Assembly: GCA_029378245.1 (NCBI GenBank)
Contig: JARKIF010000007.1
Coordinates: 2,418,001 to 2,482,000 of the forward strand
DNA length: 64,000 nt
Source of the DNA: Roridomyces roridus
Taxonomy: Eukaryota > Basidiomycota > Agaricomycetes > Agaricales > Mycenaceae
Direction of reading: 5' to 3'
The notes under the pieces are model-generated. The model was not told where the DNA came from. It saw nothing but the letters and a program-made list of their open reading frames with translations, and did not search any database. Of the stretch, positions 1 to 64,000 are shown piece after piece (the first letter of the stretch is position 1; each line of letters starts with the position of its first letter). Both the position numbers and the translations under genes were made by a program.

Positions 1-618
1 CTGCCCACATTTAATTGCGGGCCCCTGTCGCGGCTGCCCACATTCCATTATGGTTACAGCTACACCTCACAGAAATCCATCAGCGTCTGTTCGCAGAAAA
101 GAACCGAATGCACTCACCAAAACCCAATGACATCAAACACACTGCGCATGGTCGCTTCCAAATGCGACTGAACCAGGTCCTCCGAATCTGATGCCTGAAA
201 TTCGAACCAAACAGTCACCACACAGGTCGGGGCCTTTGCACACGCGCGCCCGATGAGCCCGGCGGTCTCGATGTCCAGTGGCCCTCCCAACATCTTGAAC
301 CCTGGACGTTAGCATGCTTTGTCCCGGGCAGACTACATACGAGTAATGTTGATTCATCACGCTCATGGTTGTGAGGCTGGTGCGGTTTGGTGCGTACCCT
401 GCTACGCCCACTTCTATGATACCATTTTAAACTCAGCGATCCCTACAGTTCAACACAAACTCCCTGTCCTCCTGACTAAGCCCAAACTCAAACTTTCTGA
501 AGGTATCCGCCGCGTCAAAAAATTCCCGCCGAATGATTTCAGCCTTCTCCGCCGTGCGCGGGGTGATCCGACAGTTGAGTGACAGTGGCTCGCACGTAAC
601 TCCCTAGGCAGCACTGGT
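1..618. other. Gene-free left edge
   Basis: I see no coding exon, RNA gene or repeat that can be supported here. The short open frames lack recognisable domains and convincing splice sites. The next feature to the right is a MITE. Confidence 0.5.
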
Positions 619-620
619 TA

Positions 621-925
621 CAGCTGTTCCACAATTTCATGAGAAAAGTCGCTTTTTTTGAGCGCTAGCCGAGCGTGATCCAGTTTTTGATTACTGATAA
701 GCCGCACCTTTTTTGTGCAGTGCTCCGGACAGACACCTGTAGCCGAGGACTGCCGAGGCAGCGCCTGACGGTGCCGTCTTGGCGTGGTCGCCACAGCACC
801 ACAGCCGACGCTTCCCCGGGAGCAAATACTATATAAGGTGCACCTTATCACTGAATCAAAAATTCGATCAAGCTCGGCTAGCGCACAAAAAAACGGACTT
901 TTCTCAAGAAATAGTGGAACAGCTG
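621..925. mobile_element. MITE with ~90-bp terminal inverted repeats, TA target site
   Basis: The left end reads CAGCTGTTCCACAATTTC and the right end is its reverse complement with few changes. Pairing continues for about 90 bases on each side (621-712 and about 833-925, roughly 87% identical), leaving only about 120 bases in the middle. A TA dinucleotide flanks both ends (619-620 and 926-927), as expected for Tc1/mariner-type insertions. There is no transposase, so it is non-autonomous. A transcript through it would fold into a long hairpin. Confidence 0.8.
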
Positions 926-928
926 TAA

Positions 929-2952
929 TATCGTGCTATGGAATGAATTCAGTGAGAGCAACCTTTGAGTAGGCGTAGATGTCCGGTTTGATGACATTAC
1001 CCTTCGCATCTAGTGCTGGCTGGCATCTCATCTGTCCAGAGTGCTCCCTGGTCCAGGACCCAGGTCTTCCCGATTGCGTGAGATGAGTTGCTGCGTGTCT
1101 ATTGCCGCCCACGCGGCGCGGGGATGCAGCCCAGTCTGATGGCCAGGGAAGGGCTCGAGCAAAGAAGAATCAGACAAGAGCTCAAGGTGTCAGAATGGCG
1201 CAGTTGAGGGCTGGTCGCGCCGTCGCGCCGTGGCAACGTGGGAGCGGAGGAGAGAACTGATGGATCACGTGGCAGCAGACCCTCGGACTTTGTGATCCTT
1301 TGGCTTCCATCATCTTCCACGGCTAGGACTAGGCCCACTGGCCAGGAAGGACTCTGCCTTCAATGGCTCTGAGAAGGCTCTCGATGGGACTCTCAAACTG
1401 CTTACTCCTTATCCCCAACTGGCATCCGGGATTCACCCACGCTGGCGATTCGACCGTCATGTGAATGGTGAGTTAAAACTTGTTCCCAGCCTCCAGGCCC
1501 GGGTACGCTTTCTCCTCTCTACGTCCCTCGACGACGCTCCATGACGGATAGCCCACCGCGGGGTGTACCGACCATCCCCGGCGCTACCGAAGTCGGGAGG
1601 CCGGCCTGGAAATCAGCGCTTCTCGTCTTCACTTGCACGGTGGCGATTATCCGTTCTTTAAGATTATGGCTCCATCATTGATTCTTCTGTCCCCATTTGT
1701 GCAAAACTCTCTTTGTCCTCCTCTCTCACCTGGCTTGGCAGCCAATGGCCTCCCTCGAGATCCATGTTCGTTTTTCTCATGAAGAACCACAACTCAACAG
1801 CATTTGAACCAAATTTGAACAGCATTTCAGGCCACAATCCCACTCGGGCTCACAGCAACCATGCGGCCAAATTTGGTTCCCTCTGTTCGCTCAACGCGCT
1901 TCGTGCAATTCAACAGCTTCGTTGTAATTAATCTCTACAGCACTTGACACTTCCACAGCTTCGCGGCTGATCACGGACTCCATTAGTTACCCCGAAGGAT
2001 GACGCGTCACCGCCATGGCAGGCAGATATAGACTCGGAGAGCCCTGGATAGCCGCCGCCGCTGCCTTCCCTTTCCCTTCCGCCCATCCGCTCTTGCTGCC
2101 TTACTATTCATCTTCGGCCATGAATTTTCAAAATTCATCCAATGCACCGTCGGGAATACTCTTCAAGTGTGGTTCTCAAGCTGGCTCCTCGGCCCTCGGA
2201 ATATGTGTACTGCTGGAGCATCCATATCCTCTCTGCATCAAATCCCTTCGCCGTACACATCCTGCAATCCTGATTTCTCCCTCCCACCTCTGATTCCGAG
2301 CCCTCGCTGTCGGAGTCCACCTCCATCTTCCACTGTTATGAGTCACTCTCGTCCCTCCCCGACTCTGGTCACAGTTCCCGTCAAACCCGTTCGGCCTCAA
2401 GCTGCCCTGAGCGATGCGCGGTTGTATCCGCCCTTTGGTTCTGGTCGATTATGTGGCGCCGTGCTCAGGCCGAGTCCAGACTCAAGGCGGTCCGAAGGTT
2501 TCAGTAGTGCAGCGTACGGCAACACAGTCGGCGGTGCCACCGCTCGGCTTGATACTCTGTACGAGAAGCTCTCTCCTGCCTCCTCTCCGTGTGCCCCAAC
2601 GCCTTCTATACAGAGCAAATACAGAGAGGTGGAAAATGCTCTGTCGGCGTCGGAGATCTGTGAGCATTTGCAGGCAAGGGTCAGGTGTGTTAGTTTGTCC
2701 TCCCAGGATTTTGGATGGCGAGCCTGATTCAACTTGAAGGTCGTCCATTGTTTGCCTGCCTACCTTTGCCAGTGCTTGAGTAGTAAAGTGCATATTTGGA
2801 ATTGAATTTCATTCGAATCTGGGACTTGCCGGGTGGTCGAACATCGAACAACTTGAACTTCCGGAGCGAAGCGGAGGAATGTCTTGTGATAACGAATGCA
2901 TGCCATCCCGGTCCATCCATCTCTCGATTCTCATCCGTTCATGACTCCCTAG
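929..2952. other. No supported gene; may hold the missing MFS 5' end
   Basis: Two kilobases without a recognisable gene. Open frames around 2167-2737 exist on both strands at once and have no family resemblance. The first exon(s) of the downstream MFS transporter, encoding the first membrane helix, should lie here but could not be identified. Confidence 0.4.
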
Positions 2953-5005
2953 GTCGCATCGTCTGCGTCTGTGTCGACATTTAGTCCCGTAATCGCCGCT
3001 TCGCTCGACATCAACGAGGACATTCTCCAATGGCTCATCTCATCATTCTCCTTCTCTTCCGTGGGTGATCGATCTGTTCCAGAGACGAAACTGAACAATA
3101 TACAGGGCTGTTTCTTGCTATTCTTTGGTCGTCTGGCAGACCTATACGGCCGAAAAAGGATGTACCTCATCGGGATGCTCGTCTTCGCAGCTTTAACTTT
3201 GGGCTGCGGCTTCGCACAGAACGCAGTCACGCTGTTAATTCTGCGCGGAATCCAGGATTCGGGGCCTGCGGCATTCCCCGGCGTTCCTAAGTGGGACCGT
3301 GCCGTGTAATCTTCCTTCCTTCCTTCCTTCCTTCCTTCCTTCCTTACCCGCCTGTGAGTGCGATGGACGCAAGGTTGACCCCGCGAATTAAATTTTATCT
3401 AGCTGGGTATCTTGGCCCATGCATTCCCGCCGTCTGGAGCGCGCTCTGCCGCATTCGCTACCTTTTCGGCCGGCGCACCTATTGGGGGCGCAATCGGAAC
3501 GCAATTAGGTGCCGTACTCACACAGTTCACCAAGTCCGTGCTATCTTCCTATTCTTGGGCACGTCCGACTCGTTTCTGAAGACCGTCCTGGCGCTCGCCC
3601 TTCTTTCTCATGGCAGGACTCTCCTTTTTATCTGCGCTCTTGGGATTCTTCCTCATCGAGCCCGATCTGCCAAGTACAGAGACTGATAGGCGTGTGGATT
3701 GGATCGGTGCCTTCCTCGTCACGGCGGGTCTTGTACTCGTCATCTTTGTTTTGAGCCAAGGCTCGATTGCTAGCCATGGCTGGAAAACTGGCTGTGAGTA
3801 TTCAACTCTCCCGAGATGACACTCACATTCACATGACACAGACATCATCGCGCTGCTCGTCGTCGGTGTTTTTCTCCTCCTCTTGTTCCTCGCATGGCAA
3901 TATTATCTCGAGAGGCACAAGTCTGACAACAATAGCTACCCACCACCTCTCATGAAACTAAGCGTCTGGTCTCGTGCGAACGGGCGGTTCGCTGTCATCC
4001 AATTCGTCGGATTCTTCCAGTGGGCGAGTTTCCTAACGTCCTACTTCTGGGCTCAAGTACGTGGGCCATTTTGGGGGTGAGATTCTGAACTATGAACATC
4101 CACAGTTATACTACGAAGACTTTCAAAAACTCACGCCGACCCTCACCGCCGTGCGCATGATACCTATGACAGTGGTTGGCTTCCTGTGCAACATGATCGT
4201 CATGTTCATCGTCTATCGCGTCCCGCCCGTATTCATCATCAGTGTCGGCACACTCTTAACGGCGATCGGCGCCCTCCTGTTTGCTGTGATAGACCCTTCC
4301 GCTCCGTACTGGGCGTTCGGCTTCCCGGCAGCCATCCTCTCCGTCTTTGGTGCGGATTTCATGTTTTCGGCCGGGACGATATTCGTGGCCAAGGTCTCCC
4401 TTCCGCATGAGCAGAGCGTCGCAGGGGGTTTATTCCACACTATGGCACAGGTGCGTATATCCCTATCTATTATTTATGTGAAGACCATATACTTATGGAC
4501 AGCTGGGAACTTCCTTTGGACTTGCGATTACGACCGTTGCGTTTGATTCCGTGGCCACAACGGTCGACCAGGCGAATGCACCGTTGAAAGCTTACCGCGC
4601 AGCGCAGTGGACCGCGTTTGGGCTGGCCATGCTGAGTGCGTTTCTTCTTATATGTCACGCACGACTCAGAGTCGGACTACGATTCTGTCTTTAGGTACCC
4701 TGCTGGGGATCGTTTTTCTGCGTGGGGTTGACCCGATAGGCACTGACGAGCGGAATCAACAACATGCGGATGGCGAGGGTGCGGTAAACGACGCGAAGAA
4801 AGAATTAGAGGTTCCCAAATCGCAAATCTGGAAGATGACGTACCCAATCCGGATCGCAGAGTTCCGTGTTTCAAATCTGTTTCCGATTGCGTTCCGGGGG
4901 CCGCAGAACATAACTGAGACAAATATTTCACCTCTTCCGCATCCACAACAATGGCAGAGCGCCACGTCTTCAACGACGCCCTATGGGGCGCTTACCTCTC
5001 CTTGA
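2953..5005 (+). CDS. MFS transporter (drug:H+ antiporter-like), 5' end unresolved
   Basis: Encodes a Major Facilitator Superfamily permease of the 14-helix drug/proton antiporter type, expected in the plasma membrane. The exon after the acceptor at 2952 reads into SLDINEDILQWLISSFSF, then the MFS signature GRLADLYGRKRM (motif A). Later exons give GAPIGGAIGTQLGAVLTQF, a hydrophobic stretch near 3610-3780, LAWQYYLERHK and a C-terminal helix LLGIVFLRGV. Clear introns lie near 3060-3107, 3537-3584, 3794-3840, 4057-4106, 4450-4500 and 4636-4694. Between RGIQ and GILAHAF (3250-3410) the reading frame only works with a weak GTTCCT donor or a one-base shift, and a TTCC repeat lies inside that gap. 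The N-terminal exon is not found, so the gene may be truncated or decaying. Its frame runs to a stop at 5005 and overlaps the next gene's ATG at 4951. Substrate unknown. Confidence 0.75.
3311..3345. repeat. (TTCC)n microsatellite
   Basis: About nine tandem TTCC units in the probable second or third intron of the MFS transporter gene. Length variation here would not affect coding if the intron call is correct. Confidence 0.9.
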
Positions 5006-7394
5006 TCCTCTTTTCCCTCATCATCCGACCCTCCCCCTACCGGCCCCTGATCATCATTCCAATCCTCGCGCTCACCACATACGTCCTCGGCTTCACAACT
5101 ACCGGTAAACTCGACACAGACTACTACCTTGCCCTCCAATGGATCGGATACCTGTTCACCGTATCAGACGACGTCCTATTCACCGACGTTCAGCGCGAGC
5201 TGCGCCAAGTGACGCTTAACCCAGCCTACTCGGCAGACAAGACGCCGATCGAGCAAGGCTCTTTGTGGCGGCGCACGCGCTGGGGGATCTCCTTGTTATT
5301 CAGCCCACGTGGCGTAGGATGGGCACACGAGCCTACGTCAGTGCTCCCGCCCAGTGAAAAGTCGGTGGAATTGTTTGGTATCAAATGGGATGGAGTCCTG
5401 GTGAGATGGTTACTCAGTAATGGTTTGGGATTGCCTGAGATGATCTGTTGATAGTTTGACAGGAGTCGGTTCTCCATCTCAATCCATCCCGCTCGTTCAC
5501 TCTCTTAGCGGATTCAAATGTTTCAAATCGACCCATCCATGTGTCCGCAAGACTCCACTTATAAGCCGACGTCAAAAAACTTAGCGGCCACGTCTCTTTC
5601 CTCCTACCGCCATTGCAGCTTCCGCTGTGCCACCAGCACTAAGTCCATCTCTCCCGCCGACTTGTAACCTCTCTCTTACCTCTCTTACCTCTCCTACCTC
5701 TGTCTTCCTCTCTCCCTGGTCCGATGTCATGCATGTCATGGCCTTCGGTCCCTACTAGCGTTGGGTTCATCGGTGCGCACCGCCGCCGACCTTGTGGCAC
5801 TTTGATGTCTAACTGAACGCACTTTGTCTGCAGTTTCTCGAGTATCGGAGTAGCCTTCTCACCGTGCCACTGTGGGTCTGCGTCACTATCTACATGTATC
5901 GGCCCCGTCGGCGTATCATTGTCATTGTGGTGCGCTCTCCCTTGCCCGGCTGCTGCCATTCCGACTAATTCATTTCGCTTTGAAGTACCCCTGCTCCAGC
6001 CTCCTGGTCCTACGAGTATTCCATGTGAGTAGCTTGCTTTGTGACTGGATATGATACTCACATCGCTACAGGCTTGCGAGACGTACACAAAAGAGTTGGT
6101 ATGTGACCACTTCTATTCCAATCCCTGACGCTGACACCCATTTAATAGAGCAAGACGGTTCCGTGCCTGCAAGGGTGTAATTGTGATGGGGACATAAGTG
6201 TTTTCGGAGGGTATTGTGCAGCATAAGTACGCCACATAGAGTACCATGTAGTAGCTTTTAATCAATCCCATTGTTACCAAACAATTCTGGGAGGCATCCA
6301 TAAGCAACGCACAGCATTCCATGTAATCCCAAACCATACCTGCGCTTACCCGCGCTTACCCGGTAAAATCACTATTCCATCTCAAATCATACCACCGCAT
6401 ATCGGCATTTTGGGCACAATAGTGAACACACGGTATCATACGGTTGCATTCCTGACACCCTTAGCCGATCCCGTATCTTACCGTTTGATACCATACAATT
6501 CCACCGACTTTTCACTGGGGCTCCCGCCCCATCCGTCGAATGATGCCTCGCGGTTCGCATTCGTAATTCGCCACTCGTTATGCGCGTTGGGGTCCTTTCT
6601 CCTCCACGATGCAGCGACTTTGCATGTACGGTGGAACGACGCGTATCGGCCTGATGGACCGGGGCATGCGGGCAAGGGATGGATGTGGCGCTATGTTGCT
6701 GCTGCTGCTATCGGGTTTGCAGCCTCGGCGTACGGTGTTGAGCGCACTGACTGTCGCGGTGGGTTTGTGTCGGCCGGAGGAGTGGCCGTTGTTGTTTGGC
6801 TCCCCGCGCGAGGCGTTCACGATTCGTCGGTTCTGGGGGTAAGCATAACTTTGACCCGGTCTGCGTCCCTCACTGATGTCTCACCAGCCGTGCGTGGCAC
6901 CAAATCATGCGCCGGGTAAGTGATTCATGTTCTTCACTTGTAATCCTCATTCTCACCGCTTGCAGTATGTCTCGGTGCATGGCAAATATCTCGCACACAA
7001 GGTCTTGCACCTCACTCCCGGCAAAAATCCCTCCGCATACGTCCAACTATACACCGCGTTCTTCATCTCTGCTCTGATCCACTACGGCGGCGAGACGTTT
7101 GCTTTCCAACACTTTGGAGGCGGCGCATTCACGTTCTTCATGCTCCAAGCCGTTGCCATCACATTCGAGGATTTCCTTCTTCACCTCGCGCGCCAGACGC
7201 CTCTCAACCGATTCAGCGGTACCAGTATTGCACGCAGGCTGGGTTACGTGTGGACGTTGTCTTGGTTTGCGCTGTCTTTGCCGATTTGGCAGGAGCCGTT
7301 GAGGAGGTCTGCGTTGATGGAGAATGGGATGGCTGTGAGCCTCATTTCGGTGTTGATGGGTGGGGAGTGGAACCTCAAGCCAATGCAAACGTAG
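4951..7394 (+). pseudogene. Wax-synthase-like acyltransferase, disrupted by a transposon
   Basis: Membrane-bound O-acyltransferase-like family (wax synthase domain), which transfers acyl groups to alcohols in the ER. The 5' exon starts MAERHVFNDALWGAYLSL and carries several hydrophobic helices up to GVGWAHEPTSVLP. The family pattern resumes after the inserted element with the downstream block LPPHPSNDASRFAFV and then CRPEEWPLLFGSPREAFTI, RFWG, and across two introns (6839-6890, 6917-6965) RAWHQIMRR, which holds the conserved Trp-His of the active site. The C-terminal exon encodes ISALIHYGGE and ends at 7394. Two lesions are visible: the 1.17 kb element at 5350-6519, and a reading-frame shift near 6731 between GFAASAY and VLSALTVAVG. 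Without the element the frame across the insertion point is continuous. It sits 3' of the MFS gene in the same orientation. Most likely a recently lost gene, unless the element is spliced out. Confidence 0.8.
5350..6519. mobile_element. Non-autonomous hAT-like transposon inside wax-synthase exon
   Basis: Ends are 36-bp inverted repeats (5350-5385 and 6484-6519) starting CCCAGTGAAAAGTCGGTGG, with one mismatch. The sequence GCTCCCG(C) occurs immediately outside both ends (5343-5350 and 6520-6527), a 7-8 bp target duplication as made by hAT transposases, and the CAGTG terminus fits the hAT YAGNG pattern. A second inverted patch (near 5420-5438 and 6318-6338) lies inside the ends. No transposase frame is present; the 149-codon open frame at 5639-6088 on the minus strand has no recognisable domain. 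The exact terminal base is ambiguous by one or two positions. Confidence 0.85.
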
Positions 7395-8172
7395 TCGAGA
7401 GCGTGTATCTTACATCTCGCTTCTAATGCTTATCGCCGCCCACATCCGCACGATCTCTGTGCAATTTCTACCGAATCCTCAACCTTGATGCAGTACAACG
7501 GCCTATCCAGCACCGATATTGTCAGCATATGTATTGTCGAGGGCAACAAACACCTTTTATGCACTGACTCAAACCCTTCGACGAACCCATTCGTCATCCC
7601 GAATGTTGGCTTGTAAACACTCCGAGGCCTCGGGAGCCAGGTGCACACGTTCGTCGCGCCTTGTTGAACTCACGATGCAACTCATATCCGTCATCCATTT
7701 GCACGAGGTTGTGCACCTGCGAACCATGGTGGTTTTTCGGGATTTCGCAGCAGGGAGCTCCCGTTCGATTCGGGGCTGGGTGTTAAAGCGGTGGATATTG
7801 CGGCGATTATTTTGACTTCCCACGGTTGCGAATCCCGGAACACGTCGGTTCCGTGCTTTATTTATACATACTTGCCAGCAGCCCGACTGGCTGTTCAATT
7901 TCTGTTCACCATGCTCAATTCATTTTGCGGAGATGAATTCGGCGTGTGGAAAGTGAACACTCTCCCTCCGACTTCGAAAGTAGCTCAGGGTTGATTCCAG
8001 CAAACAAGTATCTATGAACGCTCATCATACATTTGACCGGTGCCACGGTCCGACGGCGCCAATACAAACAAGATTTAAAGAACCTCGGCTAATCGAGGCC
8101 GCCCTGAGATCAGCTGAATGGGCGCTATAATTGACACTGGCACGCTGGCCGTCTACCTTGCTTCCTCCCTCC
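7395..8172. other. Intergenic, no feature recognised
   Basis: Spacer between the wax-synthase-like gene and the next gene on the same strand. Contains the 3' UTR of the former and presumably the promoter of the latter. No RNA gene, repeat or domain-bearing frame was seen. Confidence 0.5.
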
Positions 8173-9542
8173 ATGTTGCTGCTACTATCCACCCCGCTGC
8201 TCCTGCTAGCCAGCACATCTGCAGCGGCGGCCGCATTCCCCGACGGAGTGCTAGCAACGGGCACGCAAGGCACGACCAACCCACCCGTCCCGACGATGCC
8301 CACCACGATAAACCAGAATTCCATGGCCCGCCTGTTGAGCGTCAACTCGATCGACGACTTTTGCATATTCGCGCCTCCGTCGTATGACACGATCCCCAAT
8401 ACCGAGGTGCGTCGTAGATTCCGTTATCCTTATCTGTGCTAAGTAAGTTCCGAAGACCGTCGAAGTCGCGTGGTGCACCGTCCCGCGCAACGGCGCGCGT
8501 GTTATCCCCGACGGCACCTTCTCCGGCGTCTCCTTCCTCAAAACGCCCTTTTACGTTCAGATCTTGGGCTTTGGCGATTTCACAAAGATCAACGTCGCTG
8601 CGAACGACGCTGGGGGCGAGCTCGACCCACACGGGGCGTCAGGCGCAGGGAACCCTGTCGGCGGAAATGTGTCAACCACCGTTATCAACGGCCTCGATGA
8701 GCCGATCGCCGAGTGGATGCTCTTCATCGACAATACACAGTTTTGTTTGAGGGCGTGTACGAATGGCAACGCGACGTATGCGCCCATGTATATGTGCTGG
8801 CACGAGTTGGATGAAATGGGCTGCGAGTTCAACATGCCGGGAACCTATAATTACCAGGGCGGAGTTTAGTGCGTCTTTTACTTCCTTCCTTTCAGATCTT
8901 TGGCTGAAGTTATCCAACAGCGAGACATGCGACGCAGATGTAGCCTATCCTCCAGGCTGGTACCCCAACGTGGTCGACGGCACAACATCCTTCTCCACCT
9001 TTGCGCAATACTTCACCGGCGTTTACACCGGCGGGGACGGACTGCCCACATCATACACCGTCGGCGACACCATCACACCCTCCACCGTAGCCAGCACACC
9101 CTCATCATCCAACTGCGTGCCACAGAGCACTGTGGGTAATGGAATCCCGCTCGATCAGTTGACCGCCGGGGCGCAGGGAACCGCCCCGTTGACGCAGTTC
9201 AGTTCCGTTACAATGCTGCCGAGTGGGGCGAGCGCGCCTTCTGCTCCTGTTCCTGCGCCTGCGCCTTCGGGTTCGAGTTCGGGGTCGGGACCACCACCGT
9301 CTGTACCTCAGTCTCCATCGATATCGCAAAACACTCCGGCGCCGAAGCCAGCTGTTGTTGGAGGTAGTGTTCCTGTGCCGGTGATCAACTCCAGCTCCAA
9401 TACAGCCAGCGCATCTCCTTCATTACCGACCAGTGGTCCTACGCCCTCTTCTGGATCCAACGGGGCGTTGCGAGGTTCCGCGCCAATGTCTGGGATGGCG
9501 CTGTTGGTGGGTGGGGTGTTGGGCGTTCTGGGTTATTGGTGA
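8173..9542 (+). CDS. Secreted GPI-type glycoprotein (macrophage-activating-glycoprotein-like)
   Basis: Start chosen at 8173 because the frame then opens with MLLLLSTPLLLLASTS, a clear signal peptide; the frame further upstream lacks an ATG. Introns at about 8407-8455 and 8870-8922 restore the family pattern: SVNSIDDFCIFAPPS, VEVAWCTVPRNGARVIPDG, GFGDFTKINVAANDAGGEL, TQFCLRACTNG, MYMCWHELDEMGCEFNMPG and CDADVAYPPGWYPNVV. These are hallmarks of the basidiomycete family usually labelled macrophage activating glycoprotein, a cell-surface protein of unknown biochemical role with conserved cysteines. The C-terminal third is Ser/Pro/Thr-rich and ends in a hydrophobic tail (MSGMALLVGGVLGVLGYW), which suggests a GPI anchor. 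The protein has about 420 residues and appears intact. Confidence 0.85.
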
Positions 9543-10447
9543 TTCTTCATGGACCTTTTGTTACTCTACGCGTCTGGCTTGATCAGGGACTTTGGATTTG
9601 AATACACGGTTACGAGGCTTCTTCAGCATCAGATGTACCAGTTTCGATGGCTCAGTTCGGATGGAATGTTGTAATGCGAGAGACATTTATGTAAGTACCG
9701 GAAGGCCAGGCAAAATTGATGGTTTGACGGAGTGTGAGGCACGAGTGCTCCACAAAACCGAGTTTGTGGATCAGCAACCGTCACCACGTTACGTTTGCTT
9801 CTTGTCTCGAGCCACCTCGCACGCTGGCATTGTCGCCCTCGGCGGCGCCGTTCTTTTTGTGCCTCTGACGTGCGAGTGGCTCGAGTGTTCCATCTACTCC
9901 TCTCATCCTCTTCCCACTCTCCGCAACTCCTCAAGCCATTGCCTAGGGCTTCGGGTGCTGCAGTGGCGCGCGGCAATGGCGGTCGGCTACTATGGATTTG
10001 GGTGCGTCTCTGCGCGCCGACCGCCTTCATGGCCACTGACCTCGCTGTCACCTCCCTTACCTTCCACACTGGAGTCGTCTGTCCTCGCCGCATGGCTCTT
10101 ATCTCCGCATTGCGGGCACCATCGCCGTTGCTGGCGCCGCTGTTCTGTTCCGTAGATATCACCGCTGCCCGTCAATGAATCATCTGCATTTCGACACTTG
10201 CGTCCCTGCGTTACCTTCCCCTGTCTTTGCATCCCCGTCTCTTTCTATCCAGCCCCCTGTGTCTCTGCGCTCCGTCTTTGGGACTGTCCGGCATCCGCTT
10301 CCCTGCATGAACTCTGTCTCGCTGCTGCTGAACCATGCCGTTGCATACCGCTGTTTTCTGAACGCGCTTGTCGCGCCGCTGTTGCTGAACACGCATTGCC
10401 GTGCCGCTGTTGCTGAGCGCGCTTTATTGTGTTGCTGTTGCTGTTGC
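9543..10447. other. Gene-poor spacer
   Basis: No recognised gene. Both strands carry open frames of 120-190 codons around 9600-10180, but they overlap one another and show no domain or splice logic. The right end grades into the 100-bp minisatellite. Confidence 0.45.
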
Positions 10448-10947
10448 TCCTCTGATACTGGGGTGCCCCCAGAGTCGAGTTTGCTGTTTTCTGTTCGAGC
10501 GTTGCGCTGCTGTTGCTGTTTGCGCCTTCGCGCCGCTGTTCTGCTTCTCCTCTGACACTGGGGTGCCCCCAGAGTTGAGTTTGCTGTTTTCTGTTTGCGC
10601 TGTGCGCCGCTGTTGCTGTTTGCGCCTTCGCGCCGCTGTTCTGTTCCTCCTCTGACACTGGTGTGCCCCCAGAGTTGAGTTTGCTGTTTTCTGTTTGCGC
10701 TGTGCGCCGCTGTTGCTGTTTGCGCCTTTGCGCCGCTGTTTTGTTCCTCCTCTGATACTGGTGTGCCCCCAGAGTTGAGTTCGCTGTTCTCTGTTTGCGC
10801 TCTGCACCGCTGTTGCTGTTCGCACCTTCGTGCCGCTGTTCTGTTCCTCCTCTGATGCCCCCCAGAGGCGAGTTCGCTATTCGCTATTCGCGCCAATGTT
10901 TCTGTCACTCCTCTGATGCTGGGGTACCTCCAGAGGAGTCTCTGTCC
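10448..10947. repeat. 100-bp minisatellite, about 5 copies
   Basis: The marker TCCTCTGA recurs at 10448, 10548, 10648, 10748 and 10848, an exact 100-base period. Four copies are near-identical (…CCCCCAGAGT…GCCGCTGTTGCTGTTTGCGC…) and a degenerate fifth continues to about 10947. The unit lacks stop codons on the minus strand, so long frames exist there in all three phases, but 100 is not a multiple of three, which argues against translation as a repeat protein. Confidence 0.9.
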
Positions 10948-11789
10948 TGCTGTTTGCGCTGTTTGCGGCTGTTACTGTCCTTGCTCCTCGGGTGGGGAGC
11001 TGCTGTCGATGTGTAACTTTTCTTTTCTCTCATCAATATTAGCTGCTTTCCGTGCAAACACTCATGACCAATTTGGTCTTATCCTTCTTTGTCTTCCTCC
11101 TAGTGTGTTTGGGGTTCCTGCGCGGATGCGTTATCGACAACTCCTAATGCGTTGGGGTCCGCGCTGAAACCCTGTGTTGCGTCCGGAGCCAAGGCTGCCA
11201 CTCTGCCTGATGGTGGCCTCGGCCTCCTCCCATCTTTTCCTGCTGATTCTGGTCTTGTTCTATGCCACCACAGTGCGAGTGCAATCCACAAAGTGAGAGA
11301 GAGACCTTCAAAAAGGGGTGGAAATGTTGGATAGCAGCAACTCGTTTCGATCGAGTGACCTCGGGGTTGGACAACGCCAATACGCATATGGGCCCCGCGC
11401 GCTTCCATCTGCGCCATGCTGCTAGATGTGATGAAGTCGTGAGTTTTTGAGCCGGCCTGACAGCCAATCACGTATGTAATGCTGAATTTCTGGGTTGAAA
11501 TCGAAATAGGCGGGATGCGAGAGACAAGAACTCGAAACCTGAAAAAAGAAGAGGCCAACGGCAACAGATACTGGCACCAACTCGTTTCGATCGAGTGATG
11601 GTGACCTCGAGCTACCCGGCAGACCAAGGTCGGTCCCTGGTCAGGTGCATAATGTATGCGCTGCTAACACACTTGCAACAGTGAACAATTAAGAGGTCTG
11701 GATTCGATTAACATCATCAGCGAGGAAGCACAAGTCCGGTATAACCAAGTAATAAAAACGGGACATCTTTTCCCGATACGAGTCCATCA
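10948..11789. other. Spacer with a 20-bp direct repeat 240 bp apart
   Basis: AACTCGTTTCGATCGAGTGA occurs at 11339-11358 and again at 11579-11598, both followed within a few bases by a GACCTCG motif. The core CTCG…CGAG is self-complementary. No gene was recognised. It lies 3' of the glyoxal oxidase gene. Confidence 0.55.
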
Positions 11790-14700
11790 TCAAACCCCGG
11801 GCAGCGTAAACCCAGGCAAATCAGGCCAATTCCCCATCCCCGCCGGATCCCCACCAATCCTGACCCAAATCCCATGCGACGGCGTCGGCCCATCAAGTAT
11901 GAACAGCTGGTGCCACCCGGGCGGAGAGATATTCGCGTTGGGCGGGGCGGTAATCTTACACGTACTCGTCTTACTCCCATTTTGCGCGCAGTCGAATGCG
12001 GGGAAGATGGTGCGCGAGCCCATGGCGTTGCCGTGCGTCGAGGAGGTTGCTGCGATGAGGGAGGCGCGCGCCGTGTCGGTGGTGCCTTGGTGGAGAGTAA
12101 TGTCGATCGAGTGCGTGCTGCCGTAGGCCCAGTCTGTGTCATTGGCGGTGGTAAGCGTGAAGGAGGGTTGAGTGAGGCCGGTGGCGAGGTAGGGCGGGAT
12201 GTACACCTCGCGGGATGTTAGAACATCGGGGAATAGAACATAACAAGTATGAAGGCACCTCAATTCGGAACTCTTCCGGCTGCACCCCACTCTCCGGGTC
12301 GGATCCAGAGACGAGGACTCGCCCGTCGGGGAGGAGGATGGCTTCGGAGTGATACAACCGCGCAACGATCGTATTGTTCAAGAACGAGATACGTTGGTTG
12401 AATGGCTGCGTAGGGTCGTACAACAGAGCCCCGAGGTTCGGATCGTTGGCCAAGCCGAAGCCCGCAAAGCCTTGCACTGCGCCGTTGAGGATGAGGAAGG
12501 TGCCGTCTGGAAGTGCGACCAAGTTGGGCATTACACGTGCGTTGGGCTGTTTCAAATTAACACATGAATTAACCGCGAGGATTGATGAAGAGCGTACCAT
12601 CCGTTCCAACGCCCACGTCGCGTTTTCAACTTCAGGCTGAATCGAAACACAACTATCGAGTGCGATTCCAGCGCCAGGGCAGCTCCCTCCACAGATGAGC
12701 ACTTCCAACGGATCCGTATACGGTGCGTGTTGAGGGAAGATCACCGCAGCTCCTTCCATCGGATACGTCCGTCCGCACGTGACTATGGTTGAAAAATTTG
12801 GTTGAATGCAAATGGTGGACAAGACTGGGACTCACAATCGTTGACAGCCCCAGGAATGTTGGGGAACTGGATGATAGTGTCGAACGTGCCTGCGTCTATG
12901 ATACGCGCCTCGTTGTAATATCCTGTTGACATCAACCGTGTGAATTTGGGCAGATAAAAATAAAATACGCACCGATGAAGAGGTTCCCACTGGGCAGAGC
13001 AAATACAAAGGGATACAGGTTGTTCGGATCTGCCCCTTGGTGAGTATTTCGGTTGCAAGCGTTGGTGAAACCTCACCTGTTCGATTCAACCAATCCAAAA
13101 ACACGGTCGTATCGCCGCCTCCTTCCGGCGTCGGGAGAATCTCCGCGCTGGGCTCAGGTGACGCATTGGCTCCTGTCTCACCTCCAATGACAAACACGGT
13201 CCCGTTAGGCAGAACCGCCGCGCCTAATTAAATCGATCAGCAATCAATTGAAAGGAATTGACGAAAAGCAAACGCACTCGGGTACCACCTCTGTTTCTGC
13301 AAATGCAGCTCGCTAAAGTTCTCCTCCCATTCATTCGTTCCGTTGACACCGGCGGATCCGTCGGGGGTGTACAGCCGGACACCTTTGGTGGAGTCCAGAG
13401 ACCAGCCCCCGACGTTGAGGATGCGTGCACCCTTGTCGGGAAGAATAACGCTTCCGGAGCAGAAGACGTCGGAGGAGACGTGCATCTCACGCCATGCGAG
13501 GTCGAATTGGTCGACGAGGCTGAGGTCGAGCTCGTAGGCACCGGTAGAGTTCTGGAATCTGAGGATGTGATAAATGAGAGATGGTAAAAGAGAAGGATGA
13601 GGCCCTTACTGGGATGGGACTTTTTCGAGGAATGCGACTTTCCCGTTGATTCCGAGGGTTGCGATGAGAGGTACGACGACGCTAGTTAACGAGAGATCAG
13701 ATCGAGTTTGTAGTAGGACCAGTGGAAAACCGACCCAGGAACGAAGAACTAGTAAACGTCAGGTCTACTTCGCTACAGAAAACACCGTCGACTCACCTCA
13801 TAACGACCGGTAACTTCCGGTTTATTCCAGACGTGCGTGGGTCCCTCCCACGCATAATATGTGAGTCTGTTCTCGCCACCACAAACATGAATCGGGTCAC
13901 CACTGCAGAAGTTGTCGCATTGATCGTCAGGCTGGATCGTCACATTCGCCGCAGTGACATCCGTGACGTCTCCACAGACTGGATGAACGTTCAGTCGCGA
14001 GACGGTTGAAAAATCGAATTAATGAATACTTACAGCACTGGGAGCCTATCAAGGCGTTCAGACCACGATGAAGAAAGTCAAACGGACAACATACCGAATT
14101 CCATCCCAGCAGCAGTAAACCCAAAGGCAGCACACTGCCCAAGACACGCAGTCGCAGAGTTGTTGTTCGTGAGAATCAGCTCCCATGGGAAGACGCGGGC
14201 GTTGGGAGGCTCTGGCAGACAACCCTGGTAGACGAAGGATCCCGGCAGAGAGTCATTCTGCACCGTGGGGACTGGGAAGATCGTTACATTTGGGGTGGTC
14301 GAATAGACGGAGAGTCGGTTTCCGGCGCCACACTAGGATTATTCAGGGTTGGGAAACCACTAAGTTGATAGATAGAGCTTACTGCTTGCGTCGCGTTCCC
14401 ACCACATGCCTGGTTGCAATCGTTGGGGTCCGGAGCAACCACGGCGCCTTCAATGAGTGCATTTCCGCAGAAACACTGCACTCCGAATTCGAGACCGCTT
14501 ATCGAAAAGTTCGTGCCCGTGCAAATGTCGACACACATCTCCACTGTCATGGTTGTGTTGTCGATTTCGTTTGGCAGCACGCGACCGTGGGCACCATCTC
14601 TGATGAATGCGAATGAGTGAGTAGTAGTTCCGGAAGCGGAAAACGAGGCCGACTCACACGAAGCAACCGAGATAGGCCCAGGGTTCAGGGAGATCCGTCG

Positions 14701-15825
14701 CGATGGCGGTGACTCCCGTTGGCCCGCCACCCACTGGTGGGGGAGGAGGCGGGAGATTGGTACCCGTGAAATTGAAGACCGTCAACGCATTTGGGCCTCC
14801 ACACCTTGGCTCGATTAGCCTGGAACTCAAACGACGGAAGAATGCATCACGTACAACTCTGTGCTATTTCCTGCGCACACCATGTTGCACGCAGAGATGT
14901 CGATTGGACCGTTGCCGTTGATGATTGCTGTGCCACAGTAGCATTCATCCGCAAATTCGGTTCCCGATAAAGGCATCCCGGCGTTGAAACACGCGGTGGT
15001 GCACGTATCCAAAGAGACCTGACCATCCACAGGTGTTGCAGTAAGAGCGCGTCCACCCACATTGTCGCTGAGCACTCTCTGTCAGAAAAGTCCCAGAAGA
15101 AGGCAAGATACAAACCTGAAGCACCCGAGCGATACCCATGGTCCAATGGAATCAGGAATAGACGGGAGCGCTGGGGGCGGGACACCAGACCAGAAGACGT
15201 TCAGACGACCTGGACCACCGCACGACTCGGCGGGGTCACCCGTACAGGCCATGTTGCAGTCGGTGATTGGGGCGCTGACACCAGAGTTTTCGATGTGATC
15301 GTCGCAATCTGGATGAGTGGATGAGGCATGGAGATGGAGATAGGTCGGTCGACATACAGCATTCCTGGGCAAATTCCCTGATGGCACACCGTGTCAGTAT
15401 GCAGATGATAGGAAGTGAACAAAATCGACGCACACGCCGGCGAAGATGAAGTTTTGACCGTCGCAGAACGCGATACAGTTCTGTCAAGAAATCAATTAGG
15501 GTCCGAGAAAAAGTAGAGTCACACACCTCCACCGTCATATTGGTGGTATCAACAGTCGTCGCCCCAGTGAGTGTACGGGGGTTTCCATCGCTGGGAACGC
15601 AGAGTCAGCTATAGGCAATATGGGACAAGAGAAATGCCGACGTGTAGCATCCAATGGAGGACCAGTTCCCTGGGAGCGTCGTGGGCACGGATTGCCGGCG
15701 ATGGGAAGCCGAACGGGCAACCGTGGAAGCCGAGAGCTAAGATGCAGTTAGCCGCAGCCCCTGCCAAATCCAGGCCAACACACATAGAGGAGCGCTAGAG
15801 AGTAGTAAATACGAGGAGGACCCAT
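11790..15825 (-). CDS. Copper radical oxidase (glyoxal-oxidase type) with four WSC domains
   Basis: Secreted enzyme that oxidises aldehydes such as glyoxal to acids and makes hydrogen peroxide for ligninolytic peroxidases; WSC modules probably bind polysaccharide. The start at 15825 gives [14 protein letters not shown]; after a 47-base intron containing CTAAC the signal region continues LSASTVARS. Four WSC modules follow: [18 protein letters not shown]…EFAQECYCD (15690-15160), WVSLGCF…DECYCG (15135-14760), WAYLGCF…VQCFCGNA (14690-14290) and [10 protein letters not shown]…SQCFCGD (14260-13800). Each only assembles by splicing within its Cys motif. The oxidase domain has the radical-site Cys in VFCSGS (near 13455), Tyr in QKQRWYP (near 13290), axial Tyr-His in [15 protein letters not shown] (near 12350) and the copper His in [11 protein letters not shown] (near 12030). 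All expected ligands are present. Stop at 11790. Phanerochaete CRO3-5 relatives have five WSC units; four are seen here. Confidence 0.92.
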
Positions 15826-15864
15826 CTCGAGCAAGAGGTGTCTGTCGGTGGTCCGAGACGCTCG

Positions 15865-15872
15865 ATTTTATA
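15865..15872 (-). promoter_or_regulatory. TATA box of the WSC glyoxal oxidase
   Basis: On the minus strand the sequence reads TATAAAAT about 40 bases upstream of the start codon at 15825. The spacing implies a very short 5' UTR, or that the box is coincidental. Confidence 0.5.
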
Positions 15873-18020
15873 CACGGTGGAATTAGAATCTCTGAATCTG
15901 TACCTGGGGCCGTGTGAGCCAACTAGGGACAAAGATTTCTGCAGTTACGTTCGGATGACAGACCAATGCGCCGGCATCCTCCAAGAACAAATGCAGCCGG
16001 GGGTAGGTTCTCCCCAAATTTGAGCGACTGGGACGCTGCCACGATGCATTTTGATGAAATGTCGACCAGAAAATTCCGCGTATGAGGTGTCAATGCCCCG
16101 ACTATAGGCTCCGAGGAAGCGTCTTGGTGGTCAAGACAAGAAGACAAAGTGCACGTGGCAGCTGACAAAGCGGATCGTACGACAGCCTCTGAGTCTAAAA
16201 AGGAATCTTCAAAAGTAGTTCCAGGAGAATCATTCGTGCCTCATCTTGCCAGGCACCCAACTGTCACGGTTTTTGGCCTATCCTTTGTCTCAACTAAGTC
16301 TCAACCCTTACCTCGGTCCGACAGAAATAACAACAACCGTCGGAACAGTGACATTTTAGAATGGAACTGCCAGCTACTTGTCAAACAGTGTATCATTTCC
16401 GACACGGAACCAAACATAGGTTGGGATTGAAATTACCACTGCTCTCAGAACAAAGATATGACGAAAGAGAACAGGTCGCCGCGTCGATGACTATCCGACT
16501 ACCCACCGCATTCGGCTTCGATTTCCCATCCCCGAGTTTACAGCGCTATTCAGATGTATTCGGAAAACGCAATTTTTTTTCCACAGATTCTCACGTCATC
16601 TAAATTTATCTTGACGTGCTCTTTGTGCTTTCACCGCCGTCTTCCGCCTACCCCAGCGTCTCTCGGGGCCCAGGGTGTCTTTTCTAACCCCCCACATGTC
16701 TGTATGACGCCCTGGAGCGCACGGCTGCCCACCCTCAGCTTGTCAAGGCCACCAGTACGACACCGAGCGCAACGCACAAACCCGAGACTTGATGTGCCTT
16801 TATTCTTCTCCGCTTCGATGTGCACCTCATTTGGGGGTCGGCGGAAGACTGTGGCAGCTCTCATAACCACCTGAGCACACATTCAGCCGGCTTTTCGGAC
16901 GGCGGCATACCCAAGAGCCATCGCGAGCCGAGTGTCGGACCCTTCCAGCCTCAACAAAGCCTCGGGAGATATGGGAACCGTTGGGAAGGGCTGAATAGAT
17001 GGGCCACTGGAATTTGAGGTGTTTGGCAGACGTTTGGAAGCCCTTTGCGGCGGTGAGTGTTCTTCAACTAGCACACTGATGAAATAGCAGCAATCCTGGT
17101 TGGGATCGACCCTCCCGCCTTCCGCCCTTTTTTGTCATCTTGCATCCATACCAAAACATGGACAGTTGACTCTGAATACCAGATTTGCTCCAACTACGAG
17201 GCTACTGCACTGAACGGCGTCGAATACACCGACTTTGTACCGTTGAAACGGTGCACTAGGGTGCGGCCATGAAATAGAAACTCTGAATAGTATCGAATGT
17301 AGTGAGATAACTCAACCACAAACTCAACCACTAATCAATCTAAATCTCAACCAATCCAATGCTCGTGTGTGTGTGTTCGGGGTAGTAGGACAGGCGTCTC
17401 GTCCGTCAAAACCTCGGTACAACGTCAAAGGTAACTCTCGGGGGTTCAAGCTCGTCGTGTCCGAACGCGCAGTCTCAAGCTAACTAGCCGGGGCTCAGTC
17501 AAACTCTGGTCTCTAGGTTGTGTTCTGAGCAATTTATTGTCCGCACTGGTCTCACAGATTGGAGGGGTAAAATCTACTACTGTACATGCTGTTTTGCTAT
17601 GGCTTTTATACATTTTGCGGACTGAAGAATATATATGGTATCTGTGATGCCAAGGCCTTGTCTGGCCAATGGCATAGCTCTCATTCCTCTTTCTGATCAG
17701 TTCGTCAGGATTGCGTGCTTGATGCCTCAGTCAGCCGTCGATCCTCACGTGCTGCCGGAAGTTCCAGAACGCTCCATCGGTTTATCTCTTTCCCTCTCAG
17801 ACTGGCCGGAGGTTTCCTTCTGCCTTAGATGCCTGAACCAGTCTGCCGGGGGCTTGCTAGGCAGGTAATCAACCCGCCCGAGCCTCATCATCGATAATTG
17901 TGTCTCGGTTGGCTTTGGAGCCGGTGATGCCGGAAGTCGGCACTCGCGGCTTGTCAAACTTCTCTTTCTCAGTATCTCTGATATGTCTCCGGCAGACGTT
18001 TCCTGACGTCCGGCCCCTAC

Positions 18021-18101
18021 GTGCGTGCCTGAATGGTTGGGTAATGCAACATTCGTAATAGTCTGGTCTGATCTCCCCGGGTTCAACTCCCGGTGAGTAC
18101 G
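18021..18101 (+). repeat. tRNA-like sequence, probable SINE head or tRNA relic
   Basis: A perfect T-arm (CCGGG-TTCAACT-CCCGG, 18077-18093) contains a pol III B box. About 50 bases upstream TGCCTGAATGG resembles an A box. The loop TTCGTAA would give a threonine CGT anticodon, but the anticodon stem does not pair and the acceptor stem has a mismatch and wobbles. This is therefore a decayed tRNA or a tRNA-derived SINE head rather than a working tRNA gene. Confidence 0.35.
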
Positions 18102-18652
18102 GTTCGAGTATTGTCTCTGTTGGTAGGTGGGACGGGCAGTCCCTTCTGATCCTCTTGGTTACTCTCGGGCAGTAGTACACAGTCGTCAACTAATTCCCAA
18201 AGCCCTTGAGTTTAATACACTGCCCCGAGGCGGACATGTACCCTCAACATTGATGTTATGCCTCACTGTTCCCGGGACTTGCTTGTAAGCTGGAAACACG
18301 ATATTTCGTAAATTCCCGGCGTGTAAAAGTACACTGCTTATCAGCGGCTCATCGCATCAGCCATCAAATCATGATGGACATCAAAGTTGTGGCCCGCATT
18401 CCGGCCTACAGGAGCTTCCTACATACCTTTGACTGGAAATGCTTGGTTAGCTCAGGGAATGCAAAACACTGTGGAAAAGCTGGCATCAAAACCCGGGTGC
18501 CCCCCTTTTTTCTCCTGGCTTTCCCTCTGTACCCAGAAATGTGTAACACCATTCATTTAGTATGTATTTTCATCACAAGCAAACCCTCAATGTGAGCAGA
18601 ACCTTGTGAAATGCTTCAACTTCAGGACTTGATGACAGCCCTGATTGACATG

Positions 18653-20230
18653 AGCCACTACGCTTTTTTCCCAAAAAGGGAATTTTCACCAGTTTGAGTG
18701 AATTTAAGCAGAACTCTCTGCATTCTGGGATGCATGCTGGTCAGACATTGTTCTGGGATGCATTATACATCCTTTTGCTCCTATTGGAAAGCAACAGAAC
18801 ATGATCAGGACACTGTATGGGTTGAATAGAGAGCCCTTGTTGCAATTCATGATCACATTTGCTAGCCTTGTTCAATAGTTTATAGGATCCTCCTCAGTGT
18901 TTTCACATATGATTCAATGAACCTCATTGCTGAAAACTAAGTGCTCAGACCATTGGGGAATAATACCAGGTGCATCAAGCCAGTGATTGATCTTGTGGTA
19001 TGAGCTGATAGAGAGACTATTCTATGTGATCTCAAGAGTTCTGGGACGCCCAGATACTCTCCAAACTGGAATTGAAAGCTAGTTTCACAGCATCCAGTCA
19101 GTCCAAAGAGATTCTGCCACAACTTGGTCAAAATCAACTCTGCACCATTTCTCCTCCTGTACAGTTCATGTGCTCAATCCTATGGCCTAAAGGATATTCA
19201 ATGGGCATAAGTTACCAGCCTGATATGAGAAATCACACAGCTAGGGGTTGTAACCTGAGATACAACCAGGATCATTTTGCACTGATGCCCTGAGTTCCTG
19301 CTCTGGGGGGTTCTGTAGGCCCAGTCAATGGCTGAAACTTAGGTGGAACATGTTCCTAGTTGCCAATACATCCATTGAAGTGGAAAATGAACAAGCTGCA
19401 TCTGGATGGGTGGAGGGATGTCACGGTTATAAGGTAAGATTTCGGCCATTTGCTCGGACACCACTTGAACAGAACTCTCTCAGTTCTTCGCCAAATCTGA
19501 TGATATAAAGCTCATTTGAGGTGCTCTGAACGTCTTTTGCCCATTTCTAGTCTCTGATATGCTTTATTCAACCTCAGTGCCCAGTCACTGAATTGATCAC
19601 AAAATGTATGCTCTTCAAACTTGTGTTTCTGAGTCCATGAATCAGTGATCTCTGGCTCTTAAGCCTGTCTTTACACTATCAGAGATCCCCTGAGCTATTT
19701 GTATCACCAGGGAAAATCTAGGGAATGCACAATGTAGGCAACAGTCTGTTGCAGGCAGTATCACACAATTGCCTTGTCTGTTGGAGAGTCTTAGGTAAGT
19801 TGTCACTTGCAATGGATAATTAGACATGCCATCAAGTTCATGAGCCCCTGGATCACAGGCTCAATGGACATTATCAGTGCCTTCAGTCAGATCAGCATTT
19901 TCACTGATTCATTTGCAAGTCAGCTTCAAGGTATGCACCTGGGGCCATATTGCTTTGAGCTCATCTCTATGACTCTAGGTACCTCTCTGAGGTGCAGCTG
20001 CAGTATTAGGGAACCAAAAGGGAGGTAATATTGGGAGATCAACCAAAGCCGGTCTATTTGTGCAATTACAGGTGTACAACAGGGTCATTGGAAGCTTGAA
20101 TGGCCACAGTTACATACCAATAGACTGCAAGAAACATACCTGGTGGAAAATTCTGTCAGCAATCAACATGGGAAGCCCAGAGAGGCCAGAAACTCGAAAA
20201 TTGCCTTTTTGGGACAAAAGCGTAGTGGCT
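18653..20230. mobile_element. Candidate DNA transposon bounded by 35-bp inverted repeats
   Basis: AGCCACTACGCTTTT at 18653 begins a 35-base segment whose reverse complement ends at 20230 (GTAGTGGCT), with two mismatches. Weaker inverted similarity appears to continue outward (both flanks contain TTGATG at similar distance). The 1.58 kb between is AT-rich with many stops and no recognised transposase. I could not find a convincing target duplication, so the true ends and superfamily are unknown. Confidence 0.5.
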
Positions 20231-20714
20231 ACAATTGGAAATCGGCATCAAATTCACTGGAAACTTGAGATACATACACTGACTCGGAAAAAGTAATGGA
20301 TCACGCGTGGTTCAAAATTGTTTGATGCATTGCTTCACAGCCACGCCACTTCTGGGCAATGTTAAGGTCTCCTAACGAAGCTTACAGGGTCTAGTATATA
20401 CCCATAAAATATTGAGTTGCCTACAAATGGATCACATGTTCGCGTTTGACACGCCACCGAAGCCGAACAAAGCCGATTTTGGACTCCCATTTGTACCTGC
20501 TGATAATAGCCCTCCTAGTGCCCCTACTACATCCCACAACCAGTTTCCAATACCCCTCCATCGGGCTTGACACCGCGTCCAAATTTCAAGATCTGGTGAT
20601 CCATTACTTTTTCCGAGTCAGTGTAGAGTTCTGGTGGCACTGTGATGTTGCAGCACATCATGCTAGCATCCTGTGATGCCTGGCGTCATCAGGAATTGTC
20701 TGCTGGGGACAGGA

Positions 20715-20830
20715 GAAAAAAAAAAGAGGAGTCCAGGGATTGAACCCGGGACCTCAGAGAAAAAGAGAAGGCAGCAGGCACAGGGAACATACTGATAGAC
20801 AACAAGACCATGATAAGCCAGATGTTTGGG
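20715..20830 (-). repeat. Pol III-like tRNA-derived element, minus strand
   Basis: On the minus strand CCCGGGTTCAATCCCTGG forms a T-arm with a good B box (20733-20751), followed by a run of T (20715-20725) that would terminate RNA polymerase III. TGGCTTATCATGG about 60-70 bases upstream could be an A box. No matching acceptor strand was found, so this looks like a SINE-type relic and not a tRNA gene. Confidence 0.3.
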
Positions 20831-21368
20831 ACGCCCACATGGGCGCTCACCCTCTCAATCTATTCACTGTCCCCCTATTCACCGGCAAAGAGGTCTGATC
20901 ATTTGAATCCGAGTTTGTGGGACCCCTTACGGTGTCACTTGATCAAAAAGACTCTGGTCTGGGAATGTATTTTGCATTTTACAGCCTAACCAAGCCATTT
21001 GAGCTAAAACACATGTTGACAACTCCTGTAGCCCTTGAGCCGCTCTATGATTTTGATTTTTTGATACATCACATCAATTGCGATGGTAACAATTGTGCCG
21101 GGCTGTGGATTTTTGATCTGTGGACCTTTTTGGGCTGCCATTGATCTCTGTCATATGTATGTCCGAAAGATCACTGGATCGCTCAGTAAAAACGATCCGG
21201 CATCAATGTTAAGTACAAAGGAACCGACGCCTTCCAGAAATGGCATGTCCACAATGCTCGGAGGACCTATTTGAAGCTTACCTCAGTTACCCAGGCCTGT
21301 TAACCCTTGCGCACAAAACAACGGGACAATGCATTACCCTACCATCTCACCGGCGGTGAGAGGCCGCG

Positions 21369-21415
21369 AATAATGCAACATTGCCCCCACTTATCACCGG
21401 GGACATTGCATTATT
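21369..21415. repeat. Imperfect hairpin (inverted repeat)
   Basis: AATAATGCAA…TTGCCCC pairs with GGGG…TTGCATTATT around an 11-base loop. A related TAATGCAACATT motif occurs at 18044. Function unknown; it may be the end of a mobile element or a MITE remnant. Confidence 0.5.
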
Positions 21416-22103
21416 GACACAACCATTGGTGAATTCCCAAGATCTTGCAAGATGATGGTCAAATAATACTAGGGCAAGTTGACAATCATCCAATGTCTTC
21501 CAAGATCTTGAACAAACTGGAAAATCTTGCCAAATCTTGCAAGATCTTTGTAGATGTCACGGAAACGATGGTGGTGGCAACAAGAAAACACCTTTTGTCC
21601 ACCAAGGGCCTTCATACAACCTGGCGATCTGAGCAACTTTCAGCCGGAAACAGTGATATATCTTCTCAGTACCCACTATGTTCCCACAAGCCCCCATCGT
21701 CACGACTCACCACGTCCAACTTCCAGACAAACCCGCCCAACTTAGCCCGCCATTGATTGGATTCACTTCGACGTATTGTTTTGTTCTGTACGCCTTGTCC
21801 TCCGCTTATGTGACCCCGCGCTTGGGAAACAAAGCCCTGGATTTGCCCTCAACTTGTGCCTGCATCATGACTCCGAACTCGCGTACACTGATTCGGTCTG
21901 AATCTGGGTAGATATCTCTCCCTCTTAACGCTTTGGAGTCTTCATTCACTTGCGGAGCCTCGGCCGCCACTGAATCCGGTATCTTTCTCCGGACTCATGA
22001 TGCCTTTGCTTTGTATTTGTTCGGCAATTGTGCTTTTGTGCTTTGGCCACACTAGTAACTGGTCAAGCTGTGCACGGGCGGTCCCATTTGTTTTCTTTTT
22101 TTC

Positions 22104-22112
22104 TATAAAAGG
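22104..22112 (+). promoter_or_regulatory. TATA box
   Basis: TCTATAAAAG lies about 50 bases before the ATG at 22158. The in-frame upstream ATG at 22113 overlaps this box and so would precede transcription start, which supports 22158 as the initiator. Confidence 0.6.
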
Positions 22113-22157
22113 GTGACCAGACCTCTGTTCACAATTCGCCCTTCTCTTTCCTCGACC

Positions 22158-23274
22158 ATGTACATCCCTGGCATCAGCGATCTTCTCGTCCGCAAGAAAG
22201 TTCCAGCGCTTAAAGGAGTCCTTGCCCGCAGACGCGGTGGCGGAAAGAAGGGCTCGGGTTCCTCGAGCACCCATAGTGCCGGCGATGAAGGGGGCGATTC
22301 CAGCTCCGCCTCGTCGATTTCAAAGTCCAGGTCGTCAACGAAAGGCATCTCCATCAGTGGTTCCTCGCACACGGTGACGGAATACAACTCGGGTGGCGGT
22401 AAAATCATCACCATTCCCGCTAGTCAGCTGTTTGCCGGGCGGAGTGAAGGTGTGTATCGTTCATCGTCTTTGACCAGCACTCACATGTAGATTCAGGTGG
22501 TGGCACACGCACTCAAATCTGGGGTACTCGGTGAGTTGCGCCACATGTACATCAGATACCTTCCCTGACGATGCATTGCAGCACCTACGGCAGCGGATAC
22601 CCTGGCTTCTACGACCGCGGCGTCGCCGATCGTCCGTTCCCCTTCTACTTCTGGCCTGTGGTCTGGGGTCCAGATGTCCACAATGGCCCGAAAACCGCGT
22701 ATCTGAACGGAACCAACGAGGTGCGTAAGAGGTGCTATTTTCCCTTTCCCAGTACTAACCCACGCCATTGTAGTACGGTAATCCGGACAACACAACGCGC
22801 CCAGGCGGTCCTCAGTTCACCGCAGCCTGGCAATCCAACTCCAGCACAGCCCAGCCAACCACGCTCCGCGTCATCGCAGACAACACCACCGTCCTCTCCC
22901 TCATGGCCGCCGTCTCTGCCAACTGCTCCGCGTATCTCCTCCCCTCGAGCTTCACGACAGAGGATAACGCCACAAACTTCGCACTCCCGTTCGCCGGCAG
23001 TGGTATCCAACCCGAGGAGACAGTGCAATATTACCGCGCGAGCAGCGTAGCTCTGACGCTGGACGGATACAACAATTCTGCAGTATTCGCAGCCGAAAAC
23101 TCGACCGCCGATACGCCGTTGCCGCAGGGGATCGACATGGTGATGTTCAATTGTGTGAATGAGACAATTGGGAGCGCGGTGCCGCTCGTGGACGCTGGAT
23201 ATCTCGTCGCAGTTCCGAATGCGTTGCTCCTGGCGATGGTATTGGTGGTGTCAATGGTTCGCAGATTGTTCTAA
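22158..23274 (+). CDS. Conserved Agaricomycete membrane/GPI protein, function unknown
   Basis: Three introns (about 22451-22495, 22530-22580, 22721-22772) give one protein of about 325 residues. The N-terminus is basic and Ser/Gly-rich (VLARRRGGGKKGSGSSS), with no classical signal peptide. A Gly/Tyr/Trp-rich block follows: GGTRTQIWG, YGSGYPGFYDRG, FPFYFWPVVWGPDV, then YGNPDNTTRPGGPQFTAAW and an extracellular-looking domain with many N-glycosylation sequons (NTT, NCS, NAT, NNS, NST, NET). The C-terminus is hydrophobic (VPNALLLAMVLVVSMVRRLF), consistent with a tail anchor or GPI signal. I know similar uncharacterised proteins from mushroom genomes but no assigned function. Confidence 0.75.
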
Positions 23275-23353
23275 CGACTTGTTCCATACGAGCTTGCTAT
23301 GATACTTATGTTTACACGGACAATGACATGCGTTAGGGAAGGCCCCACACTAC

Positions 23354-24998
23354 TTACATTGAATCCAGAACCACCATGGTATTTCGCCCCGTGCCCGTGA
23401 TCGCCATCCGAATTTTCAGCCCGCCCGCTACAAGTGCACGTAACTGTTGCATCACTCCTGGATCGGGCACGAACCTGGTGGTCGGAATATGGGCGTGCCC
23501 ATACAGAGACACGTCAACGAGGGATATTTGGTTCGCCCGCACACGAAGGACATCGACCAAACCTTGATATTGATCGTGCGTCATCCTCCCGCCGTTCAGC
23601 GTAAGCCGCTCGAGACGCGGGACCTGGAGGAGTGTCGTCGGAGCCTCCGGCTGCATCAAGGGCTCGAATATGAGCCCACTCGAAATGACGCGGGTCCATG
23701 CGAGCGTGATATGCTCGACAGAGTCGGGGAGCAGTCGGAGGCATTGGCGGAATGTCTCTGATTCGAGATCGCCGACAGCCAGTTCGACCTGGCGAGGGCG
23801 GAACTGCGAGCGTGCGGCTAAGGATTTGAGGCTCGCCGTGTGGCTGGGTGCGATTAGACCGCTGAGTGTGAGATCGATGAGTCTAGGAAGGGTGAGGTGA
23901 TCCAGAATGGAGCTATCCGCCGTATGGGTCTCCAACGTCTCCAATAATGGCAGATAAATGGTCGGGTGTGCAACTGCAGCGCCAATGGTCTTGACGCTGA
24001 GACGCCGAAGCTGGGGACACCCTTCAATTATGGCGAGACCCTCTCCGAGCTCGATGCTGCGGAGTGTGAGTGCCGTTAATTGACTCCAAGGGAGATCGAA
24101 TTTAACTCGGGGAAGGTGTCAGAAAATGCATGCCAGAGGTGGCTGCTAGAGCCAACGAGGCTCAGGATTGAGGAGACACTCGAGTGCGCACATGGACAAT
24201 AGTGCGACAGGGGATGTGGAAGTCAAGAAGATAGAAGGACTGATTCATATCATACGTAGGCTGTACATCAAGTATACGGATACATACAATACGAACCGAT
24301 GCAAATAAACCCAGTTCCTGACAGAAGGGTGGTTATGTGCGCCTCGCGGAGTAGCGGTGCGTTCCGGATGGCTGGGGTGTCCGGAATGGGGATGTCCGCG
24401 GCTAGGTGATGAATTTGGAAGGAAATTTTGCGCAGAACGGGCATGGGCCTGTCTCCGAAGTCCAACAAACGGAAAGAAGCGAGTGGGAGCCCAAATTCTA
24501 CATCCTGCCATCGATGGGAGTGCAGAATACTTGTCTCGAGCAGGGCGTCGGCCACAGAGCTTGAAGGGCCGTTGCAGTGTAAGGTGTATTCCAGAGGAAG
24601 ATGTCCCGCACGTGAAAGCCATACGTCCAGCAGCTCTATTGGTATTCTGTTGTTGAAGGAAAGAGATTGCCAGAGTCGGGGGCTAGCGAGTGCAATGTCG
24701 CGCCACGGACGGCAAACCTGCGTCAGAAGAAGGGGTGCTTCTCCCGGCGACGGCCTGTATGCCAAGGTGTTAGGCAGCCATGAAAGATCTCGGTGGTTAT
24801 TTCTGGGGGGAGGGAAAGGACAGGGTAGATAATCGCGTCAGATTGAGCCTGGAGAGTATCACGCTCGGCGCTTAATGCCTCGATGAGCGAGTTGAGCTGG
24901 GAGATGCGGGATCGCAGGTGGACTCGACTATGTGTTGCGGGAGCCTGAACCAAGTCGAACCCGCATTGAGGACAAGAGTGGACGGGTGAGGCTGGCAT
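23354..24998 (-). pseudogene. F-box protein, copy 1, frameshifted
   Basis: Paralogue of the intact gene at 25207-26607. The start at 24998 gives MPASPVHSCPQCGFDLVQ, then a coiled coil (SLIEALSAERDTLQAQSDA) and the F-box core YPVLSLPPEITTEIFHGCL. A base appears to be missing near 24765: the frame must shift by one to continue with PSPGEAPLLLTQVCRPW. The repeat region runs on (RNAPLLREAHITT), then about 150 extra bases (24110-24270) with stops interrupt it relative to the paralogues before FDLPWSQLTALTLRSIELG resumes. It ends VVLDSM at 23354. The extra block could be an intron, but the upstream frameshift makes a pseudogene more likely. F-box proteins recruit substrates to SCF ubiquitin ligases. 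Confidence 0.75.
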
Positions 24999-25206
24999 GA
25001 GTGATGACGTGGATGTCAAGGGTCGATGCCGCCTTCGGCTATCGCTTACCCCATCGAACTGTCAACATCCGTTGTGCATTTTCAGTGTACTGGTTAGGGT
25101 TTCAAGTCGCAAGGTATAACACATCGTAAACAAAGCTATGCGGAACAAAATATATCATCTGCGGACACCGTATTAAAAGAAGGAGAATCCCTCAGAAATG
25201 GGAAAC

Positions 25207-26607
25207 TCACCATGTCCAGTCAAAAACGACCGGTGAACTATCCACCGTTGTAGAGACTTCCAATCTGATCTCCATCCCTCCCTCAACAAGCTCCCGGAAC
25301 TGATCGATTTGGGCGGGGTCAGGAAGAACCGTGATTCCCCGGGAATACACATCTTCGTGCACAGATACACTGACGGAGATCTGTGCGGTCGCCTGCGCCC
25401 GGGCGCGCAAGGCATCGATGAGAGACTGGTACCCGTCCCGGGACAGCTCGTCGCCCTTCAAGATGAGACGATTGATGCGCGGGAGGATTTCAACCTCCCC
25501 CAGCGTTGCAAATACCACATCAGCCCTTTCCGCGTGCCACCATGACACTGAGAGATGCTCGACGGAGTCCGGAAGACCGAGTAGAATCTCGCGAAAGTGA
25601 TCCAGCATCAAGCCCGCACTGGGCATGTGAAGCTCGCGGAGACGACATCGGGAACGCTCCATAAACGCCACCAGGGTCGCGACATACTCAGGACGATCGC
25701 CGATGCAGTCAAATGTCAGCTGCTCGAGGCGGGGAAGCGCGAGGTATTCCAGCAGACTGTGCTCCGAAAAGCTGCTGGTGCACGACTCCAGGTGAGCCAG
25801 GGTGACGAGGGTCGGCTGCGTGACGGCTGACCCCAAGGTATAAGGGCGAGCATCGAGATGTCGGAGAAGCGGGCAGCACGCCAGGATTCCGAGACACTCC
25901 ACGAGCGATTTGTAGGCCAGGGTGAGGCTGGTTAACTGTCGCCACGGAAGTTCGAAGTTCGCTTGAGTCGTCACCAACGCTTCCCGGAGTAACGGGGCGT
26001 TGCGAATCCGGATGGTCTTTGGGTACATGTCCAGGCCGCAAACATCTAGATGAATTTCACGCAGATTTGGTAACAGGATATCTCGGTTGTTGATTCGATG
26101 GAATATCATAGGAAGTATCGCGAAGTGCACATCACGCCATTGGTGGGAACGCCGAAGCATGGACTCGAATAGAGTGTCAGAGTGGTCGAGAGTGTGAAAC
26201 AAAAAGTCTAGGGGAACGTCGCCGGTGCGCGATAGCCAGGTATCGAGGACCGTGACCGGCAACGACCCAGGAATCTCCAAAGATTGCCAGAGCCGCGGGC
26301 TGGCCAGCGCTATCTGGCGCCATGCCCGGCAGATCCGTGTCAACAGAAGAGGCGCGAGGGCGGACGATGGAATGGATAGAGGGACTACGCAGTGGTTGAA
26401 GATATCGCCGGTGATCTCTGGAGGTAGAGATAGAACGGGGTAGTGGACAATCGCGTCGGACTCCGCTTGGAGGGCGTCACGTTCCGCCTGCAGCGTCGCG
26501 ATGAGGGAGTCCAGCTCGGAGAGGCGGGCAGATCTGTCTGATTGCTGCCGGGGCTGGACCAGTTCGTAGCCGCATCGCGGGCAGGAGTGGGTCGTGGGCG
26601 AAAGCAT
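25207..26607 (-). CDS. F-box protein, copy 2, intact
   Basis: Single exon, 466 residues. It starts MLSPTTHSCPRCGYELVQ (a CPxCG knuckle also present in both paralogues), continues with a coiled coil (LIATLQAERDALQAESDA, residues about 35-52) and an F-box (HYPVLSLPPEITGDIFNHC, about 55-75; LLLTRICRAWRQIALASPRLW, about 87-107). The remaining 350 residues are irregular leucine-rich repeats (LREIHLDVCGL, LTSLTLAYKSL) expected to form the substrate-binding surface. Likely an SCF ubiquitin-ligase adaptor; substrate unknown. It is separated by about 200 bases from copy 1 and is divergent from the peptidase gene. Confidence 0.85.
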   Translation of the reverse strand: MLSPTTHSCPRCGYELVQPRQQSDRSARLSELDSLIATLQAERDALQAESDAIVHYPVLSLPPEITGDIFNHCVVPLSIPSSALAPLLLTRICRAWRQIALASPRLWQSLEIPGSLPVTVLDTWLSRTGDVPLDFLFHTLDHSDTLFESMLRRSHQWRDVHFAILPMIFHRINNRDILLPNLREIHLDVCGLDMYPKTIRIRNAPLLREALVTTQANFELPWRQLTSLTLAYKSLVECLGILACCPLLRHLDARPYTLGSAVTQPTLVTLAHLESCTSSFSEHSLLEYLALPRLEQLTFDCIGDRPEYVATLVAFMERSRCRLRELHMPSAGLMLDHFREILLGLPDSVEHLSVSWWHAERADVVFATLGEVEILPRINRLILKGDELSRDGYQSLIDALRARAQATAQISVSVSVHEDVYSRGITVLPDPAQIDQFRELVEGGMEIRLEVSTTVDSSPVVFDWTW

Positions 26608-27461
26608 GAGGAGGCCGGATTCCGAGTCTTAAAAATTTATTTTTAAGCTCGGTCTTATCGGCCCGTTTCCCGCCAGAGTGGGGTCCAATTTTTTCCGATG
26701 ACATCTTTGAGCCCTGGTTGTTTGGCTCCTTAAAATTTCCTTATAAGGTAATTCTGAGGTGTTCTGGCTCCATTCGGTCGCCACTTAGTCAATGACTCTT
26801 ACACCTTGGGTATGTATCTCACTTCTGCCGGCCTCCGTGTTATCAAGATCTCTGCCGACGGTGAGTCGGACGCGGAACGGGACCGGACGTCTGTTTGACA
26901 GCCGATGACGGTTCCGTTGACAGGCCTGCTTCCACCACGCATCGACGACCTACGGTCGACAACGTCGTGTTTTAGCCGCGCAGCCCACTCCAGCTCCCTC
27001 GTCTCACGTACATACGCTGGCATGGCGCGCCTCTCTTGCGCCTCTCTCCCTTGTGTCTTGCCCTGGTCTTGCCCAATTTATTGGTTTTCAGCTCACTTAC
27101 AATTTACTCAAAATTTACTACGGCTCTTTGGTAAAGCTTTCAGACTACAGTTCTTTGGATGATGAACCATCCCCTCGGGATTGCCTCATCCCCGCCGTGA
27201 CCTGTCATCTCACCTCAGTGACCTCACTTTGTCGTCCGAATGTCTAGGTAGTACCAAGGTAGTACGAAGCAGAAGCAACACCTGGCCACAGGAATCACAG
27301 ACTTCACCAGGCTCAACCTACAGACTCGGATTGCCATGCACCTGCAATGGCCCTCAAAAGCAGGTCAAAAATCTGTCTCGGAACACTTCTGTCCGTTCCG
27401 TCTTCTGTACACCATCCATCCATCCGCATGGCGCCCATCCGTCCTCTCCACTCCCTCCGCC
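26608..27461. other. Divergent promoter region
   Basis: Spacer between the minus-strand F-box gene and the plus-strand carboxypeptidase. Contains AT-rich tracts near 26625-26650 and 26730-26750 and no recognisable gene. Confidence 0.45.
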
Positions 27462-29386
27462 ATGTTGGTTCCTTGGCTCAGCGTATTTGCAGCCCTGCCT
27501 TCCTTTGTGTATGTTCTGAAAAGCGCCGGCCAAATCCCAGTCCGAAACAGTGTCATCGGCGGTGTCGGAACAACGCTAGGCTCAGGGCTGATACGACTGT
27601 CGACGAATTCGCGACTACGCCGGGAAAGCTGCGGGTAACGGAGAACTCTGGTGTCTGTGGTACGTCTCAGATTGTCGGGCTCTAGCATCTGGTCTAATAC
27701 GTCCCAGAAACGACCCCGAATGTGTATCAGGCGTCTGGATATGGCGACCTTACCTCGTCGGAGAGTATCTGGTGCGTCTTCCTGACACTTGCGCCCACAC
27801 AGATTAATTTTCACAGGTTCTGGTACTTTGACTCCCGGAAGGATGCCGCAAATGCGCCCCTCGTTCTTTGGTTCAACGGTGGAGTACGTCCCGTCCCGCC
27901 CCTCGCCCGCGTACTCTCATTTTCGCATCCAGCCGGGCAGCAGCAGCATGATCGGTCTTCTCCAAGAGCACGGTCCTTGCCGCATCACCAACAACTCACA
28001 ATCCGTCACGCTCAACCCATACTCGTGGAACAACGAGGCTAACGTGCTGTACATCGACCAGCCCGTCGGTGTCGGCTTCTCTCACGGCACACTCAACGTC
28101 GGCACGTCGGAGCAAGCTGCCTCGGACATATGGAATTTCTTGCAGATTTTCCTGGCCGATTCCCGCTTCTCGCATCTTGCGCAGAACGAACTGGCGCTCT
28201 GGACCGAGTCATGCGTGGATTTTTCTTTCTTTCACTCGATTGTGTGAGCTGACCTGATCCAGATACGGCGGGCACTACGGACCCGTCTTCGCGCAATACT
28301 TCCTCACTCAGAATGCTGCCATTGCTTCTGGTTCCGCCACAGGCGTCAACCTGAATCTCAAGACCCTTGGCATTGGTAACGGTTTGACGGTGCGTTGCTA
28401 TTCGATAACACTTCGACGCCTCTACAATTCAGCGTGTTTATCCAGGATCCTATCACCCAATACCCCGGCTACATCTCTTACGCACAGAGCAACCCTTACG
28501 TTTCACCGCTCGCCCCCGATGCATCAATGGAGGCGGCCACCATCTTGTGGAGCGCGACCGGGGGATGCCAGGATCAGGTTAGTCAGCTATTGTCCTTCGA
28601 CCGCGACTTACAATAATGCATGTAGATCGTCTCATGGAATAACAACGGTACTGACGCCGTCTGCTCAAAAGCGCAGAGTTTCTGCAACGGCAACATTATC
28701 TCGCGTCTGATCGGCGACCACGATGTAAGACTCTTTCTCTCTCCTTTCCTTCCTTCCCGTTGGGCTAACCCGCCCCACCCCCAGGAGTACTACGTCCTCT
28801 CCGGCTCTGACGACCTCTACCCGCCGGACATTAACTCGTGGCTCTCCTCAGTGCAGACCCAGATTGGCGCAGAGGTTACTCGGGAAATGACTAACGGTGA
28901 TGTGTATGATAACTTTGCTTTGACCGGTGCGTCCCTCGCTTTCTCTTTCACCGTGTATCTGAATGGGAGCGACATAGGCGACTGGATGCGCAGCAAATTG
29001 CCTGCTCTCGACGCAGTGGTGGACGCCGGCGTGCGTGTGATGATCTACAACGGCGACGCTGTGCGTTCTTCTTTCTTTCTTCCCATGAGACTGACCAAAT
29101 CAAAATTTACGCATAGGACTTCATCGTCAATTACCAAGGCATAGAGAACATGTTTCCCGCCATGGCGAACAAACACGCCGCCCCATTCAATTCCCAGCCT
29201 CTCAGCAACTACACCGTCAAGGGTCAGCCGGCGGGACTCTATAAAACCTGCGATTTGCTTTCCTACGTACGCGTTTTCGGCGCGGGGCATGAGGTCCCTG
29301 CGTATGGCGGGCCGGGGTTGGATGTTGGGGAGGTGGCATTTCAGTTGTTCGATCAGACAATGAAGGGCAGGGTGGCTTCGACTTGA
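27462..29386 (+). CDS. Serine carboxypeptidase (S10) with a mutated splice donor
   Basis: Secreted or vacuolar peptidase removing C-terminal residues. The ATG at 27462 gives a signal peptide MLVPWLSVFAALPSFVYVL. A short intron (about 36 bases near 27553-27588) joins VRNR to ADTTVDEF; this is unusually small and could instead hide a frameshift. Family landmarks follow: TENSGVCETTPNVYQASGYG, FWYFDSRKDA, oxyanion motif NGGPGSSSMIG across an intron, YIDQPVGVGFSHG, active-site ESYGGHYGP, GIGNGLTDP, YNGDADFIVN with the catalytic Asp, and GAGHEVPAYG with the catalytic His. All three catalytic residues are encoded. The intron inside the catalytic-Ser codon (28211-28262) begins AT instead of GT (ATGCGT), a one-base change from a consensus donor. 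Unless AT-AG splicing works here, the mature mRNA would be disrupted. Confidence 0.85.
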
Positions 29387-29795
29387 GAGGGAGAAAGCCA
29401 ACAGAGGACACGGGCAGAGATTCTTAGGCGATTTCGATTCTTCTTGTCGGACCGTCAATTCCCCTCTGAAAATCCGATCAAGCAGGGACCCGTTGATCGG
29501 CCCGACGGGGTCCAGAATTCAGACACTGTTTCAAAGCGTTTGTAGTCCGCATTGACATCATGTCACGGCTGAACGGACGCGTCTTCCCACATCTTGACCT
29601 CTGAGCCTCTCACAGTTGCTCCGATATCTCCAGAAAGCTGGTGGAATACGATTCGGATTCAGCTCTTGACGCCGAACTGACAATGTGACTCCGCCCGGCG
29701 GGCCCAACGCCGCCCGACCACCGGTCGATCGGACACGGTGGCTGTGGTTTGGGTTGGATATAACATTTTCCTTTCGTTATCGTTGGGAAGGGACA

Positions 29796-32700
29796 ATGTC
29801 TTTAACCCGTCCACCACAAACTCAGGCCCTGGACTGCGCCACCTTCACTGCGCCGCCGCTCGATGGCAGTCTGACGCTTCCTCAAATCTACGATTGGCAC
29901 TTTCAGCATGCACCAAACCATCGTCTCTTCGTTCACCCGTGCGCAGACGGCTCTACACGCACGATTTGCTGGCGGGAAGCTGTCCAGGCCATCTACGTCG
30001 GTGCAGCGCTCCTGCGTTCTCGTTTTGGATGGTCCTCGGGGATGGCTGAGACGCCCGTGGTTGCCATCCTCGCATCCTCTGGTGTGTCCAAGGCACCATT
30101 CTTCCCAAATCCATGCTAATATACGCGGCCATGGAAGACATCATACCGTATTTCACCCTCATCGTCAGCTGCATGCGTGCCAGCTACATCCCATTCCCCA
30201 TCTCCCCACGCAATTCGCCCGCGGCCATCGCTCACTTGATTGAGAAGGTCGGGGTGAGCCATTTGCTCATCGGGCACGAGCCAGCGATGTCGGCGCTTGC
30301 GAAACAAGCTATCGATATCCTCAAGACCAAGAACAACCAGTCCCTCTCCATCCCTGATATCTCCCTCGTCCCCCTTTTCGACGAACTTTTCCTCCCTTCC
30401 TCTGCGAACGCGATCACTCCTGATTCTCTTCCGTATGAGAACAAGGGCCCGGAGGCTCCATGTGTGATCCTACACTCTTCAGGTTCCACCGCGTTCCCGA
30501 AGCCGATATATTGGACGAATCACCGGGTCATACAAGGGTGCCTTGATCCCTGGTTCGGCGAACGTGATCTCACGGACCAAATATTGTCCGTACACGGAAT
30601 GCCAATGTACCATGGTGTGTTTGTTTTTATTTCTAGCACGGTGTCGATTCTTACGATTAACAGGTTTAGCTGTCATGCAGGCTTGGTGGACGGTGAGTAT
30701 CGATATCAACCAACCATGAAACGATTCCAATTTTCCTGTAGGCTTCGTGCGGCCTAGTTTTGAGCGTTTTTGAACCGAAGCCGATTCCGACAGTCGCCAC
30801 GCCGGATCTCTGGTTCGAAGCTGCGAGAGCTACAGCAAGCGACCTTATCCTCACTGTACCTGCGTTTATTGAGGTGCGTTCCGCCTTCACGTCATTTGCG
30901 TTTGTCTGATCTTTTCACTAGGCGTGGTCTCGTAACCCAGAGTACGTGCAATGGCTGTCCACAAGAGCCGGAGTGGTTCGTACCTATCTTTCTCTCTCTT
31001 TCTGCAATCAATCGTTTCTCATCTTTCCAGGTTTTTTCCGGTGGTCCTTTAAACAAGGCCGTCGGCGATCATCTGGTCGCGCAGGGAATCGACATCTTCG
31101 CTATGTACGGATCGTGCGTATATCATCACGTTCATTGGGAAATCAGACTCAGGAATCTCAGGACGGAATGCGGAATCATGAGTGTGGTGTTACCTGGTGA
31201 GTACCGCAGTCTCTGAATAAAAGTTGACAAGCTGAACAAAGTACAGCGCGTGTTGAACAGGATTGGCAATACTTGTCATTCCCCGCGTCAATCAACGCCG
31301 AAATGGTGCCACACGGCGATGGTCTCTTTGAGTTGGTCATTGTGGTGCGCTATCCCCCATCTTCATCCCGAGCTTGAATTGACGCCGAAATACAGCCCCA
31401 CGTGTGGCACTCGCCATCTGTTGTGAACACCCAAATTCGGGGCCTCAATGCGTACTCCACTTCGGATCTTTTCGCTGCGCATCCCACCAAGCCGGGATTT
31501 TGGAAGATTTTCGGGCGTGCTGATGACCAAATTATGCATAGTACGGGAGAAAAGGTGAGTTACGCGTCAGCAAGTCCAACCGAGGTCTGATTTTCACTAC
31601 CAAATTGAAGACCAACCCTGTACCCTTGGGTGCGTTGACATTTCTTTTACGAGGCTATCATGAATGACCCTGAACTTTAGAGAGCATTCTCGCCAGAGAC
31701 CCCCACGTTCAGTCTTGCGTGATGTTTGGTCGTGGTCGCTTCCAGGCGGGAGTTCTGATACACCCTAAACCGGAGTTCCAATTTGATCCTTCGGACGCTG
31801 TGAGACTCGCTGCATTTCGCAATAATGTTTGGTTCGTCCGTAGCCAATGCCCGGAGCGAGTTGCAAAGATTGATACTTTTGCAGGCCGAGTATCGTGAAG
31901 ATGAACGAGATGGCACCTCAGCATTCTCGTTTATTCAAAGAGGTTGGTTTTTTATCGTGCCGAGATGAGTTTCCGCTCACAGCCATTCTTAGATGATGCT
32001 TGTCTCAAAACCGAACAAACCGTGCGTCCGCTAACATCCCAATCACCACCCTCTGATGTTTGTCCAGATTCACTTATACAGCCAAGATGACTGTGCGCCG
32101 CCAGGCCGTCATTAACGATTATGAGGAAGAAATCGACCACCTCTACAAATTGGTCGAGGAGAGCGCGGTGCTCAGTATCCCTCAGCTCCAAGCGTGGGAT
32201 GCCGCGTCTATCCTCGACTTTGTGCGCAACGCTGTTCACAGTTTGATGAAGGCCGACGTGGGAGACGACGAGGACATCTTCCAACACGGATGCGACAGCT
32301 TACAGGCGACGTGGCTCCGCAACTGTATCTTGGCTTCGCTGAGGGAGTCGGCGCAGTTGGACACCCGCGGAAATGCACGGAATTTCGTTTACGATTACCC
32401 CACCGTTTCGAGTTTGGCGCGGTACATCTTTCTTGTTGTGTCTGGTGAGGAGGCACCGTCGACGGCCAGACCTCCAGCGATGCAGGCCCTCCTTGCAAAA
32501 TATTCGCAGAATTTCCCGTCTCACACTGGCACCAAATCCGCCCCGTCGCCTACGCAGCAGGTTGTCCTCGTTACCGGGACTACGGGAGAGCTTGGTTGCC
32601 ATCTGCTGTCCCTCCTCCTCGCCGATGAAACAGTCGCTCGAGTGTACGCACTCAACCGTCAACACCCCGATTTGCGCGAGCGGCAGGCGAGGGCATTTCT

Positions 32701-33845
32701 CGATCGCGGACTGGATGTGGGGCGATTGGACTCGCCAAAGCTAGTGTTGCTCGCGGGCAATGCTGCCGTCCCGTCGTTCGGGCTACCTGCCGAGATATAC
32801 GAAGAGGTGAGTCGTTCCGGAGATTCGCCGGTCACATTTAAACCAGGGTCCGCAGATTCAAGGGACCGTCACTCACATTATCCATAATGGTACGTCCTTC
32901 ACAAATTATTCCTTGTATCGACGCCAATCGTTCTAGCCTGGCCTGTTGATTTCAACTTGGCTTTGCCCTCATTCGAGCCCAACATCAAAGGCCTTCGCTC
33001 GCTGGTTGATCTTTCTCTGCGGTCTCCATTCGACGAGCCGCCCAAAATCCTGTACACAAGCTCGATCGGAATATTCCAGCGTAAGTGCTACTTATTACTT
33101 TCACGAGGCACCCACTGAGTCAGAATCTACAGATCCACAGACGCGTATGCCGCTCAAGGAGATATCTGTGGATGCTGAAGTTGCTACTGGGAGCGGGTAC
33201 GTTGAATCGAAATGGGTCTCTGAGTCGATCCTCCTCAGAGCGGCGGAGGCTACACCGCTGAAGCCTCTCATTGTCCGCGTCGGTCAGTTGAGTGGCGGAG
33301 CTAACGGTGCTTGGAACATTGGAGAATGGGTTCCCGCTATCGTGCAGAGTGCGAAATTCATCGGTTGTATTCCTGACGATGGCCGGGTGCGTTCAATTCG
33401 GCAACCCATGCTCAGGCTCATTTATTGAATGCAGAACGTGAGCTGGATTCCAGTCGATATCGCGGCAGCTGCGATTCTCGACTTCCTCGGAGCCCCGTCG
33501 AAGGCGACGTTCATTCACCTCGTCAACCCGAAGCCAGTTCCCTGGTCGAAGCTTGCGTCCATTATCGCCAGAGACCTCGACGTCCCACTCGTTCCGTACG
33601 AAAAATGGCTTTCCCGAGTCGAAACCGCCGCCGAAGCCTTCGAGGGGTTCCGTGCCCCCCGCCTACTCTCGACGTTCAGAGCGGTGCAAACATCCGAGGG
33701 AGAGACCGATGCGTTTGGATTCGCCCAGCTGGATATCCTTAATGCGCTTGATGCTTCGGAGACGTTGCGGTTGGGGAAATGTCAGCTCGGGGAGAAAGAT
33801 GTCAAGAGTTGGTTGGGGTATTGGCGCAGCGTCGGACTGTTTTGA
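29796..33845 (+). CDS. Adenylate-forming reductase (A-T-R, NRPS-like)
   Basis: Activates a carboxylic acid as acyl-AMP, loads it on a phosphopantetheine carrier and reduces it to an aldehyde with NAD(P)H. The ATG at 29796 gives MSLTRPPQTQALDC. About 16 introns are readable. Adenylation motifs: HSSGSTAFPKPIYWTN (near 30472), MPMYHG, VFSGGPLNKAVG, YGSTECGIMS (across an intron at 31119), GRADDQIMHSTGEK and the catalytic Lys region FTYTAKMTVRR. The carrier domain has the attachment Ser in DIFQHGCDSLQATWLRN (near 32275). The reductase starts VLVTGTTGELGCHLL (TGxxGxxG, near 32570), with YTSSIGIFQ and the GYVESKW Tyr-x-x-x-Lys pair (near 33200). Ends WLGYWRSVGLF at 33845, 40 bases from the convergent F-box copy 3. 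It appears intact. Such enzymes may make benzaldehyde-type or aminoadipate-like aldehydes; the substrate cannot be read here. Confidence 0.92.
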
Positions 33846-33884
33846 AGGGAGATGGACGACGATTTACATAATTGTCTTCGTATT

Positions 33885-35428
33885 TTATTCCGTACACGAA
33901 CTAATTGAATCTGGTAAGTGGTACATAGTACGTTGGATCGGAAGCAAGTGTACTCGGTCGTTCAAGAGAGGCCAACATCCTGAAGATATATTAGTATTCA
34001 ACAGATCATCCTGAAGGAGAGCGGGCAGGCTCACTATCGAATCAAAAACCGCGAGCTCCTCTTGCGACGTTCCACTAATACAGACCCGCACCCTGATTCC
34101 GGGGACAATGGTAAGTGCCAGGAACGAATCATCCTTCTGCCAACAATCCAGGGTCTGCGCTGGGCTATTTCCAGAAAAAAGACCACTCAAGGCGAAATCC
34201 AGGAGCAGAAATTGCAGCACGGATGTAGATGCTGCACGGCGGCGGCACAGGGCGTCGGCAAGAGCACGGTATTCTTTACCCATCAGAGGGCTGCCGCGCA
34301 AGGTAAGTCGCTCGAGGAGAGGGAGCAGATCTGGCATTGCTAGTGTCGGAAGTATTCTTCTGAGCGTGGAATTCCCATGTCGCCAAGTCAGCGTGAGGCG
34401 GCTGACTGAATCAGAGAAGGGGAGCAGGAACGCTCGAAAGGTATCATCTGGTGCGCTGCTACGGATGGGGAGTTCGATGTCGTGGAGGGGGCTTTTCGAA
34501 CGATAGATGAAAGCCCCTACCGCGTGGACGTAAGGTTCCAAAGAGTGGCAATTTTCAGCGAGTGCGAGTCGGCGCAATTGTGGAAGTGTTAGATGATCCA
34601 ACAGCAAACCATCTTCAGAGATCATTTCCAACGATTCTAGCCGGGGTAAATTGACAGTGGATGGTACCGCGATAGTACCTGTCGTGTCAACGTTGAGGTG
34701 CTGGAGCTCTGAGCACCGCTGACGGATACTACGCAGCGTCAGGCTCTTCAACTGGTGCCACGGGAGATGCAATGTCCGGCCGGGAATGCTGACGATATGT
34801 GCCTCCTGCAGTGTCGGTGCGTTCCGGATAACTATGGACTGTAAGACATTGCCTCCTTCCAAATGGTAGTTCTCGACGGAAATTTTGCGTAAAAGAGGCA
34901 GCAAGGCGTCTCCGAAATTGAGCCTGGTAATAGACGAGAGCGGAATGGTAAAGGCATCTCCTCCCAACAGTGCGAATGCTGGAGGCTGGCATCGAGGAGA
35001 ACACCAACTGCGGAGGGGTCACTGGATTGCACCATGTGGTCCAGAGGAAGGTTCCCAGAACGAGAGAGCCACATCTTTATCAGCTCCTCGGGCGTCACAG
35101 ACTTCCATAGCCGAGGTGTAGCGAGCGCAATCTGACGCCATCGACGACAGACCTGCGTCAACAGCAACGGTGCGGCGGAAGGAGAGGAGCTCGTCCTGCG
35201 GACCACGCAGTGCTCGAAGATCTCGACTGTGGTTTCGGGAGGAAGGGAGAGAATGGGGTAGACGATGGCATCGGATTGTGCTTGGAGGGCGTCGCGTTCG
35301 GCGGTCAATCCAGCGATTAAGAAGTTCAATTCGGCTAGACGGTGACGCAGATGATCTCTGCTCTTTGGATGCGCAGTATGGACCAAGCCGAATCCGCACT
35401 GCGGGCAAGCATGTGTGGGTGAAGGCAT
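33885..35428 (-). pseudogene. F-box protein, copy 3, frameshifted
   Basis: Third member of the CPxCG F-box family. The start at 35428 gives MPSPTHACPQCGFGLVH, coiled coil LIAGLTAERDALQAQSDA, F-box YPILSLPPETTVEIFEHC and LLLTQVCRRWRQIALATPRLW. After QHSHCWEE (near 34970) the frame must slip by one base to continue with GDAFTIPLSSITRLNFG, LRKISVENYHLE and RNAPTLQEAHIV, which align with the paralogues. Leucine-rich segments then run to AVFDSI, where the paralogues stop; this copy reads on about 50 codons to 33885. One lost base, or a sequencing error, explains the break. It lies tail to tail with the adenylate-forming reductase. Confidence 0.75.
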
Positions 35429-35599
35429 GAAGGAGGGATTATGAAAGACGACCAAACATGTCAGTGGCAGATGATGCCACAATCACGGCCAAATTTCGAC
35501 CACCGAAAACACGACGCAAAGGCATTTATGGCTGAACTGCTACTCCGACGTCAAATACTCCCACTGGAACGTTGGACACAAGGGTTAAATTTACTGAGT

Positions 35600-37456
35600 T
35601 CAAACTTCATGTAAAGTGGAACCTGCCAGTGTTGCCGAGGCCCGACTCAACAAAGTTACGGAAGATCTCAGGACCCCCGCCAACGCCATAGAAATTGTGG
35701 TTCCTCGCGGCGGGAGCCAATGGGCGGGATGTCTTGAATCTACATATTCTCCATATCCCATCAAATGGGCGGATTCTCCTGCAAGTACTGCAATATATTC
35801 TGCGACGCGTGTGACGTTCAATTCAAACCTCATCATGCCGATAAGAGAAACGTTGCATACCGAGTGAAAATAAGGAAGCTCTGGGAGTGCCCCCCTCAAC
35901 CCCAACGACACCAGCGACCAAAGCACCTTCTCGTTGTCTGATGCTTGTTGTCGAAACGAAAGATGTCCGACGTTCGGGAAGAGTGATTTGAGGATGTCGG
36001 TAACCACCCGGTGGTCTTCGATTGCAGAGAAGTTGACGTCCAGAAGTGTGAGTTCCGTTTGAGGAAAATGTCTCGGAAAACTGTCTGGGAGAGGATCTAT
36101 GAGTTGGGTCTCAGTAGCGTCGAATAGCAACGTGAGACTTTTCAGGTCTCTGCAAAAAAGGGAAAGAAGTTGAACGCCCATCATCGTAACCCGTGGGTAA
36201 TGTTCCATAAGAGACTCCGGGCTGTTATACGCGAGGTGGAGCTTCTCCAAATTCAACCAGGACGGCGCCATCTTCAAGATCATGGCATTGTCGATGTCGA
36301 ATCCGTGATAAGGCTCGAGGATGAGGCATGTGAGATTGGTGAACGGCTCGAGGATCCGCAGAGTGTCTGGCCCAACCACATACGTGTCGAACTCATCGTC
36401 CAATGGGATCTCGACCGCGGGGTCCTCCGCATAGAGGTGGCTGTCCCGGATGGAGAGCGTTGTCAGGGAAGCAGGGGAACAATGAGTGGCGATGGCGGTA
36501 TACAAGTTGGCAATTGTCGCAGCGTTCGGTAATCTCGTCCCCAAACCCGCATCGAAAGTGAGTTCGAGTGATGCGAGAGTGCGGAGATGCACTGTCGAAA
36601 TGAGCTGAATGATCAACTCCGGCCGTATCACGACTGAGAGCATCCGCAGCGCTGGGAAGGCCGACTCCGCGAAGAATGGAGTCGTTTCGGGGTATTCCAC
36701 GATATCGCCGCCCACGAATTGGAGATTGGGGAGTTTTGAAAGCTCAATAAACGTCTCCACGTCGATTATCGCCTGGAAACTCTCGAGCTTGGTCAGGGCC
36801 CGAACGAGCTCGGTGGTTGCTGCGCGGATGAGGGGGGATAGTGTTGGCATACGGATATGGCGATAGAGGAGTGCCAGATTGGTCAAGGCCGGCCATCTAT
36901 GACTTAGAGTCCGCAGAGCAATCAGCTCTTCCTCGGAATGGCCGGGCGTCAAACCAATCGAGTCCAGCCGAGGTGCTGAGAATATTTGGAGAACGGGGAG
37001 GATGTTGGGTTCATTATAGAGCCTGACCCATTCAATGTTTCGGAGATTGGGAAACATGCGAGTCGTGGGGCACCGCAAAGCGAGTGCTTGGAGAACGTCG
37101 ATGGGGAGCTCGACCATGGAGTCGATTTCGAAAGACCGAATGCGTGCAAAGTAAATGATGGGGCGATCCCAATCGGAGGGGCGTACATCGCGTGAAAACT
37201 GTGTCGTCAATATAACATAGACCGCGAGGGTCTGATAGCTCACCTCAAACTTCGTCTGGTTTGACACCCACAGATCCTTCGGGAACAGGGCCAGAGCTGG
37301 CTGGACCCTGGATTGATGACACCACAGGATATTGAGAGCAGGATCACGAAACGTCGTGCAAGTCCTAGCCAGAGCAGCCAGAGTTTTCGTTCCGGCGTCA
37401 CCAGATTTTCGGGGATTGCAAACGAGACGGAAGATGATGTCCAAAATCTCGGGCAT
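35600..37456 (-). CDS. F-box / leucine-rich protein of a different subfamily
   Basis: About 603 residues after removing a probable 45-base in-frame intron (KFE|GTGAGC…CACAG|FSRDV, near 37195-37240). It begins MPEILDIIFRLVCNPRK, the short N-terminal F-box seen in many mushroom proteins, followed by LAALARTCTTFRDPALNILW (residues about 27-46). The rest is a long array of leucine-rich segments (FPNLRNIEW, WPALTNLALLYRHI, LTTLSIRDSHLY, LNLEKLHLAYNSPES, DLKSLTLLFDA). It lacks the CPxCG/coiled-coil N-terminus of the three neighbours. Probably an SCF substrate receptor; target unknown. Confidence 0.8.
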   Translation of the reverse strand: MPEILDIIFRLVCNPRKSGDAGTKTLAALARTCTTFRDPALNILWCHQSRVQPALALFPKDLWVSNQTKFEVSYQTLAVYVILTTQFSRDVRPSDWDRPIIYFARIRSFEIDSMVELPIDVLQALALRCPTTRMFPNLRNIEWVRLYNEPNILPVLQIFSAPRLDSIGLTPGHSEEELIALRTLSHRWPALTNLALLYRHIRMPTLSPLIRAATTELVRALTKLESFQAIIDVETFIELSKLPNLQFVGGDIVEYPETTPFFAESAFPALRMLSVVIRPELIIQLISTVHLRTLASLELTFDAGLGTRLPNAATIANLYTAIATHCSPASLTTLSIRDSHLYAEDPAVEIPLDDEFDTYVVGPDTLRILEPFTNLTCLILEPYHGFDIDNAMILKMAPSWLNLEKLHLAYNSPESLMEHYPRVTMMGVQLLSLFCRDLKSLTLLFDATETQLIDPLPDSFPRHFPQTELTLLDVNFSAIEDHRVVTDILKSLFPNVGHLSFRQQASDNEKVLWSLVSLGLRGALPELPYFHSVCNVSLIGMMRFELNVTRVAEYIAVLAGESAHLMGYGEYVDSRHPAHWLPPRGTTISMALAGVLRSSVTLLSRASATLAGSTLHEV

Positions 37457-40050
37457 GTTGATTTTTGCGATCCATCACCGACTGCAGGCTGGGTGAAGGA
37501 TTGGATAAGGATGAACAGCGCGAGACCGTGACGCGAAGGTCGTGGTCGTGGACAAGAAGCGGTGATGTCACGTTAACGTCACGTGCCAGTGTCGGCTTGC
37601 TTGCGACTTTTCCCGATGAGTCTCGATGCCTGTCCCAACGCTTCTACAACGTGACACGACGGGTGAACTTACCTTCCTCCCGCTCAACGGATGCAGGCGC
37701 TTCCGCATTCACCGGCCCAAACCTGGACCAATACCCACCACAGAGTCTCGACGGATGCTCGAGTCAATCAGTCGTCCTCGACTTGCAGACACTCCCGATG
37801 TCCGCTCCCAGCGCTTCTAACGCACGACGTGCGAATCTAGCTTCCTTACGCTCGACGGATCTGCATCCATTGGTGCTCATCACAAGGACCCGTCGGATGT
37901 CCCTGTGAGCGCCGACTTCATCTCCTTGGATTGACACGGGTCTCCTCTAAGCCTGCGTCCTTACCCATTCGAGTTTATGGAGGAGGGAATAGTCTTAGAC
38001 TGGGACAAGGTACTCGGCTTTTATCTCTCTTGAAGCGGACTACTGACCTCCTTCAAGCTTGCCCAGGGTGACGCAAACTGTCGATCCTCATGCCCGTCCC
38101 TCCCCTTCTTCACCGCCTCACCCCTCTCCTCCTGCTACTCCCGTCCCGACGCATCGTCTACACGCACCTGTGATCACGCATCGCTCACAACCGTGGCGTT
38201 CTCGCATTTGGCACCCATTGCCACATACCGTCGTTCTCGCCGCCACACATTACCAGACCGATGTCTCGCTGTCGGAGGGAAGGAGTACAGAGAAACTCGC
38301 TGCGGGTCGAGCAGGGCTCATTCGAGAGGAAGAAGACTCCCGTAAATTTCTATCAACCGTCGAGCTCCCCGTGTCTGCTCTCGGCTCGCGGTGGAGCTTC
38401 TCCTCCGTCTGGGTTGCGTCACTTGGGGGCTGCAGGGGGACGCCGGGAGGCGTGGGAGGGCGGGACTGGGCGCATTCACGCTTCCTTCATGATTGTAGCC
38501 AGGAGGAATACTGTCAGACGAGGTACGCAGGCTTACATCTGCCCTCACGTAGGCTGCTGACCTCCTTTCCCAGGACGACGATGACCGCCCCACGTTCTAA
38601 GGTCTGCGAGTGACACAGACATCGCTTCCTCGGATCCATCTCTCCTCCTCCTCCCACTCTTGTCGCCATAGCCAAGGCCCGCCTCGTAACCCTTTCGTCT
38701 ACATGCACCATCGCTCTCGCTCGCATATTGGCCTCGTAGCGTTCTCGCATCGATAACCTCTGCCATACCGTCGTTCTCGCGTACGCAGATCGCCAGACCT
38801 GCGTCTCGCTGTATGGAGAAATTCGCTATGGCAGCGACGGACCAGACTCGCCTCCCGCAAGCGCTTCCATCTGCCGCCGTGCTCCCCGTATCTGCTCCTT
38901 AGCTCGGGGTGCAGCCTCCCCTTCGTCTGCGCGGCGCTTTCCGCCATGTGACTCCGGGATGCCCTTCGCAGCAGGGACGCGGCGTGGGCTGAGGAGCGCG
39001 AGAATGACTCATTCACGCTCCCGTTATGACCCCTGCGCGCGCTCGTGCTGCTAGCCGCATCCAGCGATGCTCGCTCGTTGCTGCGTCAGAGTAGCGCCGA
39101 CCTTCACCGACGTTGTTCTGCCCACCTTTCGGGCAGCAGGAGTGCCTACCGAGGGCAAGGGTGGATATCGAGTGCTGGCCACCCTACACGCATCACCGCA
39201 CCTTGCTCGTGGTCCTTGTACGAGAGCGCGGGGTCCGTGATGAGCGAAGCGCGGCGTTGGGGGTCGAGGGATGTGATGGGCGTGAGGAGGATAGGGACGA
39301 CTTGGAGGGTGGTAGAAGATCCCTGGCCACTGCACCTCTCCTACGTCGGAGCGAGGGCGGGAGCGGATTCATAATCATGCATCCTAGACCGACGCGTCTT
39401 GCCGCAGACTTCGGGAACGAGGAGCACCTTGTATCGAGGGCGGAGCGGGTCCGAGATGCGTGATGCACGGCGCTGGAGGAGGATTTGAAAAGGAAGAGGG
39501 TCGCTGCGCTCGCTCTATCTGTTGCTGGTCATCCACTGACGATTGATTTTAGATCTGGCGGATTCGTCGGGTGCGGTAAATCCGGGAGGGCTTGTGTGGA
39601 GGACCGGGGACTTCGGTACGCCATCATACCTCCTCCCACTGCCGCATATTCACGGTCATCCAGAGGCGCGTCTCGTTACGCCTACTAGGCAGATGGCGGC
39701 GATGGTGATATGGGAGAATGCGGCCCTGCTCGTACGAGTCCTGCGCTTCATGCACGGGGTCCTTCACTCCCTTTGCTCGCTGCCCCGACGCCCGTCGTCC
39801 CCGATTGTCGATGGCTACATGAATTCCCTGACGGATTTCTAAAACGGGCCAAGACGCCAGCATCCATATTAGGCAAAAGAATCTTGCAGTATTTCGTGTG
39901 TAGCATAAGAAAGCGAAGAAGTGTACAATATATTCTAATCCCAAGTAAGTACCCAGTATACAATGTGTAAAGTACAGCAAATAGATAGCATATAAGTCAA
40001 GTGGGTGCGTGCGAGAGGCTAGAGCAGCGTGGATCGGGAGCGCGACTGGC
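37457..40050. other. GC-rich gene-poor region with degenerate duplications
   Basis: No recognisable gene. Two diverged copies of a roughly 540-base unit occur in tandem: CGTCTACA(C/T)GCACC at about 38156 and 38697, and ATACCGTCGTTCTCGC at about 38226 and 38765, with similar text between. Smaller duplications occur near 37640-37880 (each with a GAC/TCGACGGAT…GCATTC-like core). Stops are rare because of high GC, so many open frames appear on both strands; they are not credible genes. Confidence 0.5.
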
Positions 40051-41235
40051 TCAAGCTACGACTACGCGCGCCCCTGGAGCAGTCTGGCTCCGGCCGCGGG
40101 TAGGCTTCAAGCTCCACCAGCGAGTGCGTGCGGATGACAAGGAGCTGGCATTACTGTCGTCGGGAGACAGTGGCGTGGGGGAGTCAGCGTTAGGCACGAG
40201 GGTCCTAAGCCCTGGCAGATCCACACTTGCCCTCGACCCCAAGCTGCTGCTGCGCAACGAGGTCGTCTCATCCTCCTCCGCAGTGACAAGCTTGGTGAAC
40301 GGATTGAGCAGCCTCGGGTCGTGCACAGGCGTGGGATTAAAGAGCGCGTCGATGAGGGAGGCTGTGGCATCGGGTCCGTAGGCACGGGGGAGGGCACGCA
40401 GGTCAAAGACGCCAGGGTCGACGGGTGAGTGTGAATAGACATCTAGAGCACGTGGACGAGTGCGGTGAATGTCTACGAGCGTCGACGACGAACCCGAGAA
40501 GATGTCATCGAGGGGAAGGGGCGGGGCGGTGAAGTGGGGGAAAGGATGTCTGCTCGGGGTGGGTTCGACGTGTACCGAGAGACGTAGAGTCGCGTTGGTC
40601 TTGCTATCGCAGAGAAGATAGCGCCTCGTGACGGTGCCCTTGCCTTGCTGGTGATTGGGAACACTGTCGACGAATTCGGCCAGGTCGAGCTCGATGGTGC
40701 CGAGTCGAGGATTGGCAGGGGCGTTTGGATCGTGCGCGATGACGCGTTGGAGAACGGTGAGCTTGAATGGGTGCGGGAGGAGCTTGTGCGTGTGCCGCTC
40801 GATGGACATTTGCACCACGGTCGAAAGTGGGTGCTCCCAAGTCACCGAGTGGTCACGTAGGGGAAGCCAGGGGGTACGGCCACGCGTCGAGGTCGAACCC
40901 TCGGGGTAGTCGTCGTCCATCGACAGGCTCGAGTCGGATGACCCTTTGCGCCGAGGCGGGATAGCGTAGACACGTGGATCGTCGCTGCTAGCCATGCTAT
41001 AGCTGTCACCGGAATCGTGGTCCCAGGAGTCACGACTGTCCCTCGCCTTCATGTGCGTGGTGTTCTTGAACCTCCAGCGGCAGCCAAACTCGCCACCGAG
41101 CAGGGGCACGCTCGCGAGCTGGTGGATGGTGATACGGACATTGAAGCGCGCGTGTCGTGGGAGAAGATGAGCCAAGTGGGCTCTAAGTTTTCCGCCCGAG
41201 GGCGCGTCGTCGAGTTCTGAGGTGTGGGCTGACAT
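40051..41235 (-). CDS. NT-C2 (EEIG/EHBP1-type) domain protein
   Basis: Single exon, 394 residues, start codon in a good context (CCACCATG). The N-terminal half is an NT-C2 domain: ARFNVRITIHQLASVPLLGG (residues about 28-48), FGCRWRFKNTTHMKARDS, DHSVTWEHPLSTVVQM (about 127-143), LTVLQRVIAHDPNAPANP, LGTIELDLAEFVDS and TRRYLLCDSKTNATLRLSV. A low-complexity Ser/Asp insert (residues about 75-115) sits between the strands, as is common in fungal members. The C-terminal half is disordered and Ser/Pro-rich. NT-C2 domains bind membranes or Rab-type partners in trafficking and cytoskeletal links; no catalytic function is expected. Confidence 0.85.
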   Translation of the reverse strand: MSAHTSELDDAPSGGKLRAHLAHLLPRHARFNVRITIHQLASVPLLGGEFGCRWRFKNTTHMKARDSRDSWDHDSGDSYSMASSDDPRVYAIPPRRKGSSDSSLSMDDDYPEGSTSTRGRTPWLPLRDHSVTWEHPLSTVVQMSIERHTHKLLPHPFKLTVLQRVIAHDPNAPANPRLGTIELDLAEFVDSVPNHQQGKGTVTRRYLLCDSKTNATLRLSVHVEPTPSRHPFPHFTAPPLPLDDIFSGSSSTLVDIHRTRPRALDVYSHSPVDPGVFDLRALPRAYGPDATASLIDALFNPTPVHDPRLLNPFTKLVTAEEDETTSLRSSSLGSRASVDLPGLRTLVPNADSPTPLSPDDSNASSLSSARTRWWSLKPTRGRSQTAPGARVVVA

Positions 41236-42078
41236 GGTGGCATTTGCGCAGAGAGGTCGAGCTCATGGTGTTTTTGGGAGACTTCCGTTTGGCATCATTG
41301 ATCAATGATCTCCACTTTTCTCCGGAACCGTCTTCTGCTTGCCCCATTGTTCCTCCGCTTGCTTCCGCAGTCGGTTCTCGCCGTTTGACTGTGGAATAAG
41401 ACCCACCTAATCCGCATGTCTCGCGTCAAGCAAGGGATGGTGGGTTCATGACTCCATACGCCTTTGATATTCTGCTCTCCTTGGCGCTCTTGCCGCAGCT
41501 TGCATCCAATGTGCCCCACGGCGTCTGTATAAACCCTGGACTACTTCCGAAAGGACCCGACTCTGAGCTCTTCATCCGCTGCTCACAGTTGTTCCGGCAC
41601 TGGGACCTCCTCATGTCATCGACTCGGACACATCTTACGGCCCCCGTTCGTCGACTGCTTGAGTCCGTTGATCTCCATGCATACATACAACGGCTTCCGA
41701 GGCTGGATTTATAGGATAAAGCTGTAAGGCCGGCAAGCGGCAGGGCCTGCTACCGCTCAATGCCGACAGGTGCTTACTTACTTACCACCGAGACACCCAG
41801 AATCAACTAAGAATCAACTGCATATTATTATCCACAACTCCATTTCAGTCGTCGCTCGTCCGTGCACCCCGGCGTGCCGCACTCCCTCGCTCCTCCCCTC
41901 CCCTGCAAGCAAGACTCAAGTCACGAAATGTGAGTTGAAGCAAAAATAACACTACAGCATCATTGATTGTGTCGTCGCTCGTCCGTGCGCCGCACTCCCT
42001 CGCTCCCCTTGCAAAAACAAAGTCTTCGGCAAGTTCATTGGTCTTTACTGTCCGAGAATAACGGAGTGCTCTGGCAGA
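41236..42078. other. Spacer with a short direct repeat
   Basis: GTCGTCGCTCGTCCGTGC occurs at 41848 and again at 41971 (123 bases apart), each followed within a few bases by a CCGCACTCCCTCGCTCC-like stretch. This looks like a small tandem duplication. No gene recognised. Confidence 0.5.
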
Positions 42079-42086
42079 GACATGGC

Positions 42087-42447
42087 TAGGGTTGGACACG
42101 GGTTCATACCCGTACGGGTAAAAACCGCGGAAATGGACCCGCGGGTTGCACGGGTACGGGTACGGGTCAGAGATTCCGACCCGGCTCAAACCCGCGACCG
42201 ACCCGTGCATGCGGCCATTGCGTCGGCATAGGTGGCATCCAATTTCCAAGGGTTTTTCGATGAAAGTCTGTGATTGCAAGGGTGATAATGACAAGAATGG
42301 GGACAATCTGAACTCACTTCGATGTATTTCAAGCCGTCTACCCGCGGGTATACGGGTTGTGACCCGTACCCGTGCGGGTCGGGTCAAGCACGGGTACGGG
42401 TACGGGTCGACCCTCTGTGACCCGTACCCGACCCGTGTCCAACCCTA
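42087..42447. mobile_element. hAT MITE, 361 bp, 8-bp target duplication
   Basis: Ends are TAGGGTTGGACACGGGT and its exact reverse complement. GACATGGC flanks both sides (42079-42086 and 42448-42455), a perfect 8-bp duplication typical of hAT transposition, and the TAGGG terminus fits hAT. Inside, ACGGGT/ACCCGT is repeated many times close to each end, like the subterminal motifs that hAT transposases bind. No coding capacity. Confidence 0.92.
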
Positions 42448-42455
42448 GACATGGC

Positions 42456-43210
42456 AAGCTTCTGCTTGGCAAGAAATCGGGAGGCGGCGGGAGGAGGCGG
42501 GATGCAAAAACGGAAGGGGTTCCTTGAGGCTTGTGACAGTCCTGGGATTTCCTTCGGCAAAGAACCCAACATCTGTGCATGACATTTGCACAGATGTTGA
42601 AAAATCAATCGGATAGGACTGCTCCCGGGAGTTGAGGTCATCCATATTGCGCTGAGGGTGCGGCAATCATCAGCTTCAACAAGAATTTGGCTGGATCCAT
42701 CAGTGCTGACGCAAAACCGAACGACAAAAAGGTGATGGCCCGCCAAAACCAAAAATTAGGGCGCCCTATAGAAACCTGTACCTAACGGTATCAGGAATAA
42801 TCTCCGGATTATACATCTAGATTCCATGTTGCGCTCTGGCCCCACTTTGTGCCGCCTAGATTACGACTTGACGCAATGTTCGAGCATGCAAAAATTATGA
42901 GACCTGGGCATTATGACTTTCTTTCCCTTGCGGTTCATGTGGGCGAGTTGAAGGCTGAACAGTCTTTGATTTTGGGATTCTGTCAATTTCCGAGTCTAAG
43001 GCGATAAAGATGGACAGCCCGTGCTTACCGTTCGAGGCGCGGGGTACGAATTATACTCGGGATCTACTGGTGAGTACTTTGTCGCTCCATTGATTGGACG
43101 ACACTCATCGACCCATGGAACAGAAGTCAGCTGAGATTGGTGTTACAAGTATTGCACAAATAACTAACTCAGGTGGCCTAATCCCAGAATTACATTGTTT
43201 TCGCCGAATC
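42456..43210. other. Spacer, no feature recognised
   Basis: Lies between the MITE and the RING gene. A short open frame on the minus strand (about 42338-42752) crosses the MITE end and has no domain, so it is not called. Confidence 0.45.
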
Positions 43211-43832
43211 TCACACCACAGTCACTAGCTCGAGCCAAGCAGGACGGAGTCCAGCCGTCGTCAGCGCTCGCTCGGTTTCTCGATCGCGGCACAACTCCTC
43301 GATGCTGACTTGCCTGCCGCAATAGCAGCTCTTTCTGTCCTTCGAGCCCCTCCGTTCGTTCAACCACTGTTCAATGCAGGCTTTGCAGAAGGTGTGGTCG
43401 CACGGCGCTCTACAGTATTTGTGTGTGTGAACGAACGCGGCGCGGATGAGTTGAGGCTGTTGAGCGACGCACCGAACAGGATTGTTGAATGTGTCATGAC
43501 AGAACTTGCACTGAAACTCTACACCAGAGTCATTGTCCTGCGAAGATGAAAGATAAAATACAAAATGCAGACTCACCTTCGGCTTCCTCGGTTCCCTCGA
43601 TGAAGAACCAGCGCCACAGACGCTGGATAACGGTAGTAGGCTGCCACTTGAAGGCTTTTCCCCGTGCTTCAAGGTCCCGCTCTCTCCGGCGTAGCTCTCC
43701 TTCTCGACGCACCGATCTTGCTTACCTCGCGTCCAAGGCCTCCTCCTGATCTCTCGCCGCGGTGTCTATGATCTCTGCAGCCAGTCTCCCTCCTTTGAAG
43801 ATGACTCCGTGACTGTGAGGAATTGAGGACAT
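43211..43832 (-). CDS. Small RING-finger protein (putative E3 ligase)
   Basis: The start at 43832 gives MSSIPHSHGVIFKGGRLAAE, then a helical charged stretch DTAARDQEEALDAR, an intron, RRRERDLEARGKAFKWQPTT and EGTEEAE. The intron that ends GGTGTAG near 43526 joins this to EFQCKFCHDTFNNPV, and a second intron ends ACTGTAG before APCDHTFCKACIEQWLNERR. The RING pattern is C-x2-C (CKFC), C-x-H-x2-C-x2-C (CDHTFCKAC), then CYC, where the last pair is C-x1-C rather than the usual C-x2-C. The protein has about 150 residues and ends LVTVV at 43211. RING proteins pass ubiquitin from an E2 to a substrate. The altered last zinc pair may weaken zinc binding. Confidence 0.65.
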
Positions 43833-43959
43833 CTAAGCACTGGGAGGGTGGAAGTGGAGGACAAGGTGTAAAACAAAGAGACAAAGACCGGCGAATAAGG
43901 AATCAGGATAGCTTTTGTGACAACAAAGAAATCGCCGGGTTCTGGAAGAATTTTGAGAA

Positions 43960-44245
43960 GAATCAATGTCTCGCCGAATTTCAAACCACCGTCACCGGCT
44001 CTGGTCAAGCCAGACGGAGTCCAGCCGTTGTCATGACTCATTGCTCTGAGCCCACTGGCAGGGCCCTCGGTGTCTCGATCATCCGATTGCGCAAATCTTC
44101 TAATTCAATCGTGAGTCGTGATTTCCCTGACGCACAGCGGGCACGCCCACTTCGACTCGGACCCGTCCGACTCATTGGCCATTGGGTGGTTCAACGACCG
44201 TTCAATGCAGTTCTTACACAAAGAAGGCGCACGTGAGCAATCGGG
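43960..44245 (-). pseudogene. Partial second RING copy
   Basis: The minus strand encodes LCKNCIERSLNHP followed by WACPLCVREITTHD, the second half of a RING with a normal C-x2-C pair, and then a tail TTAGLRPAWLEPVTVV near 44030-43985 that matches the C-terminus of the RING gene at 43211 (TTAGLRPAWLELVTVV). The first zinc pair and the start are not visible. This is best explained as a truncated tandem duplicate. Confidence 0.6.
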
Positions 44246-44342
44246 CCAAATCAGGATCAAATGGCAAAAATCTACCATGTGCAAGTAAAGTATTTAAAGC
44301 CGTAATGTGACACGTAGCACACCCACCTTGCTTCCCACTCTC

Positions 44343-47300
44343 ATGGACCCCAGCACTGTGGTCAAAGCAGGCTCTGGCACCCAAGGAAATCTAACGACAT
44401 CCCTTGACTCAGGATCAGATTGGATTGGAGGATTGCTCCGGCTAGCCAAGGGAATGGAGGCTGCAGGAGAGTTTGCACCATTCCCATACATCAAAGGGGC
44501 TTGTGGAGTGGTTGTGAGTGTGATTGAAGTTGTCCAAGTGCGTGTCTCCTTGCATGGCTGCAAATGTACTTGGCTTACCAAAGTTGAACCACAGGAAGTC
44601 AAACGTAATCGAGAGGATCTTCAAGAGCTATGTGAAGGTATCGGAAGAATTTTGAATATCCTTCAGAATGAGATGGGAAACCATAGCGGAGGGGTGGATA
44701 AATTCAAGGATCTTTGTGAAGGCTTTGAAAGGTAAGCATCCAGAAAGTATGTCACATTGACAATCCTCACTCAGAGAATGCAGATGTCTCAGGGAGATCC
44801 TGAAATCCGTAAAGATACTTGCAAAAAAACCTCAAGGTTTTCGTGGTCATGCCAAAGAGATATTCCACTTGGACAGCACCAAAGCGCAAATTGCTGGTCA
44901 TCAGAGGAAAATAGAGGAATTCCGCAAAGACTTTCTAGTATGTGGACAGATTCCATACCATTGGGACTCCATTGAAAGCATCGGCAGCTCCGTATCAGCA
45001 TGCGCATTGGATTTCATCTCTTGGGAACCAACAGTATGAGGTTTCTTGGCATGAGGAGAACTGACAAGAATGGTGATTTGCAGACCCAAATAAAGCACAG
45101 ATTCCTTTGAAAACCAATGAATGTCCTGCACCTTCAAGAGTTTTCCAGGGGCGCCAGAGAATTTTGCAGGAAGTGAAGGCCTTTTTTGACAATGGCACTG
45201 TGAAACAGCATATATGTCTGCTCCATGGACTAGGGGGTTCCGGCAAAACCCAGATTGCCCTCAAATTCATTGATGACTCGGCATCCAAGTATGTCGTCTT
45301 GTGTTGGGTGCCTGTTATTGCAACTGACTCAAATTTGAAGATTTACAGATCTCTTTTTTCTTGACATGAGTAGCCAGACAACAATTGAAGCTGGCTTGAA
45401 GAATATTGCCATCATCAAGCAGATAGGGAGCACCCAAGAGGATGCAATGAAATGGCTTACGGATGTGCAGAGCAACTGGTTCCTGCTCTTTGACAATGCA
45501 GATGATCCAAACATAAACTTGGATCCCTATCTTCCCAGGTGTAATCAAGGGAATATATTGATCACATCCCGGAACCCTGGCCTCTGTGTTCATGCTGGTG
45601 CTCATTGGATTGTGTCTGATATGGAAGAGACAGATGCTGCGGTGCTGCTGCTCAAAGGTGCTGCCAAAGATGTGACAGACGAAAACATGGAAACTGCCAA
45701 AGAGATCAGCCAGGTAAATTCAAACTGACCATTTGGAACATTATTCATCCTCTTTGCAGGCTCTGTATTGTCTGCCACTGGCTATTGCCCAAGCCAGTGC
45801 TTTTATTGCAAAATCAGGAAAATTCAAGGGTTACTTGAAAGTGTACAGACAAAATCGGGACAAATTACTGGGTGAAAAACCTACTCAGCAACAAGATGGC
45901 TATGCACAGTCTGTGTATACTACCTGGGAGATGAGCTTTCACAGGCTCAGCCACACTGCACAAACACTGCTACAGTTGTGCTCATGCTTGCACTATCAAG
46001 GAATCTCTGAGATGATATTCCAGAATGCAGCCAAATATAACACAGATCATGAACCAGATGGACCATCACAGAAACAACTATGTGATGCCTATAAATTCAT
46101 TGCAAACTTCCAGAATCAGGCTGGTCAATGGGATTCCCTGGCATTCATTGAAGTTGCAACTGAATTGCAGGCATATGCTCTCATTAGTTTTGATGAAGAA
46201 ACAGCAGTCTTCTCCATCCATCCACTGGTGCATGGTTGGTGTCAAAGGTTGGCAGTCAACCAGGTGGAAGTGATGATAAATCTCATGGGAATGTCAATCT
46301 CTGCCGGAGATTATTCAGATGCACAAAGTGTAGGGATGTTGCCTCATTTGTGGACCCTGATAGAGGATGAGGTGGGAAGGTCACCAGAGTGGAATGAGCA
46401 ATTTGCCAAGATATACTTCCAGAGCTTCAAGTTCCAATTGGCTACAGAATTTTGGGGTCACGTATGGAGGGAAAAACAAGATAGACATGGAGAGAATCAT
46501 CCGCAGACTTTGAATTCCATGGAACGTCTTGGTATATCATATCGAGGACTTGGGCAGTTCAGTGATGCACTACAACTACAAATGGTGGTCCTGGAGAAGC
46601 GAAAGGAGCTTCTGGGTGAGGAGCATCCAGACACCCTATCGGCAATGGTTTACCTGGCCATCACACACAACGGGCTTGGACATTTCAATCATGCACTGCT
46701 ACTGCAGACCTTAGTCCTTGAGACGCAAAAGGAGCTGCTGGGCGAGGAGCATCTAGACACCCTGATGGCAATGGGAAACCTGGCTTGCACACACAGTAAC
46801 CTTGGACAGTTCAATGATGCACTGCCACTGGAGACTTTGGTCCTTGAGAAGCGAAGAAAGGTTCTGGGCGAGGAGCATCCAGACACCCTGATGGCAATGG
46901 GAAACCTGGCTTGCACACACAGTCACCTTGGACAGTTCAATCATGCACTGCCACTGGAGACCTTGGTCCTTGAGAAGCAAAAGAAGCTTCTGGGCGAGGA
47001 GCATCCAGACACCCTATGGGCAATGGGAAACCTGGCCATCACACACAAGGAGCTTGGAGAGTTCAATGATGCACTGCCGCTTCACACCTTGGTCCTTGAG
47101 AAGCGAAAGAAGCTTCTGGGCGAGGAGCATCCAGACACCCTATGGGCAATGGGAAACCTGGCCATCACACACAAGGAGCTTGGACAGTTCAATGATGCAC
47201 TGCTACTGGAGACATTTGTCCTTGGGAAGCGAAAGAAGCTTCTGGGTGAGGAGCATCCAGACACCCTATCTGCAATGGGAAACCTGGCCATCACACACAA

Positions 47301-48636
47301 GGAGCTTGGAGAGTTCAATGATGCACTGCCACTTCACACCTTGGTCCTTGAGAAGCGAAAGAAGCTTCTGGGCGAGGAGCATCCAGACACCCTATCGGCA
47401 ATGGGAAACCTGGCCAACATATACATGGCACTTGGAGAGTTCAATGATGCACTGCCACTTCACACCTTGGTCCTTGAGAAGCGAAAGAAGCTTCTGGGCG
47501 AGGAGCATCCAGACACCCTATGGGCAATGGGAAACCTGGCCATCACACACAAGGAGCTTGGAGAGTTCAATGATGCACTGCCACTTCACACCTTGGTCCT
47601 TGAGAAGCGAAAGAAGCTTCTGGGCGAGGAGCATCCAGACACCCTATGGGCAATGGGAAACCTGGCCATCACACACAGGAAGCTTGGAGAGTTCAATGAT
47701 GCACTGCTACTGGAGACATTTGTCCTTGAAAAGCAAAAGAAGCTTCTGGGTGAGGAGCATCCAGACACCCTCAGGGCAATGGGAAACCTGGCCATCACAC
47801 ACAAGGAGCTTGGAGAGTTCAAGGATGCACTGCTACTGGAGGTCTTGGTCCTTGAGAAGCGAAAGAAGCTTCTGGGTGAGGAGCATCCAGAAACCCTACG
47901 GGCAATGGGAAACCTGGCTGGCACACACAGTAACCTTGGACAGTTCAATGATGGACTGGCACTGGAGGTCTTGGTCCTTGAGAAGCGAAGAAAGGTTCTG
48001 GGTGAGGAGCATCCAGAAACCCTACGGGCAATGGGAAACCTGGCTGTCACACACAGCAAGCTTGGAAAATTCAATGATGCCCTGCCGCTTCAAACTTTGG
48101 TCCTTGAAAAACGAAAGAAGCTTCTGGGCGAGGAGCATCCAGACACCCTAGGGGCAATGGGAAACCTGGCTGTCACACACACAGAGCTTGGAGAGTTCAA
48201 TGATGCACTGCTACTGGAGGTCTTGGTCCTTGAAAAACGAAAGAAGCTTCTGGGTGAGGAGCATCCAGAAACCCTACGGGCAATGGGAAACCTGGCTGGC
48301 ACACACAGTAACCTTGGACAGTTCAATGATGGACTGGCACTGGAGGTCTTGGTCCTTGAGAAGCGAAGAAAGGTTCTGGGTGAGGAGCATCCAGACACCC
48401 TATCGGCAATGGGAAACCTGGCCATCACACACAAGGAGCGTGGAGAGTTCAATGATGCACTGCTACTAGAGGTCTTGGTCCTTGAGAAGCGAAAGAAGCT
48501 TCTGGGTGAGGAGCATCCAGACACCCTACAAGCAATGAAGAATCTGATCAACACATACAAGGGACTGGGGAAGGTTGAAGAAGTCGATGCGCTCAATATT
48601 CAGCTTGAACATGCCCGGAGAACCAAGGATCAGTGA
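44343..48636 (+). CDS. NLR-type protein: helical domain, NB-ARC, 17 TPR repeats
   Basis: Fungal NLR, a predicted self/non-self or stress receptor. The ATG at 44343 gives MDPSTVVKAGSGTQGN. The N-terminal helical domain (FAPFPYIKGACGVVVSVIE, then after an intron EVKRNREDLQELCEG and EIFHLDSTKAQIAGHQRKIE) resembles the HeLo/MLKL-type four-helix domains that trigger cell death in related proteins. The NB-ARC module has a P-loop GLGGSGKTQIALKF (45227), Walker B WFLLFDNADD, sensor GNILITSRNP, GLPL-like YCLPLAIAQASAF and an HPLVHGW motif in place of MHD. Five introns were inferred, including one at 45292-45344 and one at 45715-45759. The last exon (45760-48636) carries 17 tandem 42-residue TPR units of kinesin-light-chain type, core HPDTLWAMGNLAITHKELG. 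All nucleotide-binding motifs are intact. Base composition is AT-richer than in the flanking genes. Confidence 0.9.
46490..48620 (+). repeat. 126-bp tandem repeat array (TPR units)
   Basis: Seventeen units of 126 bases. The marker GGCGAGGAGCATCCAGACAC recurs every 126 bases with few changes; the central units are almost identical and the first two and the last are most diverged. Because 126 is divisible by three, the other frames also stay open for hundreds of codons, which are shadows and not genes. Confidence 0.95.
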
Positions 48637-49145
48637 TGTGTGTGCCATTTCTTTTCATCCCGGCTGGGGATCAGTGACGTGAGTCTCAAGTCTGTTGAAT
48701 CTGCATAGCCATGACTGACTTCCGGCAATTTGCCAGGTCTTCTTTGTGTTGGATATTGTTGTAGGATTGATCTGCGCAGTCGGACTCGTTTCCTTGGGTT
48801 CAAACATCCCCTCCCGTAACACCGTTACCATTTTCAACTTCCATTCTATTTCACACCATTCATTCCAAATCCCTAATCCCCATGAACATCTAACACTATC
48901 CATTTCACAATCCCATTGCCATAGATACATCCCTGTATGTATTTAAGCTGTAGGTACTTGCTGAATATCACTCACTACTTTCTTCCCTCACAAAAGATAT
49001 CCACCAAATTGAATTGCAGGCATTTGTCTAGGTATATAGCTAGCTCTCTTGGTCCACTTGAGCCGCCCACCAAAAAAAAACTTTTGCAATGGCTCATTTA
49101 GGGTTCTGAGAGCTTGTCGAACTCACAGCGACCCAATGATTACAT
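48637..49145. other. Spacer downstream of the NLR gene
   Basis: No gene recognised. AT-rich, with an A-tract near 49072-49080. Confidence 0.4.
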
Positions 49146-49472
49146 TCACAACCCAGGAGGCTGAACCAGATCCCATATGATACTAATGTCCAGAATCACA
49201 GTGAATTCAAACCAACCGTTAATCCAAAAACTACTCAATATCTTGAACACTACTTGTATCCTCTGCAACGCTTCCCGTGGGTACATCGTACGCCCCTGGA
49301 ATTGGGCCGCGCGTACTCCCCGGAGTGTAAACAGTAACCTCTGCATTCGACAACACGCCAGGTAGAATGCCGGTGCGGATAAAGTCCCCCATCGGATGGT
49401 GCCATTCTGACGACCAGGGCGAGGATTAGCTGCAACATGGCTGACGACAAGTGAGAATGTGAATGAGAGCAT
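49146..49472 (-). CDS. Small putative secreted protein, unrecognised
   Basis: The ATG at 49472 opens 108 codons beginning MLSFTFSLVVSHVAANPRPG, a possible signal peptide. On the minus strand CATATAAAGG (49511-49520) lies about 40 bases upstream and makes a good TATA box. A second frame over the same bases reads smoothly (GDFIRTGILPGVLSN…VQDIE), so a short intron after the leader joining to that frame is an alternative. No family recognised in either version. Confidence 0.35.
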   Translation of the reverse strand: MLSFTFSLVVSHVAANPRPGRQNGTIRWGTLSAPAFYLACCRMQRLLFTLRGVRAAQFQGRTMYPREALQRIQVVFKILSSFWINGWFEFTVILDISIIWDLVQPPGL

Positions 49473-49529
49473 CGGAAATTGTGTTGTTGAAGCTGACAGA
49501 GGTGGATTGACCTTTATATGCCACCAGAG

Positions 49530-51914
49530 ATGTCCGCAGTTTTTGAAGTCAACTGCGCATCGCAGTACGTCCCGACAGGAAACGGATCGCGAGCACCAAA
49601 GTAACCATGTATTCTCATTGAACGACGATGAAATTCAAGTCCGACACCGTACAGGACGGCCAGGTCCGCACCATACGCTCAAACCTGCTGATGTCCGTTA
49701 TGAATCGGGAACAGAAACAGAGCGGTCAGCGGCCTTACCTGGTGCGTGCACTGGTGCCGTGGGGACAGATATGCTCCAACCGAAATATTGTATTCGCAAC
49801 GTGGATTTATGACATGGCGTACGCGGTCAACAGACGAACTGAGGTTGCGAGGAGAAGATCGAAATGGTGGGAGAAGACAAGTCCGATTTGATGATTTGAT
49901 GGATGTCATCAACGACGTCGACACTTTGCACGACATCCTCGAGACGCATCGGCTCGTCTTCAACCCTTGTCCGCCGTCTGCTCTAGAAGCTGGAACTTTA
50001 CGCTCAAGACTATCTAGGTCCGAAGAACTCACCGGGATGACGGTCACCAGGGCTCGACGACGCACGATATCCTCCTCAAAGACACGACGACGGCAGGGCC
50101 AATGAGCTCTTGTACGCTGGCATTGCTATCCGTGTTGTTCCAACGTGCGCTACCCGTCTATTCTGCCGCTGTATCCCCTCTGACGTTGTCCGACAGATCT
50201 GCGCTGCGTCGACTGGGCTGTCTGACGCCTTCCGAACGATTTGATTGTATTCATCGTCAATCTCGAAGCATACCCTGCACCCCACCTCGAGCGGCCTCAG
50301 CCTTCTCAGGATAACGCGATGCCTATAGCCACGTCATCGCCGTCCAGCCCGCACCAGCCACGCCGTGGGTGTAATCGACTGTTAGACGTGCTCCGAGTCC
50401 TCAGAGAGTCGTCGTCGCCGGGGGAAACCCTCTGATTCCATGCCCGATGTCGAGGAGGCCTCAAGGACGTCGCCCTCCTCTCTGTCTGCCGTTCCTTCTC
50501 ACCTTCCGGCCAGCCCTCGTGCCATGCTACGTCGCTTCCCTGCCCCGCCACACTACGCAGCTGCAATCTCTCTCTCTGCGTCACGCCCACCCAGCTTTCG
50601 TAGCGAATCCGATGCCACGTCATTCGTCATCCTCCACCCAAGCCTATTTCGCGACGCCGGTTCCCCATGGACAAGCGGTTGTCGAGCCTCCGAGTCTCGA
50701 CGTACCTGAGCGCTCCTCCATGTGCCACGCCTCCTCACCGCCACTTTCGTCGATGCCCTAGCGATGCCACCAGCTACCGCTCGGAATTGCGGCCGGTGTG
50801 CACGGACCTTCGCGCTGCCAGCGTATCACGCCTCCCCCTCCACCTCCTTCCGCTGCTATTCATCGCGCTCCTCATGCTCCCCATCGCCACCCAGGGTCTA
50901 GCTGTATTAGTGCCTTGGCGTTTAGGCGGGAATCGAGAGTACGGGACGGCGGAGCGGCGTGCCGGCGAGACCCCGAGGACATTGGCGTCCGACTGCAGGG
51001 AAAGGGAGCGAGGGTGGTGTCGTCCACCTGCTCGTCGTAGCCCAGTCTCCCGCCGAGGGCGGGACAGCACGAGCCGGAGGGCTAGTGTGTGCTAGAGCAG
51101 AAGGCGTAGACACACTTTGGGCCGCTGCAGCCTCCCCTCCGCGAGCGTACGGCGCTCCTCCTGGTGATTCAAGGGGTGGTTTCGAGCTGGTCTACGACTG
51201 GCGCAGCGGGGGCCGGTGCCTTGTCAGGGGTGGGCGGGGGCGAGGGTGGGGTGCCAATGGGAGTGCAGCGTCGTCGGCCAGGACCATCACACCATCCCAT
51301 TGTGTCTGGAATCCTCTTCCTCGAGCGCAGGTGGAGCCATGGACGACTGGGTACAAGCTTACGGAGTCGCTCACGGGGCTAGGATGTCTTCTCCGGGCTG
51401 GGCGATGGTTTTACGGTGAATACATATATTTTACTCGTTCTTCCCAACGATGCTCATCAAGTGAACAGAGGAGAGATTGAGATTGGACGTACAAAAACTG
51501 GATCCCCAATACATACTGCTTAGAGTTACACGCTGTTCGCTGAATAGCAAATCACCGTCGCCGGTTGGCTACACGACGTCCTATAATTCCGCGTTAGATG
51601 ACTCGGGGAGACTAACTGGGCCACGGACCTGAACGCACGGTCGAATATTCCGATACAGATGGGGCGTCGATGGTGTTGAGGCTCGTCTGCGAAGAGCGTT
51701 AAGGATCGTGTGCAGAGAAGGAATGATCACACTCACCTGAGACTGCGAGTCCAGATCCGTTGTACTAAGAGAAGAGCTGGCGCCGTAGAAGCTGGACGAA
51801 CTGGATGACAGCTGGTTTTTGTTGCGTCATCTTGCTTTCAAGTTGCCCGGATGATTGTCAAGATTGGCTGTAGACACGCGTGAGTAGATGGAAGTTATAA
51901 AACGCGACTGACAT
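49530..51914. other. GC-rich gene-poor region
   Basis: No recognisable gene. From 50.1 to 51.4 kb the sequence is GC-rich with short repeated phrases (for example CACTTTCGTCGATGCC-like text near 50740 and related text near 50520-50620) and resembles the 38-39 kb region in character. Overlapping long open frames on both strands follow from base composition. Confidence 0.45.
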
Positions 51915-51916
51915 TA

Positions 51917-52113
51917 GAGCGTATTGGATGTCGCCAAAAGTGGATTTAAGCGAGATTTCGCTTAAAAGTGGAACGGATCTCACCAAAAAGTTGGGCTGAT
52001 GGGACGCGCCCAGTGGGCTCCAGTGGGATCAATCAATCCTGCGAGACTCGCTTAAATCTGTCAAGGATTTCACTTGACAGAATTTCCACTTTTTGTCGAC
52101 ATCCAATACGCTC
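51917..52113. mobile_element. Stowaway-like MITE, 197 bp, TA target site
   Basis: Ends are GAGCGTATTGGATGTCG and its reverse complement. The inverted repeat extends about 29 bases with one substitution and one indel (…CAAAA(A)GTGGA). TA flanks both ends (51915-51916 and 52114-52115). Small size, TA duplication and absence of coding capacity fit a Tc1/mariner-derived MITE. Confidence 0.88.
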
Positions 52114-52201
52114 TATTCTGCAGTATTGTAAATCTCGTTTGAATCAATGGTGGAGTCTGGAAACAACCGGTGAGTGGATGGAAATTCGGGAGGAATGAAA
52201 T

Positions 52202-52753
52202 TCAAAACCCAAGTCGACCGTCGACGCAGGCCCATATCCTCACGGCGTCGGGGGAGCGCGGCAACCAAGACGGAGATAAAATTGACAACTCACCGTCCGA
52301 GGTGAAAGATTCACGCAAGTCGACCGTTGAGACGCGCGTCTGGAGCGCAGTCTCATCCCTCCACCTCGCCGTTTCTTGGGACGGGTGCAACTGGCGCACC
52401 TTCTCCTCCGACTGTTCGAGCTGCCGCTCCAGGTACCCCTGGCCTTGACTCGACGTTCCAGACGCGCGGGATAAGGGCCCCGACTCGTGGCCCACCGCAA
52501 CGTCGTCTGAAAAGAATTTAGTATCTCCCCGGTCGAAGTCAGCATCATGCCGATGCCGAGAGCCAGACTGCCGAGCCTGTCGGGGTGTGTCGACGGGATA
52601 GACGAGAGTTGCGCGAACTTCTCGGTCTTTGGCGTGGAGGACTGCAAGCTGGGACTCCAAGTGAGAATCTTGGTGTGTATCTCTGTGAGATGGGCGCGGA
52701 TTTGAGCGTGATCGGAGAGCAACATGAGGTTCCGCAAGGAGTGGCCGGATCAA
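52202..52753 (-). CDS. Hypothetical protein with coiled-coil segment
   Basis: Two minus-strand frames each look partly coding. One (to about 52520) reads LMLLSDHAQIRAHLTEIHTK and LGSLALGIGMMLTS; the other continues SGPLSRASGTSSQGQGYLER and QLEQSEEKVRQLHPSQETAR, a short coiled coil. A small intron or a frameshift near 52500-52530 would join them, but no clear donor was found. The family is not recognised and the start is uncertain. Confidence 0.3.
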   Translation of the reverse strand: MIRPLLAEPHVALRSRSNPRPSHRDTHQDSHLESQLAVLHAKDREVRATLVYPVDTPRQARQSGSRHRHDADFDRGDTKFFSDDVAVGHESGPLSRASGTSSQGQGYLERQLEQSEEKVRQLHPSQETARWRDETALQTRVSTVDLRESFTSDGELSILSPSWLPRSPDAVRIWACVDGRLGF

Positions 52754-52969
52754 GATCGGCTGACGACATCAATTGATGTTCCATCCTGTTTCCTTCCTCC
52801 ATGTTCTCCAGCGGACCCTCAACGCTGGGCTTCGGCAGGATTCTCGTCTGTTTGGCTCACTGGTCCAAGTGCAATGTTACACCGTGCCGAGTCGATTACG
52901 TCCCAACCGTTGCTCGGCGCTTCTGCTTCATCACCAATAGTGGATGAGCCTGATATGGGGCTGACGTGC

Positions 52970-55010
52970 GGCTTAACAGGCACATCCGGCCTTAACAGTC
53001 CCATCAGGGCTGAAACCGCCTTTTATGCCACTTCAAAGCCACGATTGAGATTCAGCAGCCCTTAACAGCCCACCCAGGGCTGGACACCTGTTAAGCCCTG
53101 GAGCCGCTATTATGGCCTGAGTGCGGCTATTACCTCCTTCCCGCTCCTCTTACAAATCCCAGAAATGAATCGAAAGCGATTGAATTCACAACAACTACAA
53201 CAAGACAAAGTATCGGTACAGTCGACGGTGACGGGCAGCGGGTGTCGGAACAATCAGACCTGCAACAGAGTCAGAAGGAGCTCGACCAGCGGCTGAGAAA
53301 ACGAACCGAATAGAGCCGCCGATGTGAGATGCGGTGAGATACGATGAGCTGCGCGGGAGAAAGTCAGTTGAGGGAACCGGCCGCAAACGTACTGACTCAC
53401 AGTCCGACGCGACGTATAGCAATGGACGGACTTGGTACTATTGGTCGTATTAGCAAGGATTAATACCGACAAGATGAACAAATCACCAAAACAAGACAAG
53501 TCCACAGTTGTCGATGAGAGACGTGATTGGCTAGAAAAGGGTAAGCAAGCATTCCGCAGTCAAAAAAGAGCCACAGACCAGTACAGTATCAATCGCCGGC
53601 GACAAGATCCTGCGAACGAGTGTTAGGAATATGTTGAATGTTCATTGTGAACGTACATACAATTGGATTTCTTGAATGAGAGCACATCTATGCGGACTTG
53701 GTCAGCGACAACGACGGCAAGGAATTACATAAAGGACTCACAAGTCCGTAAAAAACTGCAGCCGGGAAGCTCGTGTGAGTGGGTCGAATAAAACACATCG
53801 AACCTTTCAAAACATTCGTCCGGTACTAGATGAGAAGATTAGTACGGAGTAAAGCCAAGGAACGGGTACATACATTCAAATGCATACGACCTGTGCTTCA
53901 GTTAGTAGAAAGCCCGACATATGGGGTAGAAATACCCACAGGTTCTCCCGAGTCGTTATTGGGCCATCGCTGCATCCAAGTGAGTCGGAGGGAACGGTAT
54001 TCCAGAAGTTACACCAATACTTTTAGCGCCTGCCGCGGCGTTAAAGGGATTGCGCTCCACCATGTGAATTGCATTTGCAGGTCGGTGTCGTCGTCGGGCC
54101 CTGTCGACGAGGCATCAGCAGCGAACGACAGAGGGAGGCGTGAGGTACCTCATCCAGGCATTGACCCCTGCGTAGTACGCGATCCGACCGGGAGGGAGAA
54201 GTGGCGTGTCTTGACAACGCGTCGGGGTGGCACGAGCACGCTTGGGATAGGCAAAACAAGCCACGGTGCATGAAGCGGGAGAGGGGATACGAGTGACAAT
54301 ACGCACTTTGGAGAGACACTCCACTCCCCGAGATGGTATGCACGCGATGCACCTCCTGTATTAGGTGTGAGGAGCGATGTGCCTGAAATGCGTCCTAGAG
54401 TCGTTCTGAGGCATGAAGAAGGTGAGGATGAGCGCATATACGAGGGTTAGAGCACGTACTTGCTGCCTCCGGACTCCGGACTCCGGACTGTCACTGATGC
54501 TGCTGGCGCGACCAGAATGGCGTACTTGAGCTCGTTCTCGCGTCCAGCCGTTCGTCTTGTCGTGTAAGCTGGGGCGTGGTACATCCTCGAAAGCGTCCAT
54601 CTCCGTTCGCCGTCTCTCGGCGTTGAGCCCAGCAGGCGATAATGTCGTCATGGCGGCGCCTTCGAGCAGTCAGGGAGGATGAGAAAGGCGAAGGAAGAGG
54701 ATTGCGCATGAACTAGCGGAGTGTGAGCGAAGTGGAGCCAAACGTCTCGGTCTTGATGCTGCCAGGTCGAGTGGTGGTAGGGAGCAAGCTTAAGTCGTGT
54801 ACTTGACGCGCGTTGGATTTTAAGTCCCTGTGGCAGCCAGGCTGAGAGATGCCTGAGAAGAGCCTTAAAAGCTCTGTGTTAGCCTTGATGAGGCTGGATC
54901 AGGGAGGAGCCAGGCTGAAAGCGCCTGTTAAGCGCCTTGCATGACGCGTCTATGCCTGGATCGGCTTGGCAAGGTCACGCGGGCCTTAACAGCTTCCGAC
55001 CCTTTTGGTG
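52970..55010. repeat. Region bracketed by inverted CTTAACAG-rich ends
   Basis: GGC(C)TTAACAGxCxC-type motifs cluster at 52970-53115 and again, mostly in reverse orientation, at 54870-55000. TCATCACCAA near 52930 has a reverse-complement match (TTGGTGATGA) near 55003-55012. This resembles the subterminal repeats of a DNA transposon about 2 kb long, but no clean terminal repeat or target duplication was found. The interior has no recognised gene. Confidence 0.3.
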
Positions 55011-55104
55011 ATGACTTCTTTTGTGCTTCCAAGAGTCGAGGACTGGAGCAAATCTGTACAAAGCTGATACGCATCTTGTCTTTTTCCCTTCACCTCTCCT
55101 TTGC

Positions 55105-56082
55105 ATGAAGCCCAAGACCCACCAGGAATTTTTCTGCTATGAATACTCTTGTCCGAAGACCAGGCTAACAGGCACCGCCATGAGCGTCTGCGGTAAATGT
55201 AGATCCGTATCTTACTGCGTGCGTCTTCTAAATTTTCACCGAGGCTTTTTGGTCACCGGTCGTCTCCCAGAGCGTCTCCTGTCAACGCGCAGACTGGCCG
55301 CGCCACAAACCACGGTGCAAACAACTCGTCGCCAAGGCCGTTTTGGAAGGTCCGCTGTCGGAAGAATTCGCGCGATGGCGGAAGGACATGGGTCCCCGCC
55401 TCTACCATGACATCTGCTATCACGGTGAGTTTTGTTTTCGCTGCCATTTCCGTACAGCAAGTTGATTGACTCGGTAGCCATGCGCGGCCATGCGAATGTG
55501 GAGTACATCGAGAGCAAGCTCATCCTCCTCACGTTGCGTCTGCGAGAGCCTCGAGGGACGGGCAACGACCTCCAGATATTACACTTTCAGAGCATCGAGG
55601 TTCTTGACGTGGCGGACCTTGGCACTCTCACTGACGAACCGAGGGATGACTTGTTGCAAGATATGCGCGACTGGAGCAGGAAGATGAAGCTGTGTGCCCC
55701 CGTCCCCTGTGGAGCCGCTTGGCTTGTCACGGATATTCGGTCTCCAGATGGCTCGCAGAGGCTCCTCCTATGTCATCAAAAGATCGCGCTGAAAATAGAG
55801 GCACTTGCCCAGTATAAACTCCCACCCACGGTCGCGGAAGATCTGGTAGCGATGGTCATCAATCAGGGTATGGGCGTCGAGGGCCCAGATGTGACGCAGC
55901 TGCCGGTGAAGCAAATTACCCAGTATCTCATGCACCATCCAGAAAAACTTGACTCGATGATGGAGCAGACCATCCACCTTTTTGCTCAAGCTGGTGATGG
56001 GCAGTGTGCGTGTTTCGTAGATCAGCCCAACTGTCCATGTTCACGCTCTGTAGTCAACCCAGCATCACAAGAGTCGGCGTAG
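55105..56082 (+). CDS. MYND zinc-finger protein
   Basis: The start at 55105 gives MKPKTHQEFFCYEYSC. Splicing at about 55219-55270 completes a MYND finger: C-YEYS-C, VCGKCRSVSYC, SVSCQRADWPRHKPRCKQ, with the Cys/His spacing of the family. A second intron (about 55424-55475) precedes the remaining 200 residues, which begin MRGHANVEYIESKLILLTL and include DDLLQDMRDWSRKMKLC and QYLMHHPEKLDSMMEQTIH. MYND fingers bind proline-rich partners, often transcriptional co-regulators. The C-terminal region matches no family I know. The first zinc pair is C-x4-C rather than C-x2-C. About 290 residues. Confidence 0.75.
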
Positions 56083-57040
56083 GACGACGCGGCTCAGCTG
56101 TCTACTTTCTTGGATTCCCCAGTATCGCAGCACTTTCCGCTGAAGGTCCTTGATTCCCTGTGCGTACGACACTTGCTCACTACCGGTACTCAAATTCACG
56201 TTTCACTCAGATGTACTATACTTGTCGGCGGCTACGAGCTTTCAAATAACATTATCGTGCTCTCCGCTGCAGAAATACTAGAACGACAATAGGTTTGAGT
56301 GTCTGTATAAGCCGCCACTAATGACATAGAACTCCTCATCGCGGGTTTCCGCGTGGTTTCCTATTTCTGCGGTCTGGTCCGGTCAATAGAGCACGCCATT
56401 GATTGCAGCTCGACAGATGGTCGCCCGGTCGCGGGAGACAAACTTTGACCCCACACCTCAGGTCCGATCGGACGCCACCGCAGACGTGCACCATGGGCCC
56501 AGGGCAATGTCGATGACTACAGGAGGCGAACCCCCAGCAGCCGAACTAAAATCGCTGACAAGGAAGACCTGTCGATATTGCGTCGATAGGTACCCGTAGG
56601 ATCGCTCATCCTTCCCATCGGATGTACTCAACTGACCTATCTTTTGAATTTCCCAGACTCGCGTTATTTTTGCCAACGCCGCTCCGCGCTGGGATTACCT
56701 TAGCTAGCTCCGCTTCGACCTCTCTCTGCGTGCTCGGTTGAGCAAACACTGATGGTCTTCTATCGCTCCTTGAATGCCTCGTTTCTCCCGTCCACCTAGG
56801 TGGCGCCTGATACATCATTCCCCGCAATTCAATGCCAATTAAAGCGCCACAATGTGCCGAGAAGCCGAACTGCACCAGGACGTTTGTTCCTCATCAGTCG
56901 CTCTTCTAGAACTCTCACTCTCATCTCGATCCAAGTTCTTTTCGCAGGGTCAGCCGCAAACGGGTATAACAACCAGTGGCGCGGATGTCTTTCTCACGGC
57001 AGTCATCCCTCCCTCCCTCCCTCCCTCCCCCGCGTCCAGC
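56083..57040. other. Spacer with (TCCC)n run
   Basis: No gene recognised. A CCCT/TCCC microsatellite lies at about 57007-57030, just upstream of the DUF6534 start codon. Confidence 0.5.
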
Positions 57041-58892
57041 ATGTCGACGGCATCCCCTACACCAGATCCGGCGGGTTCCCCGCCAGCACCGGACGTCGAG
57101 CTGCTGTGCGTCAGAACCGCTCAGCCCTGCTAGACAATTAATTTTCCAATCAGCTTCGGGCCATTTTTAATCGGCTTGCTGCTTAACACCACGCTTTATG
57201 GGGTGCGTAATTGGACAAGAAAGAGAGTGAGAGGCTGAATCTTGAACAGGTTATGCTCGTCCAGGTCTGTTCATCACCTACCTGGTTGAACTGGGACTCA
57301 CAGTTCGCCCTCTAGATGCTCATGTACTTTACGCGGTATAAACGGTAACCCTCCTCATTCCATCCCACGCTCCCATTGACTCAAGTCCAATAGGGATCCA
57401 AGGTGGTTCCGCTGGCTGGTGAGTATTCCAACATCTTCAAGGTCGTCACATCTCCCATGGGTCTCCCTCAGGCTATATATCTGCTCGTGGCAGAAACGGC
57501 GAATGTCGTGTTCGACATAGGGCTCGTATACGAGCCGTTGATTTTCCGTTATGGTACGTACCTTCCTCTCTGCGAAGTCAAGTGCAAGATGCTGATAATT
57601 GTTCAGGGACCTTGCGAGTGTTGACGATTTCCCCGTTGAGTGAGCCCGAAATTCAACCAAGGCGTGTCCACCTCATGATCGACTTGCAGTGCTGAGGCCA
57701 GGTGCGGAAGTCTCTCGAATCCCCGTCATTGTGTTTCAAGCATTTCACAGACGCGGCGGTAACGGTACGTGCTAGTGCATCCATTCCCGAACATCTCGAC
57801 TGAATCAATCAACAAGGTCGCAATTTCAACTCCGATTCAGCTCTTCATCGCCTGGAGAGTGAAAGTACTCACCCAAAAGAGCCTCATCCCCGCGCTTATT
57901 AGTATTCTGGCCATCGCTTCCCTCGGTGAGCTTGCCATACAACCAGCCCATCCAACGCTGAGCACATCACTTGCCCGCAGCCGGTGGAATTTCCGTCACC
58001 GTGAACGTATCCCTGCACCCCGAATACGCCGACTTTCCGAACTTCAACCCATATGTGATCACTTGGCTCTCGACGACGGCGGCGTGCGATGTGTGTTTGA
58101 GTGCAGCGTTGATTTATTCTTTGGTGAGTGGCTTGACGATTAGTTGGATTGTAGGAATGATTCACCACTCGTCCAGTACACACGTAAAACTGGCGTGGGG
58201 CCTACGGACCGATATGTGGATAGGATTATTCGCTGTGAGCAAACTGTCCTTGTGATGCCACTAAGTCACTCATCTTATGCACTGGCAGTAACCGTACAAA
58301 CCGGTTCGATAACTGCCGTCACCGCACTTCTGGATCTGCTTGTATTCTTGTTGAAACCAGTAAGCGGCTCGAGCTCTCCATACACCGGTTGACGGATTAT
58401 AAATTGCAGAACACCACCCTGTGCGTTTCAAATCAATTCGAGGACACGGCTGACCTTTCGTCCAGGAACTTCATATGGGACTTTCCGCTCTCAAAATTGT
58501 ACACCAACGCGCTTCTCAGCACGTGAGGCTCCTCTGTCCCTCTTCCTCGCACCATGCATTCTTACCCGAAAACATCAACGTGCAGATTGAACGCACGTCC
58601 CTGGCACGAAGAATCCCCCCGCGACACGATGAATGTTCTCTTCGAACAGACGCCGGTGATTGAGAGTACGGGGGAGAGCTTCAGCACGTCTTCTGCATCC
58701 GGCGTGAGTCGATCGAACCCAGAGTAATTGCAAGCGATGATTCTAACGGGAAGATAGCTGCCGCTTGAACTTCGTCGGAGAAGACAGGAACGACCGACTT
58801 TTTATGTTGCTAGTTCGGACACGCCACAGGATATCGACGTAGAGCATACTGGGGGGATGGATGCGGAGGACGCTAAGTTTGGGGCGCTCTGA
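57041..58892 (+). CDS. DUF6534 seven-helix membrane protein
   Basis: Basidiomycete-specific predicted 7-TM protein of unknown function. The ATG at 57041 gives MSTASPTPDPAGSPP; a donor at GTGCGTCAG joins VELL to FGPFLIGLLLNTTLYG (helix 1). Small exons then give GVMLVQ, MLMYFTRYKR and DPRWFRWL, matching the family's YxYYTRFxxDxxWxK-like motif, then ETANVVFDIGLVYEPLI (helix 3). STPIQLFIAWRVKVLTQKS, PALISILAIASLG, WLSTTAACDVCLSAALIYSL and VTVQTGSITAVTALLDLLVF are further helices. The signature FIWDFPLSKLYTNALLSTLN precedes a cytoplasmic tail ending EDAKFGAL at 58892. The exons between 57600 and 57780 are the least certain. These proteins are numerous in mushrooms and have been suggested to be receptors, without proof. 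Confidence 0.8.
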
Positions 58893-59059
58893 TTTTTTGT
58901 TTGGACGGCCACATGTGTACTTGCTTCTGATGTAACAGTGATATTCGAGGTCTTCACAAGTAAGGGGCGAAATCGTGGTAATCGAGCGTACGGATTATAA
59001 CCACACAATCAACATGACAGATCCACAGGAATCCCAGATACCCTGAGGAAAATCAGGAA

Positions 59060-59410
59060 TCAGCGACGACACGCATGCAGGACTCGACGTACCATACTCA
59101 CAATATTTCCAATTCGCGCCCCCTCCACCTCACTCACAGCCATCGACGCAAACCGTAACGTCCCAAGCTGCAAACTATCCAAATTGCCACCGTCGATCTC
59201 GTCAACGGCTGCGGCAGCGTGGAGGTTGAGCATCAGGCGGCAGACCATTACCGTGGAGATTCTGTAGGCAGTTGAGTTGACTTCACTGATGGTGTTGAGA
59301 GGGATGGAGCGTAGAACGTGCGCGGGGTTAGGCCACGTTAGGCTACTCGAGGTGTTGATCTGGCTATCATCAGTGTGCGCATGGTAAACGGGCGACTGGA
59401 CTCGTACATC
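59060..59410 (-). pseudogene. C-terminal fragment of a DUF6533-like membrane protein
   Basis: The minus strand reads ISTVMVCRLMLNLHAAAA, followed by GTLRFASMAVSEVEGARIG. This resembles the last helix and tail of DUF6533/6534-type proteins (family pattern ISTVMxxRLMLNLH). No upstream helices were found on the minus strand up to the MITE at 59733, so only the 3' end seems to remain. It is convergent with the intact DUF6534 gene. Confidence 0.45.
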
Positions 59411-59732
59411 GCCAAACTATTCGTCATGAGTCGGAACGAGATTGAAGCGCAGGAGACTTATGTGCGTACCTGCAGGAGCAAGATATTGGCCAGGTTGACG
59501 AGAAAAATGACTCTACCGCGCCGTGTATAAGTCAATTATCTTGCAATTATCGCGACTGCGACGCCGCTTGGTGATACGCGGGGAGAGGCGGACAGGCATT
59601 TAGACAGGCACGCGTGATCGCCCTACCGGTTGAGTTAAGCTGAGAGTTGCAACTTGCGGCACGGAGTTGAGAAATGCCCTTGTCCAGTCCGTAGAACAAA
59701 TGTTCTCGTAGATCTCAAGGAGATGATGACAG

Positions 59733-60357
59733 TAGTGATGTCAAAGTTCGGTTCGGTTCGAGTTCGGGGCCTCTTTGGCTGAACTCTGAACCTGAACTTC
59801 AGGTTCGGTTCGGCAAAACCATGAACTCCGAACCTGAACTCCAGTTCAGGTTCGGTTCAGGTTCGAACTCAGTTCGAACCTCCCGCGCTTCACCAAGGTT
59901 CAATTCAAATTTTGGCCACTGTAAACTGTTCAAGAAAGCATGTAGTAAGTGTGTTCAACCCCATAACATGTCTCCACACCTTTTGAGAGAGCTAAAAGCC
60001 CTAAATGGGTTGCATCAGCATGATCACAAGCGCGTGATGGCCCATCAACTCTCAATAAACATGTTTGCACTGGGGCCTGACGGTTACGAAGAAAATCCTG
60101 TCTCATTTTGCCCACTGAGAAAGTGAGTACAGTCAAGATCTGTTCAAAAGGCGGGCCAAATCATGAGAAAATCATCAAAAACAGCCAGTTTCAGGTTCAA
60201 GTTCAGTTCGGGTTCGAACTTTCCGGTGACGGCTGAACCTCGAACCTGAACTTCAGGTTCGGTTCAAACATACACTGAGCTTTGAACCTGAACTTTTGTT
60301 CAGTTCGGTTCGGTTCGAGTTCGAACCGTTTACTCGAACCGGACTTTGACAGCACTA
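59733..60357. mobile_element. hAT MITE, 625 bp, 8-bp target duplication
   Basis: Ends read TAGTGATGTCAAAGT and, inverted, TAGTGCTGTCAAAGT. GATGACAG flanks both sides (59725-59732 and 60358-60365), a perfect 8-bp duplication. Many GGTTCG/CGAACC motifs crowd both subterminal regions (59750-59890 and 60190-60340), giving long imperfect inverted repeats around a central 300 bases that encode nothing recognisable. Terminus, target length and subterminal repeats all fit hAT. Confidence 0.92.
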
Positions 60358-60541
60358 GATGACAGTCAGAAACAAAGGGCAGTAACACGTGTCCACTTCC
60401 CAATTGATGGTCGAATCAGAACTGATCAGAATTGATCGGTGATTTGTTGGTGATCGGGACCGAAGCAAGTCATCATGATTCACTCCATAACCACCATATA
60501 AAGTCCTGCTCTCCGCCTTCAACTCCCGCTCGCACAGAACC

Positions 60542-61574
60542 ATGGCAGACGTTCAGACCCCCAACTTCAAGCTCGTTCTCGGTTCGTACTCTCCACCACT
60601 CCTTCCTTCCTGCGATACTGACTCCATTCTCCCACTTCCCCTCCTTTCTTCCAACTCGATGCAGTCGGAGACGGCGGAACGGGCAAGACCACATTCGTCA
60701 AGGTGAGCCGCACTCGCGTCCCTGAGAATACCCATCCAACCCACCTCTCCAGCGTCACCTGACGGGCGAATTCGAAAAGAAATACATCGGTACCCGGCCC
60801 TCCGCCTTCTCGCGCCTCGCACGACCTAACCGCCCGCCTCCTCTACCTCTCCGCCCTCAGCGACCCTCGGCGCGGAAGTCCACCCTATCAGCTTCACAAC
60901 TAATTTCGGCGAACTGCGCTTCAACGTCTGGGATACCGCCGGCCAGGAAAAGTTTGGTGGGCTCAGAGATGGGTATTACATCCAGGCGAGCTGCGCTATC
61001 ATCATGTTCGACGTGACTTCGCGGATCACGTACCAGAGTGTGCCGAATTGGCATCGGGACCTGGAGCGTGTTTGTGAAGGGGTGCCGATTGTCCTTTGTG
61101 GGAATAAGGTCGATGTCAAGGTGTGTTTTTCGCTTTCTCTTTCTCTCTCTTCCTTCAGGTCGATCTGGCTGATTGGATGTCTGCGTAGGAGCGAAAGATC
61201 AAGCCTAGCTCTGTCACCTTCCACCGCAAGAAGAACCTCCAGTACTACGAGATGTCCGCCAAGTCCAACTACAACTTCGAGAAACCTTTCTTGTATCTTG
61301 GACGCCGGCTCCTAGGGTAGGGGCATACTCTCCCTCTATTTCTTCCGATCTAACGCTCGGCTCAATTCATAGAAGCCCGACTCTCGAGTTTGTCGCGCAG
61401 TGCAGCCTGTATCCCCCGGAGGCGCATATCGACGCGGAGACTCTGGCGCAGTACAACAAGGAGCTTGAAAAGGTGTGGTGCTCTCCTTCGCTTTACCCGT
61501 CCTCTGAGTCTGACCATCATTCCTCTCAGGCAGCGATGATGCCCATCCCGGATGAGGATGACGATGACTTGTAA
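60542..61574 (+). CDS. GSP1: Ran GTPase (nuclear transport)
   Basis: Small GTPase that drives nucleocytoplasmic transport through importins and exportins. The ATG at 60542 starts [13 protein letters not shown]; splicing gives the P-loop [18 protein letters not shown], then [19 protein letters not shown] (switch I), [20 protein letters not shown] (switch II), [20 protein letters not shown] (G4), [20 protein letters not shown] (G5) and the acidic C-terminus [11 protein letters not shown]. Introns at about 60582-60663, 60702-60752, 60791-60867, 61122-61188, 61317-61370 and 61474-61531 all have usable sites. Full length, about 215 residues. The C-terminal linker ([15 protein letters not shown]) is more diverged from animal Ran than the G domain. 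An essential single-copy-type gene, unlike its accessory neighbours. Confidence 0.95.
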
Positions 61575-63247
61575 TTTATTTTACAAGTCGTCCTTCCTCT
61601 GGAGCGATTCAACTCGCACGTTCCATATGTAGTTGTACCGATTCAACTCGCTGTCGATGACTTCGAGTCTGGGATGTAAAGCTTGCTTTACACTCTTGGG
61701 CTCGGGGTTTATCGTTGATTACTCGTTGTGTACTTTTCATTGAAGTTTCCAATGAATTAGTAGTGTCTCCCGGATGGTTGCCTTCACTATGAGTCGAATG
61801 CTTGACAATGCATCGCCTCGGCATGTACTCTTGGACAGCGATACCCGCCCTCCCTTCCTCGCTGTACATTTGGCACACCGATGTACTGTGTGCTCTTCGG
61901 GCCAACGTTCTGCCATCCGGTCGTGGTAATTCTCATTATTCTCCCTGTCGAGGCCATCTCATCCACTCTCATAATAATAATAATACTCTCATGTCATCCC
62001 CTCCTCGTTCGCGAACTGAATGATCTTGCACCCGCGCTTTGTGGCCTGATTCACTGCCCCAGAAAGTCCGAAAAAATCGCGCTTTCCTGCGGTTCAAGGT
62101 CGGGTAGTGGTCTTGGAAGCCATGAGGATAACTGACAGTGGTACACAGTAGCAGGCAGCGGCGACCCGTGCATTCGGTATGCGTGGGGCCATGACCATTT
62201 CCCTCTGCATGGTTGAACTTTAGAGCGGATCAGACAGTGGTGGAGGGAGTGGGGCGTCGGAGGTAAGGTAAGTAGATGAGGTGGTCCGATAACTGTCTCG
62301 ATGACGAGCGAGTAGTGCAGAAGTATCGGCGTCAAAGATCAAGGACTCCGTGAAAATCTCTGCAGCGTGAAGACCATGCTGCTGAATCTCCACCGATATA
62401 TGAGCCGCTCTCCCTGGCACTGGCTTCCTTGAACGCAAGACCGATTTGAACGTTGAAATCAACTTGCCAAAGAAGCCCGTGGCAAATTGCCTCCCGAGCG
62501 GAACAATCATGAACAGGAGAGCCGAAACGAACCTTTAGGATGGGAAAGCCAGCTGAGAACTTCAATTTGGAGGTGGGGTTCAACGTTGATTGATCGGCGG
62601 CAATCAGAACTTGAACCTTTGAGATTCGCTGCAAGCTTCGCGGATCACGTCGAGATCACGGCAGTCGATGCGTCCCTTTTCCGCTCCTGCGCCCTGATGA
62701 GGTGCGTCTGCGCAGACGATATTTCCGTTACCGATGTGCCTTTCAGCAGTAATTCCCCCCAAGTTCAACCGAATGAACGTTGAAACGCCCTAGCTCTTCG
62801 GTTTTTCGTGCTTGGCTCGTGAATCCTCTTGTCCCTGACGTGTTTGAATAGAATGCAAACACCGATGTTTATTTGGCCCGAAGAACTCGCCGGTACTTGG
62901 TTCTCGACAACTTCTCCCGGCACAGCATGTGTCGCCCCTCCGGCGATTTCTCTCTCCGCTGGGTACCAATGCACATGGGGCATATGTAGCACATTTTACC
63001 CATGCCAGTCAACGCATTGAATGCCAGACCCGGTGGCGAAACGTGGCGCGCAAAAAAATAAGCTTACGACGAAAGCCAATTAATCGCATGGGTATCGGTA
63101 TCGGAATGCCCGCCCTTTCCTCGGTTCCCGTTATACCCACTCGATGTAAACATCCGTCCGCCAACGTATCGGCCGGACTATGACCCACCATGATCGCAAC
63201 CTTGAAAATCGGGCAACGCGACTGACTACTCAGGAACGGGGTCAAGG
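61575..63247. other. Intergenic region, no gene recognised
   Basis: 1.7 kb between Ran and the repeat-peptide gene. Several short open frames overlap on both strands (for example 62332-62634 minus and 62487-62783 plus), without domains. A short (ATA)n run occurs near 61970-61985. Confidence 0.45.
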
Positions 63248-63255
63248 TATAAATA
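63248..63255 (+). promoter_or_regulatory. TATA box of the repeat-peptide gene
   Basis: A perfect TATAAATA lies 75 bases before the ATG at 63330, implying a leader of roughly 45 bases. A strong consensus box suggests a highly or conditionally expressed gene. Confidence 0.7.
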
Positions 63256-63329
63256 CCAGTCGAGTTGAGCTGGCAGACCTCATCCCATTCCTCATCCTCC
63301 CCTCTTCCCTCGTCCAAAAACAAATAATC

Positions 63330-64000
63330 ATGCGCATCGCTCTGATCCTCACTGCTCTTGCACTGGCCGCCAAGAGCGCACCGCTCGTTAGTCTTCCTTA
63401 CTCTAAACTCTTCACTAAACTCACCGCGGACATTGTCCTCCAGGGCGAGCTGGGTCCTTCCTCCTCCTCCGTGGATCTGGGCGTCGGCGAGCTACGAGAC
63501 TCGGCAATTGGGCATCTGGTTTGTTTTCCTCACCCTCTGGGAATTTCCGGTGGTTTCTGACGACCAATTGCGCAGCAGACTGACGGCGCCCCTCCGTGGA
63601 GACGAGTTGAGAGCTCCTCGATGGGCGAGCTGGAACTGGCGCCGGAGGTAGCCCACCATATGGTCCGTATATCAGATTTGGTTCCGTTATGTTTCCCGCT
63701 CATCTTGTAATCTCCAGCAAACTGCCGGCGCACCTCCGTGGAGGAGAGCTCCCTTGGTTGGCGAACCAGTGCCGGAGGTCGGCCACATGGTTAGTCCTAG
63801 TGCCTTCTTCCAAAAATACTGCGTCACTAATCCTTCGTTGCAGCAAACCGACGGCGCACCTCCGTGGAGGAGAGCTCCCTTGGTTGGCGAACCAGCTCCA
63901 CAAGTCGGCCACATGGTTAGTTCCTTCAAACCACAATGTTTTTCTTCATTTGCTCATCCTTTGCTACAGCAGACCGACGGCGCTCCACCGTGGAGACGGA
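63330..64000 (+). CDS. Secreted Kex2-type repeat-peptide precursor, one repeat per exon (3' truncated by window)
   Basis: The ATG at 63330 gives a signal peptide MRIALILTALALAAKSAPL (exon 1, 63330-63386). Exon 2 (63444-63518) encodes a spacer with SSSSVDLGVGELRDSAIGHL. Exon 3 (63576-63662), exon 4 (63718-63789), exon 5 (63844-63915) and exon 6 (from 63970, cut by the edge) each begin QT(D/A)GAPPWRR. Exon 5 continues APLVGEPAPQVGHM; exon 4 has VPEVGHM at its end. All introns are 54-57 bases, GT-AG and phase 0, so each exon is one self-contained unit. Dibasic RR after PPW is a Kex2-type site, so processing would release peptides of about 22 residues running from APLVGE to GAPPW. The design matches fungal Kex2-processed repeat proteins (repellents, pheromone-like and dikaritin RiPP precursors). 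No Cys is present. Repeat number, stop codon and any modifying enzymes lie beyond the window. Confidence 0.8.

Follow-up and report, generated by a model that had tools for sequence, protein, structure and literature searches.

A candidate Kex2-processed repeat precursor with one phase-0 exon per repeat unit in the mushroom Roridomyces roridus

At the right-hand end of a 64,000-nucleotide stretch of the Roridomyces roridus genome (assembly GCA_029378245.1, contig JARKIF010000007.1, positions 2,418,001 to 2,482,000; hereafter the window), a series of short, similar exons raises the question of what kind of protein is encoded there and what follows from the placement of each repeat in an exon of its own. 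Our analysis of the nucleotide and protein sequence indicates that the gene very probably specifies a secreted, Kex2-processed repeat precursor (KEP), from which five linear peptides ending in PPW or PTW would be released.

The gene spans positions 63330-64065 in window numbering, which places its last 65 bases beyond the window end, and encodes 152 residues on the forward strand. Its six exons of 57, 75, 87, 72, 72 and 96 nt (the sixth including the stop codon) are all multiples of three, and the five introns of 57, 57, 55, 54 and 54 nt have GT..AG ends and leave every junction in phase 0. Exon 1 (63330..63386; MRIALILTALALAAKSAPL) reads as a signal-peptide-like start, with a hydrophobic core, IALILTALALAA, that averages 2.7 on the Kyte-Doolittle scale over residues 3-14 (a hydropathy measure alone) and a signal cut that would fall before APL. 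Intron 1 (63387..63443; GTTAGT..CAG, frame open) separates it from exon 2 (63444..63518), which encodes the leader GELGPSSSSVDLGVGELRDSAIGHL, possibly a diverged unit. Units 1 to 4 occupy exon 3 (63576..63662; QTDGAPPWRRVESSSMGELELAPEVAHHM), exon 4 (63718..63789; QTAGAPPWRRAPLVGEPVPEVGHM), exon 5 (63844..63915; QTDGAPPWRRAPLVGEPAPQVGHM) and exon 6 (63970..64000, continuing past the window to 64065; QTDGAPPWRRTSATVPVEHMESNPPTWKRAV and stop), each preceded by an intron: intron 2 (63519..63575) and intron 3 (63663..63717) contain in-frame stops, the latter also not being a multiple of three, while intron 4 (63790..63843) and intron 5 (63916..63969) are stop-free. The motif QT(D/A)GAPPWRR opens the four unit exons (starts 63576, 63718, 63844 and 63970), with CA(A/G) directly after each AG acceptor, and the residue before the GTNNGT donor is L for exon 2 and M for exons 3-5. 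Translation and splice ends bear out what the sequence-only reading of the window had described, namely a signal-like exon, a leader exon, QT(D/A)GAPPWRR exons and phase-0 introns of 54-57 nt.

Read from the contig (C469:2481001-2491000), the frame closes in exon 6 with ...NPPTWKRAV and a stop, so the array comprises exactly four units. The earlier count of at least four repeat exons holds insofar as four are present, but none lies beyond them: the array ends in exon 6 at 64065, and the anticipated rightward extension was not found, since the array stops with the unit already in view. The sequence-only reading had also named an outcome that would tell against it, a frame that broke within one or two further units and that lacked homologues elsewhere. 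The array does stop and no homologue was detected, but its end is orderly (KR-AV-stop); together, these results weaken the picture of a large, dynamic array and do not undo the gene itself.

The gene is deposited as FB45DRAFT_865840, a hypothetical protein of 171 aa (P0001), in a model that removes introns 2-5 exactly as predicted and keeps intron 1 as 19 coding residues. Were that model correct at its 5′ end, intron 1 would as a rule be translated, or be kept in some transcripts only; the precursor would then have 171 aa and its first peptide would be longer, with everything else unchanged. The deposited protein does include VSLPYSKLFTKLTADIVLQ, and the segment is stop-free and a multiple of three. 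However, it starts with GTTAGT, the same donor hexamer as introns 4 and 5, ends in CCTCCAG, has an intron-like length and is low in G (0.12 versus 0.23-0.36 in exons 1-5), and we regard its translation as rather unlikely. Coding of the repeats themselves is supported by their substitutions. Over the ten codons of QT(D/A)GAPPWRR in the four exons, eight nucleotide columns vary, six of them third positions, and the other three blocks differ from exon 5 by 13 substitutions that change the residue in 1 of 30 codons. Random placement gave a mean of 9.0 changed codons, with none of 20,000 simulations yielding one or fewer; because the simulation treats differences as independent and the exons share history, these figures are only indicative, and in that sense the QTxGAPPWRR blocks appear to be under purifying selection. 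A chance open frame or a decayed gene would agree with a search at E ≤ 10 that returned no homologue except the gene's own record, but six in-frame exons, splice signals at all boundaries and synonymous-biased differences make it exceedingly improbable.

Of the 11 basic residues that follow the putative signal cut, 10 lie in five dibasic sites (four RR and one KR), which recur in register after an invariant W; none of 20,000 shuffles of the mature protein reached five such sites. Two of the traits that define KEPs, internal repeats and dibasic Kex2 sites between them, are thus present. In the proposed pathway, the chain would enter the secretory pathway, kexin would cleave after each RR or KR, and a Kex1-type carboxypeptidase would remove the basic residues, with secretion of the five linear peptides APLGELGPSSSSVDLGVGELRDSAIGHLQTDGAPPW, VESSSMGELELAPEVAHHMQTAGAPPW, APLVGEPVPEVGHMQTDGAPPW, APLVGEPAPQVGHMQTDGAPPW and TSATVPVEHMESNPPTW. 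A leading AP might be trimmed by a Ste13-type activity, although the repeated XA/XP signature of such processing is absent, only a single AP following two of the five dibasic sites. Since ten codons of every unit exon precede the end of its Kex2 site, each peptide starts in one exon and is completed by the following one: an exon boundary falls inside the predicted peptide (M|QTDGAPPW), and each GAPPW-ended peptide is joined from two neighbouring exons, as where exon 4 contributes APLVGEPVPEVGHM and exon 5 QTDGAPPW. The expected release of several near-identical peptides with the core APLVGE...GAPPW is only partly borne out. Two of the five predicted peptides are near-identical and share this core, while the other three, of 36, 27 and 17 residues, have diverged and resemble the pair mainly in the tail.

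Two other fates of the secreted chain deserve consideration. As a small, proline-rich, secreted-like protein that lacks a Pfam domain, it could act whole at the surface or in the wall with its dibasic sites uncut, but the register of these sites after the invariant W, and their hold on nearly all basic residues of the mature chain, argue against this, and we consider it improbable. The same genome also has two exon-level kexin P-domain matches above the Pfam cut-off, both on contig C480 and both containing read-through stops in the listed frame, as introns or decay would give. Alternatively, the released peptides could undergo cyclisation or other modification as RiPPs of the ustiloxin/dikaritin type, whose precursors likewise carry Kex2-separated repeats. 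The R. roridus precursor is KEP-like, and a UstYa/DUF3328 profile search of the genome (E ≤ 0.001) gave at least 28 matches at exon level. None of those matches falls on the gene's 2.8-Mb contig, however, and the unit exons, unlike ustiloxin-type precursors, are without Y; moreover, DUF3328 neighbours are given for just 103 of 1,680 (6.1%) basidiomycete KEPs in a passage of PMC7329392. Such modification is highly improbable, and the tailoring enzymes envisaged to the right of the gene were not found in the right flank of about 17 kb. Several of the UstYa matches are paired on different contigs with equal or nearly equal scores (for example C57/C162, C57/C349, C334/C487 and C108/C491), which suggests unmerged haplotypes or recent duplication. 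Overall, the sequence gives good support to the original proposal of a secreted precursor with Kex2-separated repeats on symmetrical exons in phase 0, and the gene is probably functional.

Exons 4 and 5, which encode 24-residue units, are identical at 65 of 72 nt (90%), in agreement with the earlier estimate. Their differences, at positions 6, 8, 53, 54, 57, 58 and 60, had been described as confined to both ends, which is inexact, as the final 12 nt are identical. Exon 3 is 65-68% identical to exons 4 and 5 over its own length, and exon 6 shows 49-53% identity to them, with the likeness mainly in its first 30 nt. The resemblance of introns 4 and 5 is limited to a common donor, GTTAGT, and to 17 nt of similar sequence just ahead of the closing CAG (score reached by 14 of 2,000 shuffles). 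Compared over its full length, their interior does not stand out from shuffles (131 of 1,000 reach the score), and with the last 20 nt removed 1,706 of 2,000 shuffles do so. Homogenisation of exons only, by conversion limited to them, was considered and seems not to be needed. In an ungapped comparison, 31 of 45 sites of the intron interior differ but only 4 of the 24 third codon positions (Fisher p 4e-5), which would suggest such conversion. Once gaps are allowed, the introns have 12 mismatches in 48 aligned sites and 12 gap positions, and no contrast is left (p 0.55), although the gapped interior similarity is itself not above shuffles. Exon duplication is generally expected to give rise to symmetrical exons, and the array probably expanded by duplicating exons together with their flanking splice signals, a process that, followed by drift and indels, would be sufficient to explain it. 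A single copy of the locus is present in the assembly as searched, with no allelic copy whose repeat count could be compared.

Because the unit exons are multiples of three between phase-0 introns, the precursor stays intact when a unit is gained, lost or skipped. Exons 3-5 can be skipped in eight combinations, none of which disrupts the frame and each of which yields at least one GAPPW-ended peptide; introns 1, 4 and 5 have no stops and lengths divisible by three, so forms retaining them would also translate. The idea that exon-sized units allow skipping stands to the extent that the frame is kept in every combination, which is a sequence property and not evidence of regulated splicing. That peptide number and mixture are actually set by skipping of exons, or by their gain and loss in the germ line with the frame always kept, seems quite improbable. 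If the layout proves common in KEPs, it could help explain changes in repeat number, and peptide dosage would be testable by transcript mapping.

One exon per unit is the distinguishing trait of the R. roridus KEP gene, and probably a small variation on a familiar type of gene in fungi. A limited search of the main texts of PMC9769878, PMC7329392 and PMC6339444 found nothing on the exon structure of repeats, which is no proof of novelty; the sole intron mention in PMC9769878 is a method line on intron-less cDNA. The SP7 effectors of AM fungi were considered as a precedent for exon-coded repeats and set aside, the relevant passage of PMC11333574 mentioning a conserved intron before the first repeat and not one per repeat. 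A scan for KEP-like arrays over 294,000 bases (293,000 distinct; the window plus flanking and other stretches) found one, the R. roridus gene itself, and since it covers 0.3% of the genome it says nothing about the rarity of the layout. The other recurrent [KR]R matches were discounted as TPR arrays, the antisense of KEP and TPR arrays, scattered arginine-/proline-rich sites (judged by words alone) and a minisatellite. The long TPR arrays, in which LVLEKR recurs with a 126-nt (42-residue) period at window 45718-48636 and in the right flank (L003:5795-8839, the copy from which the TPR Pfam assignment comes), mimic Kex2 repeats in a naive scan. The minisatellite at window 10434-10856 consists of 4.2 copies with a 100-nt period, 92% matches and no indels; its spacing is similar to that of an exon array, but it is a plain DNA tandem repeat.

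Relatives of the gene were sought in protein collections and in the R. roridus genome. No convincing homologue emerged from 5.8 billion proteins in word-based searches that need shared 5-residue words and could miss distant relatives; the one match at E ≤ 10 among 2,546 candidates was the gene's own record. Neither an E ≤ 10 search nor a pattern search of the R. roridus genome revealed a paralogue. Of the eight matches given by the former, six are the exons of the gene; the remaining two, at E 0.25 and 0.28, each contain a stop and were not credited. The pattern Q...AP.W[KR]R at an exon start matched the four unit exons and one other site, rejected because the codons after its W give no dibasic pair; a reversed control pattern matched twice. 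With no detectable paralogue or homologue, there is no cross-species conservation to cite. A lengthened-array query (best 7,995 candidates scored) returned the same protein and, at E 1.8, a PF20338 protein that repeats RAPLVGES near its start but is otherwise unlike the R. roridus protein. Two published C. cinerea peptides used as a query gave three proteins at E ≤ 10: one, from Hohenbuehelia, has GAPDWRR units, another is metagenomic and KEP-like (APSWRR, PPSWKR), and the third is seemingly unrelated. Pairwise BLASTP of the R. roridus protein against the Hohenbuehelia protein (P0003) gave E 4e-5, but with W[KR]R triplets kept whole 31 of 1,000 shuffles reached the P0003 score and 108 of 1,000 that of P0004; the P0003 resemblance is suggestive but appears to be mostly shared W[KR]R. 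An orphan KEP is ordinary, since 2,560 of 7,878 KEPs are given as lacking homologues in part of PMC7329392.

The Hohenbuehelia grisea protein, HGRIS_007503, shares with the R. roridus protein a tandem arrangement of units (GAPDWRR/GAPDWKR) and has, by eye, a signal-like hydrophobic stretch inside the deposited sequence; in contrast, its units are only about 7-12 residues long including the dibasic pair. Basidiomycete mating pheromones are defined by a C-terminal CaaX, which is absent from the ...PPTWKRAV end of our protein. The Laccaria bicolor protein MiSSP8 carries a DWRR motif. Like the R. roridus gene product, it is a Kex2-cut repetitive precursor in an agaric, and a passage in PMC7329392 reports that its knockdown strongly impairs mycorrhiza formation. 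The conserved mushroom KEP type G-1, whose profile is described there as Y-rich, does not fit. The W-ended Agaricomycete KEPs in the relevant sections of PMC9769878 (C. cinerea 490115 and 447393, Pleurotus 1091723 and 1439342, Lentinula 2599) are likewise secreted precursors processed by Kex2 to linear W-ended peptides, a likeness drawn from published peptides and not a demonstrated sequence relationship. Mass spectrometry found GPPAPSW (C. cinerea), SGVAADW (Pleurotus) and SGTGEASAADW (Lentinula), and QYKAPSW and QMRPPSW were detected on expression of a C. cinerea KEP in yeast. The C. cinerea peptides end in APSW or PPSW, whereas those predicted for R. roridus end in PPW or PTW and, at 17-36 residues, are longer than the published W-ended peptides. 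According to the same sections, six C. cinerea KEP knockouts had no phenotype and were dispensable for axenic growth, no antibacterial activity was seen in the tests made, and a role in biotic interactions was suggested (PMC9769878). By analogy, the likeliest role for the R. roridus peptides is signalling or interaction with neighbours, a tentative assignment. The gene adds a peptide set from a Mycena relative, with exact searchable masses, to a poorly understood class of mushroom peptides; in unmodified form the five peptides have calculated MH+ values of 2284.107, 2255.091, 2861.323, 1882.864 and 3585.782.

To the left of the gene, at about 60542-61574, lies what we take, by sequence recognition, to be a Ran-like GTPase gene, which has just one other genome match, at 71%. 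The right flank holds an aspartic protease gene (about 65089-66663, limits by eye; PF00026 on the scanned fragment), beyond which come a gene that matches no Pfam family and genes of the RING and TPR types. A Pfam scan of eight sequences (P0001, P0003 and six neighbour fragments) assigned no family to P0001, to P0003 or to two neighbour fragments that belong to one family. Members of this family, 76% alike and in opposite orientation, flank the KEP locus at window 55046-56268 and L002:6191-7404 (L002 being C469:2481001-2491000), with two further matches on the same contig; RING and TPR genes likewise lie on both sides in opposite orientation. A segment of about 2 kb at window 53000-55014 recurs with 99% identity on C334 and C335 and less closely, in partial copies of 70-90%, at other sites, a pattern that fits recent insertion of a mobile element. 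An element of about 625 nt (window 59732-60357) ends just upstream of the Ran-like gene; at least 21 other copies, each some 525 nt or longer, are 77-96% identical to it.
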